Shown here in pieces: positions 1 to 64,000 of a DNA stretch of 64,000 bases. A program made the translations under genes and the position numbers. The DNA comes from a candidate division KSB1 bacterium. GTDB taxonomy: Bacteria > Zhuqueibacterota > Zhuqueibacteria > Residuimicrobiales > Krinioviventaceae. The notes under the pieces are model-generated. The model had not been told where the DNA came from. It searched no databases and worked only from the letters and a program-made list of their open reading frames with translations. The DNA is taken from contig JAXHMJ010000005.1 in NCBI GenBank assembly GCA_034521575.1, positions 1,178,001-1,242,000 on the forward strand. The letters run 5' to 3'. Numbering within the stretch: position 1 is the stretch's first letter; every line of letters starts with the position of its first letter.

Positions 1-1
1 G

Positions 2-2140
2 GTCAAAGAGCAGGAAGGTCTGGCCGCACAAATATTGAACAGTTTTGACGTAACTTATAATGCTATTTCAGCAGAATTGGGACGGATCATGGAACATTCC
101 CAGCATGCACAGCAACCGACAGGCGAAACTCGAGGCAAATCAAAAACACCGGCTCTGGATCACTTTGGTCGTGATTTGACGAAACTCGCCAAACAGGATA
201 AACTCGATCCAATCATCGGCCGACATAATGAAATCCAGCGTGTGGCGCAAATTCTGAGTCGCCGCAAAAAGAACAATCCGGTGCTCATTGGCGAGCCGGG
301 TGTGGGCAAAACCGCGATTGCGGAAGGTCTGGCGTTGCGCATAGTCGACAAAAAAGTGCCGAGGATCCTGTACAACAAACGGGTGATTACCCTGGATCTC
401 GGAGCCATTGTGGCCGGAACCAAATACCGTGGTCAGTTCGAAGAGCGCATGAAAGCGATTATGAACGAACTGAGCAAAATGACGGATATCATTCTGTTCA
501 TTGACGAGCTGCACACCATTGTCGGCGCCGGCGGCGCTTCCGGGTCCCTGGATGCCTCCAATATGTTCAAACCGGCTCTGGCGCGTGGTGAACTGCAGTG
601 TATCGGAGCAACCACACTGGACGAGTATCGGCAGTACATTGAAAAAGACGGCGCCCTGGAACGGCGCTTTCAAAAAGTGATGGTTGATCCGCCCTCCCTG
701 GATGAGACGCGCGAGATCATCAAAGGATTGCAGCATCGCTACGAAAAACATCATCATGTGCACTATTCCGATGAAGCGCTCAAGGAGATTCTCAGTTTAT
801 CCGAGCGTTATATCACCGACCGGTTCCAGCCCGACAAAGCCATTGACGTTCTGGATGAAACCGGCGCGCGTGTGCATTTGAACAATATTGTGGTGCCGCA
901 GGAATTTGTGGAAATTGAAAACAAAATCAAAGAGATCCGCAAAGAAAAAGAAAATGTGGTTCGCTCGCAAAATTTTGAAAAAGCAGCCGAACTTCGTGAT
1001 CGCGAAAAATCATTGTTCCAGGCTTTGGAAGAAGCCAAGGAACGCTGGAATGATGAACAGTCCGAGTTTTATGCAAGCGTCACCGGAGAGGACGTCGCGG
1101 AAGTGGTTTCCATGATGACCAAAATTCCGGTCACCCGGGTGGAAGAATCCGAATCCGAAAAGCTTTTAAAAATGGCGGATCAGCTCAAATATCGGGTGAT
1201 CGGTCAGGATCCGGTGATCGAAATGCTGAGCCGCACCATCCGGCGTTCGCGTGCCGGACTCAAGGACCCCAATCGACCGATCGGATCGTTCGTGTTTCTG
1301 GGTCCCACCGGTGTGGGCAAGACGTATGTGGCCAAGGAACTGGCAAAATATATGTTTAATGATGAAAACGCGCTGGTGCGCATTGACATGTCCGAATATA
1401 TGGAAAAATACTCTGTATCACGCCTCACCGGCGCGCCTCCCGGCTATGTCGGCTATGAAGAGGGCGGTCAGCTGACGGAAAAAGTGCGTTCGCATCCCTA
1501 TTCCGTGGTGCTCTTTGACGAGATTGAAAAGGCGCATCCGGACATGTTCAACATCCTGCTGCAAATTCTGGATGAAGGACATATCACCGACGGTCTGGGA
1601 CGCAAAATCGATTTCAAGAATACGATTTTGATCCTGACCAGCAACATCGGCGCCCGCCAGGTGCGCAGAGGCGGCTCAATCGGATTCACCAAACAGAGTG
1701 ATCAAGACAATTACGAAAGCATGCGCGAGCGCATCACGGAAAAGGTCAAGGATACATTCAATCCCGAATTTTTGAATCGCCTGGACGACCTGGTTGTTTT
1801 CCGGCAGTTAAATCGGGATGATATGGTGCGCATCATCGATCTGCTGCTTGAAGATATGCTCAAAAAAGTGGCCGACCGGGATATGTACCTGGAGCTCACA
1901 CGCGACGCCAAAGAACTATTGGCGGAAAAGGGATTCGATCCGGTGTACGGGGCGCGTCCCTTGAAACGCATCATCCAGACCCATATTGAAGATCAACTGG
2001 CGGAAGAAATGCTCAAAGGCCGCTTTGAGGACGGCGCGCAAATCAGCGTGCACCGCAAAAGTGATGAACTGGTGTTTAAGGAAATGGGAAAGAACAAGCC
2101 CAAACCGTCAAAAGAAAAACAAGAAACAGTCAATCATTAA
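2..2140 (+). CDS. clpC: ATP-dependent Clp protease ATP-binding subunit ClpC (5'-partial)
   Basis: AAA+ unfoldase that feeds substrates to ClpP in the cytoplasm. The reading frame is open back to base 2, so the gene is cut by the window start and most of the N-terminal Clp_N repeat domain is missing. Two ATPase modules are visible: the first with Walker A GEPGVGKT and a Walker B ending in DELH, the second with GPTGVGKT. Between them lies a UVR-like coiled segment ([18 protein letters not shown]), which separates ClpC from ClpA and ClpB. The C-terminal D2-small domain ([20 protein letters not shown]) is complete, followed by a Lys-rich tail. A strong hairpin terminator follows immediately. The family assignment is secure. 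Confidence 0.95.
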
Positions 2141-2144
2141 AAAT

Positions 2145-2175
2145 AAAGCCCGTTCAACTGAACGGGCTTTTTTAA
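2145..2175. terminator. bidirectional intrinsic terminator
   Basis: Hairpin with 9-bp perfect arms GCCCGTTCA/TGAACGGGC (2148-2167) followed by TTTTTT on the plus strand. A T-rich stretch also follows on the minus strand. It sits between the convergent clpC and T9SS cargo gene ends and can serve both. Confidence 0.88.
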
Positions 2176-2195
2176 TTTCTCCTGCCAACAGTGAT

Positions 2196-4196
2196 TTATT
2201 TCAGATACATCATTCGCCCCGTCTGCTTGACATCTCCGGCCCGGAATTGATAGATATAAAGTCCGGAAGACATTGGAACTCCCTGTCCATTCGTCGCGTC
2301 CCATTCGATATGCTGTCGACCGGCGTTTTGCATTCCGTCAACCAACGTGCGAATCAACCGACCGTGTATGTCATAGACCTGCAGAGATACAACTGTGGCA
2401 TCCGGCAGGTCATATTCAATCGTGGTGCTGGGATTGAACGGATTCGGATAATTGCCGTACACCCGGAAGCTGCGGCTGGCATTCAGCTCTTCTATTCCTG
2501 TAGATAAAGCCTCGGCTGCAAGCGGTCCATGGTCGGTCCCAGCGCCGTTCAAGCCTACATCACGGATCATATAATAATAGGTTCGTCCCGGTTCTACACG
2601 GCGGTCTGTGAATTCATAATATTTGACCGTGCCCTGAACACGGGTGGCCTGCGTGATCAATGTATGGCTCACCATTTCAAACGGACCCTGCTGAGAAAGA
2701 CTGCGCAGCACAGAATAGCCCGCATGGTCAATCTCCTGTTCTGCCGTCCAGCTGATATGAATTCCATCCTCATCAGCCTTTGCATTGAGTTGAGAAAGCG
2801 CGACAGCGACGGGTGTATAACTGTTTGTATCCCAATAGTAATCTTCTACCTCACCGGTAGTGGCAACACCCGTTGCAGAGGCGCCGCCGTCGCCGGAATT
2901 ATTGGTAAAGCGAAAGCGGGAATAGGTATCATTGACCAGTGTCGGCCATTGAATGGTCAGATTATACGTGCCAGCTGCGGATAAATAGGTTTCAGAAATC
3001 GTGCCGGTTGTCACTGTAGCCGGACCGGTCGAAGAATTCAAGGTAACCGCATCCAGAGTACCATCCCCGTCAAAATCGATGAATGCGGACAGGTAACCGG
3101 GAGCGCCGGCCTTAACCGTCAGTACAGCTGTACTATTGTCAAAATCGATCGAGGACAGAACAATACCATCCTCGTCATTGATTGAAGACATATTATCCCC
3201 TCCGGCCACCACATCCGGTTGACCCTCGGTTTCCGAATCCGGACCGGTGCCCAGATAGGCGCCGTTGGCTATGATATAATGCTGAGCCCCGTTGCTGGCG
3301 ACCCGTGTTCCGTAAGTATCCGGAAGATCTCCAAAATCAGATAAAATCGTCTCGTCTCCGGGCGGAAAGTCATCATTTTCATCTTCATCCCCTGTATCGG
3401 GATCAATATAGTCGGTTTTCATGGGAGAGTGATGTGACGAACCGGAAAACACATAGATGGGATTGGGCCCGAAACTGCTCAAATCCACGGACCACTCATA
3501 AACCATGGACCACTCCCATTCATAATTGGGATCATAGGTGATTTGCCCGCTCGCCGGATATCCGGTCATTTGATTCACATTTTCATTGCTGTCCCATGCG
3601 GATTTCCAGTTACCCACACCCGTTCCATAAACTTCCAGATCAAACAATTGTGTACCTGAATTGTAGCGTTGGGCGTAATTGTTCAGGTTGCAGGTAAAAG
3701 AGCTTGCTGAAGTATATCCCGGAGGGGCTGTGCCCAAACCATTTCCTGTTGTATTATCGGAAACCCAACCTGTATTAATACCGGGCGAGGGATTGTATGC
3801 ATACCCTTGCTGCCAATCATAAGAAGTGGAACCTATCGTCAAAGTAAAACCTGCGAATTCAGAATTAGTCAGCGTATTGACGTCATGAGACTTTTTCCAA
3901 TCGGCACTTTTCATATACGGATCCCGATCTCTTCCGCCGCCGCTTAAAGGACTAAACACACAATCATTCACACTCCGATGAACAACCAGGGCGACATAAA
4001 GGGTATTCTCGTGCACGGTATAATACAATCCGCTTCCATATTCAGAGGTTGAATACAGAGTGTAAATGGCATCATCTCCATCTCCGTAAAACAAACCATT
4101 GACAGTTGGCTGGGCATATAATTGCAAAGAAGAAAGTAACAGCACAAACAAAAGACTCCATTTTGTGCCGGTTTTTAACTTTACACTATTTTTCAT
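2196..4196 (-). CDS. secreted GEVED-domain protein with T9SS C-terminal sorting domain (paralogue A)
   Basis: 666 aa, exported and probably cell-surface or extracellular; function unknown. Order: signal peptide (KWSLLFVLLLSSLQLYAQ); an N-terminal domain beginning PTVNGLFYGDGD that is shared with the 847-aa paralogue at 4506-7049; a DFGDLPDTYGT/DEDGI segment with an acidic calcium-like loop DFDGDGTLD; a GEVEDYYW motif typical of GEVED domains; an FN3-like domain (ISWTAEQEIDHAGYSVLR); and a C-terminal module with NYPNPFNPSTTIEYDLP, ending FRAGDVKQTGRMMYLK, the type A T9SS/FlgD-like sorting domain. The ribosome-binding site before the ATG is weak. A sigma-54-like element lies 63 bp upstream and a 35-bp palindrome about 200 bp upstream. 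The long plus-strand frames over this gene are antisense shadows. Confidence 0.88.
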   Translation of the reverse strand: MKNSVKLKTGTKWSLLFVLLLSSLQLYAQPTVNGLFYGDGDDAIYTLYSTSEYGSGLYYTVHENTLYVALVVHRSVNDCVFSPLSGGGRDRDPYMKSADWKKSHDVNTLTNSEFAGFTLTIGSTSYDWQQGYAYNPSPGINTGWVSDNTTGNGLGTAPPGYTSASSFTCNLNNYAQRYNSGTQLFDLEVYGTGVGNWKSAWDSNENVNQMTGYPASGQITYDPNYEWEWSMVYEWSVDLSSFGPNPIYVFSGSSHHSPMKTDYIDPDTGDEDENDDFPPGDETILSDFGDLPDTYGTRVASNGAQHYIIANGAYLGTGPDSETEGQPDVVAGGDNMSSINDEDGIVLSSIDFDNSTAVLTVKAGAPGYLSAFIDFDGDGTLDAVTLNSSTGPATVTTGTISETYLSAAGTYNLTIQWPTLVNDTYSRFRFTNNSGDGGASATGVATTGEVEDYYWDTNSYTPVAVALSQLNAKADEDGIHISWTAEQEIDHAGYSVLRSLSQQGPFEMVSHTLITQATRVQGTVKYYEFTDRRVEPGRTYYYMIRDVGLNGAGTDHGPLAAEALSTGIEELNASRSFRVYGNYPNPFNPSTTIEYDLPDATVVSLQVYDIHGRLIRTLVDGMQNAGRQHIEWDATNGQGVPMSSGLYIYQFRAGDVKQTGRMMYLK

Positions 4197-4258
4197 TTAA
4201 TTTACTCTTTTCATAGCACGAACGATTAACGTGAGAGTTGAACTGCAATTTACATCAC

Positions 4259-4273
4259 TCAAATATCATGCCG
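4259..4273 (-). promoter_or_regulatory. sigma-54-like -24/-12 promoter of T9SS paralogue A
   Basis: On the minus strand this reads CGGCATGATATTTGA. GG and the -12 G are spaced as in the sigma-54 consensus TGGCAY-N5-TTGC, but -12 is GA rather than GC. The same element precedes paralogues B and C. It lies 63 bp before the ATG. The function is inferred. Confidence 0.5.
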
Positions 4274-4391
4274 CTTTTTTTAAATATAATATCTATTTTC
4301 ATTTCCTGCTATTGTTTTTATTTAACTTAAACACATATATTGCATCAGGTGTCCATTCAACTTTCATTTGTTAATAATCTTAACATATAAT

Positions 4392-4426
4392 CGGGTAATT
4401 TTGTACCATATGGGGAAATTTACCCG
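4392..4426. promoter_or_regulatory. 35-bp imperfect palindrome upstream of paralogue A (candidate activator site)
   Basis: Arms CGGGTAA and TTACCCG lie at the ends of a 35-bp element with an inner GGGGAAAT block. The element at 10928-10962 has the same length and the same inner blocks (GGGTAATTT...GGGGAAAT). It is centred about 160 bp upstream of the expected start from the sigma-54-like promoter, a normal distance for an enhancer-type site. The 309-bp gap 4197-4505 otherwise holds the promoter at 4259-4273, the terminator at 4450-4478 and AT-rich DNA. Confidence 0.45.
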
Positions 4427-4449
4427 ATTTGGGTTCAGGAAATTTCCAT

Positions 4450-4478
4450 AAAAAAAGCCCGGACACGATCCGGGCTTT
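4450..4478 (-). terminator. intrinsic terminator of T9SS paralogue B
   Basis: Inverted repeat AGCCCGGA/TCCGGGCT (4456-4476), followed on the minus strand by TTTTTT. It lies 28 bp past the stop of the upstream minus-strand gene. Confidence 0.85.
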
Positions 4479-4505
4479 CATTGAAATGAGATTGAATCCA
4501 GGCTG

Positions 4506-7049
4506 TTATTTCATATAAATCATCGATCCGTTTTGGGTCACATCGCCGGCCCGAAAGCGATAAAAGTATGTACCGGAAGAAACAGACGCTCCGGCATTGT
4601 TTGTCGCATCCCACTCTACCCGGTAACGCCCGGAGCCCTGCGATTGCGAGACCAGCGTCGTTATCAGACGGGCGTTGATATCGTAAATCTCGAGATGTAC
4701 AAAAGAAGCTTCCGGCAGACGGTATTCAATCACTGTGCTCGGATTAAAGGGATTGGGATAATTATCAGAAATCCAGTATTGATCCACTGCGATTTTTTGT
4801 TCAATACCGGTCGTGGTCACCTTCACCGGACCAAAGGGCTGAGAGCCGCCGCTCAAATCGACCGCATTCAGTCTGTAATAATAGGTTTTATCGGATCGGA
4901 CTTGGCTATCAGTATAGGCATAGGATTTCAGCGCACCCTGTTTAGAGTCCGGCTCGGTGATTAATCCGGAAAATAAAGCCTTAAAAGGACCGGTTTTCGA
5001 TTCACTGCGCGAGACGGTGTATCCGGCATGATCCACTTCGTTCTCGGACGTCCAGGTTAAAATGACGGCATTGTTGTCCAGTTGAGCATCAAAAGACGCC
5101 AGGCTCACCGCCACCGGATCGGTATCGCCCAGCTGCGCGTAATAGTCCTCCACCTCGCCGAACCCGTCGCCGTAGCCGGACGGGGAGAGCGGATCGCTGC
5201 TGTAGCCGGTATCCAGACGAAAGCGCACATAGGTCAAGTCCGCAGAGGCCACATCCGGTACGGTAAAAGTATACTCGCGGGATTCGGCCATCGTCTGATT
5301 GCTTTTGGCCAGACTCGAGATCGCAGATTTTGCCATGCTGCCTTTGTACACATCATTATCAATAATCAAATCCGGGCTGCCGTTATCAAATCCGTCGCCG
5401 TCAAAATCAAACCATGCAGCAAGTCTGGCGTTCACACCGGCCGCAACCGTCACGTCGACCTGTACTTTATACCGGGCGCCGCGGACAAAGTACAGCGGTT
5501 CACTCATTTCGCTCCAGGTCGCCCCGGCATCTTCAGTGGAATAAAACGTCACCCCGTCTTCATCATCAATGTCGCTGTTGTCATCATCATCTGCAGTCAG
5601 CGTTCCGGTATAAACCCCTTCTTTGTCCACAGACGAACCCAAATAGGCATAGGAGGCATCCACCGCTTCGCCGGCCGGGAGCCAACCCTCGGCCGCATCT
5701 CCATAATCTGCATATTCGAGCGACAGTACCTGCACCCGGTAATCCTCCACCTCACCGTCCGATGCGCCGCCTGTGGGGGAGAGACCCGTTTCACTGCTGA
5801 ACCGGAAGCGCGCATAGGACACGCCCTGCGTCACATTGGCGGGAACCGAATAATTCAGATTGTTGGCGCCGCCGCTCAAGGCCTGATCCGTAAAAATTTG
5901 TTCGCCGGTATCATCAAAATCGCCGTCGCCATTGAAATCCATCCAGGCATTGAGATAACCGGACAGATTGGCGGTTGCGGTCAGGGTTGCGGTTTCACCG
6001 GCGGCAATTTTTGATGTAAATTCAATACCGTCTTCATCGTTTTCCGTATTGTCGTTATCATCACCCGATGCCTCGGCGCCGGGGAGTCCGTCCATATCCG
6101 CATCCACAAAAGCGCCCAGCGTGGGATTTGATGCAGATGTTAATTCATGGTACGGGCCGTTATCAGCTTTAACTGTTGGATAGGGGGACGGTAAATCACC
6201 AAAATCCTTGGGCGTAATGGTGGTCAGGCTGACTGTGCCTGATATGGGAATGGGCACATTCTCGTTGTCATCTTTTGAGGGCGAATTATGAGCGCTGTTG
6301 ACGCGAAACTCCATGGTTCCGGTAATCCCGTCCAGCGGGATCATCATTTCATAAACCAGAGCCCACTCCCATTGATTGACGCTGTCCCAAAAGGGATAAC
6401 CACCGGAAAGGCTATTGGGATCGTTGGGGTCATGTGGAGATTTCCAGGGGGCCCGTCTGCCGCCGCCGTCAAAATATTCGGGATGATTGGTTACCCACGA
6501 GTCGTTGTTCAGATTCCATTGCAGAGAACTTTTGGAAATAGTTCCTTCTGGTGGTAATAGACCATTTTTTGAAGACCCATCATCTCCCCAAGCATCCGAC
6601 AGCCAGTCAGCTTCCATAGGATCACCATCTCCGTCCGCGTCATAAACATAGTCCTGATGCCAGGACAGTGTTTCGTTCACACCATTTTTGGTACGTGTAA
6701 ACGAAAACTCGAGATGATCGGAGCCAACCAGTTCATAACCGGTCCGTCCCGCTCCCCGGCTCCAACCGGCTGAGCTGATATAATCCGTTTCCTTAAACTT
6801 GTCAAACACATTGTCATTAACAGAAGGATCGACCACCACCGCCATATAAAGAGAATTATTTTCCAGATAGTAGTATAAAGTGCCCCGGCCCTCTTCATTT
6901 TCCGCCAGCACTTCATATTCGCCAGAATCCCCGTCGCCGTAAAACAAACCGTTAACCGTGGGAGTGGCATTCAAAAATGCAAATGTACTAAAAAAAAGTC
7001 CGCTGCATAAAAACCGTTTGACCAGTGTGTTCATACTATCTATTAACAT
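4506..7049 (-). CDS. secreted GEVED-domain protein with T9SS sorting domain (paralogue B)
   Basis: 847 aa from the ATG at 7049, chosen because GGAG lies 7 bp upstream and the signal peptide (LVKRFLCSGLFFSTFAFLNA) follows directly; the frame stays open further upstream. After the signal comes the same PTVNGLFYGDGD domain as in paralogue A, then two successive DFGDLP/DYGDAAEG-type segments. Each of these has Asp-rich loops (DFNGDGDFDDTGEQ, DFDGDGFDNG) and a GEVEDY motif. An FN3-like domain (LTWTSENEVDHAGYTVSR) and a C-terminal NYPNPFNPSTVIEYRLP...FRAGDVTQNGSMIYMK sorting module follow. Compared with A it carries one additional GEVED unit. Probably an adhesive or structural cargo; the exact role is unknown. 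It has its own promoter elements upstream. Confidence 0.86.
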   Translation of the reverse strand: MLIDSMNTLVKRFLCSGLFFSTFAFLNATPTVNGLFYGDGDSGEYEVLAENEEGRGTLYYYLENNSLYMAVVVDPSVNDNVFDKFKETDYISSAGWSRGAGRTGYELVGSDHLEFSFTRTKNGVNETLSWHQDYVYDADGDGDPMEADWLSDAWGDDGSSKNGLLPPEGTISKSSLQWNLNNDSWVTNHPEYFDGGGRRAPWKSPHDPNDPNSLSGGYPFWDSVNQWEWALVYEMMIPLDGITGTMEFRVNSAHNSPSKDDNENVPIPISGTVSLTTITPKDFGDLPSPYPTVKADNGPYHELTSASNPTLGAFVDADMDGLPGAEASGDDNDNTENDEDGIEFTSKIAAGETATLTATANLSGYLNAWMDFNGDGDFDDTGEQIFTDQALSGGANNLNYSVPANVTQGVSYARFRFSSETGLSPTGGASDGEVEDYRVQVLSLEYADYGDAAEGWLPAGEAVDASYAYLGSSVDKEGVYTGTLTADDDDNSDIDDEDGVTFYSTEDAGATWSEMSEPLYFVRGARYKVQVDVTVAAGVNARLAAWFDFDGDGFDNGSPDLIIDNDVYKGSMAKSAISSLAKSNQTMAESREYTFTVPDVASADLTYVRFRLDTGYSSDPLSPSGYGDGFGEVEDYYAQLGDTDPVAVSLASFDAQLDNNAVILTWTSENEVDHAGYTVSRSESKTGPFKALFSGLITEPDSKQGALKSYAYTDSQVRSDKTYYYRLNAVDLSGGSQPFGPVKVTTTGIEQKIAVDQYWISDNYPNPFNPSTVIEYRLPEASFVHLEIYDINARLITTLVSQSQGSGRYRVEWDATNNAGASVSSGTYFYRFRAGDVTQNGSMIYMK

Positions 7050-7134
7050 TTTTATACTCCACGGGCAAAAATAGCCCGATATTGATTGTAATAACCGATT
7101 AATAAAACATACTTTACATCTATATACAATAGAT

Positions 7135-7149
7135 TCAAATATTATGCCA
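7135..7149 (-). promoter_or_regulatory. sigma-54-like -24/-12 promoter of T9SS paralogue B
   Basis: The minus strand reads TGGCATAATATTTGA. It is a perfect -24 half (TGGCAT), then five bases, then TTGA where the consensus is TTGC. It lies 86 bp before the ATG at 7049 and aligns with the elements at 4259-4273 and 10812-10826, including flanking T/A-rich sequence. Confidence 0.5.
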
Positions 7150-7272
7150 TTTCTTTTAAAACCAGGCCTGTATCCGACGATAAAAAAACGCCTTATCTTA
7201 TTGTTTATATACATCTTTTAATTTTACGGAAATTATATTTACATCTCGTTTGCAAAAGATATTAACTTAAAG

Positions 7273-7307
7273 CGGGGTGTTTTTACCCAGTGGTTATATT
7301 TTACCCA
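7273..7307. promoter_or_regulatory. 35-bp element upstream of paralogue B (candidate activator site)
   Basis: Same 35-bp length as the elements upstream of paralogues A and C, beginning cGGGG and ending TTTACCCa. It agrees with the A element at about 20 of 35 positions, so it is the most diverged of the three. It is centred about 165 bp upstream of the expected transcription start. The rest of the gap 7215-7491 shows no gene I can support. Confidence 0.35.
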
Positions 7308-7491
7308 ATTATCTCTGAAACTGTGAATTGCTTATAACTGAAACAGTGTCAATAATACATCCGGCGCTGCTGCCACCCAAAATCGAATCCGGCGGCCAAA
7401 CAGGCCTTTTTATTGGCAGGCAAACGTGAATTGACGGTCTCTGCAGGTTTCATTCAATATAGATGAAAATCTCTCAGAAACAAAGTGACTA

Positions 7492-8010
7492 TCAGCGTTT
7501 TGCCTGACTCGCAAAGATCACCCGTTCCTGCACAGATTTGCGTTGTTTCGGTTTCGGCGCATCCGCGGCATACCCCAACGGCGTCAATGCGATGGGCTCC
7601 CAGTTCTCTTGAAGCAGAAAAACCTCCCTGACTGCTTCCGGATCAAAAGCGGCGATCCAGCAGGTTCCCAGTCCCTGCTCGGTTGCGGCCAGAATAAGAT
7701 GATCCATAGCAATCACCGTGTCCACATCCGCGTAATTGCGTCCGTCCATTCGCGACCACGCCTCATCCGGCGCTGCGCAGGCGCAGATAACCAGCGGCGC
7801 CTGCAGCAGCCAGTCGCGTTTGTACACCCTGCGTAATTCGTTTTCATTGCCGCGTGTGGAGAGAACAATGAATCGAAAGGGTTGCTGGTTCACAGCGGTC
7901 GGCGCCATTAAAGCCGCTCGTAAAACCGCCTGCAGCTTTTCCTCTTGCACATCTTTATCGGAATAAGCGCGCACACTGTAGCGGGTTTGAATCAGATTTT
8001 CAAAATGCAT
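7492..8010 (-). CDS. nitroreductase family protein (copy 1)
   Basis: 172 aa, a small FMN-dependent NAD(P)H oxidoreductase of the nitroreductase superfamily. Visible hallmarks are the N-terminal RYSVRAYSDKDV (Arg/Ser FMN-phosphate contacts), MAPTAVNQQPFRFIVL, and the central GLGTCWIAAFDPEAV segment. Substrate unknown. It is transcribed divergently from the DoxX gene with 91 bp between starts. It is nearly identical to 10977-11480 except for a few substitutions and a different C-terminus (ERVIFASQAKR here, ERVIFK there). The pair plus flank was duplicated. Confidence 0.9.
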   Translation of the reverse strand: MHFENLIQTRYSVRAYSDKDVQEEKLQAVLRAALMAPTAVNQQPFRFIVLSTRGNENELRRVYKRDWLLQAPLVICACAAPDEAWSRMDGRNYADVDTVIAMDHLILAATEQGLGTCWIAAFDPEAVREVFLLQENWEPIALTPLGYAADAPKPKQRKSVQERVIFASQAKR

Positions 8011-8020
8011 ATTCGCTCCT

Positions 8021-8076
8021 TTGACAAGTTGGAATGATCATCTTTTATTCAGTATTAAAGTAATGAGTTATGTCAA
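8021..8076. promoter_or_regulatory. divergent promoter region, nitroreductase/DoxX copy 1
   Basis: TTGACA occurs on the plus strand at 8021-8026 and, facing the other way, on the minus strand at 8076-8071, giving one -35-like box for each gene. The -10 boxes are poor (TTTATT on plus, TACTGA on minus). The arrangement is repeated at 11491-11546. Promoter function is inferred. Confidence 0.35.
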
Positions 8077-8101
8077 GAGAATCAAAATTAAGAGGGGGAT
8101 T

Positions 8102-8599
8102 ATGAAAAAATTATTCAGCAGTCAATTTCTAAACGCAGACCTCGCCATACTCATTTTGAGATTATGGGTCGGCGCCATGTTCATCTGGCACGGATACAGC
8201 AAACTCTTTGGAGGCATGGAACAATTTTCAGGGTGGCTGGGACAACTCGGTGTGCCCCTGCCGGTACTGTTTGGATATCTTGCAGCATTGTCCGAGTTTG
8301 TCGGCGGCATTTTGCTCATCCTCGGACTGTTTTACCGTATCGCAGCGTTTTTCATTTTATTTGTTATGATTGTCGCGCTGACGACGGCGCATGCCGGAGA
8401 TCCATTAAGCAAAACTGAAAAGCCTCTGACATTTGCTGTCACGATGATATCATTTATTGTTTTCGGTGCGGGGAAATACAGTCTGGATGCTGTGTGGTTT
8501 AAAAAGCCAGAGCAACACGTAGCATTAAATCGGCAAATAAAAGTAAACTCTGATTTTTATTCGCCGATTTGTCCTGTAAGACTGTTAACCAGTCTTTAA
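8102..8599 (+). CDS. DoxX family membrane protein (copy 1)
   Basis: 165 aa from the ATG at 8102, preceded by AGAGGGGGA. A four-helix DoxX-like inner-membrane protein: LILRLWVGAMFIWHGYSKLFGG, then helices around LPVLFGYLAALSEFVGGILLILGLF, IAAFFILFVMIVALTTAHAGD and FAVTMISFIVFGAGKYSLD. DoxX proteins are often linked to redox or thiol metabolism; the partner here is the divergent nitroreductase. Its last ~32 residues do not match copy 2. They read through a hairpin homologous to the one after copy 2, so the tail is probably not native. Confidence 0.88.
   Translation: MKKLFSSQFLNADLAILILRLWVGAMFIWHGYSKLFGGMEQFSGWLGQLGVPLPVLFGYLAALSEFVGGILLILGLFYRIAAFFILFVMIVALTTAHAGDPLSKTEKPLTFAVTMISFIVFGAGKYSLDAVWFKKPEQHVALNRQIKVNSDFYSPICPVRLLTSL
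8527..8570 (+). repeat. hairpin inside the DoxX copy 1 tail (homologue of the copy 2 hairpin)
   Basis: Inverted repeat AAATCGGCAAATAA ... TTATTCGCCGATTT, nearly complementary. The matching hairpin at 12005-12050 lies after the stop of DoxX copy 2. Here it falls inside the open reading frame because the stop codon was lost. Confidence 0.6.
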
Positions 8600-8728
8600 T
8601 ATTTCTATCATTTTACCCCATATCAGTTCACAGGATTCGGCGCCGATATCTGTTCGGCTTTACGAGCTTTTCCATTTTCATCCGTCAGATGTCTGATGCG
8701 CACCAGCCTTCCCTTTAACCGCAAATGT
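8596..8728 (-). pseudogene. decayed remnant of the 12086-12688 gene (3' part)
   Basis: Read on the minus strand, the segment gives LKGRLVRI and then, in another frame, SDG*KWKSS*SRTDIGAESCELIW. This aligns with LKGKLVRIGASDGWSWKSSLSRTDTGAGSCEIIW at the end of the intact gene 12086-12688. It contains two in-frame stops and a frame change. It shows that the duplication that copied the nitroreductase/DoxX pair also carried the end of the third gene. It ends 5 bp before the stop of T9SS paralogue C. Confidence 0.82.
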
Positions 8729-8733
8729 CTGTA

Positions 8734-10578
8734 TTATTTCAAATAGACCATACGCCCTATTTGATGAAAATCCGCGGCCCGAAATCTGTACAAATAAAGT
8801 CCAGAAGGAACAGAGTCACCATTTTCCGACATTGCATCCCAGGTCACACTATAATGTCCCGGGGATTGAATAGCGTTCACCAGTGTTTTTATATGCTGAC
8901 CCTTGCTGTTGTATATTTCCAATACAACCTTTTCCTGAACCGGGACATCATATTCAATGACCGTCAGTGGATTAAAGGGATTGGGATAATTACCATATAA
9001 GCGAAAATCACGAATCTCCATATTTCCCTCAATAGCCGTTTCCACTGATACATTGACCGCAATCGGTCCATGTTCTGTCGTCGAGCCGTCCACACTCACA
9101 TCCTGAAGTATGTAATAATGGAGACCGGGTTTTATACCGGCATCTGTAAACTTGTAGTATTTTGTGTTGGATTGTACGAATTTCGGTCGGCTAATCAGTC
9201 CGCTGATGGATGAAAACGGTTCATCCGGGGCAGAACCGCGGAGCAGCTCATATCCGACATGATTGATTTCTGATTCCGCGCTCCATTCCAGGAGCACATT
9301 GTCTTGAAATGCTTCAGCCGTAAAAGCACTCAGCGTTACGGCAACAGGCGGAGTATCTGACAATTCCGCGGTGTAGTCCTGAACCTCACCGGCGTACTCG
9401 CCGTATCCCGTTGGTGTGAGATTCTCCGGGGATTGCCCGGGAACACCCAAATCAAGTCGATAACGAATGTACGTCGTACCGCCGCCGGTATTCGCGCCTG
9501 TCGGCACCGTAAATTGGTGTGTTGTGGTCACTGTAGCAGCGCTACCTGCATTATTTTCCAGCAGGACATTATCAATGATGCGTTCGGTACTGTTGTCCTC
9601 AAAAGAATCATTGTTACCAAAGTCGAACCATGCGGCCAGGCGGGCGTTCTCATTGGCCGGCAAATAAGATTCAACCGTCACTCTGTAGGTTTCATCCACA
9701 ACAAACGTACTGCTGGTATGTGAAACCCATTCATTGCTGTCTATTACGTTATCCTCATCCGCATCCACCCAGCGTTCGTAACTGATACCGTCATCATAAT
9801 TATCACCATCGGCAGCTAAAGAGTATTCCTGAGCATCCTCGACCTCGACATCGTCTCCCAGTTTGACAATACTGCCGCTGGGCCGATAATGTCCGGCCAG
9901 TCCATAATCGGAAGTCGCATCGCCAAAATCAATGTCGCGGGTGTAAAAGATTCCGGGGATCGCGCCGCTGCCGTCTATATTGATTTCCATGCGTTTGACA
10001 TTGGCGACATCCACGTCCTGTTCGTAATAGACATTTTCTCCGGTGACCGTGATCGATATCGAACTGCCGATTTGATTATTGTCTTCATCATAAAAATAAA
10101 CGTCGGCCTCCACATCATCCAAGGTATATATTTTATCCGCCAACTTTACAGGAGAGCTGAATGTAAAAATAAACCGGGCATTGTCGCCGGAAGGTGCGTT
10201 CCAGTCGTTGGGGACCGACTGGTTGTTATCAGTTGACAGGATAATCACCATACCCCTTGCTACATCGTTTTTTCCCGGATCAGTAGCACCTGCTGCACCA
10301 ACTCCAGGTCCCCCAAACGCTTCATTTGGAGTCCCCAGGTCGGTATCACCACCGGTCGGATTTTGACTGTCAAACGCCATGACCCGGTGACTGGAATGGC
10401 TTTCGCTGATCGTAACCCCCCAAGCTTCATATTCATCATCGATAAATTGACCTGCAACAATGTCAGTTCCCTGTGCATCGGTATCAAAGTTAATTTCAAA
10501 TGCGGTTTCAGACGATACTTTTATACATGCAATAATGAGCAATAAAAACAAGACGCTCAACTTTTTTACAAACTTCAT
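8734..10578 (-). CDS. secreted protein with T9SS sorting domain (paralogue C)
   Basis: 614 aa; ATG at 10578 with a strong AGGAGG 6 bp upstream. Signal peptide (LSVLFLLLIIACIKVSS), then an N-terminal domain unlike paralogues A and B (EINFDTDAQGTDIVAGQF ...), containing Asp/Glu-rich strands. Next come DFGDATSDYGLAGHYRPSG, a GEVQDYTAEL motif of the GEVED type with a DFGNNDSFEDN loop, an FN3-like domain (LEWSAESEINHVGYELLR), and the YGNYPNPFNPLTVIEY...FRAADFHQIGRMVYLK sorting module. The C-terminal half is paralogous to A and B while the N-terminal module has been exchanged. It is inserted between the two nitroreductase/DoxX copies. A sigma-54-like promoter lies 234 bp upstream, giving an unusually long leader. 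Confidence 0.86.
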   Translation of the reverse strand: MKFVKKLSVLFLLLIIACIKVSSETAFEINFDTDAQGTDIVAGQFIDDEYEAWGVTISESHSSHRVMAFDSQNPTGGDTDLGTPNEAFGGPGVGAAGATDPGKNDVARGMVIILSTDNNQSVPNDWNAPSGDNARFIFTFSSPVKLADKIYTLDDVEADVYFYDEDNNQIGSSISITVTGENVYYEQDVDVANVKRMEINIDGSGAIPGIFYTRDIDFGDATSDYGLAGHYRPSGSIVKLGDDVEVEDAQEYSLAADGDNYDDGISYERWVDADEDNVIDSNEWVSHTSSTFVVDETYRVTVESYLPANENARLAAWFDFGNNDSFEDNSTERIIDNVLLENNAGSAATVTTTHQFTVPTGANTGGGTTYIRYRLDLGVPGQSPENLTPTGYGEYAGEVQDYTAELSDTPPVAVTLSAFTAEAFQDNVLLEWSAESEINHVGYELLRGSAPDEPFSSISGLISRPKFVQSNTKYYKFTDAGIKPGLHYYILQDVSVDGSTTEHGPIAVNVSVETAIEGNMEIRDFRLYGNYPNPFNPLTVIEYDVPVQEKVVLEIYNSKGQHIKTLVNAIQSPGHYSVTWDAMSENGDSVPSGLYLYRFRAADFHQIGRMVYLK

Positions 10579-10811
10579 TGTGCACCTCCTGCACGGGCAA
10601 GTTCGTGACCTACCATTCCAACCACGACCTACTGTTGAATGGTCAATTTATTGAAAAGTTGGTGCCAAACAGAATCAAATGTTTTGCTTGATTTTTACAA
10701 CCGGTGTTCTGGTTTAAAAATCGATTTTCTTGAAACACCTCTATTCTACACTGGCAGTGTGTTTCTGCTCAAAATGTACTTTTTTAATCTATTAACACCC
10801 AAAGTTATTTG

Positions 10812-10826
10812 GCAAATTTAATGCCA
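10812..10826 (-). promoter_or_regulatory. sigma-54-like -24/-12 promoter of T9SS paralogue C
   Basis: The minus strand reads TGGCATTAAATTTGC, a full match to TGGCAY-N5-TTGC with the correct 10-bp spacing between GG and GC. It is the best of the three related elements. It is 234 bp from the start codon. The leader 10579-10811 shows no ORF or structure I can name. Confidence 0.6.
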
Positions 10827-10927
10827 TATTCTTTCAATATTATTATTTTTTAGTCTTTGCAACACACTATTATATATACACTTATTTTCATAGCACTACT
10901 CACCCCTTATGATAACAAAAATAAAAG

Positions 10928-10962
10928 TGGGTAATTTCTCCTCAACAGGGGAAATATCCCCA
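10928..10962. promoter_or_regulatory. 35-bp imperfect palindrome upstream of paralogue C (candidate activator site)
   Basis: tGGGTAATTT at one end and GGGGAAAT...CCCCa at the other, in the same register and length as the element at 4392-4426. It lies 102 bp upstream of the sigma-54-like promoter, about 145 bp from the expected start. Confidence 0.45.
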
Positions 10963-10976
10963 AAACCGGAGTCCCA

Positions 10977-11480
10977 TTATTTAAAGATCACCCGTTCCCG
11001 CACAGATTTGCGTTGTTTCGGTTTCGGCGCATCCGCGGCATACCCCAACGGCGTCAATGCGATGGGCTCCCAGCCCTCTTGAAGCAGAAAAACCTCCCTG
11101 ACTGCTTCCGGATCAAAAGCGGCGATCCAGCAGGTTCCCAGACCCTGCCCGGTTGCGGCCAGAATAAGATGATCCATAGCAATCACCGTGTCCACATCCG
11201 CGTAATTGCGTCCGTCCATTCGCGACCACGCCTCATCCGGCGCCGCGCAGGCGCAGATAACCAGCGGCGCCTGCAGCAGCCAGTCGCGTTTGTACACCCT
11301 GCGTAATTCGTTTTCATTGCCGCGTGTGGAGAGGACAATGAATCGAAAGGGTTGCTGGTTCACAGCGGTCGGCGCCATTAAAGCCGCTCGTAAAATCGCC
11401 TGCAGCTTTTCCGCTTGCACGTCTTTATCGGAATAAGCACGCACACTGTAGCGGGTTTGAATCAGATTTTCAAAATGCAT
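10977..11480 (-). CDS. nitroreductase family protein (copy 2)
   Basis: 167 aa, near-identical to 7492-8010. The visible differences are VQAEKLQAIL for VQEEKLQAVL, ATGQGL for ATEQGL, LLQEGWEP for LLQENWEP, and a short C-terminus ending ERVIFK. FMN-binding hallmarks are unchanged (RYSVRAYS, APTAVNQQPFRF). It is divergent from DoxX copy 2. Probably the parental locus, since it keeps the intact flanking gene at 12086-12688. Confidence 0.9.
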   Translation of the reverse strand: MHFENLIQTRYSVRAYSDKDVQAEKLQAILRAALMAPTAVNQQPFRFIVLSTRGNENELRRVYKRDWLLQAPLVICACAAPDEAWSRMDGRNYADVDTVIAMDHLILAATGQGLGTCWIAAFDPEAVREVFLLQEGWEPIALTPLGYAADAPKPKQRKSVRERVIFK

Positions 11481-11490
11481 ATTCGCTCCT

Positions 11491-11546
11491 TTGACAAGTT
11501 GGAATGATCATCTTGTATTCGGTGTTAAAGTAATGAATGTTGTCAA
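11491..11546. promoter_or_regulatory. divergent promoter region, nitroreductase/DoxX copy 2
   Basis: TTGACA at 11491-11496 on plus and at 11546-11541 on minus, as in the copy at 8021-8076. The spacer sequence has drifted more than the coding regions while the two -35-like boxes are kept. Confidence 0.35.
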
Positions 11547-11571
11547 GAATATCAAAATTAAGAGGGAGATT

Positions 11572-11991
11572 ATGAAAAAATTATTCAGCAGTCAATTTCT
11601 AAACGCGGACCTCGCCATACTCATTTTGAGATTATGGGTCGGCGCCATGTTCATCTGGCACGGATACAGCAAACTCTTTGGAGGCATGGAACAATTTTCA
11701 GGGTGGCTGGGACAACTCGGTGCGCCCCTGCCGGTACTGTTTGGATATCTTGCAGCATTGTCCGAGTTTGTCGGCGGCATTTTGCTCATCCTCGGACTGT
11801 TTTACCGTATCGCAGCGTTTTTCATTTTATTTGTTATGATTGTCGCGCTGACGACGGCGCATGCCGGAGATCCATTAAGCAAGACTGAAAAGCCTCTGAC
11901 ATTTGCTGTCACGATGATATCATTTATTCTTTTCGGTGCGGGAAAATACAGTCTGGATGCTGTGTGGTTCACGAACAAACGCAAAGAATAA
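11572..11991 (+). CDS. DoxX family membrane protein (copy 2)
   Basis: 139 aa from the ATG at 11572 (AGAGGGAGA just upstream). Four predicted transmembrane helices with the same sequence as copy 1 apart from isolated substitutions (GAPLPV for GVPLPV, SFILFG for SFIVFG). It ends ...DAVWFTNKRKE, a normal DoxX length, directly before a hairpin. Inner membrane; a redox-linked role is inferred from the family and from the divergent nitroreductase. Confidence 0.9.
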   Translation: MKKLFSSQFLNADLAILILRLWVGAMFIWHGYSKLFGGMEQFSGWLGQLGAPLPVLFGYLAALSEFVGGILLILGLFYRIAAFFILFVMIVALTTAHAGDPLSKTEKPLTFAVTMISFILFGAGKYSLDAVWFTNKRKE

Positions 11992-12004
11992 AAAAACACC
12001 CCGT

Positions 12005-12050
12005 AAATCGGCGAAGACAAGCATCATTGCCGCTTTTTCTTCGCCGATTT
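12005..12050. terminator. hairpin after DoxX copy 2
   Basis: Perfect 12-bp inverted repeat AAATCGGCGAAG/CTTCGCCGATTT with a 22-base loop. It lacks a clean T run on the plus strand, while a T7 stretch follows at some distance on the minus strand. It lies between convergent genes and may serve both. Confidence 0.5.
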
Positions 12051-12085
12051 CCAGCCGGTTCACGCTTGCCCACTGCTTTACATTC

Positions 12086-12688
12086 TTATCTTTGATCAGG
12101 CTGCAAAAGTTTCAACGTTTCCACCCATATAATCTCACAGGAGCCGGCCCCGGTATCTGTACGGCTCAAAGAACTTTTCCAGCTCCATCCGTCAGAAGCG
12201 CCAATCCGCACCAGCTTGCCTTTTAGCTGCACCACATGTCCAATTTTTATTTGTTTCAATTTCTTTTTAACGCGTTCATTGGACGGGATCAAATGCATGT
12301 TGGCGCTATGTAACTGTATACTGGACTTTGGGATGGGCAAATCAGAGGAGCGCCAATGATACCAGCGGTTGCCTTGAGAAATCGATATATGCTCCAGCAC
12401 GCGTTCATCCGACATGGGTCCCCAGCCAAACACAACATCCAGAGGTGACAGCCGTGATTCCTGGCCAAAATAATATTTCCGTGTCGACAATGCACGCGCT
12501 TCCATATTGAACTGAGCCAAAGGCTGAACCTGATAGCCATTGACTCTTTTTGCCTCTGCGTTCAAAAGGCGTTTCTGTTCAGGTGCGTCCGGAGCAATCC
12601 GTCCCGGCCCGTAGGTAAGCTTACCCTGCGGAAAAAATAAAAATAAAGCCAGTCCGGCGACGAGGAGGATGACAATTATTTTTTTCAT
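12086..12688 (-). CDS. conserved hypothetical membrane-anchored protein
   Basis: 200 aa. One N-terminal hydrophobic segment (IIVILLVAGLALFLFFP) serves as anchor or signal. The rest is extracytoplasmic, with KLTYGPGRIAPDAPEQ, YYFGQESRLSPLDVVFGWGPMSD, ISQGNRWYHWRS, HSANMHLIPSNERV and a C-terminal LKGKLVRI...WKSSLSRTDTGAGSCEIIWVE. I recall this pattern from a widespread uncharacterised family of similar length but cannot name a function. A broken copy of its 3' end is at 8596-8728. Confidence 0.75.
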   Translation of the reverse strand: MKKIIVILLVAGLALFLFFPQGKLTYGPGRIAPDAPEQKRLLNAEAKRVNGYQVQPLAQFNMEARALSTRKYYFGQESRLSPLDVVFGWGPMSDERVLEHISISQGNRWYHWRSSDLPIPKSSIQLHSANMHLIPSNERVKKKLKQIKIGHVVQLKGKLVRIGASDGWSWKSSLSRTDTGAGSCEIIWVETLKLLQPDQR

Positions 12689-12699
12689 TGTTCAATTCC

Positions 12700-12909
12700 T
12701 TATACTTGTTCACTAAAGATGAACCGATTACCATGAATATCGATACCGATTATACCCTGCACCATTTCAAAATGCGGATATAAAAAAGGAATCCCGGTTC
12801 ATCTAAAGCGATTGAAACAAACAGTATGTCTTTAGGATAATGCTGGATTTGATACTGCTCCGGCCCCTGACAGGATTCAAACAAACACAGGCGGATAAAA
12901 CAAGTCTTG
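12700..12909 (-). pseudogene. possible degenerate coding remnant
   Basis: On the minus strand one frame reads KDILFVSIALDEPG, then, after a frame change, IPFLYPHFEMVQGIIGIDIHGNRFIFSEQV* with a proper stop at 12700-12702. The two parts look like one interrupted protein end. The last strand (IDIHGNRFIF) is reminiscent of glyoxalase-fold (VOC) C-termini, but that is weak. There is no start, and the family is not recognised. Confidence 0.3.
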
Positions 12910-12994
12910 TCATGATTTAATCAGATCACGCCCGGTTTTGATCAAGAGTTGACGTGCTTGTTTGTTAAACGCATCAACCGTCTCATTTTCTTTT

Positions 12995-13507
12995 TTATGG
13001 CGTTTCAAAAAACCGGTCGTTATCATAGCCAAAATAATTCAAGACGCGGTCGATCTGAATGTCTATCATTGAATCGGTTTCTTTTTCAATCAACTGTATT
13101 TTGCCGGTCTTGTCCTTGATATCTTTAATATTTTTCCAGGGAATATAAAAATATTCAGTTCGAAAGGGATACGTATTGGAACCGATCAGGGAATTGATTT
13201 TATTAAATCCACAAAAGGGGTGCACCTGAACGAGTGCATTTTGGGTCATCCGATATTCAATCCCATTCACGATATCCCGGAATAAATTACTCGCAATCCC
13301 GAGAAAAAAGAAAATAAAAAATAAAACACGAGCCATGGGCTGTGAGAGATGAGGAGCGTTGAGAAGCAGGAAAAAAATAGACGTCAGCAGGCCAATCACA
13401 AAAGCTCCCAGCAACCAGGAAAATATTTTTGACAAAAAACGACCCGTCGATCGCACCCGCCATCCGAAAACATATTCATCATATTCATTTTTTTGGTTTT
13501 TTGCCAA
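12995..13507 (-). CDS. hypothetical membrane protein, probably frameshifted at its 3' end
   Basis: About 171 aa from a TTG at 13507 (GAGGGAG about 10 bp upstream); an ATG at 13515 with the same SD is in another frame. Two hydrophobic helices (IFSWLLGAFVIGLLTSIFFLLL and MARVLFFIFFFLGIASNLF) are followed by a soluble domain (IPWKNIKDIKDKTGKIQLIEKE) like a small PH-type lobe. If one base of the A6 run at 13007-13012 is removed, the frame continues as DRFLKRHKKENETVDAF...GRDLIKS* and ends at 12910, making a natural C-terminus. An indel in the A7 run near 13490 would likewise join it to the ATG at 13515. Function unknown. Confidence 0.55.
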   Translation of the reverse strand: MAKNQKNEYDEYVFGWRVRSTGRFLSKIFSWLLGAFVIGLLTSIFFLLLNAPHLSQPMARVLFFIFFFLGIASNLFRDIVNGIEYRMTQNALVQVHPFCGFNKINSLIGSNTYPFRTEYFYIPWKNIKDIKDKTGKIQLIEKETDSMIDIQIDRVLNYFGYDNDRFFETP

Positions 13508-13651
13508 ACCGTCATAACTCCCTCTATTGTTAAATGTTAAAACACATGTTCGATATGGGTAATTGTCTATTCCAAATATACAAAAATCCTGTAACTTTTG
13601 CAACGCGGTGACAAAAATTTTTCGCGGAAACACGGGGTTTGCTGTTCATTT

Positions 13652-14923
13652 TTATTCAATTCGATACAACCGGAACACGCCATTATTTTCCCGATCCACA
13701 AAAATATAGCGGCGGGACAACTCTTCATATGTCCATATTTCCGTCACAGGACCGGTCATGCTGTTCCGATTTCTCTCAACATCATCCGGCTTGCCGTATT
13801 TCATATAAATTCTTCCCCGGTCGGTTTGCCAGCCAACGCGTCCTGTCTTGACCTCGGAAAAATTGCGAATTGCAAACTCGGCCCTCTGATAATATTCCTG
13901 TTTGAGTTCATTGACCTCGGTGTCCGGGGTGGGGTCCCGCTGTTCCCAAAAGCGTTCGAACAGTTGACGTTTGCGTTCGCCCTGGGCCGTCCGCATCGAG
14001 TCCAGGCTTTTATTGTCAACCACCACCGCAAGCTGTTCAATCGCTGTATTCAAATCCGTCCCTTGTCCCGGAGCCCCGCCCCAGAATACGCTGAACCGGT
14101 TGCGTTTGACAACTTTTTCATTTTCAGTCTGGGCCCGGAACACCACACGGTATTCACCGGGCTTCCGGATATATTCTTTCATAGAAACGCACAAATCGAC
14201 CAGCCGATCCGCTGCCTTTAACGGATAAACGGCAGTCAGATTCATCACTTGCTGACCGTCATTATGAATCACCTCGGTTTCAATTCGCAAACTGTCACCC
14301 TGTTGCGGCGTTGCAAGATGAACAAAAAGCGAAAAACTCGAATTCATATCCTGAAAACTGTCCCGCAGATTAGGCTGAATATCCGGCGGGTCCTGATTGC
14401 AATCAGCTTTATCCGCAAAAATCAGGCTGCTTACCTGCAATTTACGTCCGGAAAAATCTTTCAGCTCGACATTTTTTTCCTCCTCCAGCAACTGATTGCC
14501 CTTTCCATCCGATAAATTGATCAGAACTTTATATTTTCCAGGATCAAGTGAGAAACGCATAGAATATCGATGCAGAGGGGTACGGGAATTTGTTTTATCA
14601 AACAGTTCGACTTTAATAGAATCACGCAGACTTTTCTGCGCCAAAATATCTTTGCCCTGATAAACCACTGCGCTCAATTCAAAATCGGCGCGATAGGCAT
14701 CATTCACTTTATAAAATGTCAGAATATCATTCACCAGTGCAACGTGGCAATCCAGTCGGCTCTTTGTGGAATCCTGGCGGTCCGCAAGATTGAACAATTT
14801 ATACAGAAACAAATCCCGGCCAAACATGTTCCTGGCCTGTTGATTTTGCGAATACGGAAACTGTGCAGTTCCTGATTTAAAGATCATTACGATAAACAAA
14901 CAAATAAACAGTTTTTTCATCAA
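13652..14923 (-). CDS. GWxTD domain-containing protein
   Basis: 423 aa, exported (signal MKKLFICLFIVMIFKSGTAQ). The middle region is beta-rich and repeats sentences like YKVLINLSDGKGNQLLEEEKNVELKDF. The C-terminal domain carries the name-giving motif as GWQTDRGRIYMKYGKPDDVERN, followed by EIWTYEELSRRYIFVDRENNGVFRLYRIE. GWxTD proteins are known mainly from FCB-type and Acidobacteria-like genomes; their function is unsettled. It follows the outer-membrane protein gene 14935-18072 by 11 bp, so the two are one operon and probably act together at the cell envelope. Confidence 0.88.
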   Translation of the reverse strand: MMKKLFICLFIVMIFKSGTAQFPYSQNQQARNMFGRDLFLYKLFNLADRQDSTKSRLDCHVALVNDILTFYKVNDAYRADFELSAVVYQGKDILAQKSLRDSIKVELFDKTNSRTPLHRYSMRFSLDPGKYKVLINLSDGKGNQLLEEEKNVELKDFSGRKLQVSSLIFADKADCNQDPPDIQPNLRDSFQDMNSSFSLFVHLATPQQGDSLRIETEVIHNDGQQVMNLTAVYPLKAADRLVDLCVSMKEYIRKPGEYRVVFRAQTENEKVVKRNRFSVFWGGAPGQGTDLNTAIEQLAVVVDNKSLDSMRTAQGERKRQLFERFWEQRDPTPDTEVNELKQEYYQRAEFAIRNFSEVKTGRVGWQTDRGRIYMKYGKPDDVERNRNSMTGPVTEIWTYEELSRRYIFVDRENNGVFRLYRIE

Positions 14924-14934
14924 TCACACCTTTT

Positions 14935-17900
14935 TTAAAAGTCCGCGCCTAACGACCAGAGAATATTTCCGTTGGATTCTGTGCTGTAAAAATCCGTTGG
15001 CCAGGCATAATCCACTTTAAGCAGAAACATACCCAGATTCACCCGTAAACCGAGACCGATACTGGCGAACAAATCATCCGCCCGCACCAATCCATTGGGA
15101 GCCTTTTTGAACAAGCTGAAAGAGTCCGCATCATTGCGAAATCCAACGGATTCATCTTTGTCCCAGGCAAGTCCCATATCCAGAAAGGCCGCGCCGCGAA
15201 GATTCCCCAGACGTATGGGCGGGAAACCCAATTGCATATAGCGCACAAACGGAAACCTGAATTCGATGTTGGACAAGAGAAATCGAGTGCCTTCCAGTGC
15301 GTAAAAGGGGGCGCCGCGAAGAGGCATTTCAAAGGAGGAAAAATAAATTTCCTCAACATTTTCCACGCGAATTCCTCCGCGGTAATTATAATTAATCCAG
15401 TTGCTGGTGCCGCCAAGAAAAAATTTCTGCGCGTGCTTGCCAAAGCTGACACCACCGGCTGTGCGAAGCGTCAGGGTATAATCACGCACAATCGGCATAT
15501 AATGACGCCAATCCGCACGCAGGGTGGTAAAATCAAGACCATAATCCATGATCTCCGGGCTAAAAGTGACGCCCACTCCCCAGCGGGTTCCGTTCATCGG
15601 TCCCGTGTATTTCCACACTGTATTATCTTTGGTATATGACAGGCTGCTCAGCCAAAAGTAACGGTTTTTCCCGGAGATATAACCCTTGTCAACCCATTCG
15701 TCCACTACTTCATCCGGCAGGTCCATATAACTGCGGCTGATTCCCCGCAGCGAGGTGCCAAAACTCATGCGCTTGTAGCGGCTAAAGGGTAAATTGGCGG
15801 ATATTGACAATCCATAATTCCGATCCCGCACCCAGCCCGTCTGATATGAATAAAAGAAATACGCATTATGGTAAATACCGCCGCCGATATCCATTTTGTT
15901 CTTGAGATGGTAATAGGAAATTGCATAATCTGCATTTTTCAAATCACCGTACAAATTCAGTCCGACATTGATACGATGATCTCCCAATACATCGGACAGC
16001 ATAATCTGAGTGTACCCGGTGGTTCCAAAATACTGGTCATACCCGACATTTCCGTAGACCAGGTCCGTAGAGTATTTGACCTCATAGTCATTGACCTTGT
16101 AATCGCCGGAATCAGATATATATTCACTTGAATCCAGGAACACACTTTCTTCATCAAACTCGAGGTTCCCTTGGGCAAAATCTCTGTCAAATACATAATT
16201 CCGGTATTTTTTTTCCGTATCTTTGCGGCTCTTTAGTTCCTGTGCCGGAGCGTCCTGCACATCAATGGGCGACAGCGTCAACTGTCCGGTTTTCTCACGA
16301 GTCACATAGCCGGTTTTTTTAATATCAATTTCATCGCGTCCGACACTGAACGGATGTTTCATAATAAAAATATCATATCCGCCCCGATAAAATGCAGCGA
16401 ACGCCATCCGGTTTGCCGTGCCGCCCCAGGACGGAAAATGCACAGACGTCAAGACATTGGTAACCGGCCATTCGTCACCGGAAGAAAATTCATACAAATA
16501 GATATTGTTCACACCGCTGCGATTGCTGGTGTAAGCGAGTGTGGCGCCGTCCGGTGAATAAAAGGGAGCGCGCTCCTGGTGTTCACTGCCTGATATTTTT
16601 TTCAGCCCCGTTCCATCCGCATTGATTTCATAGATATCAAAATCTTTAAAATCCATATCCATCGGCGGCAGGCTGCCCTGTATTTCGGTATCCACAGCAG
16701 GCCTGTCGCTGGCAAAGGCCAGCTTGCCGCCATCGGGCGCCCAGGCCGGTTCCACATTGCTGAACACATCATCTGTAAGTTTTCGCAACACGTCTGTTTC
16801 GAGATGATAAACATAGATATCTCCGTGGCCGTTCAGCAAGCCAAGAAACGCAATTTCATCGCCTGCCGGACTCCAGGCGGGATTATAAATTCCATCCATC
16901 CCGCAATCAATGCTGCGGACAATATGACCGTTTTCGACATTGACCAAATGCAGTTGATCTTCGGCGCCGGTCTTTGCACTGAATACAATTTTTCGGTCAT
17001 CCGGGCTCCATGAAATTTGACGCCCGCGAAGCCAATTCAAAGATTCGAGATTACCGGACCTCTGCCCGCGCACCAGTTTTTTGAGAATCTTGCCGTCAAT
17101 TGTACTGGCCAGGTAAATATCAAAATAATCATCCTTGTCGGAGATAAAAGCCAGCTTGTCCCCCTGATTGCTCATCACCGGACTGGTATTGACAAAATTT
17201 CTCCATTCTTCATGTTTGGTAATTTTATCCGCAAATTCATCCGGTTCCTTGCGGTCCGCAATGTCCGGCCAATACTCGCGTTTCAAATATAAATGCCAGC
17301 GTTCCGTCAATTCTTCCATGTCAATACCAATAGCCTGTTTTAACGCCCGGTTGAAATCTTTGTTGGCTTTGGCTTTGTAAAGAATTTCACTGATTTTTTC
17401 ATTTCCATAGGTTTCAGAAATGTATTTCAAAACGGATTGTCCGCCTTTATAAGCCATGTAATAGTTCAGGTTCTGTACCTCCGGCACATAACCGCTCACC
17501 GTGGCATCGCGCATAAACATATCACTTTCAATATCCCATCGCCGGCTCTGCCATTCGGCCAGTCCTTCTATCATCCATAACGGCGGCGCAAACTGCATCA
17601 GTCCGGATATGATGGACTGTGTTCCGGATCCGTAAAGCATCTGCAGCATCACGGCGTGAGTCAATTCGTGATGAATCACATGCCGGAATTTCTCCCACTC
17701 GCCTTCATACGGAAGCACAACACGATTTTTGAAAAATTCAGTAAAGCCTCCAACCGACTCTTCGGGCATTTGAGATGTTACATTGGTTTGAGCAAAATCA
17801 TTATGACTGTTATAAATAATCAATTTGATCCGGTCGGTCAGCTTGTAGTTCAAGTCCTGCTGCAGCTGAATATAGCTGTTTTCCGCCACGTTTGCGGTAA

Positions 17901-18072
17901 ATTCAGCAATATTATCCCCACCGTCGGTAAAATAAATATCAAAATGCTCAGTTTGCAGATAATGCCAATTGAATGAATCATATTGTACTTTATTTTTACC
18001 AAAAAACTGGGCCTGACCCAATCCTGCCATGCTTATCAAAAGTAACAATATGATACAAAGCCTGAGTTTCAT
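14935..18072 (-). CDS. peptidase MA / WD40-like propeller / outer-membrane beta-barrel fusion protein
   Basis: 1045 aa. Signal peptide (CIILLLLISMAGLGQAQ). Residues ~40-260 form a gluzincin-like metalloprotease domain with HHELTH at 134-139 and a downstream EGLAEW, so the zinc ligands look complete. Residues ~290-570 hold TolB/PD40-type propeller blades (ISWSPDDRKIVFSAK, PAWSPAGDEIAFLG, PAWAPDGGKLAFASDRP, PFYSPDGATLAYTSNRSG). Residues ~670-1045 form a BamA/D15-type surface-antigen barrel ending in a terminal aromatic residue (LWSLGADF). Expected site: outer membrane with the protease and propeller in the periplasm. The substrate is unknown. Upstream gap 18073-18453 holds no supported gene. 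Confidence 0.88.
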   Translation of the reverse strand: MKLRLCIILLLLISMAGLGQAQFFGKNKVQYDSFNWHYLQTEHFDIYFTDGGDNIAEFTANVAENSYIQLQQDLNYKLTDRIKLIIYNSHNDFAQTNVTSQMPEESVGGFTEFFKNRVVLPYEGEWEKFRHVIHHELTHAVMLQMLYGSGTQSIISGLMQFAPPLWMIEGLAEWQSRRWDIESDMFMRDATVSGYVPEVQNLNYYMAYKGGQSVLKYISETYGNEKISEILYKAKANKDFNRALKQAIGIDMEELTERWHLYLKREYWPDIADRKEPDEFADKITKHEEWRNFVNTSPVMSNQGDKLAFISDKDDYFDIYLASTIDGKILKKLVRGQRSGNLESLNWLRGRQISWSPDDRKIVFSAKTGAEDQLHLVNVENGHIVRSIDCGMDGIYNPAWSPAGDEIAFLGLLNGHGDIYVYHLETDVLRKLTDDVFSNVEPAWAPDGGKLAFASDRPAVDTEIQGSLPPMDMDFKDFDIYEINADGTGLKKISGSEHQERAPFYSPDGATLAYTSNRSGVNNIYLYEFSSGDEWPVTNVLTSVHFPSWGGTANRMAFAAFYRGGYDIFIMKHPFSVGRDEIDIKKTGYVTREKTGQLTLSPIDVQDAPAQELKSRKDTEKKYRNYVFDRDFAQGNLEFDEESVFLDSSEYISDSGDYKVNDYEVKYSTDLVYGNVGYDQYFGTTGYTQIMLSDVLGDHRINVGLNLYGDLKNADYAISYYHLKNKMDIGGGIYHNAYFFYSYQTGWVRDRNYGLSISANLPFSRYKRMSFGTSLRGISRSYMDLPDEVVDEWVDKGYISGKNRYFWLSSLSYTKDNTVWKYTGPMNGTRWGVGVTFSPEIMDYGLDFTTLRADWRHYMPIVRDYTLTLRTAGGVSFGKHAQKFFLGGTSNWINYNYRGGIRVENVEEIYFSSFEMPLRGAPFYALEGTRFLLSNIEFRFPFVRYMQLGFPPIRLGNLRGAAFLDMGLAWDKDESVGFRNDADSFSLFKKAPNGLVRADDLFASIGLGLRVNLGMFLLKVDYAWPTDFYSTESNGNILWSLGADF

Positions 18073-18400
18073 TTCGTCTCACTTTCTAATGGATTGATTT
18101 CATTTTTCTTATAAATATAAATATGGCAATTCCAACACCTAAAATCAAGATATTAGTGTAAACGTAACAGAATAAAGCCGGTTCCGGGAATTATCACCAA
18201 CATACATGTTTGACACATTTTTGAATACAGATATTCCGAAAATCTTTGTTTTGCTCAAGTTGTATCCGCTGCTGGACATTGTGAGGGTTTCTGTGCGATT
18301 TTGACCCATGGTACATGATAAGCAGTTTTTTAACATAACCGAAATTCTTATTTTTATTAACTTTACTTTACCCTGTAAACCCTAAATTGAAAATATATTT

Positions 18401-18415
18401 TGGCAGGAAATTTGT
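18401..18415 (+). promoter_or_regulatory. possible sigma-54-like promoter of the 18454 gene
   Basis: TGGCAGGAAATTTGT has the -24 half TGGCA and TTTG at the right distance, with T in place of C at -12. It ends 39 bp before the TTG start. A GGGTTT...TTGACCC dyad lies at 18285-18307, about 95 bp upstream, roughly where the 35-bp elements sit in front of the T9SS genes. Weaker than the other three cases. Confidence 0.35.
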
Positions 18416-18453
18416 AACTTTGATATTGTGCACACTATCAGGAGACGGCAATA

Positions 18454-20085
18454 TTGAAGATACTGAGATCAGGATTCCAGATCATTTGTTTTCTGCTCGT
18501 GATACAGGTTTTTGCTCAGCCCCAATGGGCCAGAGAGCAAATCACATTGCGGAACGTCACAAAACAACTGGTAACAGAGACTCAAAAATGGGAACAGGAT
18601 GCAGGCGGTCTGTATTATTATCTGAACACCTGGAAATGGGATGATGAGGTTGAAATATTCTATTATTGGCTGCCCTATTATTATCTCACCGGTGACCAAT
18701 CTGCATACGAAACCGTGAAACGCGCCGGTTTGCGCTATATCTCACGGGCTACAAATGCCGGAATGTTTCATCACGGATACTATAAAGAAGCATTTTACGA
18801 TACTGAACATACACTTGAAGGCTTGATCATACTCGCCAATCTGGCCTATGCCAACCCGACTGACACCGACGTGATAAAAGCCCTGGAGGATATGGTGGAA
18901 CATATCGGCAACTGGGTCAATACCTGCGAAGACTGGACGCATGAGCAAACCGGATTGATGCGATCCCTGCGTATGGGGACCCAGGAAATTGAAACCGGTA
19001 ACAACACAGCAGTAGACTGGGCATTTAACCTGCAGTTTGCCAAACTCGCTCTGGCGGCATACCACAGCACCGGCAAAACACGTTATCTTGACTGGACGCA
19101 GCGCTACCTAAATGCCTGGATTGGCATAATGGAAACAAACGAGCAGGAAAACGGCTATTACGTTCCGCCGTGTTCGGTTGATCCCTATACCGGGGAGATT
19201 GGGCCCTACAGCGGCGTTTGGTGGCAGGCACAATATCAAACAGGCTGGAGCTGGGAAAATAACGGATTCAGTTCGTTCCGGGATTTCCGCGTATTTATTG
19301 ATTGTTTCAGAACCAGCAAAAACCGCATATACCTGAATTCATTATCCCGTTTCTTAATGACATTGTTTGACAACGGCGACGGGGCTGAACCGGCGCATTA
19401 TTTTGACGGTACAACCTGGAGCGTACGCAGCAGCAAATGGATTGCCTATATGGGGACTGAATCAAGTATATTTAACAACTATAACAATGTGCCGCTGGAA
19501 AACGCCATGTCACGCTGGTTCAAAGCAATGGTTTACCCGTATAATTCAATGAGAATGTGGAAATTTCTCCAAACCGGAGATGAAAAGTACATCCATTTAA
19601 TCAATGATTATGCCATTGACAAGACAACAGATGTTGTGAATCAACTCAAAGCTATGACCAAGCGTCCATCCGAACCCGATGACTTTCCCAAATATACAAC
19701 CTCCTGCGGCTGTGCGTTGGTGCCGTTTGGAGCCAGCACGGCACCACGAGGCGAGATGCCGCCTCTTCAGGTCGTTTATTACCGGCAGGATCAGTCTCTG
19801 GGGCTATATGAAGATGTCGCCGCCCTGTTTCGTACACGAACGGATACCACACGGGAGTTTTCCCTCTGCAACACCGGTACAAGCACAAGAACCGTCCTGG
19901 TTCAGTCGGGTTTTATTCCTCAGGACATTGTAAACGTGTATATCAACGAACAGGAACACACTGTTCTGAACGAAAATCTTGCAGAAATCACGGTTCCGCC
20001 CAATAGCACCGTTGATGTACTGCTGAATATTGACATCAGCGATGTGGTTCCGCCGGCTGCGCCTCAAAATGTGGTTCTGCAGTAA
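18454..20085 (+). CDS. secreted protein, probable (alpha/alpha) six-hairpin fold
   Basis: 543 aa from TTG at 18454 (AGGAGA 8 bp upstream; the signal peptide SGFQIICFLLVIQVFAQ starts here). The body is rich in aromatic helical repeats (YYLNTWKWDDEVEIFYYWLPYYY, AVDWAFNLQFAKLALAAY, RYLDWTQRYLNAW), as in six-hairpin glycosidase or lyase folds; no catalytic family is recognised. The C-terminus has a beta domain (FSLCNTGTSTRTVLVQSG) and ends NIDISDVVPPAAPQNVVLQ*. That is exactly the linker and first strand that usually open an FN3 domain, so the protein seems cut short of further domains, including any T9SS sorting signal. A hairpin terminator follows. Confidence 0.72.
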   Translation: MKILRSGFQIICFLLVIQVFAQPQWAREQITLRNVTKQLVTETQKWEQDAGGLYYYLNTWKWDDEVEIFYYWLPYYYLTGDQSAYETVKRAGLRYISRATNAGMFHHGYYKEAFYDTEHTLEGLIILANLAYANPTDTDVIKALEDMVEHIGNWVNTCEDWTHEQTGLMRSLRMGTQEIETGNNTAVDWAFNLQFAKLALAAYHSTGKTRYLDWTQRYLNAWIGIMETNEQENGYYVPPCSVDPYTGEIGPYSGVWWQAQYQTGWSWENNGFSSFRDFRVFIDCFRTSKNRIYLNSLSRFLMTLFDNGDGAEPAHYFDGTTWSVRSSKWIAYMGTESSIFNNYNNVPLENAMSRWFKAMVYPYNSMRMWKFLQTGDEKYIHLINDYAIDKTTDVVNQLKAMTKRPSEPDDFPKYTTSCGCALVPFGASTAPRGEMPPLQVVYYRQDQSLGLYEDVAALFRTRTDTTREFSLCNTGTSTRTVLVQSGFIPQDIVNVYINEQEHTVLNENLAEITVPPNSTVDVLLNIDISDVVPPAAPQNVVLQ

Positions 20086-20097
20086 CTCGATCAACAG

Positions 20098-20116
20098 GCC
20101 GGTATGCCGGCTTTTT
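20098..20116 (+). terminator. intrinsic terminator
   Basis: GCCGG-TATG-CCGGC followed by TTTTT, 13 bp after the stop of the secreted protein gene. Confidence 0.75.
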
Positions 20117-20148
20117 GACCTCCAGGACGTTTTTACCAAATATCACAG

Positions 20149-20180
20149 TCCGACAATACACTGCAACGTGTACTGTCGGA
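20149..20180. repeat. isolated inverted repeat
   Basis: TCCGACA-A-TACAC pairs with GTGTA-C-TGTCGGA across a 6-base loop, a 12-bp dyad with one mismatch. It has no T run. It may be a second terminator-like hairpin or a protein-binding site in the 310-bp gap 20086-20395, which holds no gene. Confidence 0.5.
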
Positions 20181-20395
20181 TTCCATTTCTTTTATCCGCC
20201 AGATCTAAAATTACAAACCTCTCAGATCATCCACTATTCATCAAGACCTTGCAACTTTTTCAATACGAAAGATTTGACTTTTTTACAAAATGCCGCTTGC
20301 AATTTATATCGGAATGTTGTATTGTAATTAGGTAAATATATCCTTTTGTCAGACGTCTATATAATAATACAATCAAGATTATTGGCCCAAAGACT

Positions 20396-23300
20396 ATGAA
20401 AAAATACGTTCGGTTTTTCCCGTGGTGGATTGCTGTAATCTGCCTTGTCGCCCTTAATGGATACACTCAAACTCCTGATATGGAGGCAGATCATCTCTTT
20501 TTCACGGCAAAAGGCATGTTTTCGGATCAGCTTTATGAACTCGCTGCTGATCAATTTGATATGTTTTTATCCCGATATCCCGCTAATGAGCACGCGGCCG
20601 AAGCACAGTTTCTGATCGCCGAATGCCGTTTTCAGCTCAAGGAATACACCCGCGCGGTTTCGGAATACCGACAACTGCTGACCCATTATCCCTCTGTCGG
20701 TATGCGGGACAAAGCCCAGTTCCGGGTCGGCGAAGCGTTGGTCAATGCGGGTCAGTACGAAGAAGCGATGAACGCTCTAAAACTGTTTTTCGAACAATAT
20801 CCAAAAAGTCCGCTTTATATGAACGCCATGTACTGGTACGGAGAAGCCGCCTATTACAAGGGAGACATCAAAACAGCGCTGCGATATTACACAGATGTTT
20901 ATAAAAAAAATCCCAAAGGGGAATTGGCGGACTATGCGTTTTATTCCGCTGCTTATCTGTTTGAAGAGATGGAGCGTTGGGGTCAGGCGGCCGCAGCCTA
21001 TAATAAACTCATTGAACTGCATCCGTCAAGTCCTCTCAAAGCTCAGGCCACTTTTCGTCTCGGACTCACAGCGTATGGGAAAAAAGACTATGACACCGCC
21101 GTCTCTACCTTGTCACGCGCACTCGAGTCATATCCAAATAATCCTTTGAAAAATGAGGCCCGGTTTTTCATCGCCGAATCGTTTTATCAGCAGGGTGACT
21201 ATCAGAAAGCGGTACACGCCTATCAGTCCCTAACGGCTCTGCAGGATAACCCTTATGCGGATGACGCCCAGTACAGTCTGGGCTGGGCGTTGCACAAATT
21301 GGAGCGTTATAAAAGCGCAGCGCGCGCATTTGAATCGGTAGACACCCTGAGTTCAGATCGCGATTTGGCCGGATCGGCCCTGTTCCAGGCCGGACGCAAT
21401 TATATCCTCAGTCAACAGCCGGACCGGGCGGTTCAGGCATTCGGCGCCGTGATCGACCGATACCCGGACAGCCAGGACGTGCCCAATGCGTTGTTCGAAT
21501 ACGCATCTCTGCAATTTCGCAACAAACAGTACAAAGCCGCACAAAGCAGTTACCAGCGTATACTCGAACAGCATCCGGAATCTCCGCTGCGCTCCCAGGC
21601 CGCATTAATGATCGGAGAGTGTTATATCGGGATGAACAACCTGGACAAAGCGCGCAAAGCCTATTCCGATGCAGCACAGTCTTTTTCGGATATTAGCCTA
21701 AAAGCCAATGCCACGTTCAAACAGGGCTGGATTGACTACCATCAGGGACAATATGATGACGCAGTTTCACAATTTAACCGGGTGCTGACTGCATTTCCCG
21801 ACTCACCCGCCCATCGGGATGCTTTATTCTGGAAAGCCGAGGCCTTGTACGCCCGGAAAGAGGTTCAGGAGGCCATCTCGGTATACAGAGATTATCTGCG
21901 TCGATACCCCGGCTCTGAACATGAAAGTGATGCGTATTACGGCCTGGGATACGCCCGGCAAGCCGCGGAACAGTTTTTAAAAGCGGCCGAAGCCTTTCAA
22001 CAAGCCTATGAGACCGCAGAGCAGAGTTCACTGCGGGTTGACGCCATGCTGCGCAAAGGCGACGCCTTGTTTAATGCCCGCGATTATGTGCAGGCGATCA
22101 AAAGCTATCAGACCGCGTCTATAGATGCCACAGACTCTGACATCAAGGCAGAGGCATTGCTCCTGATCGGGCAGTGTCGGCGCAGACTGGAGGAGGCCGG
22201 AGCGGCATTGCAGACATTCACAGAAGTATATGCACAATATCCAGGCACCTCCTGGGCGCCCCAGGCCCTGTACTGGAAAGCCCGGCTCACGTTCAAGCAG
22301 GAAGACTACGAACAAGCGGCTTCCCTGTTTACGCAAATCCCGGAACAGTACCCGGAGCATGAACTTGTCGATGATGCGGTCTATGCAATGGGTGATTGTT
22401 ATTACAATTCCGGTCAATATGACAAGGCAGCCTTCCAGTACAAAAAAGTTATCACCTTGTATCCGGAAAGTGATATTGTGGATGACGCGGTGACCGGTCT
22501 CCAGCAGGCGCTGATGCAGAGCGGTAAGCCCCAGGCCGCCATCGATGCGGTGGATACACTTGTGATCAACGTGACAGACAAGGAAAAAGCCGCAAGTATT
22601 GTACAGAGAAAAGCAGAGTTCGCCTTTGACCAGGAAGATTACGGGCGCGCGATTGCGCAATACACCCATCTGCTCGAACAGTATCCGGACAGCAAGGTCG
22701 CGGCATCAGCCTGGTTTCAGATCGGTATGGCGCATCAATATCAGAACAATCTTCAATCGGCTTTGGACTCTTATACGAACCAATCGCAGCGCTATCCCGC
22801 CTCCGGTTCGACTCCGGAGGCTCTGTTCAAATCAGGTGAAAATACTTTACGAACAGGAAAATTATAAAGCAGCCCGGGATAAATTCATAAAAATTGAAAA
22901 ACAGTACAGCGGCGCTCCTCCAAGCGCACAAGCCCTGTTTATGACCGGCCAGACCTTTTTACAAACGGGTGATTACAAGTCAGCAGGCAAGTACTTTAGC
23001 CGGGCGCGTGAAATATCTGATGAGCCGCGGCTTGAACAAAAGGCGGTGCTTGGATTGTGCCGTATCCTCATACACGAACAGCAGTATCAAACCGCCATGC
23101 AGCGTCTGAATCAGGTTGTCAATCAGGGAGAAATTGACATCAATGCCGAAGCTCAATTTTTATTGGGTGAGGTTTATCGCGGACAAAACGACCTCCGGGC
23201 AGCGGCGGTCGCCTATTTAAAAGTAAATATCTTTACGGCAGTGAAGCCGGCTGGGCCGTGCGGGCGGTCGACCAGGCCGCGCGGTGCTACCAGGAGCCTG

Positions 23301-23414
23301 GGACGGCTGGATGACGCAAAACGCCTGTATCATTCGATCCTCCAGGACTATCCTGACTTTAACAGCTATACAGACAAGGCCAGAATGAAAATAAAGGAAT
23401 TGGCGAATCTTTAA
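20396..23414 (+). CDS. TPR-repeat periplasmic/outer-membrane protein (three apparent sequencing frameshifts)
   Basis: About 1000 aa when joined. Signal peptide (FFPWWIAVICLVALNGYTQT), then tandem TPR motifs of the YbgF/CpoB/BamD style (AAEAQFLIAECRFQLKEYTRAVSEYRQLLTHYP, repeated throughout). The frame breaks near 22840 (one extra A: SGE joins to ILYEQENYKAARDKF), near 23224 (one base missing: YLKVKYLYGSEAGWAVRAVDQ) and near 23297 (one extra C: YQELGRLDDAKRLYHSIL). It then ends normally at 23414. Conserved TPR consensus on both sides of each break argues for sequence errors. It heads an operon with an outer-membrane barrel, ExbB, ExbD and TonB, so it probably scaffolds an envelope complex. Confidence 0.8.
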
Positions 23415-23425
23415 GGATCATCACT

Positions 23426-25105
23426 ATGAAATTTCAAATACCAGTCAGCCTGTTGCTGTTATTTTTCATTCCCGCAATGGCGCAAAAAAACGCGGCGCCG
23501 GAAACGCGCTTTGACCTCGCATCCGACTCGAGCCGAACGGTGCGCCAGACAACCAAAAAAAGCGCACAAACCAAACTCGAACTTCCTGATGTGGTCATTC
23601 TGGGACATGACCGCTATCAACGTCGGGTTTCCAACAAAGTCACCCGCGCCCAGTCCCCGACGCTTCTGCAGCCCGGTTCGCCCTATGATCCCATCACACA
23701 ATGGTTCACACGGGAAAGCGAAAAACCGCAGGTCTATGCGGATACCAGCCGGATTACCCGTCGCATATGGGGCCGTTTATGGGGCGGCACCTCTACCCGT
23801 ATCCTCCTGAACGGCGGATACTGGCAGCAGTACGATCCCAGCACCACCTTTCAAGTCAATACGGAAATGGACAACAGTTCAGGCCAGTACACCAACAGTC
23901 AGTACCGGACTATGATGATATCCGGACAGGGAGATTACCGGATTAACCGCTCGCTGCACACAAAAACCAAACTGACCTTGTCTGATGACCGTTTTGGTCT
24001 GCATCGGCATATTTCTCACAAAGCCGAGCGGAATGCATCAAAAATCAATATATCGACTGAATTAACATTCAAACCCACACAGTCGTCCGAAGGAACCGCA
24101 GGAATCGGCTATAATGGACTGTCCCTGCAGAGTGACACCGGACAAACGCAGCTGAAAACATCGGATGCCCTGTATAATTTATTTTTCGATTATACCTTTC
24201 ATTTTAATTCACTGCAAATCACAGCATCGGGACATCATTTGAATGAACGTCTCCAAACCCCGGATACATTGCACACCCAAAAATTCAATGAACTGAATCT
24301 GGCGCTGTTTTATCCGGTTTCCCGACTGATTTCAGCTTCAGCCGGAATTGCCTACCAATCCGCAAAAGCAGACAGCCAATTTAATCAGTTCCGGTTCTCC
24401 CCTTATGGCCGGTTCAACCTGATGATATCGAACCGTCTCGGATTAACCGCCATGATTTCCAGCGGCTATGAAATGCATCATTATATCACCCGATGGCAGA
24501 ATAATCCGTATTTGAACCACGACATTCCGATCATACCGGACAAGAAACAGCTCGGCATCAAGCTCAAGAGCGAGTTTATGATCACAAACGGACTGGAATT
24601 CTATTTGATGTTCAAACGCGACTGGTACAGGACCTATTCGGTCTTTCATTCCGACCCTGCATTTCACTTTCCGGATATGATAATGATTCGGGATGTCCGG
24701 CTGTCAGAAACCAGCGCCGGAGCCACATGGCAATACAACGACTGGCTGCGGTTCCAGGCATCATTTACCACATATTCAGCATCGTTGAACAATAATCCAC
24801 TGACTTTGGATGAACTGCCGTATCGTCCCAAGTTTTATCTGCCGTTACGCTGCACACTGCAGCTGGAGCCCGGACTTTGGATCAACCTCATCTCCGAGAT
24901 CACCGGAGAACGTCACACCGGGTTCTCAGGCTCGGGATCACTGCCGGCTTTTGCGCTGTTGCACCTGGAGGCCAGAAAAAACATTATTCCGCAATTATCA
25001 GCTGAATTGACAATATATAACATTTTAAACACATCCTATAAAACCTGGGCTCCGTTTCGAGAACCGGGGATACAGATCATGACCGGTTTACGGGCCAAAT
25101 TCTAA
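23426..25105 (+). CDS. outer-membrane beta-barrel protein, TonB-receptor-like
   Basis: 559 aa with signal peptide (IPVSLLLLFFIPAMAQ). A Lys/Arg-rich linker with LELPDVVILGHDRYQRRVS is followed by about 400 residues of alternating amphipathic strands ending in MTGLRAKF, a terminal aromatic typical of barrels. The C-terminal pattern (LELEARKNI-like strands, LTIYNILNTSYKTWAPFREPG) resembles TonB-dependent receptors, but there is no clear plug domain, so it may be a barrel-only relative. It lies 11 bp after the TPR gene and 33 bp before exbB. Confidence 0.7.
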   Translation: MKFQIPVSLLLLFFIPAMAQKNAAPETRFDLASDSSRTVRQTTKKSAQTKLELPDVVILGHDRYQRRVSNKVTRAQSPTLLQPGSPYDPITQWFTRESEKPQVYADTSRITRRIWGRLWGGTSTRILLNGGYWQQYDPSTTFQVNTEMDNSSGQYTNSQYRTMMISGQGDYRINRSLHTKTKLTLSDDRFGLHRHISHKAERNASKINISTELTFKPTQSSEGTAGIGYNGLSLQSDTGQTQLKTSDALYNLFFDYTFHFNSLQITASGHHLNERLQTPDTLHTQKFNELNLALFYPVSRLISASAGIAYQSAKADSQFNQFRFSPYGRFNLMISNRLGLTAMISSGYEMHHYITRWQNNPYLNHDIPIIPDKKQLGIKLKSEFMITNGLEFYLMFKRDWYRTYSVFHSDPAFHFPDMIMIRDVRLSETSAGATWQYNDWLRFQASFTTYSASLNNNPLTLDELPYRPKFYLPLRCTLQLEPGLWINLISEITGERHTGFSGSGSLPAFALLHLEARKNIIPQLSAELTIYNILNTSYKTWAPFREPGIQIMTGLRAKF

Positions 25106-25138
25106 CGCTTTCGAACCACGAATTCTGGAGATTACAGC

Positions 25139-25756
25139 ATGTCACTGTTTCAAATCATTGTCAAGGGCGGGATTGTGATGATCCCGTTGGCATTGTGTTC
25201 CATCGCGGCATTTGCTATTTTAATTGAACGTCTGATCACGTTGCGAAAGATGAAAATCAACACCAATTCCTTTGTACTGCAGATCAAGAACATGTTGCTG
25301 CGCCGGCGTATTGATGACGCTCTGCATCTGGCTCAGCAGACCCGCGGCCCCATTGCCCGCATCACCATCGCAGGATTGTCCAAACATAATCGTCCGCGCG
25401 AAGAAATAAAAGATTCTATTGAAGGCGCCGCCAAATCCCAGGTGTATCACATTGAACGCTACCTGGGCATTCTCGGCACCATTGCGGCGGTCGCCCCGCT
25501 CATCGGATTTCTGGGTACGGTAACCGGCATGATCAAGGCATTTATGCAGGTACAGACCCTGGGGGGAAGCGTGGACGCCAGCGTTTTGGCAGGCGGTATC
25601 TGGGAAGCGCTTATTTCAACAGCCGCCGGATTGACGGTCGGTATTCCGGCTCTGGTATTCTACAATTGGCTGCAGGCCAAAGTAGAACATTTCGTGTTTG
25701 AAATGCAGGAAACATCTACGGATTTAATGGACACCCTTTTGGAACAGGAGAGTTGA
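25139..25756 (+). CDS. exbB: MotA/TolQ/ExbB proton-channel family protein
   Basis: 205 aa inner-membrane subunit of an energy-transducing complex. N-terminal helix IVMIPLALCSIAAFAILIERLITL, a cytoplasmic loop (GPIARITIAGLSKHNRPREEIKDSIEGAA), then YLGILGTIAAVAPLIGFLGTVTGMIKAF and GGIWEALISTAAGLTVGIPALVFYNWL, the family's diagnostic helices. Length is typical. exbD follows after one base. ExbB versus TolQ cannot be decided from sequence alone; the neighbouring TonB favours ExbB. Confidence 0.92.
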   Translation: MSLFQIIVKGGIVMIPLALCSIAAFAILIERLITLRKMKINTNSFVLQIKNMLLRRRIDDALHLAQQTRGPIARITIAGLSKHNRPREEIKDSIEGAAKSQVYHIERYLGILGTIAAVAPLIGFLGTVTGMIKAFMQVQTLGGSVDASVLAGGIWEALISTAAGLTVGIPALVFYNWLQAKVEHFVFEMQETSTDLMDTLLEQES

Positions 25757-25757
25757 C

Positions 25758-26168
25758 ATGCACATTGAATCCACTCGTAAACGAATGGTGCTGTTTTCAA
25801 CCATATCGCTCACGGACATTGTCCTGCTGCTGCTGATCTTTTTTCTCCTGACGTCTTCATTTGTCATTCAGCCGGGCATCAAAGTCCGTCTTCCCAAAGC
25901 GGCCGCCGGAGAACAGACAGACAGCAACAAGCTGTTTATCACAATCACCCGGGAACAGCGCATTTTCCTGAATCAGCAGCATATTGATGAAAACGGCCTG
26001 GGTAACCGCATCAAACAGCATATTGCCGATCACCCGGAAAGCGTTATCGTGATCCGCGCGGACCAGGACCTGCCGCTGAATGCCATGATCCGCGTTGTGG
26101 ACATTGCAAAACTGGCAGGCGCGGAACGGTTTATGATTGCAACCCAGTCCATAACCCGGGGGATGTAA
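25758..26168 (+). CDS. exbD: ExbD/TolR family protein
   Basis: 136 aa. Short cytoplasmic N-terminus, one helix (ISLTDIVLLLLIFFLLTSSFVI) with the conserved proton-carrying Asp in SLTDIVLLLLIFF, then a periplasmic domain (GIKVRLPKAAAGEQTDSNKLFITITREQRIFLNQQHI ... VIVIRADQDLPLNAMIRVVDIAKLAGAERFMIATQ). Its stop TAA shares its last base with the ATG of the TonB gene, showing translational coupling. Confidence 0.92.
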   Translation: MHIESTRKRMVLFSTISLTDIVLLLLIFFLLTSSFVIQPGIKVRLPKAAAGEQTDSNKLFITITREQRIFLNQQHIDENGLGNRIKQHIADHPESVIVIRADQDLPLNAMIRVVDIAKLAGAERFMIATQSITRGM

Positions 26169-26947
26169 TGCGGTTGCGTGATTTAAACCCGATGCAGAAA
26201 GCTCTTTTGATTTCAGTGGGGGTGCATATCCTGCTTGTTGCGGTTGGTCTTTTGATTCATTCCGGCATCCAACTGCCGGACCACTCGTTTGCGGAAATGG
26301 GATTCACGGTCACACAACCGGCCCGGGACCCCGTATCCTCTACGGCGTCATCAGCGGCTGAACCGGCTCCGGAGACAGCTCCGCCCGTTGAACCCGCTGC
26401 AGATGAACCGGATGAATCCCCGGTTGATTTGCCGAAACGGCGCATGCTGGAACAGCAGGAACCGGAACTGTCCTCTCCAGGTCACCGCAAACTGACGCCC
26501 GGGAACGAGACCACAACGCCTGTCAGCCGTCCGGGCGGCAGCGACGAAAAATCAACAACAGTCTCTCCCGCCAGTGGAGAAAAATCCATGCGGCCCTCGG
26601 AATCCCCTCCGTCATCGGTTCTGGGTGATCCGGGCAGCAGCAATACCGGCAGCGGCGAGACCCTGCGGCCTTTTTTCCTGCAGGGCGACGCAGCAGACAG
26701 ACGCATCGTACAGCAGGTGCTGCCGGAATATCCGGATGATCTGCAGCGCGAGGCCCGAGTGCAGTTGAAATTCACCGTTTACCCGGACGGACGGGTGGGC
26801 AGGATCATTCCGATCAAAAAAGCCGGCCCCCAACTGGAGAACCGCGCCATTAACGCATTGAAACAATGGCGGTTTGACGAACTCACTCCGGCTCAGCCGC
26901 AAAACAACGTGACCGGGATTATAACATTTATTTTTAAACTTCAATGA
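26168..26947 (+). CDS. tonB: TonB family protein
   Basis: 259 aa. An N-terminal membrane anchor (ALLISVGVHILLVAVGLLIHS) is followed by a long Pro/Glu/Ser-rich periplasmic linker (~40-165) and a C-terminal TonB domain: VQQVLPEYPDDLQREARVQLKFTVYPDGRVGRIIPIKKAGPQLENRAINALKQWRF, with the YP and GxV...A...WRF pattern. It completes the ExbB-ExbD-TonB complex that powers outer-membrane proteins, most likely the barrel encoded two genes earlier. Confidence 0.92.
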   Translation: MRLRDLNPMQKALLISVGVHILLVAVGLLIHSGIQLPDHSFAEMGFTVTQPARDPVSSTASSAAEPAPETAPPVEPAADEPDESPVDLPKRRMLEQQEPELSSPGHRKLTPGNETTTPVSRPGGSDEKSTTVSPASGEKSMRPSESPPSSVLGDPGSSNTGSGETLRPFFLQGDAADRRIVQQVLPEYPDDLQREARVQLKFTVYPDGRVGRIIPIKKAGPQLENRAINALKQWRFDELTPAQPQNNVTGIITFIFKLQ

Positions 26948-27069
26948 CATGACCAGGTTTTACTCTGTTTTTTTGTATTTGATGTCAATTCAGTTGAAAC
27001 ATGAACACGGTGCATTCGTATGGAGACATCAGAGACTATTAAAAAAGAAACAAAAACAGAGGTGAAATC

Positions 27070-27666
27070 ATGAAAAAAGTATTACTGCTATTATTCCTTG
27101 TCGTGACCCTTCCGGCAGCAGCGGAGGAAACTTTATTTGACGGTCACATCCATCACAGTGGCGGATACGGCGGACCGGTTGTACGTTTCACGGAAATCGG
27201 TCCCAATTCTGATATGGGCGTTATAGTCGGCGGCCGCGGCGGCTGGATCATTAACCACAAGTTTATTTTAGGCGGCGGCGGATACGGCCTGACCACAGAA
27301 CACAACCCTGCGGACTGGGAACCCACTGATTTTCAAACCGATTATCGACTGAATGTCGGTTATGGCGGCATTTTCCTGGGTTATACTCAAAATTCCGATC
27401 AGGTTCTGCACTATACCGTAGAAACCATGATCGGATGGGGCGGTGTGAATTACAGCCGGTTCGATGTGGAGCAAGATCCGGACAACGGCGACTCGTTTTT
27501 TGTACTGGAGCCGGGCGTCAATCTCGAAGTTAATGTGACAAGTTTTTTCCGGGTGGGAATCGGCGCCACTTATCGGTATATTCAGGGTGTGGATTATTAT
27601 AGCATAACAAACGAGGACCTTTCCGGTGTGAGCGGCCAAATTATTTTTCGTTTTGGATCATTTTAA
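27070..27666 (+). CDS. small outer-membrane beta-barrel protein
   Basis: 198 aa, signal MKKVLLLLFLVVTLPAAAEE (SD AGGTGA upstream). The mature part is Gly/aromatic-rich with about eight strand-like segments (MGVIVGGRGGWIINHKFILGGGGYGL, LNVGYGGIFLGYTQ, YTVETMIGWGGVNYS, FFRVGIGATYRYIQG) and ends QIIFRFGSF. That matches eight-stranded barrels. No named family. It is separated from tonB by 122 bp and lies 11 bp before the dehydrogenase gene. Confidence 0.7.
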   Translation: MKKVLLLLFLVVTLPAAAEETLFDGHIHHSGGYGGPVVRFTEIGPNSDMGVIVGGRGGWIINHKFILGGGGYGLTTEHNPADWEPTDFQTDYRLNVGYGGIFLGYTQNSDQVLHYTVETMIGWGGVNYSRFDVEQDPDNGDSFFVLEPGVNLEVNVTSFFRVGIGATYRYIQGVDYYSITNEDLSGVSGQIIFRFGSF

Positions 27667-27677
27667 AAAAGGGTTTT

Positions 27678-28709
27678 ATGCAGAGCGTTCGTCTTGATGA
27701 CAATCGTCGATTGAAACTATATCAGGAATCGACCTTGCCGGTTCAAACCGGTGAGGTGCGTTTAAGGATCAATGCCGTTGGAATTTGCGGTTCCGATCTG
27801 CACCGCTTTCGCGATGTTACATTCGCAGGTGAAAACAATAAAGGGCTTGTACTCGGGCATGAATTTTCCGCTACGATTCTCGAAATCGGCAAAAATGTTG
27901 ATGATCTGCAGCCCGGCGACCGCGTAGCGGTCGAACCGGGGATCCACTGCGGCGCCTGTGAATGGTGCGGGAAAGGCCAATACAATTTGTGTGTCAATAT
28001 AAAGTTTTGCGGCGTCCCTCCGCATGACGGTGCTCTCCGCGACGAGCTGGTCTGGCCCGCACACCTGGTCTACAAGCTGCTGCCTCACATGTCTCATGAT
28101 GACGGCGTGATGCTGGAACCCCTGGCGATCTGTCTGCACGCCATTGATTTGGCGCATATTAAACCGGGATATACTGCCACGGTACTGGGCGCCGGCCCCA
28201 TCGGGCTGGGTACGATTCATCTGCTCAAGCAGACCTCCGGATGTCATACGGTCATAGCCTCGGAAATCATAAAAGAACGGCTCAGTATGGCCGAACGTAT
28301 GGGAGCGGATACCCTTTTAGATGCGAAATACACAGACGTGGTCGCTGCAGTGATGGATCAAACCCAAGGCCGCGGAGTTGATGTGGTATTCGAAGCAGCA
28401 GGCCAACCCGACACGTTTGAACAAGCGGTTGAAATCTGCGCACCCGGCGGCAGGGTATTGCTCATCGGCATCCCGGAAGACAACCGGATTCCATTTTCAG
28501 CCGCGTCCGCCCGACGCAAAGGCCTGAGCCTGCTCCTGGTGAGACGCTCATTGCTCACCGTGCCGCGCTGCATGCAGTTGATGAACTCGGGGCTGATCAA
28601 CGTCCGGCCGCTTGTGACGCATCATTTTCCGCTGCAAAAGGCACAGCAGGCATTTGAATGGGTGGACCGATACAAGGATGGGGTAATCAAGGCGGTGATT
28701 AACCCATAA
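27678..28709 (+). CDS. zinc-dependent alcohol dehydrogenase (sorbitol-dehydrogenase-like)
   Basis: 343 aa medium-chain dehydrogenase, NAD(P)-dependent oxidation of a polyol or alcohol in the cytoplasm. Catalytic zinc site: GICGSDLHRF and GHEFSATI; structural zinc site with four cysteines in HCGACEWCGKGQYNLC; Rossmann dinucleotide motif GAGPIGLGTIHLLKQ. The C-terminal half (VDVVFEAAGQPDTFEQAVEICAPGGRVLLIG) is typical of sorbitol, threonine or xylitol dehydrogenases. The exact substrate cannot be told. Confidence 0.88.
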   Translation: MQSVRLDDNRRLKLYQESTLPVQTGEVRLRINAVGICGSDLHRFRDVTFAGENNKGLVLGHEFSATILEIGKNVDDLQPGDRVAVEPGIHCGACEWCGKGQYNLCVNIKFCGVPPHDGALRDELVWPAHLVYKLLPHMSHDDGVMLEPLAICLHAIDLAHIKPGYTATVLGAGPIGLGTIHLLKQTSGCHTVIASEIIKERLSMAERMGADTLLDAKYTDVVAAVMDQTQGRGVDVVFEAAGQPDTFEQAVEICAPGGRVLLIGIPEDNRIPFSAASARRKGLSLLLVRRSLLTVPRCMQLMNSGLINVRPLVTHHFPLQKAQQAFEWVDRYKDGVIKAVINP

Positions 28710-28710
28710 A

Positions 28711-28740
28711 TAAAGTCCGGATGCACATCATCATCCGGAC
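28711..28740 (-). terminator. intrinsic terminator, mainly for the CMD gene
   Basis: GTCCGGATG/CATCCGGAC (28715-28740) with an 8-base loop. On the minus strand it is followed by TTTATTTA. It lies between convergent genes. Confidence 0.6.
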
Positions 28741-28749
28741 GGATTCGAT

Positions 28750-29058
28750 TTACTGCTTTTTTTCCAAAAATTCTTCCAGAGCCTGCGAACCATACACCAC
28801 AGACGGGCCGCCGCCCATCAGAATAGAAACCCCGATAGTCTCGACAATCTCATCGCGCGTGGTTCCTTTTTCAATGGCATCATGCACGTGAAACGCAATA
28901 CAGCCGTCACAGCGCACACAAATGGCAATCCCCAATGCGATTAACTCTTTGGTTTTTCCGGTCAAGGCTCCATCCTGTCCACTGGCTTTATGGATCTGCA
29001 TAAAGCCTTCCATGGTATCCGGACTTTGCTTGGCGTATTTCTGCATCAATGAGTGCAC
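28750..29058 (-). CDS. carboxymuconolactone decarboxylase / AhpD-like protein
   Basis: 102 aa using GTG at 29058 (an ATG at 29046 is the alternative). All-helical CMD fold with the redox motif CVRCDGCIAFHVHDA, that is CxxC followed by His as in AhpD-type disulfide reductases, and GTTRDEIVETIGVSILMGGGPSVVYG. Single-gene unit. A role in thiol-peroxide reduction is inferred from the family. Confidence 0.87.
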   Translation of the reverse strand: MHSLMQKYAKQSPDTMEGFMQIHKASGQDGALTGKTKELIALGIAICVRCDGCIAFHVHDAIEKGTTRDEIVETIGVSILMGGGPSVVYGSQALEEFLEKKQ

Positions 29059-29210
29059 TTGTTCCGTTCAGGATAACTATGTACCATTTCTTCTGCATAG
29101 ATTCGAGTCAGATGGTTTCATTTTCAAATCGTTTACTCTGCGATTAAAACCATCGTTCGGCACATAAAACAATACCCTGAAATATTGCTATTTCCGAAAA
29201 TCTGAACTCG

Positions 29211-31319
29211 CTAATCTTCAACCGTCACAAAATCGATCAGGTTTTCATCCCGGTCTACCCGCGCCAGCTTGACTCGGACTTTTTGACCCAGACGATACTG
29301 CTTGCGTGTGTTTTGACCCAGCAGAGCATAGCCGGTTTCATCATAAATATAATAGTCATCCTGCAGATCGGTAACATGCACCAGACCGTCTATAAGATAA
29401 TCGGGCAGATTTACGAAAAACCCAAAATTCACGATCCGTGAAATCACACCGTCAAACTCGTCACCCAGGTGCTGTTCCATATATTCGACCTGCTTGGCCT
29501 TGATGCTGTCGCGTTCCGCTTGTTGCGCTCGAATCTCACATTGTGTTGCGGTTCTGCAGGCGGATTCCAGTTCTTTTTCAGTAATTTTAGCATCCCTGGG
29601 ATGCGTATGATGATAGAGTTTCAACAACCGGTGAACCAAAAGATCAGGATAACGGCGAATGGGAGATGTAAAATGCGTATAAAATTTGTACGCCAGACCG
29701 AAATGTCCGACATTATTGATCGAGTACTTGGCTTTGGTCATGGTACGCAGCAGCGCAGCACTCAACACCGACCGGGCCGGATGATCCTGTATCTGATCGG
29801 AAACGGCTTGCAGAGATTTCGGAGTAATTCGTTTGGGTGCTTTGATATGAATGCCAAAAGCGCGCGCCAGACGGATCATATTCAGCACCTCATCCTTATC
29901 CGGTTTTTCATGCACCCGATAGACAAAGGGAATATCATTCTCCACTTTCTGTCTCAGAATAACGCCGACATGACGGGCCACGGTTTCATTGGCCAACAGC
30001 ATAAATTCTTCAACAAGACGATGACTGGCAAAACGTTCATACTTTTTGATTTCGACCGGACTGCCCTTGTCATCGAGCACCACCTTGACCTCATCCGTAT
30101 CAAAATCGATGCTGCCGCGGGAACGGCGTTTCTTAATCATCATTTTTGACAATTTGAGCATGTCATTTAGCACGGTTTTGTATTCATCATCCGTTTTACC
30201 GTCCATGATATCCTGTACTTTGGTATAGGTAAATCGTCGGTTGCTGTGAATCACCGAAGGTTTGATGTCATAAGATATTAATTTGGCCTCCGGAGACAAC
30301 TGCATGAGTACGCTGAATGCAAGTTTGTCTTTGTTCGGTTCCAGACTGCACAGTTCATTGGACAAACGCTCCGGCAGCATGGGAATGACCCGGTCCACCA
30401 GATAGACCGAATTTCCCCGGTTTCCAGCTTCCCGATCCAGCGCGGAACGCTCCGGCACATAGTGACTGACATCTGCAATATGTACTCCCAGACGCCAGTT
30501 GCCGTTTTCCATAGGTTCAAGGGATACCGCATCGTCAAAATCTTTTGCATCATCCGGATCGATGGTGAACATCTGCTTATCGCGCAGATCCAGCCGTTTT
30601 TTAATCTCCTTTGAGAAATCTTCATGAATGGCCGCAGCTTGTTTCTCAACGGTCTTGGGAAAGTTAAGGGGCAGTCGATGCTTATGAATGATGGATAATA
30701 TATCCACACCCGGATCATCCGGCCAGCCCAGCACCTCGACCACATGGCCGCCGGGATTCAGGCCGTAATGTTCCCAATGCTCTATCCGGCAAACTACTTT
30801 TTGTCCATCCTGAGCGCCGTTTTCATCTCCGTGGGCAATAACAAGATCACGCTGTATTTTGACGTCATCCGGAATCATATATCCGTATTTCTTGCTTTTA
30901 TGGTACGTGCCCACAAAGGTATCAGTGGCGCGTTCAATCACTTCAATGATGCGGCCTTCCGGGCTTTTTCCCGTAGATGTGGCATACAGTTTAACCTTTA
31001 CCCGGTCGCCGTTCAGAGCCTGGCCCATATTCTTTTGACTCACAAACACACTTTCGCCTTTTTCAGGTCGGACAAACCCGTATCCCTGGGTGTTCACATG
31101 CAGTTCGCCAATCACTTCGGGTATTCCCTCCCCCATTCCAAAGCGGTTTTTCGGAAAACGATGAATTTTATTTTCGGATACCAGTTCGCGCAGGGTTGAT
31201 TTCAGCTGTTGGTATCGTTGTTGAGGTAGACTCAGTTGGTTTTGAATTTCCTTTGTCTTAAAGGCATGAAAGGGTTCATGCGACAACAGATTTAAAACCT
31301 TTTTTTTAAATTTGTTCAT
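29211..31319 (-). CDS. rnr: ribonuclease R
   Basis: Processive 3'-5' exoribonuclease acting on structured RNA. About 702 aa from the ATG at 31319 (MNKFKKKVLNLL), preferred over more upstream starts because the winged-helix domain begins here. Order: winged helix (1-70), cold-shock OB domains (~75-230), RNB catalytic domain with the acidic cluster TIDPDDAKDFDDAVSLE and HYTSPIRRYPDLLVHR, and a C-terminal S1 domain (GDEFDGVISRIVNFGFFVNLPDYLIDGLVHV). Full family length. Confidence 0.95.
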   Translation of the reverse strand: MNKFKKKVLNLLSHEPFHAFKTKEIQNQLSLPQQRYQQLKSTLRELVSENKIHRFPKNRFGMGEGIPEVIGELHVNTQGYGFVRPEKGESVFVSQKNMGQALNGDRVKVKLYATSTGKSPEGRIIEVIERATDTFVGTYHKSKKYGYMIPDDVKIQRDLVIAHGDENGAQDGQKVVCRIEHWEHYGLNPGGHVVEVLGWPDDPGVDILSIIHKHRLPLNFPKTVEKQAAAIHEDFSKEIKKRLDLRDKQMFTIDPDDAKDFDDAVSLEPMENGNWRLGVHIADVSHYVPERSALDREAGNRGNSVYLVDRVIPMLPERLSNELCSLEPNKDKLAFSVLMQLSPEAKLISYDIKPSVIHSNRRFTYTKVQDIMDGKTDDEYKTVLNDMLKLSKMMIKKRRSRGSIDFDTDEVKVVLDDKGSPVEIKKYERFASHRLVEEFMLLANETVARHVGVILRQKVENDIPFVYRVHEKPDKDEVLNMIRLARAFGIHIKAPKRITPKSLQAVSDQIQDHPARSVLSAALLRTMTKAKYSINNVGHFGLAYKFYTHFTSPIRRYPDLLVHRLLKLYHHTHPRDAKITEKELESACRTATQCEIRAQQAERDSIKAKQVEYMEQHLGDEFDGVISRIVNFGFFVNLPDYLIDGLVHVTDLQDDYYIYDETGYALLGQNTRKQYRLGQKVRVKLARVDRDENLIDFVTVED

Positions 31320-31393
31320 AAAAACCATCCAATCAAAATTTGTTGTTCTGCCGAAAGTAACGGCAGACATGCAATCCGCTCAAACGGATTGCC

Positions 31394-32764
31394 TTAAAAA
31401 TCAGTATCATCGAATTCGACTTGCGGATATTTCTTCAAAGTCTTTTTGAACAGATCAATGATGGCATTTAGACGATCCTGAGTTTCTGCTTCGAACCGCA
31501 GAACCAAAGTCGGTTGCGTATTGGAAGCGCGCACCAGTCCCCATCCGTCTTTAAATTCAACCCGGACTCCGTCAATATCAATGACTTTATTATCTTTAAA
31601 ATCTTTGGCCAGGCTCTGCACCACATGAAATTTTGCGTGATCCGCGCAGCTTACACGTATTTCCGGTGTCGAAGGGAAATCAGGGATTTCATCAACCAGG
31701 TCCGCAAATGTCTTGTCGGTATTTGATAAAATCTGCATCAGACGGCCGGATGCATAGATGCCGTCATCAAATCCGTAAAAGGAATCCGCAAAGAACATGT
31801 GGCCGGACATTTCGCCCGCATAGGGCGCACCGGTCTCTTGCATTTTGGCCTTTAAAAGCGAATGCCCGGTCTTCCACATAACCGGTACGCCTCCGTATTT
31901 TTCAATTTCAACCGGCAGCGCCCGTGAACACTTGACATCAAAAATAATTTGGGATCCCGGTTTTGTCTTGAGCACATCGCGGCTGAACAGAGCAAGCAGG
32001 GTATCGGCAAAAATCAGGCGGCCCTTGTTGTCCACCGCCCCCACGCGATCGGAATCGCCGTCGTATCCGATACCGAGATCCGCATTTTCTTCAAGGACCT
32101 TTTTCTGCAGGTCAACCATATACTTGGGAACTGTCGGATCCGGCAGGTGATTGGGAAAGCGTCCGTCAGGTTCACAATACAACTCAACCACATCCATTCC
32201 CAGATCACGCCACAACTGCGGCGCGACAGGACCGGCGGTTGCGTTACCCGCGTCAATAACAACCTTGAGCGACTTTGGAAAGGAAAACTTGGATTTCAGC
32301 ATATCAATATAATCAGGCATTAATTCGCGGATTTCATCACTGCCGCTATCGGATTCGATAAAATCATTTTGCTGAATGATGCGCAGAATTTCGCGAATAT
32401 CATCACCATAGACCGACCCCATGCCTTCACACATTTTAAAACCATTATACTCGATTGGATTATGGCTGCCGGTAATCATCACACCGCCGTCTGCATTGTA
32501 ATGTAAAATGGCAAAATAGAGTGCGGGCGTGGTCACCTGGCCGATCCGGATCACATGCAGACCCGTGGATTTCAGACCCCGCAGATAAATCCGGTCCAGT
32601 TCCGGGGATGATAAACGCAGGTCATGTCCCAGCACGACAGTTTTGTGCCCCCGGCGTACCATCAAACTGCCGTATCCTTTGGACAAAGCAGTCACAGTAT
32701 CCGGTGTCAGATCGGTTTCCGCAATTCCGCGGATATCATATTCCCTGAAAATATCAGTATTCAT
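31394..32764 (-). CDS. manB: phosphomannomutase/phosphoglucomutase
   Basis: 456 aa from the ATG at 32764 with AGGAGA upstream; the frame is open further but that part overlaps prmC. Alpha-D-phosphohexomutase family: start IFREYDIRGIAETDLT, catalytic phosphoserine loop GVMITGSHNPIEYNGFKM, metal loop GYDGDSDRVGAVD, sugar-binding GEMSGHMFF and phosphate-binding RASNTQPTLVLRFE. Supplies sugar 1-phosphates for cell-envelope polysaccharides. Its start overlaps the end of prmC by 11 bp. Confidence 0.93.
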   Translation of the reverse strand: MNTDIFREYDIRGIAETDLTPDTVTALSKGYGSLMVRRGHKTVVLGHDLRLSSPELDRIYLRGLKSTGLHVIRIGQVTTPALYFAILHYNADGGVMITGSHNPIEYNGFKMCEGMGSVYGDDIREILRIIQQNDFIESDSGSDEIRELMPDYIDMLKSKFSFPKSLKVVIDAGNATAGPVAPQLWRDLGMDVVELYCEPDGRFPNHLPDPTVPKYMVDLQKKVLEENADLGIGYDGDSDRVGAVDNKGRLIFADTLLALFSRDVLKTKPGSQIIFDVKCSRALPVEIEKYGGVPVMWKTGHSLLKAKMQETGAPYAGEMSGHMFFADSFYGFDDGIYASGRLMQILSNTDKTFADLVDEIPDFPSTPEIRVSCADHAKFHVVQSLAKDFKDNKVIDIDGVRVEFKDGWGLVRASNTQPTLVLRFEAETQDRLNAIIDLFKKTLKKYPQVEFDDTDF

Positions 32765-33659
32765 GGTTTCTCCTGTTCCATAACATTTTAACAATTCGGT
32801 TTTTGCCGGCCAGATCATCCATGACCTGTATATTTTGAAATCCGGCATCAGAAAATATATGCGATACGCTGGACGCCTGTTTTTCTCCAATTTCAAAAAA
32901 GGCGACACTGTTATCAAAAAGCAAGGTAGGTAAAATATTAGAAAACTGCCTGTAAAATTCCAGCCCGTCATTGCCACCCAGCAAGCTGCGTTTGGGTTCA
33001 AAATCCTTGATTTCAGGCGGCAGTTGTTCAAATTCCTGGTATGATACATACGGAGGATTGCTGACCACAATATGAAACGAGTTGAGATAATCCACCGGCC
33101 AGGGTTTCAGGCATCGCAGCTCTTGAAAATGCACCTCTACATGATTGTATTCCGCATTCTTCTCGGCTGTTTCAAGCGCCTTTTCAGAATCGTCCACTGC
33201 GGTCACCCGGGCATTGGGAATATAATGGGCCAGAGATACGGCAATACATCCGGAGCCTGTTCCCACATCCAGTATGTGCACGTTTTCCTCCGGTTGAAAG
33301 CGATTCTCGCAGTATTGCATAATGTGTTCAACCATCACTTCGGTTTCCGGACGAGGCACCAGTACATCCGGATTGACAAAAAAAGGCAGAGACATAAACT
33401 CGGTAGATCCAATGATATACTGCAGCGGTTCATGCGTCAATCGACGCTTTAAAAGCGCCTTGAACGCCGCCAGTTCATCAGATGTGAGGGGGCGGTCAAA
33501 GTTGGTATAGAGTTCAATTCTTGAAAGGTCCAGAGCGTGCGCCAGCAGGCGTTCGGTGTTTAACCGGGCTTGATCGAATTTTTTTTCCAATAAATAGTTA
33601 ACAGTCCAGTCCAGCAATTGAAGAACAGTCCAGTCTTTTTTCTTTTGCTGTGTGGGCAC
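32754..33659 (-). CDS. prmC: peptide chain release factor N5-glutamine methyltransferase
   Basis: 301 aa SAM-dependent methyltransferase that modifies the GGQ glutamine of release factors. N-terminal helical domain (LQYIIGSTEFMSLPFFVNPDVLVPRPETE), SAM motif ILDVGTGSGCIAVSLAH and catalytic NPPYVS. It is 5 bp downstream of prfA, its substrate's gene, as in many bacteria. Confidence 0.95.
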   Translation of the reverse strand: MPTQQKKKDWTVLQLLDWTVNYLLEKKFDQARLNTERLLAHALDLSRIELYTNFDRPLTSDELAAFKALLKRRLTHEPLQYIIGSTEFMSLPFFVNPDVLVPRPETEVMVEHIMQYCENRFQPEENVHILDVGTGSGCIAVSLAHYIPNARVTAVDDSEKALETAEKNAEYNHVEVHFQELRCLKPWPVDYLNSFHIVVSNPPYVSYQEFEQLPPEIKDFEPKRSLLGGNDGLEFYRQFSNILPTLLFDNSVAFFEIGEKQASSVSHIFSDAGFQNIQVMDDLAGKNRIVKMLWNRRNHEY

Positions 33660-33664
33660 CCGAT

Positions 33665-34730
33665 TTATTCCAATTCTTTTAATTTTTCAGAACGGTCAGC
33701 AAGTTTGAGTTGTTCTATAATCTCGGTGAGATCCCCTCCGAGTATTTCATTCAAGTTATATAAACTCAGATTAATACGATGATCGGTCACGCGTCCCTGT
33801 GGAAAATTATACGTCCGGATTTTTGCGCTCCGGTCCCCGGTGCTGACCATGGAACGCCGTTCCGCTGTCAGTTTCGCCTGTTCTTCGGCGATGGCTTTTT
33901 CATACAGCCGGGCGCGCAGTACCTTGAAGGCTTTTGCTCTGTTTTTATGCTGGGATTTTTCATCCTGGCACGTTACCACCAGTCCGGTAGGTACATGTGT
34001 CAAGCGCACGGCCGAGTCCGTCGTGTTCACACTCTGTCCGCCCGGTCCGGAAGAACGGTATACATCCATACGCACATCGTTGGGATCAATTTTTACATCC
34101 ACATCTTTGGCTTCCGGCAATACAGCAACCGAAGCAGCAGAGGTATGGATTCGTCCGCCGGTTTCCGTGGTCGGAACCCGCTGGACCCGGTGAACCCCGG
34201 CTTCATATTTCATGGTACCATAGACATGCTGACCATTCAGTAAAAATATGATTTCCCGGAATCCGCCGATTCCCTGGGGATTCGAAGACATGATTTCCAT
34301 TTTCCACTTGCGTATCTCGGAAAAATGTTGATACATACGAAACAGATCGCCGGCGAACAAACCCGCCTCATCCCCTCCGGTCCCGGCACGAATTTCGATA
34401 ATGGCGTTGCGTTTATCCTTGGGGTCTTTGGGCACCAACATCATATTGATCTCTTCTTCGAGACTCTGCTTTTGTGACTTTAAATCTTCAAGCTCGCTTT
34501 CCGCCAGTTCCCGCATGTCTCCGTCATCCTCTTTCAGAACCTCATGGGCGCTGTCGATATCAGACAATATCTTTTGATAATCCTGATACCTCTGAACGAT
34601 CGGAGACAATTCGGACTCTTCTTTTGCCAAATCACGGTAAAGCTCATTCTGCTGAATCACCTCGGGATCACTAAAGCTGTTTCGCGACCTCGTCGTAACG
34701 TTTCTTGACTTTTTCGAGTTTATCGATCAC
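33665..34730 (-). CDS. prfA: peptide chain release factor 1 (one apparent sequencing frameshift)
   Basis: Release factor for UAA and UAG. The main frame (from 34660) lacks the N-terminus. The upstream frame from GTG at 34730 gives MIDKLEKVKKRYDEVAKQL and joins to SDPEVIQQNELYRDL if one A of the run near 34673 (T on the coding strand) is removed. Joined length is about 355 aa, normal for RF1. Visible: codon-recognition PxT as RVPTTETGGRIHTS, and the catalytic GPGGQSVNTTDSAVRLTH. AGAGGA precedes the GTG. An essential gene, so the break is most likely an error. Confidence 0.9.
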
Positions 34731-34750
34731 AGTCGGTTAGTCCTCTTTTA

Positions 34751-35698
34751 TTACACCTCGACCATCTGCACGTCCGATGGCCCTGCTTGTGGTTCCTGTC
34801 CCAGCGCACAGCGCAAAGCCACCATGGCAACTTCAATTTGCTGATCATCCGGTTCTTTGGTGGTGATCTTTTGCAGCCACAATCCCGGATAAATGAGATA
34901 CTTTATGATAGAGCGTTTCGGAGCCCGGTCGGCAAATCGGATAAACTCATAGGACAATCCGCCGATCAAAGGTACAAATGCAATTCTGAGAAAACGATCC
35001 GCAATTGTTTCCGGACGTCCCAGAAACATAAACACCAGAATGCTCACCAGCATGACAATCAGCAGGAAACTGGTCCCGCAGCGGGGGTGCAGCGTCGTAT
35101 AAGAACGTGCGGATTCGATGCTCAGCTCTTTCTGATCTTCAAATGCAAATACACTTTTATGCTCCGCACCGTGAAATTCAAAAACCCGTTTAATTTCCTT
35201 CCACAATGAAATCAGGTAAATATAAGACAAAAAAATGATAACACGAAATATCCCGTCAATGAGATTAAAAACAATCCCGGACTCGATCGGGAACAAATCC
35301 GTCAGAATAAGGGGAACATAGAAAAACAAACCCAAACCAATTATAAAAGATAAAAGCACGGTCACTCCCATCCAGATATTATCCCAAATGGATTTCTCGG
35401 TATTTTTACCTGCTTTTTTGTTTTCTTCTTCCATGGCAATATCACTGGAAAACGAAAGAGCTTTCATCCCCAGAACAAGACTTTCAATTAATGTGACTGC
35501 GCCCCGCAATACCGGCCATCCGAGCGGTTTAAACCGCTTTATGACCGATTCAAATTTACGGTCTTTGACGACAATCGTACCATCCGGCTTGCGTACCGCC
35601 ACGGCAACCCGTTCGGGGCCGCGCATCATAACACCTTCCATAACAGCCTGACCGCCGACAGTCACTTTTTCCTTTGCTTTCACAGGCAGGCTCCACAT
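34751..35698 (-). CDS. DUF1385 family membrane protein
   Basis: 315 aa. Opens with VTVGGQAVMEGVMMRGPERVAVAVRKPDGTIVV, the DUF1385 signature, followed by LGWPVLRGAVTLIESLVLGMKAL. Four or more transmembrane helices follow (MGVTVLLSFIIGLGLFFYVPLIL, VIIFLSYIYLISLW, LLIVMLVSILVFMFLG). FHGAEHKSVFAFE contains the conserved His-Glu-His cluster. Function unknown; commonly found between rpmE and prfA, as here. Confidence 0.9.
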   Translation of the reverse strand: MWSLPVKAKEKVTVGGQAVMEGVMMRGPERVAVAVRKPDGTIVVKDRKFESVIKRFKPLGWPVLRGAVTLIESLVLGMKALSFSSDIAMEEENKKAGKNTEKSIWDNIWMGVTVLLSFIIGLGLFFYVPLILTDLFPIESGIVFNLIDGIFRVIIFLSYIYLISLWKEIKRVFEFHGAEHKSVFAFEDQKELSIESARSYTTLHPRCGTSFLLIVMLVSILVFMFLGRPETIADRFLRIAFVPLIGGLSYEFIRFADRAPKRSIIKYLIYPGLWLQKITTKEPDDQQIEVAMVALRCALGQEPQAGPSDVQMVEV

Positions 35699-35738
35699 AA
35701 AAAAACGGAATCAACGTCTGACGACATTCATTCCGTTT
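35695..35738 (-). terminator. intrinsic terminator after rpmE
   Basis: AAACGGAAT/ATTCCGTTT arms (35703-35711 with 35730-35738), followed on the minus strand by a T7 run that runs up to the DUF1385 start. Confidence 0.75.
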
Positions 35739-35759
35739 AACGAAAATCGTCCAATCGGG

Positions 35760-35990
35760 TTATTTTTTGTTGGTCTTGTAATCCCCGTATTTTTTACGGA
35801 ACTTGTCAACACGGCCCGCCGTATCGATCAATTTTTGTTTTCCGGTGAAAAAGGGATGGCACTGTGAACAAATTTCAACCTGAATATCACCCACGGTTGA
35901 ATGCGTCTTAAAAGAATTCCCACAGGCACAGGATACAGTTCCCAGCTTATAATCCGGATGTATTTTCTCTTTCAAAATAACCTCCGACAT
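35760..35990 (-). CDS. rpmE: 50S ribosomal protein L31
   Basis: 76 aa, zinc-binding (C+) form: [23 protein letters not shown] and [32 protein letters not shown], giving four cysteines in two CxC/CxxC pairs. Followed by its own terminator. Confidence 0.96.
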
Positions 35991-36061
35991 GTTGTAGAGT
36001 AAAATCTATTATTTGCCAAACAATAATATAATATATTTTGCTCTAAAAAGCAAGAGAAAGA

Positions 36062-37309
36062 TCAGGCATTCATGGATTCCAAAAAGGACTTGTTGGAACG
36101 GGTGCCTTTCATTTTGTTGATCAGCACCTGCATCGCCTCAACCACCTGCAGTTCGGACAGGAACTTGCGCAAAATCCATACGCGGTCCAGCTCTCGTTTA
36201 TCCATCAACAGCTCTTCCTTACGGGTACCGGAGAGATTGACATCGATGGCCGGAAAGATGCGACGATCCGCCAGACGCCGGTCCAGAACCAGCTCCATAT
36301 TACCGGTGCCTTTGAATTCTTCAAAAATTACTTCGTCCATGCGGCTGCCGGTATCAATCAAAGCCGTCGCAATAATAGTTAAACTGCCGCCCTCTTCAAT
36401 ATTTCGCGCCGCGCCAAAGAACCGTTTGGGTCGATGCAAAGCATTGGCATCCACACCACCCGACAAGATTCTACCCGAATGCGGCACAACTGTGTTATGA
36501 GCGCGCGCCAATCGTGTGATGCTGTCGAGCAGAATCACAACATCATGACCGTATTCGACCATGCGTTTGGATTTTTCCAGGACCATATCAGCAACCTGGA
36601 CGTGCCGTTCCGCCGGTTCATCAAACGTTGAAGAAACCACTTCAGCCTTGACCGAACGTTGCATATCCGTCACTTCTTCCGGACGCTCATCAATCAGCAA
36701 CACGATCATTTTTACGGTTGGATGATTGACGGTTATCGAATTGGCAATACGCTGCAGAAGCACAGTCTTTCCTGTTTTGGGCTGCGCAACAATCAATCCA
36801 CGCTGTCCTTTTCCAATCGGTGTCAGCAAATTCATGATGCGTGTGGAATAATCTTTTGACGTACTTTCCAGATTGATACGTTCCTCGGGATAAAGGGGGG
36901 TCAGATTATCAAACAGAATCTTACCCTTGGCTTCTTCGGGGGTTTCAAAGTTAATTGCCTCTACCCGCAGCAGGGCAAAGAAGCGTTCATTGTCCTTGGG
37001 GGGACGGATTTGACCGGAGATTGTATCACCGGTGCGCATACCGAATCGCTTGATCTGTGAAGGTGAAACATAAATATCATCCGGACCGGGAAGATAATTA
37101 AAATCCGGAGAACGAAGGAACCCATATCCGTCAGGCAGAACTTCGAGCACCCCCTCTCCAAAGATCAAACCTTCTTTTTCCGTTTGTTTTTCCAGAATTT
37201 TAAAAATGAGTTCGGATTTTTTTATGCCCGTCACACCGGACACCCCTATTTCCTGAGCCAATTTGGTCAGCTCGGCGATTCGCTTGGTCTTTAATTCTGC
37301 TATATCCAT
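36062..37309 (-). CDS. rho: transcription termination factor Rho
   Basis: 415 aa hexameric RNA helicase. Rho_N helical domain ([27 protein letters not shown]), cold-shock RNA-binding domain ([36 protein letters not shown]), ATPase with Walker [29 protein letters not shown], the Q/R-loops ([30 protein letters not shown]) and [16 protein letters not shown]. Full length, no large insertion. Upstream of rpmE's partner genes on the same strand. Confidence 0.97.
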
Positions 37310-37415
37310 TATTCTCCTCTTGTTTAAAAACGCTGTTTCTTTATCATAGTCCTGTTCCTTACATTTTTAGTATCGGTCAGCGAATTTCATGTATATCGGT
37401 TACTAAAATTCAGCT

Positions 37416-37610
37416 CTATTCCGGCAAATACTCTATTTTTATTTGAAAAATACAAACCCGCGCCCATGTGCAGGAAAAATTAAATACCCATTTCCAAAGA
37501 TCAGCAATCATTGGTTCAAATGCCGGAGAATTTTTATTCTGAATATTCATGCATCCCCGTGATGCACCATATACCTGTGCACGACAATACTATGGAAAAT
37601 ATGCCTAGAT
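37416..37610 (-). pseudogene. remnant of an L,D-transpeptidase (YkuD) gene
   Basis: In the 435-bp gap before rho, the minus strand reads RAQVYGASRGCMNIQNKNSPAFEPMIADLWKWVF...YLPE*. The stop is at 37416-37418. SRGCMN is the catalytic-cysteine signature of YkuD-type transpeptidases. Just upstream, in a different frame, FHSIVVH resembles the preceding conserved histidine segment. There is no start and the N-terminal half is absent, so this is a degraded fragment. The rest of 37310-37744 is AT-rich without recognised features. Confidence 0.6.
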
Positions 37611-37744
37611 TAAACGAGCTCTCCCTTTTTTCTTTTCATATCGGATAGAGTTAATGATTAATTAACAGTAGTATTTTTGAAGAAATTTGAGGTCATATAC
37701 ATTTGAGGTGTCGGTGGTAATTATACAAAAATACACAAAATTAT

Positions 37745-39030
37745 CTAGTTTGTCAAGTAATTTATTGTATCCACCGCCTCTTTGTATATAAAATGTGACC
37801 CGGCGATACAAATCAAATCCTGCTGTCTTGTCAGCACATTTTTTACACCCTCTCTCACCTTTGTTCCGGGCAGACAGGGGATCTGTTTCCGTTTGACCCG
37901 GGATTCGAGTTCCACCGCTGATAACGCTCGGGGATTGTCAGCTTCAACCGGCTGTATACAGTCTGCTGTATCCCTGAGACCTTCCAGAATCGCATCCGTA
38001 TCCTTGTCTGATGATAATCCCAGCACAAAAGTGACGGATTTCCCCGGATAGAACGTTTCTATCAATGCTGCCAGATTCTTCACGGATGCCGGATTATGGG
38101 CAATATCAATAATGACATCCGGGTCTGTTTTGAGGACCTGGAATCGGCCGGGACGCTTGAACCCGTTCAGAGCATCGCATATTCCCTTGTCACGTATATC
38201 CCAGCCTGTTTCGCCCAACAGATCTGCAGCTTAACCGCAAGTCCGGCATTCAATACATGCACTTTGCCCGTCATAGCTGTGCGCACACGTATACTGTGAC
38301 GCCTTGTTTTCAAATCAAAATCAGTATTCTGAACACCGAGATGATGAACATTCATTTCGCAAACATCAGACAAACGATAAAAGGGGGCCTCAAGTTCCCG
38401 CGCTTTTTTTTCAAATATACGGTTTCGAACATCCTGACCAACCAAACAGGGCGTACCGGATTTGATGATGCCGGCCTTTTCTCCTGCGATCTCATCCAAA
38501 GTGGCGCCAAGAAACTGCGTATGATCTGATGAAATACTGGTAATCAGACTGATTTCGGGATGGATCACATTGGTCGCATCAAGTCGACCGCCCAGACCGG
38601 TTTCGATCACAGCAATATCGGTTTTCTGCTCCGCAAACCAGGTAAAGGCCATTGCAGTGAGGGTCTCAAAAAATGTGCTCTGACGGTGTTCCGCTGCAGA
38701 TTTCACGTTATCGGCACACTGCGCAAATTCTGATTCCGATATCGGCCGACCATTCAACTGAAGGCGCTCTGTGACACTGCACAAATGCGGCGATGTGTAG
38801 AGCCCGGTTTTGTATCCCATAGCCATCAAAATCGCAGCAAGCATCGCTGCAACGCTTCCTTTGCCATTAGTGCCGGCGATATGCACAGTTGCAAAGTGTT
38901 GATGCGGTTCTTCAAGAGCACGCATCAAATCCCTGACATTCTCCAGTCCCAGCTTCCAGCCGTATTTTTGCCGATCATACAGCCACTGAAGACGCTGCTC
39001 AAACCTTTTTGATTGTTCCGTCAAACTCAT
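37745..39030 (-). CDS. folC: bifunctional folylpolyglutamate synthase/dihydrofolate synthase (one apparent frameshift)
   Basis: Adds glutamate to folates (Mur ligase fold). The N-terminal part (39030 to ~38231) has RLQWLYDRQKYGWKLGLENV, ATP loop HIAGTNGKGSVAAMLAAIL, YTSPHL, and IETGLGGRLDATNVI. One missing base near 38231 shifts the frame; the second frame continues AADLLGETGWDIRDKGICDAL...KRPGRFQVL, DIAHNPASVKNLAALIETF and VLGLSSDKDTDAIL to the stop at 37745. Joined length ~428 aa is normal for FolC. Both halves are well conserved, so an error is likelier than a pseudogene. Confidence 0.88.
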
Positions 39031-39035
39031 ATGCT

Positions 39036-40688
39036 TTAATCGCTGCGTAAAGGAGAGTTCCAGTAAAAACGCGTCAATCCTTTAGGGGTTCCGAACCAGA
39101 TATAATTGCCTTTTAGGTAAAGCGAATAGACCCGATTATCCGCAAGCCCGTCCATGCGCGTATAATGTCTCCACCGGTTGGCGAATCGATTGTATTTGTA
39201 AACACCGTTGTCCGTCGCCACCCACACAGATTGCGCGGCAACCAGAATCCTGTGTATACCGGCAGGCACGGAATGCAGCCGTTCTGGAATCTGTTTCAAC
39301 ACATGGTGTTTTGTATCCAGGCAGCCGACTCCCTCGTCTGTCGCGAACCAGAGTTCAGAATCAAAGGCAGAAACGGCAAATACGCGGGTGTTGATAAAAT
39401 CAATATCTCCGATAAAAAATCCGGCTTGTTTCTGTTTATGGTAAAGGTACAAACCGTATTCCGTTCCCAGCCACAGAGAATCGCCATGACTGTCGACATC
39501 ATAAACCAGCAATTCCTTGTACCGCGACGGCAGAATTTGTTTAATATCCGCCGAATCGGGTCGAATAGAAGACAGGTTCAGACTGGATGCCCCTCCTTCT
39601 GTTGCAATCCAGAGGAAATCAGAATCCAATACCACATCATTGACAATATCATCGGACAGGTTATTCACCCGACGCAAGGTGCGCCAGTACTCCTGTTCGC
39701 GATCATAAAAGGCCACCCCGCCAAGTGTGCCGAAAAAAACAAACCGTTCATTCAAGTCAATAGAGGTGATTTCCGGGTTGGAAAACCCCGAAATCAAATG
39801 TGGCTCATAATAAACCGGGGGCTTTTGCACGCCGAACCAGCGGGTTATTCCGGTATAGTCATCATGATCCTGCATGCCACCCACCCAAAAACTGCTCTCA
39901 TCTTTGCCAATATCGTCTACCGTATCATCCCACAATCCAAACGGCAGCAGAGTTAGTCGGTTGGTATTCAGATCACCGCGGCCTGCTCCCAGACCCCACG
40001 TGCCTATCCAGAGATTCCCCCACTTGTCACGCACCCAGGTGGTAACCGGCCAGGTTCTGAGTTCATGATCACGGATTTCCTGTCCGGCATCATTGAACGT
40101 ATACGCGCTGAATTCGCTGTCCATAAAAAAATGCGGCAATCCGGAACGTTGGTCACGGCGGCCGAACCATTTAATATGGTCATTCAGAGCCGGCTGGGTT
40201 TGCTGAAAGTTGAAAAACTGGTTATGCGACTTGAACCAGTTGTCCCGAGAGTCCACCACAATCACATTCACACCGTCAAAGCCGATGGATTGCACCGGTG
40301 CCTGAATCATACCCATTTCATCGAAAAACTCATTATACCAGATCTCGGCTGCCGGTTCGTAACGGCTGATGCTTTTTTCAGTTACCGCCCAGACAAATCC
40401 GGTATTGGCATCTTCGGCGACCAGATAGACTTCATTTGAGGCCAGACCATTACTGACGGTCCAGGGATAGTTCCATTGATTGGCAAAATAATTATAGCGG
40501 GTAATGCCGCCGGACGACGCAAAATACACAAACGTATTCCCCAGAGAGACATAACGGACAAACCGTGTTGCGGCATAAGTGATCCAGTCTCCCTGATTGT
40601 AGGCACGGTTGGTTTCATAGATTTTCTGTTGAGCAATGGCCGGAAGGCTCAGTACAAGCAACAACAGCAGCAGAGTTTTATATTGCAT
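39036..40688 (-). CDS. exported beta-propeller protein (two-component-regulator-propeller-like)
   Basis: 550 aa, signal peptide MQYKTLLLLLLVLSLPAIAQ. Repeated short motifs such as SNGLASNEVYLVAEDANTGFVWAVTE, WLGTEYGLYLYHKQ, LWFATDEGVGCLD, VWVATDNGVYKYNR and GLADNRVYSLYLKGNYIWFGTPKGLTRFY, as in Reg_prop propeller blades. There is no kinase or T9SS domain. Its ATG overlaps the stop of the sigma-54 activator by one base, so the two are co-translated. Possibly a periplasmic sensor component; this is inference. Confidence 0.75.
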   Translation of the reverse strand: MQYKTLLLLLLVLSLPAIAQQKIYETNRAYNQGDWITYAATRFVRYVSLGNTFVYFASSGGITRYNYFANQWNYPWTVSNGLASNEVYLVAEDANTGFVWAVTEKSISRYEPAAEIWYNEFFDEMGMIQAPVQSIGFDGVNVIVVDSRDNWFKSHNQFFNFQQTQPALNDHIKWFGRRDQRSGLPHFFMDSEFSAYTFNDAGQEIRDHELRTWPVTTWVRDKWGNLWIGTWGLGAGRGDLNTNRLTLLPFGLWDDTVDDIGKDESSFWVGGMQDHDDYTGITRWFGVQKPPVYYEPHLISGFSNPEITSIDLNERFVFFGTLGGVAFYDREQEYWRTLRRVNNLSDDIVNDVVLDSDFLWIATEGGASSLNLSSIRPDSADIKQILPSRYKELLVYDVDSHGDSLWLGTEYGLYLYHKQKQAGFFIGDIDFINTRVFAVSAFDSELWFATDEGVGCLDTKHHVLKQIPERLHSVPAGIHRILVAAQSVWVATDNGVYKYNRFANRWRHYTRMDGLADNRVYSLYLKGNYIWFGTPKGLTRFYWNSPLRSD

Positions 40689-42037
40689 TATTTTAGACCA
40701 TATTTTTTGAGTTTTTTATGCAAATTCGCGCGATCCGTTTGAAGAATTTCCGCCATCCGGCTCACATTGCCCTGACATTCGGCATACCCGTTTCTCAAAA
40801 TTGATTCTTCGAAAGCATTCATTTGATCGCGCAGCGACCCTGATTCACGTTTTGCATCTGTCTGCTCAGCCCCGGGCTCAGCCCGTTCACCCAACAGGCG
40901 GACGGCATCCGAGGCAGTAATTTTATCGGCGGTCAACATGATGCTCAAGCGCTCAACAACGTTGCGCAGTTCGCGAACATTCCCCGGCCATCTGTAGCGC
41001 ATCAACGCATTCAGGGCATCATCCTCAAGTCGCTTGGGACGCTTGCCGTTTTTCACAGCATAAACATCGAGAAAATGCCGGGTCAATGCCGGAAGATCCT
41101 CAATCCGGTCGCGCAAAGCAGGGACGGTAACCGGCACTACATTCAATCGAAAATACAGGTCCTGACGAAAATGACCGTTGTTGATTTCAGTCTCCAGATT
41201 TTTGTTGGTCGCAGACAGCACCCGCACATTGAACGAATGCGGGACAGTGCTTCCCACCGGCGTAAATTCATTTTCCTGCAGCACACGCAGTAATTTTGCC
41301 TGGGTTTCCGGCGCCATATCTCCGATCTCGTCGAGAAGCAGAGTGCCATTTTCCGCTTCCTGAATCAGACCGGTCTTTTTTTTATGAGCTCCGGTAAACG
41401 CACCTTTTTCATACCCAAAGAGCTCACTTTCAATCAGTTCACGCGGCAGAGCCGCACAATTTAGCTGTAAGAACCGTCCGGGTCGGCCGCTTTTTTTGTG
41501 GATTTCCCGCGCCACCAATTCTTTTCCGGTGCCGTTTTCGCCGTAAATCAAAACCCGGCCGTCCGTCGGGGCGATCTGATCGATCATCGCCCGCAGAGAC
41601 TGCACAGGGGGTGACTCGCCGATCATCTGGTAATCCAGATCAACGCGGTTCTTCAGAGAATCCAGCTCGGCATCTTTGCGCTGCTGGTCTTCAATTTTCC
41701 GAATCTCAAGCAGAATCTTTTCGGGATTCACCGGTTTTTCAAGAAAATCATAGGCGCCTTCCCTGGTGGCATTGACCGCCGTCGAGATATCAGCCTGCCC
41801 GGATATCATAACCACTTTGGTACGCGGGCATTTGTTCCGCAGCTGTTTCAACGCCTGCAGACCGTCCATTTGCGGCATGACCACATCGCAAAACACCAGG
41901 TCAACATCCTGTTCAGCAGCCTCGTTTACCACACATCTGCCGTCAGAACAGGTGGTCACCGCATGGCCTTCTTTCATCAACAGCCAGCGCAGCGATTCAA
42001 CAATATTCGCATCATCATCAGCAACAATGATCTTCAT
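40688..42037 (-). CDS. sigma-54-dependent response regulator (NtrC family)
   Basis: 449 aa cytoplasmic activator. Receiver domain 1-120 (IIVADDDANIVESLRWLL, DLVFCDVVMPQMDG with the phospho-acceptor Asp, MISGQ, FLEKPVNPEKIL). AAA+ domain ~140-375 with Walker A GENGTGKELVAREIH, the GAFTGAHKK loop that contacts sigma-54, LLLDEIGDM and RWPGNVRELRNVVERL. C-terminal Fis-type helix-turn-helix (CQGNVSRMAEILQTDRANLHKKLKKYG). No histidine kinase is adjacent. It is a candidate, not a proven, regulator of the sigma-54-like promoters at 4259, 7135 and 10812. Confidence 0.95.
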   Translation of the reverse strand: MKIIVADDDANIVESLRWLLMKEGHAVTTCSDGRCVVNEAAEQDVDLVFCDVVMPQMDGLQALKQLRNKCPRTKVVMISGQADISTAVNATREGAYDFLEKPVNPEKILLEIRKIEDQQRKDAELDSLKNRVDLDYQMIGESPPVQSLRAMIDQIAPTDGRVLIYGENGTGKELVAREIHKKSGRPGRFLQLNCAALPRELIESELFGYEKGAFTGAHKKKTGLIQEAENGTLLLDEIGDMAPETQAKLLRVLQENEFTPVGSTVPHSFNVRVLSATNKNLETEINNGHFRQDLYFRLNVVPVTVPALRDRIEDLPALTRHFLDVYAVKNGKRPKRLEDDALNALMRYRWPGNVRELRNVVERLSIMLTADKITASDAVRLLGERAEPGAEQTDAKRESGSLRDQMNAFEESILRNGYAECQGNVSRMAEILQTDRANLHKKLKKYGLK

Positions 42038-42049
42038 ACCTGCTCCGGT

Positions 42050-43318
42050 TCAATTTTGCGCTTCCAGCATACGTTCAATACGCGCCGCGTTCGTTTGATT
42101 GGCCACAAGATTCATAATGGCATGCTCTTCGGTATACCGGACATCCAAAACCTGGGCCAAATCATGCATTTTCGCCATCAGACGGGATTGATGCAACGGA
42201 ATTTCCACAGTTATTTCTCGCGATTGCTCCTGAACCCACTCTGAAAGCTTATCCTTCAGCCGATCCAGAAAAAGACCGCGCCCCGCCGCGATAAACACCG
42301 AATCCGGATATTCTCGTTTGACCTCTTCAATAACCGAACGATCGTTGAGCAAATCAAGTTTATTGAATACATAAATCCGCGGTTTTTCACCCGCCTCCAG
42401 TTCTTTCAACACATCATGGACAGTTTTCATTTGCTCCGCAAATTCATAGCTCGAAATGTCCACCACATGCAATAACAAATCAGAATCGCGGACTTCTTCC
42501 AGAGTGCTTTTAAAAGAAGCCACAAGATGATGCGGCAATTTACGGATAAATCCTACCGTATCAATCAGCAACATTTTTTCCTGATCGGAAAATTCCAGAG
42601 CGCGCACGGTCGAATCCAGTGTGGCAAACAGTCGATCCTCGACCAGCACGCCGGCTTTGGTCAGCTCATTCAGAATTGTCGATTTTCCTGCGTTGGTATA
42701 GCCCACCAGCGCAGCCTTGAAATTATTCCGACGTTGTTTTCGACGATTATCACGCTGTTTGGCTATTTTCTCCAGTTCCGCTTCCAGATGCGCAATCCGC
42801 TTTCGAATGAATCGACGGTCAACCTCAAGCTGGGTTTCACCGGGACCGCGTGTGCCGATTCCGCCGGCCTGTCTTGAAAGGTGAGTCCATTGCCGGGTCA
42901 GACGCGGCAGCATATAATTCAACTGCGCCAGTTCCACCTGGGTTCTCGATTCACGCGTGCGCGCATGTTTGGCAAAAATATCCAGAATCAGGCCGCTGCG
43001 GTCCAGCAGTTTCACTTTGATCAATGACTCGATGTTTTTCACCTGAGCCGGAGACAGATCGTCATCAAAAATCACCAAATCGGCATCCAGATACTTGGCC
43101 ATCTGCGCCAGTTCCTGCACTTTACCCCGGCCCAGCATATACGCCGGATTAATTTTCTGTCGGGACTGAACCACTCGTTCGATCACCAGCGCGCCGGCCG
43201 TATCAGCCAGCAGTTCCAGTTCGTCCAGATATTCGTTAACCTGATGCCGGTCCTGATCCGGACGGACCATACCGACAATAATCGCTTGTTCGCGATGCTC
43301 TATGACCGTTTTATCCAA
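42050..43318 (-). CDS. hflX: GTPase HflX
   Basis: 422 aa ribosome-associated GTPase. N-terminal HflX domain (ELAQMAKYLDADLVIFDDDLSPAQVKNIE, ILDIFAKHARTRESRTQVELAQLNYMLPRLTRQW), glycine-rich GGIGTRGPGETQLEVDRR and coiled coil. G domain with G1 GYTNAGKST, G2/G3 LFATLDSTVRAL and LIDTVGFIRKLP, and G4 NKLD. Complete. Confidence 0.96.
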   Translation of the reverse strand: MDKTVIEHREQAIIVGMVRPDQDRHQVNEYLDELELLADTAGALVIERVVQSRQKINPAYMLGRGKVQELAQMAKYLDADLVIFDDDLSPAQVKNIESLIKVKLLDRSGLILDIFAKHARTRESRTQVELAQLNYMLPRLTRQWTHLSRQAGGIGTRGPGETQLEVDRRFIRKRIAHLEAELEKIAKQRDNRRKQRRNNFKAALVGYTNAGKSTILNELTKAGVLVEDRLFATLDSTVRALEFSDQEKMLLIDTVGFIRKLPHHLVASFKSTLEEVRDSDLLLHVVDISSYEFAEQMKTVHDVLKELEAGEKPRIYVFNKLDLLNDRSVIEEVKREYPDSVFIAAGRGLFLDRLKDKLSEWVQEQSREITVEIPLHQSRLMAKMHDLAQVLDVRYTEEHAIMNLVANQTNAARIERMLEAQN

Positions 43319-43337
43319 ATACTCCTCTTTCTTTATG

Positions 43338-45380
43338 TCAAGTTCCGGGTTTGACAGGAACCCGGTATACCATCATTTCCAGTACAATTAGCAACAGAAC
43401 AGCCCAGGCAAAAAACGGCCATAATTCTGTTCCGTATCGATTTGCCTGTATCTCGGTTTTAATATCAGTTCCCGGCTCCAGCATATTTATGTTAAGCGAA
43501 TCCAGGATTTCTTGTTGTATTATAGTAAAATCCGATTCATTCGGTTCCACGTTCACAGCCCATTGGTTTAACAATTCGGAATCCGCATAAAGTCCATACA
43601 TCCCCGATATTTGGGTGTCCTCATAATGAATATACAACCGTCCTTCCGGAGTTACAGAACCTGTAATATGATCGATATGATCAGGATGATGAACAGTCAG
43701 AGTTTCCTTAGCGTACAAAGCCGGCAAGGTAGTGTTCAGAGGTTGGCCCAGCTTTTTAACGGACAATTCACCAGCCGACCGCGTTCCGGCATACCGGATC
43801 ATTCTTGCGGTCAGAGGCGCAAAAATAGTTTTAAACGTCAGATCCGAGAGTCGCGGACTCTGTCCGGTTGTCATGACCAGCACCGTACCCCGACCCAGAC
43901 GTTTTTCATACAAAAACGCTGATCCGTCACTGTAACTCATAATCGGATCAATGTCCTGACTGCGCTCGGCGCGTAAAGCAAAATAAAATTCCGGTTTTTC
44001 GAAAGAAACTGTTTTGAGAAAGATGCCTGAGAACAGTGGATGCGATTTATCGATCGTTCCGAGTGTAAACACCGTGTTTTGCGATCCATAGTCGCCCAGC
44101 GATTCCAGCAGACGCGGCAGGTCCAGTTGTTCTGCCAGAGTCTGATTAAACGCTCTCAGATCAGTCCGTTCTCCCAGGATCAGCACGACACCGTTGCCCT
44201 GCTCCACGTAATCTCTGAGATCACGGGCCATACTATAATCCAGTCGTGCAATGTTGGAAAAAACCGTCACATCAGACTGCATAAAGTCTCGATTTTGTGC
44301 ATCGAGACTTGCATCCTGAAGCAAAAACGGACTGCGGCGGTCCAGAACCAGTTTAATAAAGTCTGTTTCACCGTATAACGCGACTTTTGTGCGTTCAGGC
44401 ACCTCAAACGCAAAATGCCAGATATTATCAGGCGCTATATCGTCTTGACTTAGAACAACGCGGCCGTTCACAGCGCCGGCGTGTTCAAGAGGAAAGCGAA
44501 ATGAAACCTGACGGGTTTCACCGACAGATAGAGAAACCGGAAACTGCTTCACCCGATCATTTTCCACATAAACCTGCACCAGAGCGCTTTCCACAGGCTG
44601 GGTGCCGGTGTTTTTGATCTCTATTATTGCTTCAACCGTCTGGCCGACCTGGAGAATAGTTGACACCCACTGCATGTTCTGAACAGTTAGGTTGTACACA
44701 GATGTGCTCTCAAAAAGCAGGCCGTAAATCCGAACGGATTCCGGAATTTCCGCAAGCGAGTCCGGTTCTAAATTGCCCGCTTGAAAGTCGGATAGAATAA
44801 AAATCTCCTTATTCAATCCCGGCCCCCGCAGACGGTTCAGCGCACAGGCCAGAGCTGCATTCATATCCGCACTGCGTTCGTCTATTGCAAATTGTTCCAG
44901 CTCCCGGGCGACCGCATCCTTGTCCGAGAACGAACGCTGACTCATAACCCGACCGGTGTCCGTCGGAGCGATCAGATTCAGTTCATCGCCCGGTTCCAGC
45001 ATATCTGCGATCGTCAGCGCGGAACGTCGGGCATGTTCCAGTAAACCGGCATTCTCCCGGTTGCGCTGCATACTGAATGAATTGTCAAGAATAAGTGCAA
45101 TTCTGGTTTGCGCGCGCGCCTCTGCCAATGCAGTGGTCCGCTGCTTTAGCGTGGGACGTGCAAATGCGAGAACCAGAAACAACAGGATCAACGTCCGAAG
45201 AATCAGCAGTAAAATCTGCCGAATGCGGATACGCCGCATCTGCCGGTTTTGCAGTTCCTTGAGGAAAAAAAGCGAACTGAAGGGAATTGTTTTGGTCCGG
45301 TTCCTGGCAAACAGGTGGATCAAAACAGGCAGGACAGCTGTAACTGCCGCAAACAATATGACAGGGTTTAAAAAACTCAC
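43338..45380 (-). CDS. BatA-like membrane protein with von Willebrand A domain
   Basis: 680 aa. N-terminal BatA segment with two helices (FLNPVILFAAVTAVLPVLIHLFARNRTKTIPFSSLFFLKEL and ILLLILRTLILLFLVLAFARP). A vWA domain follows with the MIDAS motif as DNSFSM. A long extracytoplasmic beta region comes next, including a glutamine-amidotransferase-like stretch (YVEQGNGVVLILGERTDLRAF), and a C-terminal helix (FFAWAVLLLIVLEMMVY). Such proteins belong to the aerotolerance-type family; their role is not settled. It is immediately upstream of hflX. Confidence 0.85.
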   Translation of the reverse strand: MSFLNPVILFAAVTAVLPVLIHLFARNRTKTIPFSSLFFLKELQNRQMRRIRIRQILLLILRTLILLFLVLAFARPTLKQRTTALAEARAQTRIALILDNSFSMQRNRENAGLLEHARRSALTIADMLEPGDELNLIAPTDTGRVMSQRSFSDKDAVARELEQFAIDERSADMNAALACALNRLRGPGLNKEIFILSDFQAGNLEPDSLAEIPESVRIYGLLFESTSVYNLTVQNMQWVSTILQVGQTVEAIIEIKNTGTQPVESALVQVYVENDRVKQFPVSLSVGETRQVSFRFPLEHAGAVNGRVVLSQDDIAPDNIWHFAFEVPERTKVALYGETDFIKLVLDRRSPFLLQDASLDAQNRDFMQSDVTVFSNIARLDYSMARDLRDYVEQGNGVVLILGERTDLRAFNQTLAEQLDLPRLLESLGDYGSQNTVFTLGTIDKSHPLFSGIFLKTVSFEKPEFYFALRAERSQDIDPIMSYSDGSAFLYEKRLGRGTVLVMTTGQSPRLSDLTFKTIFAPLTARMIRYAGTRSAGELSVKKLGQPLNTTLPALYAKETLTVHHPDHIDHITGSVTPEGRLYIHYEDTQISGMYGLYADSELLNQWAVNVEPNESDFTIIQQEILDSLNINMLEPGTDIKTEIQANRYGTELWPFFAWAVLLLIVLEMMVYRVPVKPGT

Positions 45381-45381
45381 G

Positions 45382-45963
45382 TTATAAAGGATAGATAATG
45401 TTTTCGATCAATTCGCACCACATGTGAATAATACTGATATGAATTTCCTGAATCAATTGAGAACTGTCAGACGGTACAACTATTGAATAATCATTAAGCT
45501 GTAAAAGTTCCCCACCGGATTTTCCCAACAGTGCAACAGTGTGCATTTTTTTTGCTTTGGCTGCGTGTACCGCCCGGCTCACATTTTTTGAATTTCCGCT
45601 GGTGCTGATCGAAACCAGCGCGTCATTCGATTGTCCCAAGGCCTCAACCTGGCGTTTAAATACATGTTCGATGGAAAAATCATTGGCGACAGCGGTCAAG
45701 ATCGAAGTATCAGTGCTCAGGGCAACCGCCGGAAGCGCAGGGCGGTTGCGCTGAAGCCGCCCCACAAACTCTGCTGCAAAATGCTGGGCGTCCGCAGCGC
45801 TGCCTCCGTTGCCGCAGATCAGCAGTTTTCCGCCGTTTTCGACACAATCGGATAAAACCAGAGCAGCCTGAAGAATCGATTCGGACAGCTGCTCACTGAC
45901 TGTTTTTCGGAGGTCCGCTCCTTTTTGCAGATGATTTTGTACAAGCTCTAATGATTTTTCCAC
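45382..45963 (-). CDS. gmhA: SIS-domain sedoheptulose-7-phosphate isomerase
   Basis: 193 aa. Converts sedoheptulose 7-phosphate to D-glycero-heptose 7-phosphate for LPS core heptose. LLICGNGGSAADAQHFAAEFVGRL, ALSTDTSILTAVANDFS, ISTSGNSKNVSRAV and EIHISIIHMWCELIE are all GmhA signatures. Length is typical. It sits in an envelope-polysaccharide neighbourhood (CpsB-like phosphatase next). Confidence 0.92.
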   Translation of the reverse strand: MEKSLELVQNHLQKGADLRKTVSEQLSESILQAALVLSDCVENGGKLLICGNGGSAADAQHFAAEFVGRLQRNRPALPAVALSTDTSILTAVANDFSIEHVFKRQVEALGQSNDALVSISTSGNSKNVSRAVHAAKAKKMHTVALLGKSGGELLQLNDYSIVVPSDSSQLIQEIHISIIHMWCELIENIIYPL

Positions 45964-45970
45964 GGCAACC

Positions 45971-46762
45971 TCATGACTTTAACAAAGACTTTATACGCGA
46001 GAACATGGATTTATTGCGACTGGAAATCGATTCCGGCTCATGGTATTCGATCAGATCACCCTTTATGATTCGCAATGGATTTTCATTGAACAAAATCCGG
46101 GCCCGTTCTTCTCCCCACATGTTTTTGACCAGATTATAGGCTTGTCTTAATTGTAAAGTGCGCGACTGGTCATCATGTGCGTCTGTGGCGATGAGATGCG
46201 CCGCATTCGCCTGCAAAAGCGTGTGAGCGACAGTCTGAACCTGCTGACCGAATCCGCCCAACAAACTCCCGGCTGTCACCTGTAATAACGCGCCATTTTT
46301 AACCAGTTCGATGGCATTTTGCGGATTCCTGACAATACTGCCATTGCGTTCCGGATGCGCAATGACCGGCGTTTTATCAAGAGGCAGACTCTGAAAAAAA
46401 TGCCTGGCAACAAAAGACGGAATCATAGCCATGGGAAATTCAATCAAAAAATAACGACCGTTCTGGGCCAGCGTGGTCATGTCCTTATCGAAACGAAAAT
46501 TCGGCTGAACATAGAGTTCCGAACCCAGATACAAATTGATCGGAATTTCAGCATCCTGCTTGCGCGCAACCAGTTCTTTGAACAGCTTTACAAATTTATA
46601 TTCATCATCAAGATCATTATTGGAAAAAATGTGCGGCGTACAAACAATATCCGTAATACCATCTTCCCGCGCCTGCTCAAGCATTCGAAGCGACATATTC
46701 CAGTCTTCAGAGCCGTCATCACAGTATGGAATGAGATGTGAATGCGTGTCAACGAGTTTCAT
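45971..46762 (-). CDS. CpsB/YwqE-type tyrosine-protein phosphatase (PHP domain)
   Basis: 263 aa. PHP metallophosphatase fold: VDTHSHLIPYCDDGSEDWNMSL, DIVCTPHIFSNND, LYLGSELYVQP, ILIEFP-like YFLIEFPMAMIPSFV, PVIAHPERNGSI and LIATDAHDDQSR. It thus has the His/Asp metal ligands of CpsB. These enzymes control tyrosine kinases for capsule or exopolysaccharide export. No such kinase is in the window. Confidence 0.9.
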   Translation of the reverse strand: MKLVDTHSHLIPYCDDGSEDWNMSLRMLEQAREDGITDIVCTPHIFSNNDLDDEYKFVKLFKELVARKQDAEIPINLYLGSELYVQPNFRFDKDMTTLAQNGRYFLIEFPMAMIPSFVARHFFQSLPLDKTPVIAHPERNGSIVRNPQNAIELVKNGALLQVTAGSLLGGFGQQVQTVAHTLLQANAAHLIATDAHDDQSRTLQLRQAYNLVKNMWGEERARILFNENPLRIIKGDLIEYHEPESISSRNKSMFSRIKSLLKS

Positions 46763-46779
46763 AAGGGGCTTTCACAATT

Positions 46780-47529
46780 TCAGGACTCATTGACATGAAC
46801 TGCTTTGGCAAATTCGGCTATCAAATCAGCATCCCGGTTGCGTTCAATGATACTCCCGGTCACCACAAAATCCGCTCCGGCCTCAACTTTTGCGCGCGCG
46901 TCTTTCGGCTTTCTGATACCGCCTCCCACAATAACAGGCAGATTACAATATTGCCGGACCGACTGAACCACCGCGTCCGGAACAGATAATTTTGCTCCGC
47001 TTCCTGCCTCAAGATAAACACATTTCATCCCTAGATATTCCGCGGCGAGCGCGTGCGCCGAGGCAATGTCCGGTTTGTCACGCGGTATAGGATTGGTATC
47101 GCTGATAAACAAAGCAGAGGTAACCGAACCGGATTCAATGAACATATAACCGGTGGAGATGGGTTCAATCCCGACCGCTTTAATAATGGGCGCACTCAAT
47201 ACCTGCTGACCAATCAGTGTATCTGCGTTTCTTCCGCTGATCAGCGAAAGGTACAAAAGCGCATCCGCGTATTGAGACACCTGTTTGGTACTACCCGGAA
47301 ACAAAATAATAGGCAGACCGCAAGAGTCTTTGATCCGTTTGATCACCTCATCAAAACAATGAGTGAACAGCAGACTTCCCCCGACAAGCAAGGCGTCAAC
47401 GCCGGACGCTTCACAGTATTGTGCTGTTTGCACAGCTTTTTCTATATCCTGTTTATCCGGATCGATAAGGACGAAATATCCTGCTCCGCGTGATTCCTTG
47501 ATTTGAAGGAGCTTTTCAAAAATCTTCAC
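46780..47529 (-). CDS. geranylgeranylglyceryl/heptaprenylglyceryl phosphate synthase
   Basis: 249 aa TIM barrel that joins a polyprenyl diphosphate to glycerol 1-phosphate. Motifs: FVLIDPDKQDIEKAVQTAQ, ASGVDALLVGGSLLF, LPIILFPGSTKQVSQYADALLYLSLISGRNADTLIGQQV, EPISTGYMFIESG, YLEAGSGAKLSV, VIVGGGIRKPKDA and GADFVVTGSIIE. These fit the GGGPS family, which is archaeal in origin but present in Bacteroidetes-type bacteria. The prenyl chain length cannot be told. No sn-glycerol-1-phosphate dehydrogenase is in the window. Confidence 0.9.
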   Translation of the reverse strand: MKIFEKLLQIKESRGAGYFVLIDPDKQDIEKAVQTAQYCEASGVDALLVGGSLLFTHCFDEVIKRIKDSCGLPIILFPGSTKQVSQYADALLYLSLISGRNADTLIGQQVLSAPIIKAVGIEPISTGYMFIESGSVTSALFISDTNPIPRDKPDIASAHALAAEYLGMKCVYLEAGSGAKLSVPDAVVQSVRQYCNLPVIVGGGIRKPKDARAKVEAGADFVVTGSIIERNRDADLIAEFAKAVHVNES

Positions 47530-47545
47530 GGATCACTGACTCCTT

Positions 47546-50159
47546 TCAATTGCGACATTCATTAACAATTTGTTCAACTTTTGACAATGCCAAAGGCAGT
47601 TTGGATACATCCTTGCCGCCGGCCAGGGCCATATGCGGCGCGCCGCCGCCGCCGCCCTGAACATAACTTGCAACTTTTTTAATAATATCACCGGCTTTGA
47701 CGCCCTTTTTAACCAGATCATCCGTCACCACACAGACAAGAGATACCTTGTCGTCAATGGCTGCGCCCAAAACCCCCACGCCGCTATCCAGTCCGTTTCT
47801 GACATGATCACCGAGTTTTCTCATATCATTGGCTTCATTGGCGTGAACCTCTCCGGCCACCACCTGAATGCCATTCACCTGCTTGATCTGGTCGAGTATG
47901 GTGTCAATTTCGCCTTTGGACGACTGCTGCCGCAGGGTTTTTAATTCGTTCTGGATTTCTTTCTGTTCATCAATCAGCGCTTGTACACAGGATTCAAGCT
48001 GTTCCGGTGTACATCCCAGCAATCGGGATGAACGCTGAGCCACTTTACGGCCGTTCTCCAGATAATTCAGAGCCTGCATACCGGTCAAACATTCAATCCT
48101 CCGGATGCCGGCCGCAACCGAACTTTCATTGATAATCACAAAACTGCCGATTTCGCCTGTAGCGCGCACATGTGTTCCGCCGCAAAGTTCTTTGGAGTAA
48201 TTCTCTACCTCTACCACGCGAACCTCGTCGCCGTATTTTTCACCAAACAAAGCCACAGCGCCGTCTGCTTTGGCCGTCTCGATATCCGTATAGCTCCAGG
48301 TGGTCTTTCGGTTTTTCAGAATCTGTTCATTGACAATGGTTTCCACCTGATGCCGCTGTTCTGCGGTCAGCGCTTCGAAATGTGTAAAATCAAAGCGCAT
48401 AGTCTCCGGCCCCACCAGTGAACCCGCCTGCTGGACATGCTCTCCGAGTGTCATTCGCAGGGCTCTGTGCACCAGGTGTGTTACCGTATGGTTGCGTTCG
48501 GTGGCCCGGCGTCGATCACGGTCGATCACAGCCGTAGCGCGATCCCCCGGTTTGGGCTGTCCGGATTTCAGTTCACCGATATGCAGCACATGTTCACCGG
48601 CTTTTTGTGTGTCCGTCACTTGAAATTCAAAATCATCGCCTTTGATCACACCGATATCGCCCACCTGACCGCCGGATTCAGCATAAAAGGGCGTTCGGCT
48701 GAGTACCAGTTTACCGTCTATATATTTGATCACCGACGCATCCGTTTCATCCTTGTCATAGCCTAAAAACTGTGTCGGCTCTGCCTGCACGTCGATGGTT
48801 TGATAGTTTACATTTTTTGCAGCCTGTGCGGAACGCTGACGTTGGGCGTCCATTTCCCGGTTAAACGCTTTCACATCCACAGTGAGTTGTTTTTCCTCAG
48901 CCATCAGCTGAGTCAGGTCCAGCGGAAATCCGTAGGTATCATGCAGTTCAAACGCATCTTTTCCGGGGAATACGGTTACACCGCGCTCGGCAAGTTGACG
49001 TGAACGGTCTTCAAAAATTTCAATCCCACGGTCCAAAGTGCGTCCAAAGCTCTCTTCTTCAGAACGAATCACCCGCTTCACATAGTCGTGACGTTCCCGG
49101 AGTCTCCGGATAGGTTTCGCCCATCTGATCACAAAGTGTTCCGACCAGTTTATAAATGAATGGTTCGCGCATCTCCAGTAACCGTCCGAACCGCGCCGCG
49201 CGCCGCAGAATCCGACGTACCACATAACCGCGGCCCTCATTGCCGGGAATAACGCCGTCGGTGATCGCAAACGTCAAAGCGCGCACATGATCCGAGATCA
49301 CCCGAAAGGCCACAGCCTGCTCACCGTCCGTGTACGGCTTGCCGGCGAGCTCGCCAATTCGCTTCAGCAGCGGTGTAAACACATCCGTATCATAATTGGA
49401 TTTTACATGCTGCATCACCGCAACCAGACGTTCAAATCCGGCTCCGGTATCCACATGCTTTGCCGGCAGTGGATGCAGCTTGCCGCTCTCATCGCGATTG
49501 TACTGAATGAACACCAAATTCCACAATTCGATAAAGCGGGCACAACCGCTGTTGACCTCACAGACATGATCAGGATCATCCGAATCGCAGAATTCAGATC
49601 CCCGGTCAATATGAATTTCCGAACAGGGACCGCAGGGACCCGTGTTGCCCATTTCCCAGAAATTATCTTTTTTATCAAATTCCAGTATATGAGAATGATC
49701 AATATCGGTTTTGGATTTCCATTCTTTAATAGCCTCGGTATCCTTGGCCACATGATCGTCCTGATCTCCCTCAAAGACCGTGGCATACAGCCGATCCTTG
49801 GGAAGCTCCCACACGTCGGTCAACAACTCCCATGCCCATTCGATAGCCTCGGATTTAAAATAATCACCGAACGACCAGTTGCCCAGCATTTCAAAAAAGG
49901 TATGATGATAGGTATCGCGCCCCACTTCCTCCAGATCGTTATGCTTTCCGGACACACGGATGCACTTTTGCGAATCCGCGGCACGCGGAGCATCCGGCGC
50001 CTGGGTGCCCAGAAAAATATCCTTAAACTGGTTCATGCCGGCGTTGGTAAACAACAGCGTGGGGTCATTCTGCGGCACAACCGGCGCGCTGGGCACGATT
50101 TTATGGTTCTTGCTTTTGAAAAAATCCAAAAAAGATTGTCGTATTTCGTTGGCTTTCAT
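47546..50159 (-). CDS. alaS: alanyl-tRNA synthetase (one apparent frameshift)
   Basis: About 870 aa when joined. The N-terminal part (50159 to ~49103) holds the class II catalytic core: [54 protein letters not shown] and [20 protein letters not shown]. One extra base near 49103 breaks ETYPE from [23 protein letters not shown]. The second frame continues with the editing domain zinc ligands ([12 protein letters not shown] and CGGTHV) and the C-terminal oligomerisation domain with [14 protein letters not shown], ending at 47546. An essential single-copy enzyme, so the break is most likely a sequence error. Confidence 0.93.
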
Positions 50160-50191
50160 TCCGTAGCACGTTTCCTTTTTGCTGTTCTCGA

Positions 50192-51385
50192 TTATATATT
50201 GTTCAATGCCTGTTTTAAATCGTTGATCAGATCCTGAGTGTCTTCAATTCCGACAGACAGGCGCATCAATCCGTCCGTAATGCCGATGGCCTGGCGCTCC
50301 TCCGGAGTCAAACTCTGATGCGAGGTGGTGGCCGGATGCATGATCAGTGTATCGATCTCACCCAGACTGACGGTAAAATTGCACACCTGGACCGAGTTCA
50401 TGATGGTTTTGCCGGCTTTCAGGCCGCCCTTGACTTCAAATGCTAGCATGCCACCGAATCCATTCAGCTGCCGCTTTGCCAGATCATGCTGGCTATGCGA
50501 CGGCAACCCGGGATACAGCACCCGTTCGACCTTGGGATGGTTATATAAAAATTCAGCGATAGCCTGGGCATTCTCGCAGTGTTTTTCCAATCTGATTTTG
50601 AGTGTTTTTAATCCACGGATGGCCAGCCAGGCATTAAAGGGACTGACAATACCGCCGTACAACTTGACGGTCTCACGAATGGGTTCAATCTTTTCACGGT
50701 CTCCGATGATCACACCTGCCATAATATCACCGTGACCGCCTATGTATTTGGTTGCACTCTGAATGACGAGATCCGCGCCCAGATTCAATGGCTGACAAAT
50801 CGGAGGCGGTGAAAATGTGGAATCGACCACCAGAAGTAAATTGTTTTGTTCGGCAATCTCCGCCAATCCGCTGATATCAGCAAGCACCAGATTGGGATTG
50901 CCGATGACTTCAGTGTATAGAATACGGGTTCGGCTGCTGACGGCCGCTTTAACCTCGGCAAGGTCTGTGATATCAACAAATGCGGTATTGACCTGCAACC
51001 CCCGCAAACGCTTGTCCAGCCAGGCTTTGGTGCCGCCGTAAATGGCGGCAGAGGATAAAATCTCGTCTCCCGGCTCGACAAAGGATAATATGGCATTGCT
51101 GATCGCTGCCATTCCGGACGCGGTGGACAGGGCCTGCTCACCGTCTTCAATCAAGGCCACCATGGATGCAAACAAATCCATGGTCGGATTGCCTTCCCGG
51201 GTGTAAAAATAGCCTTCCCGGTTTTTGGCAAACACTTGCATGCCTTCATCAACGTCCGGATAATCATAATTCACCGTTTGAAAAATGGGGGGAATATGCG
51301 AATTGACCTGGCGAAAATCAGCCTGATTGGCCGCTTTGATCAATCGGGTGCCGACATCCAGTTTTTTCAAATCATCCGGTTTCAC
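50192..51385 (-). CDS. PLP-dependent transsulfuration enzyme (cystathionine gamma-synthase / methionine gamma-lyase type)
   Basis: 397 aa. Fold type I PLP enzyme: [72 protein letters not shown] with the Schiff-base Lys in SATKY, and [26 protein letters not shown]. It acts in cysteine/methionine metabolism. Synthase versus lyase cannot be separated by eye. Confidence 0.88.
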
Positions 51386-51389
51386 GTAT

Positions 51390-52028
51390 TTACAACTCCT
51401 CCCATCGATCTATAACATCATGTATGATTGCAAATGCAAAGCCGCGCCGCTGCAAAAAATCCGAAACGCGTTTCTTTGCCTTTATTTCTTCTTTATTCTT
51501 TAACATTTTTTTACGTTTTGCCGCGAGTTCCCGTGCTACTGTGGCCTCGTCCGTCTCGCGGTAGGCTTCGTTGACACCGGTTTCAATATCTTTTTCACTC
51601 AACCCTTTCTGAAACAGTTCGCGCCTCAGATAATACGCGCCGACCGGCTTGGTCACCATGCGTGACCTTGAAAACATTTTTGCAAACTCGGTGTCATCGA
51701 GCAGCTTCAACCGGTCAAGTTCCTTCAGGGTCCATTCGATAACCGGTTTGGAAAAATCACTGCGCTCCAATCGCTGACGCATTTCAGACCGGCTCCGGGC
51801 GCGCACACCCAGCAACCGCAGAGCCTTGTCCTTGGCGGCTCGCTTTTCTTCCAGGTCCTGAATTTCCTCGATTTTTTCAAGATCGAGCCGGTCGCCTTTG
51901 GCGATACCGGTTTTTAAAAGAACATCGACATGTATACCAAACGCAAATTCGTCATCCAGAAACACAGAATACCGGTCTTTGCGTTTCTTTTGCGGAACGA
52001 GACCGGTTATTTCAAAAGTGACAGTCAA
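51390..52028 (-). CDS. recX: regulatory protein RecX
   Basis: 212 aa modulator of RecA filaments. Helical three-helix repeats with ALRLLGVRARSRSEMRQRLERSDF, LKELDRLKLLDDTEFAKMFSRSRM, GAYYLRRELFQKGLSEKDIETGVNEAY and KRVSDFLQRRGFAFAIIHDVID. It lies 17 bp downstream of recA, the usual arrangement. Confidence 0.92.
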   Translation of the reverse strand: MTVTFEITGLVPQKKRKDRYSVFLDDEFAFGIHVDVLLKTGIAKGDRLDLEKIEEIQDLEEKRAAKDKALRLLGVRARSRSEMRQRLERSDFSKPVIEWTLKELDRLKLLDDTEFAKMFSRSRMVTKPVGAYYLRRELFQKGLSEKDIETGVNEAYRETDEATVARELAAKRKKMLKNKEEIKAKKRVSDFLQRRGFAFAIIHDVIDRWEEL

Positions 52029-52045
52029 TGCGTTTGATCAGATTT

Positions 52046-53113
52046 TTATTTATCGTCTTTCTCCGTTTCCGATGTTTCCGATGTTTCCGGTTGTTCTTCC
52101 TCTAATTTGGGTATCAGGCCGGTCTCTTCTTTGACTTTTTTTTCGATCACGCTCAACAAATCATGATTCTCATCCAGAAACTGTTTCACGTTCTTCGCGG
52201 CCCTGTCCCAGACGCTCGTCGCCGAACGAAAACCAGGAACCGGATTTATTGACGATATTCAAATTTACCGCCAGATCCAGCAAATCTCCAACGTAAGATA
52301 TACCCTGGCCGTAAATGATATCAAACTGAACTTCTTTGAACGGCGGTGCCACTTTATTCTTCACCACCTTAACCCGGGTACGGTTACCGATCATACTATC
52401 ACCGTCCTTGATGGAGGCGATTCGGCGGATATCCAGACGCACGGAAGAGTAAAACTTGAGAGCGCGGCCTCCGGAGGTGGTTTCCGGGCTGCCGAACATC
52501 ACACCGATCTTTTCCCGGATTTGATTGATAAAGATCACACTGCATCTTGATTTTGAAATAGCACCGGTCAGCTTGCGCATGGCCTGCGACATCAGTCGCG
52601 CCTGCAGTCCAACCTGGGCATTGCCCATTTCTCCCTCGATCTCTGCGCGCGGCACCAGCGCGGCCACGGAATCGATCACAATAACGTCCAGCGCGCCGCT
52701 GCGCACCAGTGTTTCCGTAATCTCCAGCGCCTGTTCACCGGTATCCGGCTGCGAGATCAGCAAATTATCCGTGTCTACACCCAGCGCTTTCGAATACTGG
52801 GCATCCAGGGCATGTTCTGCATCAACAAACGCCGCCAGCCCTCCGGCTTTCTGAGCCTCGGCCACGATATGCAGCGCAAGTGTGGTTTTTCCCGATGATT
52901 CGGGACCGTAAATTTCTATGACGCGGCCGCGCGGTATTCCGCCTACACCCAGCGCCAGATCCAGTGACAGCGCCCCCGTAGAAATACTGGGCACATCCAC
53001 TTTTTTGTCAGCTCCCAGATACATGACGGAGCCTTTCCCGTATTGACGGTCAATCTGGAAAGCGCCAGATCCAGAGCTTTTTTGCGTTCTTCAGTATTTC
53101 GTTCTTCTGCCAT
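52046..53113 (-). CDS. recA: recombinase RecA (two apparent frameshifts)
   Basis: About 355 aa when joined. The start is ATG at 53113 ([19 protein letters not shown]). A missing base near 53058 shifts to [27 protein letters not shown], then ATPase Walker [53 protein letters not shown] and [16 protein letters not shown]. One extra base near 52193 hides the true C-terminus [18 protein letters not shown] and an acidic tail ending ETEKDDK. RecA is essential for repair and both sides are perfectly conserved, so these are read as sequence errors. No SOS box is visible in the 39-bp gap upstream; recA is probably co-transcribed with thpR. Confidence 0.93.
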
Positions 53114-53152
53114 AGTTCAACCTTTTTTTCATAATGTGCAAATTTCTGTGAA

Positions 53153-53716
53153 TTACAACCCGATTTTCCGCAACGGCGTGTAAACTGCACCGGATGGCGT
53201 CAGTTTACTCTGCATCACCACAACTTCCCTGGCAGGGAATGAGACGGGTTCCGGATGCAGGCGTTCGAGTTCTTTTGACACGTTGGCAACACCCCGGCTG
53301 TTGTTAACCCGGCCCAGGGTGAGATGCGGAGAAAATGCACGTTTTTCTCCGGGAAATCCAATATCTTCAAGCTCGCCCTCGATGGCTGCCTGGCATTGTT
53401 GCAGCTTTTGATCCGGGTCCGAAACACCGACCCAGAATACACGCGGACGTTTAAAATTGGGAAACGCTCCGGTTTTTGACACTGTCAGTGTGAACGGTTC
53501 AAACGCTTTGCAGGCATTCTGCACCGCCTCCATAACAGCGTCCAGTCGCTCACGCTCAACATCCCCCAAAAAGCGCAACGTCAGATGAATACGCTCCGGG
53601 TTCACCCAGCGGGTGCCGTCGTGCAGGGGTTTCAAGCGTCCCTGAATCGAGCGCAGCAGTTCCAGCACCGTCGGGGGGAGTTCAAAGCATACAAATGTCC
53701 GGATCTTATTCTGCAT
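53153..53716 (-). CDS. thpR: RNA 2',3'-cyclic phosphodiesterase
   Basis: 187 aa 2H phosphoesterase (LigT type). The two HxTx motifs are IHLTLRFLGDV and PHLTLGRVN; VRTFVCFELP and ESKLTPSGAVYTPL complete the fold. It overlaps the end of cinA by 11 bp. Confidence 0.92.
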   Translation of the reverse strand: MQNKIRTFVCFELPPTVLELLRSIQGRLKPLHDGTRWVNPERIHLTLRFLGDVERERLDAVMEAVQNACKAFEPFTLTVSKTGAFPNFKRPRVFWVGVSDPDQKLQQCQAAIEGELEDIGFPGEKRAFSPHLTLGRVNNSRGVANVSKELERLHPEPVSFPAREVVVMQSKLTPSGAVYTPLRKIGL

Positions 53717-54938
53717 CGAGCAATTGTTTTCTAAATAAATTCAGCACAGCCTGAGCTGTGCGCACTTTATTGCCGTGGCGGTCATTGGCAAACCGGTGCT
53801 CCTCCACCACGGTATTCACACCATCGGAAAATCCGATATAGACCAGTCCGACGGGCTTTTCTTTTGTTCCGCCTGTGGGTCCGGCGATACCGGTAGTAGA
53901 CAGTCCGAAATCCGTACCGGCCCAGTTTTTCACACCGCGTGCCATGGCCGCGGCCACGGGTTTACTGACCGCGCCGTGTTCTTTTAACAAGGTCTCTGCC
54001 ACGCCGAGAACATTCCGTTTCGCCTCATTACTGTAGGCAATAACGCCCTGCATAAAATACTTGGAACTGCCGGAGATACTTGTCAACTTGTCCGCCAACA
54101 GTCCGCCCGTACAGGATTCCGCCACCGCCAAAGTTTTACCACGCTCCAACAGCAGGTCAGCAATCACATGTTCCAGCGCTTTTTCCTCTTCGGTGTAGAC
54201 AAACTCTCCGGCACGCTCGCGCACCTGCTCTGCGGCTCGCTGTAATTGCCGATCGGCATCCTGTTCCGATTCGGCTTCCACGGTCAACCGAATTTTAACA
54301 CCGTCGAGTCCGGGCAAAAACGCCACTTTGGCGCCAATGGACTCGATATCGCCCATTTTTTCGTACAATGTACTCTCTGGAATACCGGTTGTCTTCAGGG
54401 TGCGCATACGGATGACCTGCCCGGTCTGTTTTTTTAACTCGGGCAGTACAAAGGACTGCATCATATTATGCATTTCATGCGGCACACCGGGCATCACATA
54501 GCAGGTTACTTTGTCCGTTCGAAACACCATACCCGGGGCAGTGCCCAGCGGATTCTCAATCATATCCGCATCCTCCGGCACCATTGCCTGTTCTTCATTC
54601 ACTTTGGCCAGCGGAATATTTCGATGCATAAAGCGCTGTTTGATCGCCTCCAGCCATTCCGGGTTCAAAACCAGACGTGAATCGAAAAATTCGGTCACCA
54701 CTTTTTTGGTGATATCATCATGGGTAGGACCCAGTCCACCGGTCACCAGCACCACATCAGCGCGCTGACTGGCCGTCTGCAAAGCAGCATAGCAGTGTTC
54801 GGCGACATCGCCCAGGGTGGTCACCCAGCGCGGAGTGACCCCGATCTCTACCAGCCGCTGTCCCATCCAGGACGCATTTGAATTGACCGTCTGACCGGAC
54901 AGCAGTTCATCGCCGATTGACAAAACCTCAATGTCCAT
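53706..54938 (-). CDS. cinA: CinA family protein (competence/damage-inducible, NMN amidohydrolase)
   Basis: 410 aa. N-terminal MoaB/MogA-like domain (EVLSIGDELLSGQTVNSNASWMGQRL, VLVTGGLGPTHDDITKKVVTEFF, GTAPGM, VMPGVPHEMHNMM) and C-terminal PncC-type amidohydrolase (TLAVAESCTGGLLADKLTSISGSSKYFMQGVIAYSNEAK, STTGIAGPTGGTKEKPVGLVYIG). Recycles NMN. Sits in the recA neighbourhood as in many bacteria, and overlaps pgpA by 11 bp. Confidence 0.95.
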   Translation of the reverse strand: MDIEVLSIGDELLSGQTVNSNASWMGQRLVEIGVTPRWVTTLGDVAEHCYAALQTASQRADVVLVTGGLGPTHDDITKKVVTEFFDSRLVLNPEWLEAIKQRFMHRNIPLAKVNEEQAMVPEDADMIENPLGTAPGMVFRTDKVTCYVMPGVPHEMHNMMQSFVLPELKKQTGQVIRMRTLKTTGIPESTLYEKMGDIESIGAKVAFLPGLDGVKIRLTVEAESEQDADRQLQRAAEQVRERAGEFVYTEEEKALEHVIADLLLERGKTLAVAESCTGGLLADKLTSISGSSKYFMQGVIAYSNEAKRNVLGVAETLLKEHGAVSKPVAAAMARGVKNWAGTDFGLSTTGIAGPTGGTKEKPVGLVYIGFSDGVNTVVEEHRFANDRHGNKVRTAQAVLNLFRKQLLDAE

Positions 54939-55383
54939 AGGTCACCGTAAATAAAACCAACTGCAACACCAGATTCGCATACACACCGGCCACCACATCA
55001 TCCGTCATAATCCCGGTACCACCGGGCAATCGTTCTGCGGTGCGAACCGGAACCGGTTTCCAGATATCGAACAACCGGAACAGAAAAAAACCGGCCACAT
55101 ACACCCACAGAATATGCGGCAGGGCGAACAGAGCGATCCATTGTCCCAAAAATTCATCCCAATTCACCAGTCCGGGATCTTTATAATATAATTTTTCAGT
55201 TTCACCCGAAGCCCAAACCCCGATTCCGTAAAACAGGACAAACAATCCGAGTAAAATCAGCGGCGAAACCGGTTGTAAAAACCACAAGACCACCACAGCA
55301 ATCGCAGACCCAACCGTCCCGGGAGCGATCGGGAAATATCCGGTCCCGGCGGTTGTGGCTATCATTTTGGCTAAAGTTTTCAA
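54928..55383 (-). CDS. pgpA: phosphatidylglycerophosphatase A
   Basis: 151 aa inner-membrane enzyme of phosphatidylglycerol synthesis. TGYFPIAPGTVGSAIAVVVLWFL, the acidic NWDEFLGQWIALF and GGTGIMTDDVVAGVYANLVLQL are the PgpA motifs, with three or four membrane helices. Confidence 0.92.
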   Translation of the reverse strand: MKTLAKMIATTAGTGYFPIAPGTVGSAIAVVVLWFLQPVSPLILLGLFVLFYGIGVWASGETEKLYYKDPGLVNWDEFLGQWIALFALPHILWVYVAGFFLFRLFDIWKPVPVRTAERLPGGTGIMTDDVVAGVYANLVLQLVLFTVTYGH

Positions 55384-55466
55384 TTAACACCCTTTCAGGT
55401 CTTTTAAAAAGTGTATATTAAAAAATTAAATAGACAAAGGCAAGGTCAATTATTAATCTTTTGCCC

Positions 55467-56063
55467 TCAGTAATAGATGCGCCCTTCCAGCGCCCGTCCC
55501 AGCGTTAATTCGTCCGCATACTCGATATCCGCCCCCACCGGCATACCGCGCGCAATACGGGAGACTTTGATATCCAGAGGCTTGATCAGTTTTGTCAAAT
55601 ATACTGCAGTGGCCTCGCCTTCGGTATTGGGATTGGTTGCGATGATCACTTCAGTCACACTGTCCAGCCTACCCATCAAAGGTTTAATGCGCAGATCATC
55701 CGGGCCGATACCGTCCAGCGGCGACAGAACACCGCCGAGAACATGATACAGGCCGTTGTATTCACCAGTGTTTTCCAGCGCCAGAATATCATTGGCTTCC
55801 TCAACCACACAAATCATCGTGCGGTCGCGTTTTGCGCTGCTGCAGATGTAACAGGGGTCCTGCTCAGTAATGTTATAACAAATCGAACAGTGTCGCACAT
55901 GCGTGGTCAAATTGACCAGGGCCTCGGACAATGCCTCTACCTCGCTTTTCGGCGCTTTCAGCAAATAAAAAACATGCCGCTGAGCGGATTTTCGGCCGAT
56001 TCCCGGCAGCTTGGACAGTTCATGGATGGCACGTTCTACTGTTTCTGAAGAATATTTCACCAC
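55467..56063 (-). CDS. recR: recombination protein RecR
   Basis: 198 aa. HhH region (LSKLPGIGRKSAQRHVFYLL), C4 zinc finger (CSICYNITEQDPCYIC) and Toprim domain (MICVVEEANDILALENTGEYNGLYHVLGGVLSPLDGIGPDDL). It ends the classical dnaX-ybaB-recR cluster, 11 bp after ybaB. Confidence 0.96.
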   Translation of the reverse strand: MVKYSSETVERAIHELSKLPGIGRKSAQRHVFYLLKAPKSEVEALSEALVNLTTHVRHCSICYNITEQDPCYICSSAKRDRTMICVVEEANDILALENTGEYNGLYHVLGGVLSPLDGIGPDDLRIKPLMGRLDSVTEVIIATNPNTEGEATAVYLTKLIKPLDIKVSRIARGMPVGADIEYADELTLGRALEGRIYY

Positions 56064-56074
56064 TTGCCTCGCGC

Positions 56075-56407
56075 CTACATTCCGGGAAGTTTCATGCCGG
56101 GCGGCATACCGCCGGCAACCTGGCCCATCATTTCTTCGGACTTGCTCTTGGCGTTTTGCATGGCCTGGTTTACGGCAGCCAGCACCAGATCCTCAAGCAT
56201 TTCCACATCATCAGGATCAACGGCTTCCGGATCAATCTTGATTTCCAACACTTTTTGCTGACCGGTCACCACAGCCGTCACCATGCCGCCGCCGGCCGTG
56301 CCGGTTATCTGCATTTCTGCCAGTTCGTTCTGAATGCGTTCCATCTCTTTCTGCATTTTCTGGGCCTGCTGAAGCAGACCGCCCATACCACCTTTAGCCA
56401 TGGTCAC
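56075..56407 (-). CDS. ybaB: YbaB/EbfC nucleoid-associated protein
   Basis: 110 aa. MGGLLQQAQKMQKEMERIQNELAEMQITGTAGGGMVTAVVTGQQKVLEIKIDPE is the YbaB core; a Gly/Met/Pro-rich tail follows. It is 5 bp after dnaX. Confidence 0.95.
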   Translation of the reverse strand: MTMAKGGMGGLLQQAQKMQKEMERIQNELAEMQITGTAGGGMVTAVVTGQQKVLEIKIDPEAVDPDDVEMLEDLVLAAVNQAMQNAKSKSEEMMGQVAGGMPPGMKLPGM

Positions 56408-56412
56408 CCTTT

Positions 56413-58068
56413 CTATTTTATAAATTCGACGTCAAATGTATCCGACAGTCGTTTTAACATCGGATTCTTGTCGCGTAATTCCTGAAAAACCTTTTCTTTG
56501 TCCACCTGTGAGGGAATTTTGCGTATGGACTCTATTTTTTCCGGTTCAATCAGCGTGAACATCAGTCGCAGCGGATGCCCATAAAACTCTTTGATCAAGG
56601 ATTCCAGGAACCGGCTTTCGCGTTTGGCTGTATTCATCTGAAATCCGTTGCGCTTGCCGAATGCCAAAATTAGATTGTTTTCGGTCACACGCATCGGCCA
56701 GGCATCCGAAAGAATCGTGCCCAATCCGATTTTATGATGCTTGACCTGTTCCAGCAATGCCGTCCATTTTTTCTCAATGTCGTCCAGCGTTATGGGAGGC
56801 GTCTCTTTGGAAGATACATGCTTTGTAGACGGGAGCGGAGAGCGCTGCGGTTGAGGATCAGGTTCCGGTGGTTTTTGGGTTACCGGAGTTCCGGGGGGAT
56901 CAGATGCTTTTTTTTTTGGTATTAGATCAGTTTTTTTTTTGATCTGCTCAAATTCTGAAAGCAAATCGGACAACTGCACACTGGAATTCATTTTAATCAG
57001 TTTGATCAAAGTGACCTCCAAATGCAGCCGGGCATTCGAAGAGCGGCGCAGTGCATTTTCCGCATCCGCTGTGATCTTGATCATGCGCAGCAGATCTTCG
57101 ATTTCAAAGCGTTCGGCTTCCTGCAAATAACGGGCAGCAAATTCCTCAGAGACATCAAGCTCGGCGGCGCTGTTTGTCGCTCGGGCAACCATAAAATTAC
57201 GGAAATGCTCGGCCAGTCCGAGTATAAATTCATTAAAATCATAACCCTCTGAAAAAATATGTTCGACCAGCTCGATACCGGCATCCACCTCGTTGTTGTG
57301 AATATGATCGGTCACCCGGAAGAACAAACTCTGCCCGATCAGCCCCAGCAGCTGCGAGGTGTCCTCCGCTGTGATCCGGGTTCCCGCATAGGCGATCACT
57401 TGATCCAGAATACTTTCGGAATCGCGCATACTGCCGTCACCCTTGACTGCGATCAGACGGAGAGCTTCGTCCTCAGCCTCTAATTCTTCCTTTTTGCAAA
57501 GCTGTTTCAGCTGTTCGACAAGCTGTTGATTGGATATACGTTTGAAATCAAAACGCTGACAACGGGATAATATAGTGGCCGGGACTTTGTGGGGTTCGGT
57601 GGTGGCAAAAATAAACAGAACGCGTTCAGGCGGCTCCTCCAATGTCTTTAACAGGGCGTTAAAGGCTTCATTGGTAAGCATATGCACTTCATCAATAATA
57701 TGGATACGGTATTTGTTGGGATTGGGGGAATAGCGCAGACTTTCGCGCAAATTACGGACTTCATCGATACCGCGGTTGGAAGCGCCGTCGATTTCCAGCA
57801 CATCCAGACTTCGGCTTTCGTTAATTTCCACGCACGACGAACAGGTATTGCAGGGCGTATCGGTAAGACCGTTATCACAATTGATGGCTTTGGATAAAAT
57901 TCGCGCAACCGTGGTTTTGCCCACACCCCGGGGACCGGAGAACAGATATGCACCGGCCAGACGGTTTTGTTTGATCGCGTTTTGCAGAGTCAACGTCACA
58001 TGCTGCTGACCGATAACATCCTCGAACAGCATGGGACGGTATTTCCGAGCCAGAACCTGATAAGCCAT
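56413..58068 (-). CDS. dnaX: DNA polymerase III subunit gamma/tau
   Basis: 551 aa from the ATG at 58068 (MAYQVLARKYRP); the open frame upstream runs into the SRP RNA and is not used. Clamp-loader ATPase: Walker A SGPRGVGKTTVARILSKAI, zinc ligands in CDNGLTDTPCNTCSSC, VHMLTNEAFNALLKTLEEPP with DEVH, sensor IFATTEPHKVPATILSRCQRFDFKRI. Domain III ends near residue 370; a Pro-rich linker and a tau-type C-terminal domain follow. At codons ~376-390 two A10 runs (IKKKT and PKKKA) look like slippage sites that would release a short gamma form. Confidence 0.94.
   Translation of the reverse strand: MAYQVLARKYRPMLFEDVIGQQHVTLTLQNAIKQNRLAGAYLFSGPRGVGKTTVARILSKAINCDNGLTDTPCNTCSSCVEINESRSLDVLEIDGASNRGIDEVRNLRESLRYSPNPNKYRIHIIDEVHMLTNEAFNALLKTLEEPPERVLFIFATTEPHKVPATILSRCQRFDFKRISNQQLVEQLKQLCKKEELEAEDEALRLIAVKGDGSMRDSESILDQVIAYAGTRITAEDTSQLLGLIGQSLFFRVTDHIHNNEVDAGIELVEHIFSEGYDFNEFILGLAEHFRNFMVARATNSAAELDVSEEFAARYLQEAERFEIEDLLRMIKITADAENALRRSSNARLHLEVTLIKLIKMNSSVQLSDLLSEFEQIKKKTDLIPKKKASDPPGTPVTQKPPEPDPQPQRSPLPSTKHVSSKETPPITLDDIEKKWTALLEQVKHHKIGLGTILSDAWPMRVTENNLILAFGKRNGFQMNTAKRESRFLESLIKEFYGHPLRLMFTLIEPEKIESIRKIPSQVDKEKVFQELRDKNPMLKRLSDTFDVEFIK
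56908..56940 (-). promoter_or_regulatory. paired A10 slippage sites in dnaX
   Basis: Two runs of ten A on the coding strand (56931-56940 and 56908-56917) flank 13 bases. At the first run one added A gives KKKN-stop and one lost A gives KKKLI-stop, so either slip ends translation at once and yields a product of about 380 aa. At the second run an added A gives a stop two codons later. This parallels the A-run slippage known for Thermus dnaX. Function is inferred. Confidence 0.5.
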
Positions 58069-58095
58069 AATACACCCACATGATAATGATTTAAA

Positions 58096-58371
58096 AACGC
58101 GACTGTGCCCCATCCTTGATTTGCCATGCACAGCGTCCCCTGAACAGCCAACTCCAGCCAAGAACTCCCGCGGCACATGGATTAAGCACCTACCGCTGCT
58201 TCCTTCCGGACCTGACGGGGTTCAATGCGCCTCCATTGCGCGGGGCTTGAACTATCAACGTCGCTTATTCAGGAGGGCGTTCGCACGGTCAAACCGCAAA
58301 TGGGCGTTCAACCCTGCTATAGCGGATTGCAGGTTACAGGGCACCGCTAGCTCCCCGTCTAGCACAGCCGC
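58096..58371 (-). ncRNA. ffs: signal recognition particle RNA, long (Alu-containing) form
   Basis: The minus strand carries the S-domain core GTCCGGAAGGAAGCAGCGG. About 130 nt before it are the Alu-domain signatures GGGGAGCTAGCGGTGCCCTG and ACCTGCAATCCGCTATAGC, as in the roughly 270-nt Bacillus SRP RNA. The closing helix pairs GCGGCTGTGC near 58370 with GCACAGTCGC near 58100, and a T5 run follows at about 58092-58096. Ends are approximate. It lies between tRNA-Ala and dnaX. Confidence 0.9.
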
Positions 58372-58372
58372 C

Positions 58373-58448
58373 TGGTGGAGCCGATGGGATTCGAACCCAC
58401 GGCCTGTACGTTGCGAACGTACCGCTCTCCCAACTGAGCTACGGCCCC
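58373..58448 (-). tRNA. tRNA-Ala(CGC)
   Basis: 76 nt cloverleaf with acceptor GGGGCCG/CGGCTCC, anticodon loop TTCGCAA (anticodon CGC) and T arm GGGTTCGAATCCC. The 3' CCA is encoded (58373-58375). Confidence 0.95.
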
Positions 58449-58459
58449 AAATAAAAGAG

Positions 58460-58545
58460 CGGAGAGAGCGGGATTCGAACCCGCGGTAGTTATTCACTAC
58501 ACACGCTTTCCAAGCGTGCTCCTTCAGCCACTCGGACATCTCTCC
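58460..58545 (-). tRNA. tRNA-Ser(GGA)
   Basis: Class II tRNA with long variable arm. Acceptor GGAGAGA/TCTCTCC, anticodon loop TTGGAAA (GGA), T loop GGGTTCGAATCCC; CCA not encoded. A TATAAT box lies 10 bp upstream on the minus strand (58555-58560) and may be its own -10. Confidence 0.94.
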
Positions 58546-58617
58546 GTTCCACGAATTATACCTGATTCGCACATTGTGTTCCGCATCATAAATGCGGATC
58601 AAATCATCTTAAAGAAC

Positions 58618-59165
<548 letters not shown>

Positions 59166-59182
59166 ACCGGTCAAAAAATGAG

Positions 59183-59256
59183 TACGCCCGGGAGGAGTCG
59201 AACCCCCAGCCTTCTGGTCCGTAGCCAGACGCTCTGTCCAATTGAGCTACGGGCGC
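59183..59256 (-). tRNA. tRNA-Arg(ACG)
   Basis: Acceptor GCGCCCG/CGGGCGT (G-U closing pair), anticodon stem TCTGG/CCAGA with loop CTACGGA (ACG), T loop GGGTTCGACTCCT. A34 makes it the expected substrate of TadA, encoded just downstream. Confidence 0.94.
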
Positions 59257-59277
59257 ACGTATTACTTTATTATCTCG

Positions 59278-59350
59278 CAGCGCGTACGGGATTCGAACCC
59301 GTGCTACCGGCGTGAGAGGCCGGCGTCCTGGACCCCTAGACGAACGCGCC
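59278..59350 (-). tRNA. tRNA-Glu(CTC)
   Basis: Acceptor GGCGCGT/ACGCGCT, anticodon stem GCCGG/CCGG with loop CCTCTCA (CTC), T arm CGGGTTCGAATCCCG; CCA not encoded. It is the first gene of the same-strand tRNA/tadA/SRP cluster. Confidence 0.93.
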
Positions 59351-59445
59351 AACAAAGCCTATAAATATACAAATTTCAGCAAACCTTGTCAATGTTTTAT
59401 TTTATCAATTCGCATAAATACACCACCTCTTTTGGGGGATTGCAG

Positions 59446-59478
59446 CAAAAAAACCGGCTCCGCATCTCTTGAAACCGG
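59446..59478 (-). terminator. intrinsic terminator of the sulfur-carrier fusion gene
   Basis: On the minus strand CCGGTTTC pairs with GGAGCCGG (two G-U pairs), followed by TTTTTTT. It is about 60 bp after the stop of 59537-62005. Confidence 0.6.
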
Positions 59479-59536
59479 CTCTTTCTGCCTGTTGCTGGTA
59501 AAAGGAGAACACGATCACAGCAGTGATTTAACAGGC

Positions 59537-62005
59537 CTAGATAAACATATTGACATCCGAACGGCTGGCGTGATCCATAAATGATGCCACACCGCCGATT
59601 TCGACACCGTCAACCAGTTCTTCCGCCTTGACACCCATTACATCCATGGACATCTGACAAGCGATCAGATTGGCGCCGCCTTCAATGGCACTCTGGATCA
59701 TATCTTCCAGAGAATCCACGTTTTGCGCTTTCATTCGGTCACGCATCATTCGGTTGCCCATACCCGCCATATTCATCTTGGACAATGACAGATCCTTACT
59801 GCCTTTGGGCATCATGGCGCCGAACATGCGGCCCATCAGATCTTTTCTCACGCGCGGACCTTTTTGTTTTTTGATTATATTCAACCCCCAAAATGTAAAA
59901 AACAAATTTACGGCTTTGCCGGCAGACAAAGCGCCGTTGGCCAGAACAAATGCAGCCAACGCCTTGTCAAAATCATCACTGAACACCACCAGGGACAAGC
60001 CGTTCTTGTTGGCGCGCACGGCCTGAAATCCCTGTTCAGAGGTTGAACCCTTTTGCACACGCGCGATAAGAGTGCCTTTCTTGTCGGAAAGCTCCAGCAG
60101 ATGGTTGCCCGTCATACCAGCCCATGACTTGACGTCATTCCGGAATCCGGGATCAGTGGCTTTAATCTCAATGGTATCACCCGGCTTGAGTTCTTTCATG
60201 CGGTCGCCGAGGCGCTTGATCGGGCCGGGACACTGCAAGCCGCTGGCGTCCACTTTGACCAATTGTCCCGCTGACTGCAAACGCGCCGGATCCACAGAGT
60301 AGACAATATCATCCTGACCCAGATGCATTTTTTCAAAGATATCTTCATTGCTCTGCTTCATAGTGGCGTGTTCAAAGGTCTTGTAACCGCCGGTCAAATT
60401 GACCACCTGTTTAAAACCGTGCTGCATCAGAATGCGCGCAGCCAAGTACCCGCGCAATCCCGCGGCGCAGTAAACAATAATACGCTCGTCCCGCGGCAGC
60501 TCATCCAGTCGCTGACGCAGTTCATCCAGCGGAATATGCACTGCATCATCAATCATTCCCAGCTCAATCTCCGCCTGGGTGCGCACATCCAGAACCACAT
60601 CTTTTTCAGGATCGCGTTCGCTGACCTGCTGCCAGTGAACAATATCCACCATCCCCTGAATCACATTTTCTGCGGCAAATCCGGCAATATTGACCGGATC
60701 CTTGGCTGAGGAGAACGGCGGCGCATAGGCATGCTCAATTTCCGTCAAATCATGCACTGTTCCGCCGCGCTTGATGGTCGCGGCGATCAGATCAATTCTC
60801 TTGTCCACCCCGATATATCCCACGATCTGGGCGCCGTACAGCTTGCCGTTCTCAGGATCAAACTGTATTTTGAGGGTCATCGGTTTCGCATCCGGATAAT
60901 AACCCGCATGCGAAAATGCATGCGTAATAGACACCTTGTGCGGGATTTTTTCTTTTTTCAGGGTTTTTTCGGACACCCCCGTAGCCGCGACTGTGATATC
61001 GAACACCTTGGCAATAGCGGTTCCCAGCGTACCCGTATATTCGTGTTTTGGGCCATCCACCAGATTATTGGCGCATATGCGGCCCTGTTTGTTGGCCGGA
61101 CCCGCCAGATACGCCAGCATCGGTCGATCAATAATCGGATTGACAAATTCGATGGCATCTCCCACCGCAAATATATCCGGATTGGAGGTGCGCAGATGCG
61201 AATCCACCTTGATGCCGCCGGTTTCGCCGATATCCAGTCCGGCGTCGCGCGCCAGTTTGCTCTCCGGGCGTACGCCGATGCTCAAAATTACCATATCCGC
61301 GTCCAGTTCCTTGCCGCTGTTCAAGGTCACCCGCACGCCCTCGTCAGCAGATGTAAAGGCTTTGACCGCATCGCTCAAATAAAATTCAACATGCTTGGTC
61401 TTGAGATGCTGATGTACGCCCGCCGCCATTTCATAATCCAGCGGCGTCATCACTTGCTCCGCCATCTCGACTATGGTGACAAACACATCGCGTCGATGCA
61501 GATTTTCCGCCATTTCCAGACCGATGAATCCGGCGCCTACAATGACCGCGCGTTTGGGGTCTTTTTCATCGACAAACGTTTTTATACGGTCCGTATCCCT
61601 GACATTGCGCAGGGTAAAGATTTCCGGAAGATTTACACCCGGAATCGGCGGTTTGACCGGCTCCGCCCCCGGAGACATGACCAGTTTGTCATAGCTTTCT
61701 GTATATTCAGTACCGGTATCCAGATTCTTTACATGCACTTCTTTATTAGCCGCGTCCACCGCCACCACTTTATTTTTCAGCCGCACATCTATTTTAAAAC
61801 GCTTGCGAAACAATTCCGGTGTGGCGACAAATAAATTATCCCGCTCCGAAATGATTTCGCCGATATAATAAGGCAAGCCGCAATTCGCATAAGAAATATG
61901 CTCACCGCGCTCGAAAAGAATAATCGTTGCATTTTCGTCACGTCTTCTCAAACGCGCCGCAGTTGTCGCACCACCGGCAACTCCTCCGATAATCAGGACT
62001 TTCAT
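59537..62005 (-). CDS. CoA-disulfide reductase / rhodanese / TusA / DsrE-like fusion protein
   Basis: 822 aa cytoplasmic persulfide-handling protein. Residues 1-450: FAD/NAD(P) disulfide reductase of the CoADR type, with LIIGGVAGGATTAARLRR, redox ISYANCGLPYYIGE (Cys42), AVIVGAGFIGLEMAENL and IFAVGDAI. ~465-555: rhodanese domain (VVLDVRTQAEIELGMIDDAVHIPL) with active-site loop VYCAAGLRGY. ~585-655: TusA domain with SGLQCPGPIKRLGDRM. ~665-822: DsrE/F-like domain (LVVFSDDFDKALAAFVLANGAL) with a Cys in ANLIACQMSMDVMGV. Together these can take, pass and reduce sulfane sulfur. It diverges from the SQR-like gene. Confidence 0.92.
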   Translation of the reverse strand: MKVLIIGGVAGGATTAARLRRRDENATIILFERGEHISYANCGLPYYIGEIISERDNLFVATPELFRKRFKIDVRLKNKVVAVDAANKEVHVKNLDTGTEYTESYDKLVMSPGAEPVKPPIPGVNLPEIFTLRNVRDTDRIKTFVDEKDPKRAVIVGAGFIGLEMAENLHRRDVFVTIVEMAEQVMTPLDYEMAAGVHQHLKTKHVEFYLSDAVKAFTSADEGVRVTLNSGKELDADMVILSIGVRPESKLARDAGLDIGETGGIKVDSHLRTSNPDIFAVGDAIEFVNPIIDRPMLAYLAGPANKQGRICANNLVDGPKHEYTGTLGTAIAKVFDITVAATGVSEKTLKKEKIPHKVSITHAFSHAGYYPDAKPMTLKIQFDPENGKLYGAQIVGYIGVDKRIDLIAATIKRGGTVHDLTEIEHAYAPPFSSAKDPVNIAGFAAENVIQGMVDIVHWQQVSERDPEKDVVLDVRTQAEIELGMIDDAVHIPLDELRQRLDELPRDERIIVYCAAGLRGYLAARILMQHGFKQVVNLTGGYKTFEHATMKQSNEDIFEKMHLGQDDIVYSVDPARLQSAGQLVKVDASGLQCPGPIKRLGDRMKELKPGDTIEIKATDPGFRNDVKSWAGMTGNHLLELSDKKGTLIARVQKGSTSEQGFQAVRANKNGLSLVVFSDDFDKALAAFVLANGALSAGKAVNLFFTFWGLNIIKKQKGPRVRKDLMGRMFGAMMPKGSKDLSLSKMNMAGMGNRMMRDRMKAQNVDSLEDMIQSAIEGGANLIACQMSMDVMGVKAEELVDGVEIGGVASFMDHASRSDVNMFI

Positions 62006-62055
62006 TACAATCCTCCAAAATTTTTATGGTTTTTATGATGAGATACAAGACACTG

Positions 62056-62169
62056 AAAAAGGATTCATTTTTTTTAAAAACAATATTCTCACAGGATCAT
62101 TCCAGGTAAAAAACGGGATTTTTGATAAAAAAAGCATTGTTTATAGTTCAAAAGATTGAATCCTTTTTT
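62056..62169. repeat. 12-bp inverted repeat flanking the divergent intergenic region
   Basis: AAAAAGGATTCA at 62056-62067 and its exact complement TGAATCCTTTTT at 62158-62169, 90 bp apart, between the start codons of the fusion gene and the SQR-like gene. Possible paired operator sites; no clear promoter boxes were found. Confidence 0.45.
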
Positions 62170-62219
62170 TGACGGGTGCATCCTATTATAAATAGAAATC
62201 AAATCTAAGGATATTCAGG

Positions 62220-63452
62220 ATGAAAAAAATAGTCATTTTGGGCGCCGGAACCGGCGGCACGATCATGGCCAACAAACTGAGTCAGCAGTTGCCAAAAAAC
62301 GACTGGAAAATTACGATTGTCGACAAGGACAATAAGCACATTTACCAGCCTGGACTGCTGTTTATCCCCTTTAACATTTATTCCTGCAATGATATCATCA
62401 AACCGAGGCGCGATTATCTTCCCAAGGATGTCGAATTAATTCTGTCCGGAATTGACGTCATCGAGGCGGATAAAAACCAGGTAAAACTGGAAAACAACAA
62501 AGTCCTGCCCTACGATTACCTGATTATCGCCACCGGTACGCAGCTGAAACCGGATGAAACCGAAGGCCTGGCTGACGGCGGCGCCTGGTATCAGAATATC
62601 TTTGATTTTTATACCTTTGAAGGCGCCTGTCAACTGCAGAAATTCCTGAAACACTGGAAAGGCGGTCACCTGGCGCTGAATATTACTGAAATGCCGATCA
62701 AATGTCCGGTGGCTCCACTGGAATTTATGTTTCTTGCCGACTGGTGGTTTACGGAGCAAGGCATGCGCGACAAGGTGGACCTGACCCTGGTCACACCGCT
62801 TCCGGGCGCCTTTACCAAACCCAAGGCCGCAAAATTTCTGGGCGATTTCCTCGACCAGAAAAACATCAATCTGATATCTGAATTCAGTACCGGCAGTGTA
62901 GATACATCCAAAAACCAGCTTGTTTCTTTTGATGATCAGAAAGTGGATTACGATCTTTTGGTGACCATCCCCACCAACATGGGTGATGACTCGATCGAAC
63001 GGTCCGGCCTGGGTGATGAGCTGCAGTTTGTTCCCACGCACAAACACACGCTGCAGTCCAAAAATCATGAAAACATATTTGTCATCGGCGATGCCACGGA
63101 TCTGCCGGCCTCCAAAGCCGGATCAGTTGCGCATTTTGAAGCTGAAGTGCTGACAGAAAACATGATCCGCCATATCGACGGCATGCCCCTGCAGGAAGAT
63201 TTTGACGGTCACGCCAACTGTTTCATCGAATCCGGTTTCGGCAAAGGTCTGTTGATTGATTTTAATTACGATATTGAACCGCTTCCCGGTAAATTCCCCC
63301 TGCCCGGGATTGGTCCGTTTTCCCTGCTGCAGGAAACCAAAGCAAATCATTGGGGAAAAATGATGTTCCGCTGGATATACTGGAACATTCTTTTACGTGG
63401 TTCCGAACTTCCCATCCAGGCCCGGATGAACATGGCCGGAAAAATGCGATAA
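62220..63452 (+). CDS. sulfide:quinone oxidoreductase-like flavoprotein
   Basis: 410 aa. N-terminal FAD motif IVILGAGTGGTIMANKLS, TIVDKDNKHIYQPGLLF, second segment LIIATGTQL and C-terminal FVIGDATDLPASKAG, as in SQR. Cysteines at 56, 137, 162 (KCPVAPLE, the classical SQR position) and 334 (HANCFIESGFGKGLL) could form the sulfur-transfer site. The amphipathic C-terminal segment (KMMFRWIYWNILLRGSELP) fits membrane association. It probably oxidises sulfide to polysulfide with quinone. Upstream AAGGA at good distance. The next gene is DUF1641, its common partner. Confidence 0.85.
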   Translation: MKKIVILGAGTGGTIMANKLSQQLPKNDWKITIVDKDNKHIYQPGLLFIPFNIYSCNDIIKPRRDYLPKDVELILSGIDVIEADKNQVKLENNKVLPYDYLIIATGTQLKPDETEGLADGGAWYQNIFDFYTFEGACQLQKFLKHWKGGHLALNITEMPIKCPVAPLEFMFLADWWFTEQGMRDKVDLTLVTPLPGAFTKPKAAKFLGDFLDQKNINLISEFSTGSVDTSKNQLVSFDDQKVDYDLLVTIPTNMGDDSIERSGLGDELQFVPTHKHTLQSKNHENIFVIGDATDLPASKAGSVAHFEAEVLTENMIRHIDGMPLQEDFDGHANCFIESGFGKGLLIDFNYDIEPLPGKFPLPGIGPFSLLQETKANHWGKMMFRWIYWNILLRGSELPIQARMNMAGKMR

Positions 63453-63466
63453 GAAAGGAGGCCTTA

Positions 63467-64000
63467 GTGGATAAAGACTTGGAGGCTGTTCATCGTAAAC
63501 TGGACATGATCGCTGAACAGCTGAACGAAACCCGGCGGCGCCAGCAGGAGATGGACGACCTGCGCCGCGACCTGACACCGATCGCCACAGATCTGTTCAA
63601 CACGGCGGCCGAAGAACTCGACAAAGTTTCTCCCTATTTCAGTTATGAGGATTTGATTTACCTCGGCACCAAGCTGCTGCGCAATATCCGTAATTTAACC
63701 TCACTGTTCGAACGCATGGAAAGCGCCGTAGACTTTGTAAATGATGCCGGCCCCTTGTCCAAACAGGTCTTTGACAGCACCCTGGAAAGTCTGGACCAGA
63801 TGGAAAAACGGGGTTACTTTACTTTTTTCTCAACAGTGCTTCAGACTCTGGACACAATTATTTCAAACATGTCAGAGGAGGATATGCAGCAGATGACTGA
63901 GACCCTCCCGAAATTCGCGGATGCGTTTTTGCAGCTCAGCAAAACGAGCTTTGCAGATGATTTGAACGCCGTGGCCGCCGCATACCGGGAAAAACCCGAA
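63467..64000 (+). CDS. DUF1641 domain-containing protein (3'-partial)
   Basis: Starts at GTG 63467, with AAGGAGG 8 bp upstream, 14 bp after the SQR-like gene; cut by the window end after 178 codons. An N-terminal coiled coil (DKDLEAVHRKLDMIAEQLNE) is followed by an all-helical region with LIYLGTKLLRNIRNLTSLFERMESAVDFVNDAGPLSKQVFDSTLESLDQMEKRGYFTFF, matching the DUF1641 family that accompanies SQR-type oxidoreductases. Function unknown; translationally linked to SQR. Confidence 0.82.
   Translation, partial: MDKDLEAVHRKLDMIAEQLNETRRRQQEMDDLRRDLTPIATDLFNTAAEELDKVSPYFSYEDLIYLGTKLLRNIRNLTSLFERMESAVDFVNDAGPLSKQVFDSTLESLDQMEKRGYFTFFSTVLQTLDTIISNMSEEDMQQMTETLPKFADAFLQLSKTSFADDLNAVAAAYREKPE

Follow-up and report, generated by a model that had tools for sequence, protein, structure and literature searches.

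Among the closest described systems, the proteobacterial PEP-CTERM genes have an activator motif and a sigma-54 motif in common and are associated with the PrsK-PrsR pair (Haft et al. 2006, PMC1569441), and in Aquincola RpoN1 is needed for the transcription of pepA (PMC9850573). In F. psychrophilum, the gliding-motility operon remFG-sprCDBF has a sigma-54 (SM4) promoter that was confirmed by promoter mutagenesis, and dnaK and grpE are among the sigma-54 targets (PMC9723704). Control of the bacterial exterior by sigma-54 is an established theme (Francke et al. 2011, PMC3162934).

The DNA analysed here, referred to as the window, is a stretch of 64,000 nucleotides (G000:C5:1178001-1242000) from a genome of 5.26 Mb. 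Three T9SS-sorted GEVED proteins encoded in it likely belong to a small sigma-54 regulon that is switched on by one NtrC-family activator. The arrangement resembles the PEP-CTERM/PrsK-PrsR system in having C-terminally sorted surface proteins whose genes are preceded by long upstream regions, in which an activator motif lies ahead of a -24/-12 element, and in having an NtrC-family response regulator adjoining a histidine kinase. It differs in that sorting is by T9SS and not by exosortase, in the sequence of the upstream element and its gap to the promoter (89-131 bp here, 32-92 nt between motifs there), in the number of genes (four cargos and two other genes here, 99/167 there), and in having an extra stand-alone HTH protein. 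As in F. psychrophilum, where SprB is a T9SS-secreted surface adhesin under sigma-54, surface cargo and the chaperone genes dnaK and grpE have sigma-54 sites, which are perfect ahead of the chaperone genes here; single-gene units with a common enhancer are found in place of the operon, and a candidate activator can be proposed, whereas no specific activator or enhancer is named in the accessible part of that report (PMC9723704). Among the sigma-54 sites predicted in this genome, many stand before exported proteins, in agreement with Francke et al., who set out a general comparative principle; T9SS GEVED cargos are not treated in the available text (PMC3162934). The sigma-54 scheme is known for other surface proteins and undescribed for the GEVED T9SS family; the enhancer is new and the stand-alone HTH gene is unusual.

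Cargo genes, promoter sites and the shared upstream element

The three cargo genes lie on the minus strand and encode proteins of 666 aa (cargo 1, 2196..4196), 842 aa (cargo 2, 4506..7034) and 614 aa (cargo 3, 8734..10578). Each product has a signal peptide, as judged by eye, and a C-terminal type-A sorting domain (TIGR04183, 33.8, 27.5 and 24.2 bits, respectively; cut-off 23 bits), and the T9SS machinery is encoded in the genome (SprA_N, 1.1e-39). The GEVED domain (PF20009) was found in cargo 1 (1.8e-10), twice in cargo 2 (2e-29) and in cargo 3 (6.4e-9). The length of cargo 2 was counted from the signal-peptide ATG, since the mechanical ORF extends to 7214, across the promoter; some cargo starts are uncertain because several loci of the genome look frameshifted. 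The cargos are paralogues, 33-41% identical where alignable. GEVED is a stalk domain of fibrillar adhesins (PMC10952558). A divergent nitroreductase-DoxX pair is duplicated beside these genes (7492-8599 and 10977-11991, 97.5% identical over 987 bp); set against the far more diverged adjacent cargos, this suggests a recent duplication or gene conversion.

The minus-strand 15-mers reported in the earlier note were found exactly where it had placed them: CGGCATGATATTTGA at 4259..4273, 62 bp ahead of the cargo 1 ATG at 4196; TGGCATAATATTTGA at 7135..7149, 100 bp ahead of the cargo 2 ATG at 7034; and TGGCATTAAATTTGC at 10812..10826, 233 bp ahead of the cargo 3 ATG, a distance that is long for a leader and counts against the sigma-54 regulon. 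Sigma-54-dependent promoters have a -24 GG and a -12 GC at fixed spacing, with the binding site of the activator (EBP) about 80-200 bp upstream and the transcription start about 12 nt downstream. All three elements had been described as fitting TGGCAY-N5-TTGC with exact spacing, the third perfectly; the spacing and the perfect third site were borne out, whereas the first site has two departures (CGG..., TTGA) and the second has one (TTGA). At sites 1 and 2 the -24 GG, the -12 G and the correct spacing are retained, with A replacing C at -12. The surrounding DNA is otherwise diverged, as the note had stated, with pairwise identities of 11-13/15 bases within the promoters and 18-26/60 in the 60 bases on each side, and when upstream regions 1 and 2 were compared by blastn, the best match was a 26-bp block around the promoter. 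Judged by their letters only, the first two sites would be weak, because the TTGA form shows no spacer preference and most of its genome matches are intragenic; this too counts against the regulon. The best evidence that the sites go beyond chance is a common upstream element, absent from the earlier note.

This element (UAS) is an ungapped, 33-bp paired palindrome, GGGTAAATTTCCCC...AAATTACCC, that precedes every one of the three sites at a distance of 102-124 bp, also on the minus strand: GGGTAAATTTCCCCATATGGTACAAAATTACCC at 4393..4425 (119 bp from the cargo 1 promoter), GGGTAAAATATAACCACTGGGTAAAAACACCCC at 7274..7306 (124 bp, cargo 2) and GGGGATATTTCCCCTGTTGAGGAGAAATTACCC at 10929..10961 (102 bp, cargo 3). 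The two palindromes within each copy are imperfect. A paired palindrome upstream of the sites is the layout of a sigma-54 activator's enhancer, and the UAS is a putative binding site that at all three promoters lies within the expected distance of about 80-200 bp; we consider it decisive for the sigma-54 case.

When the 200 bp ahead of the three promoters were searched for motifs de novo, the best set of 33-mers was exactly the three UASs. Its relative entropy was 48.05, in comparison with 41.8 +/- 1.0 (maximum 44.6) for shuffled sequences (z=6.1, reached by 0/100 shuffles), and over five regions the search gave z=9.7, again reached by no shuffle. Relative entropy was used in place of ungapped identity counts, which were not significant for the 33-mer (13/200 shuffles) because they ignore base composition and the DNA is AT-rich. 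A degenerate UAS pattern allowing 3 mismatches matched four places in the genome, the three UASs of the window and C5:911770, and a relaxed pattern allowing 1 mismatch added C5:462543 and C3:413572, for a total of six; the reversed controls gave 0 in both cases. All six places have a same-strand sigma-54-like site 89-131 bp downstream. The restriction to six places is partly circular, because the patterns were built from sites that they then find. The C5:462543 UAS came from a matrix scan and the sigma-54-like site there from a separate, independent scan; the C3 UAS scored 9.0, the 99th percentile of shuffles being 4.4.

Sigma-54 sites in the genome and extent of the regulon

In a 0.69-Mb sample, partly picked around sigma-54 sites and activators, TGGCAY-N5-TTGC was over-represented at the 5-bp spacer (9 matches vs 1-3 at other spacer lengths), whereas the TTGA variant was not (5 vs 2-5). 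The latter was rejected as a common promoter class, as its 30 exact genome matches are mostly intragenic and the sample showed no spacer preference; its comparison with the reversed-pattern control (30 vs 2) resembles enrichment but probably reflects composition. In this genome the exact TTGC form is biologically genuine. About two thirds of the 37 exact sigma-54 sites found genome-wide are intergenic. They precede textbook sigma-54 targets such as gltB and an ammonium transporter, as well as grpE, dnaK, regulator genes and many genes for exported proteins. The perfect sites ahead of the grpE and dnaK homologues are at G000:C5:2450565 and 2453832 (L343 and L344). The rpoN gene, whose presence the earlier note had left to be checked, was present and intact (467 aa, Sigma54_DBD 2.2e-60, RpoN box ARRTVAKYRE), and about 17 sigma-54 activator loci were detected. 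Two further perfect sigma-54 sites (L013 and L014, at G000:C2:1161.4 and 1163.5 kb) have GTAACgaaatGTTAC-type palindromes upstream and are adjoined by an activator gene, C2:1160344, that seems frameshifted; together they probably represent a second enhancer-activator pair.

Outside the window the same layout was found before three genes. A fourth GEVED T9SS cargo (C5:462764-464479) is preceded by the UAS at C5:462543 and a sigma-54-like site; an exported 182-aa protein (C3:413776) by a GGTACC-rich version of the UAS at C3:413572 and the perfect sigma-54 site TGGCATAGATGTTGC (L017); and a stand-alone 75-aa Fis/NtrC-type HTH_8 protein (C5:911985-912209, L201:9986-10210) by the UAS at C5:911770 and the perfect promoter TGGCATATTGCTTGC. 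A neighbour at C3:418895 (L293) resembles the C3:413776 protein in its N-terminal region and carries a site of the TTGA type.

The sigma-54 motif had been expected to be commoner before T9SS cargo genes than elsewhere, and no such excess was found: sites of at least 11 bits preceded 5/68 cargos with a usable intergenic region, among the matches listed, and 9/133 control genes, the control stretches lying near activators and being thus biased towards sigma-54 sites. The cargo set was drawn from the 150 scored matches listed, and cargo 3 is absent from it. A general T9SS-cargo regulon was rejected on this basis, the upstream regions of at least 94 cargos with plausible starts having shown no enrichment over control genes. 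The UAS, on the other hand, was detected before four of the about nine GEVED-domain genes of the genome and before no other T9SS cargo, among the matches listed; this was compared in a post hoc Fisher test (4/9 GEVED genes vs 0 of an assumed 191 others). A close paralogue of cargos 1 and 2 at C2:1051.9 kb has neither the UAS nor the sigma-54 element. Since, among the T9SS cargos listed, the UAS is confined to these four GEVED genes and there is no general excess, the coherent unit is the GEVED subset and not all surface cargo. The proposal of a sigma-54 regulon of surface cargo is supported for that subset, for which rpoN, the activators, the perfect sites before known targets and the common UAS speak, and is not supported for T9SS cargo generally. 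What is well supported is a small regulon composed of GEVED (adhesin-stalk) cargos.

In 59 related genomes, all from other genera, matches to the UAS were near chance level and no convincing pair of UAS and sigma-54 site was found beyond two weak candidates (L236 and L237), which counts against the regulon; a cargo 1 homologue in G004 has no elements upstream. Two Acidobacteriota loci (L308 and L310) encode large proteins with the N-terminal domain of cargo 1, that of L310 resembling a C25 peptidase by eye, and are preceded by strong sigma-54-like sites (16.0 and 17.2 bits), with no matching UAS seen in these regions. The cargo 1 N-terminal domain may be sigma-54-controlled elsewhere too.

Candidate activator and competing explanations

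The prime candidate for the regulator of the UAS promoters is C2:1073811-1075166, which has receiver, sigma-54 activation and HTH_8 domains and whose gene adjoins that of a 1078-aa hybrid histidine kinase (PAS/HisKA/Hpt). Of all such domains in the genome, its C-terminal DNA-binding domain resembles the 75-aa HTH protein most, by a wide margin (56% identity, E 2e-16; next activator 4e-7), and the recognition-helix sequence RKTLR is common to these two proteins and found in no other activator of the genome, for which reasons it is likely to be the regulator; its likely identity is thus drawn from its likeness to the small protein. With TIGR02915 (PrsR) it scored 374.6 bits, below the cut-off of 502.6, so that by this measure it does not qualify as PrsR.

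We infer the binding, looping, signal and feedback of the following scheme from DNA elements, genes and domains read in the sequence. A two-component signal would lead to phosphorylation of the response-regulator activator, likely C2:1073811-1075166, whose dimers would occupy the two palindromes of the UAS. The bound activator would loop to the RNA polymerase-sigma-54 at -24/-12 and open the promoter, and the GEVED adhesin-like cargos would be exported via T9SS to the surface. The stand-alone HTH protein, made from the same promoter type, would probably compete for the palindromes and damp the response. This protein looks like an activator's DNA-binding domain alone, lacking any activation domain. 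That it might be a dedicated feedback competitor on the same enhancers, an activator-derived 'anti-enhancer' through which the adhesin regulon shuts itself off, is a speculative proposal that we regard as rather doubtful.

Two other explanations both appear very improbable. The sites could belong to primary-sigma promoters like those of Bacteroidota, which have a -7 box TAnnTTTG, and resemble sigma-54 elements by accident: site 3 includes TAAATTTG, which matches TAnnTTTG perfectly, a T9SS is a feature that the organism has in common with Bacteroidota, and F. psychrophilum uses this box (PMC9723704). However, sites 1 and 2 have no TA at the required place, there is no -33 TTG at the right spacing, and among the matches listed the box was as frequent in sense as in antisense before 94 cargos (10 vs 10); the conserved TGGCAT half and the upstream palindromes would also be left unexplained. 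A recent duplication of a gene block, of which the elements would be leftovers free of selection, would agree with the paralogy of the three cargos and with the adjoining nitroreductase-DoxX block, itself a recent duplicate. Yet promoter and UAS persist while their flanks and spacers have diverged to background, both precede the unrelated stand-alone HTH gene and unlinked genes (C5:462.7 kb and C3:413.7 kb), and the C2:1051.9 kb paralogue is devoid of them, which makes such an origin hardly credible.

An alternative that keeps the same sigma-54 regulon and assigns it to a different activator of the genome, the stand-alone HTH protein being a helper or an unrelated factor, is less likely than not by some distance, but deserves more weight than the previous two. 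The genome has about 17 activator loci, one of them within the window at 40688-42037, and pairing through HTH similarity is indirect. Against this, the HTH of the window activator is remote and gave no match to the 75-aa protein, and the RKTLR recognition helix is common only to the C2 activator and this co-regulated protein.

The likely reading, a small GEVED regulon that a single NtrC-family activator turns on, connects T9SS-exported adhesin-like proteins, in a bacterium that is not one of the usual models, with sigma-54, a defined enhancer and a candidate two-component activator, so that signal-specific control of T9SS cargo becomes directly testable. The parallel with PEP-CTERM/PrsR suggests convergence on sigma-54 control among sorted surface proteins that take different routes of secretion.
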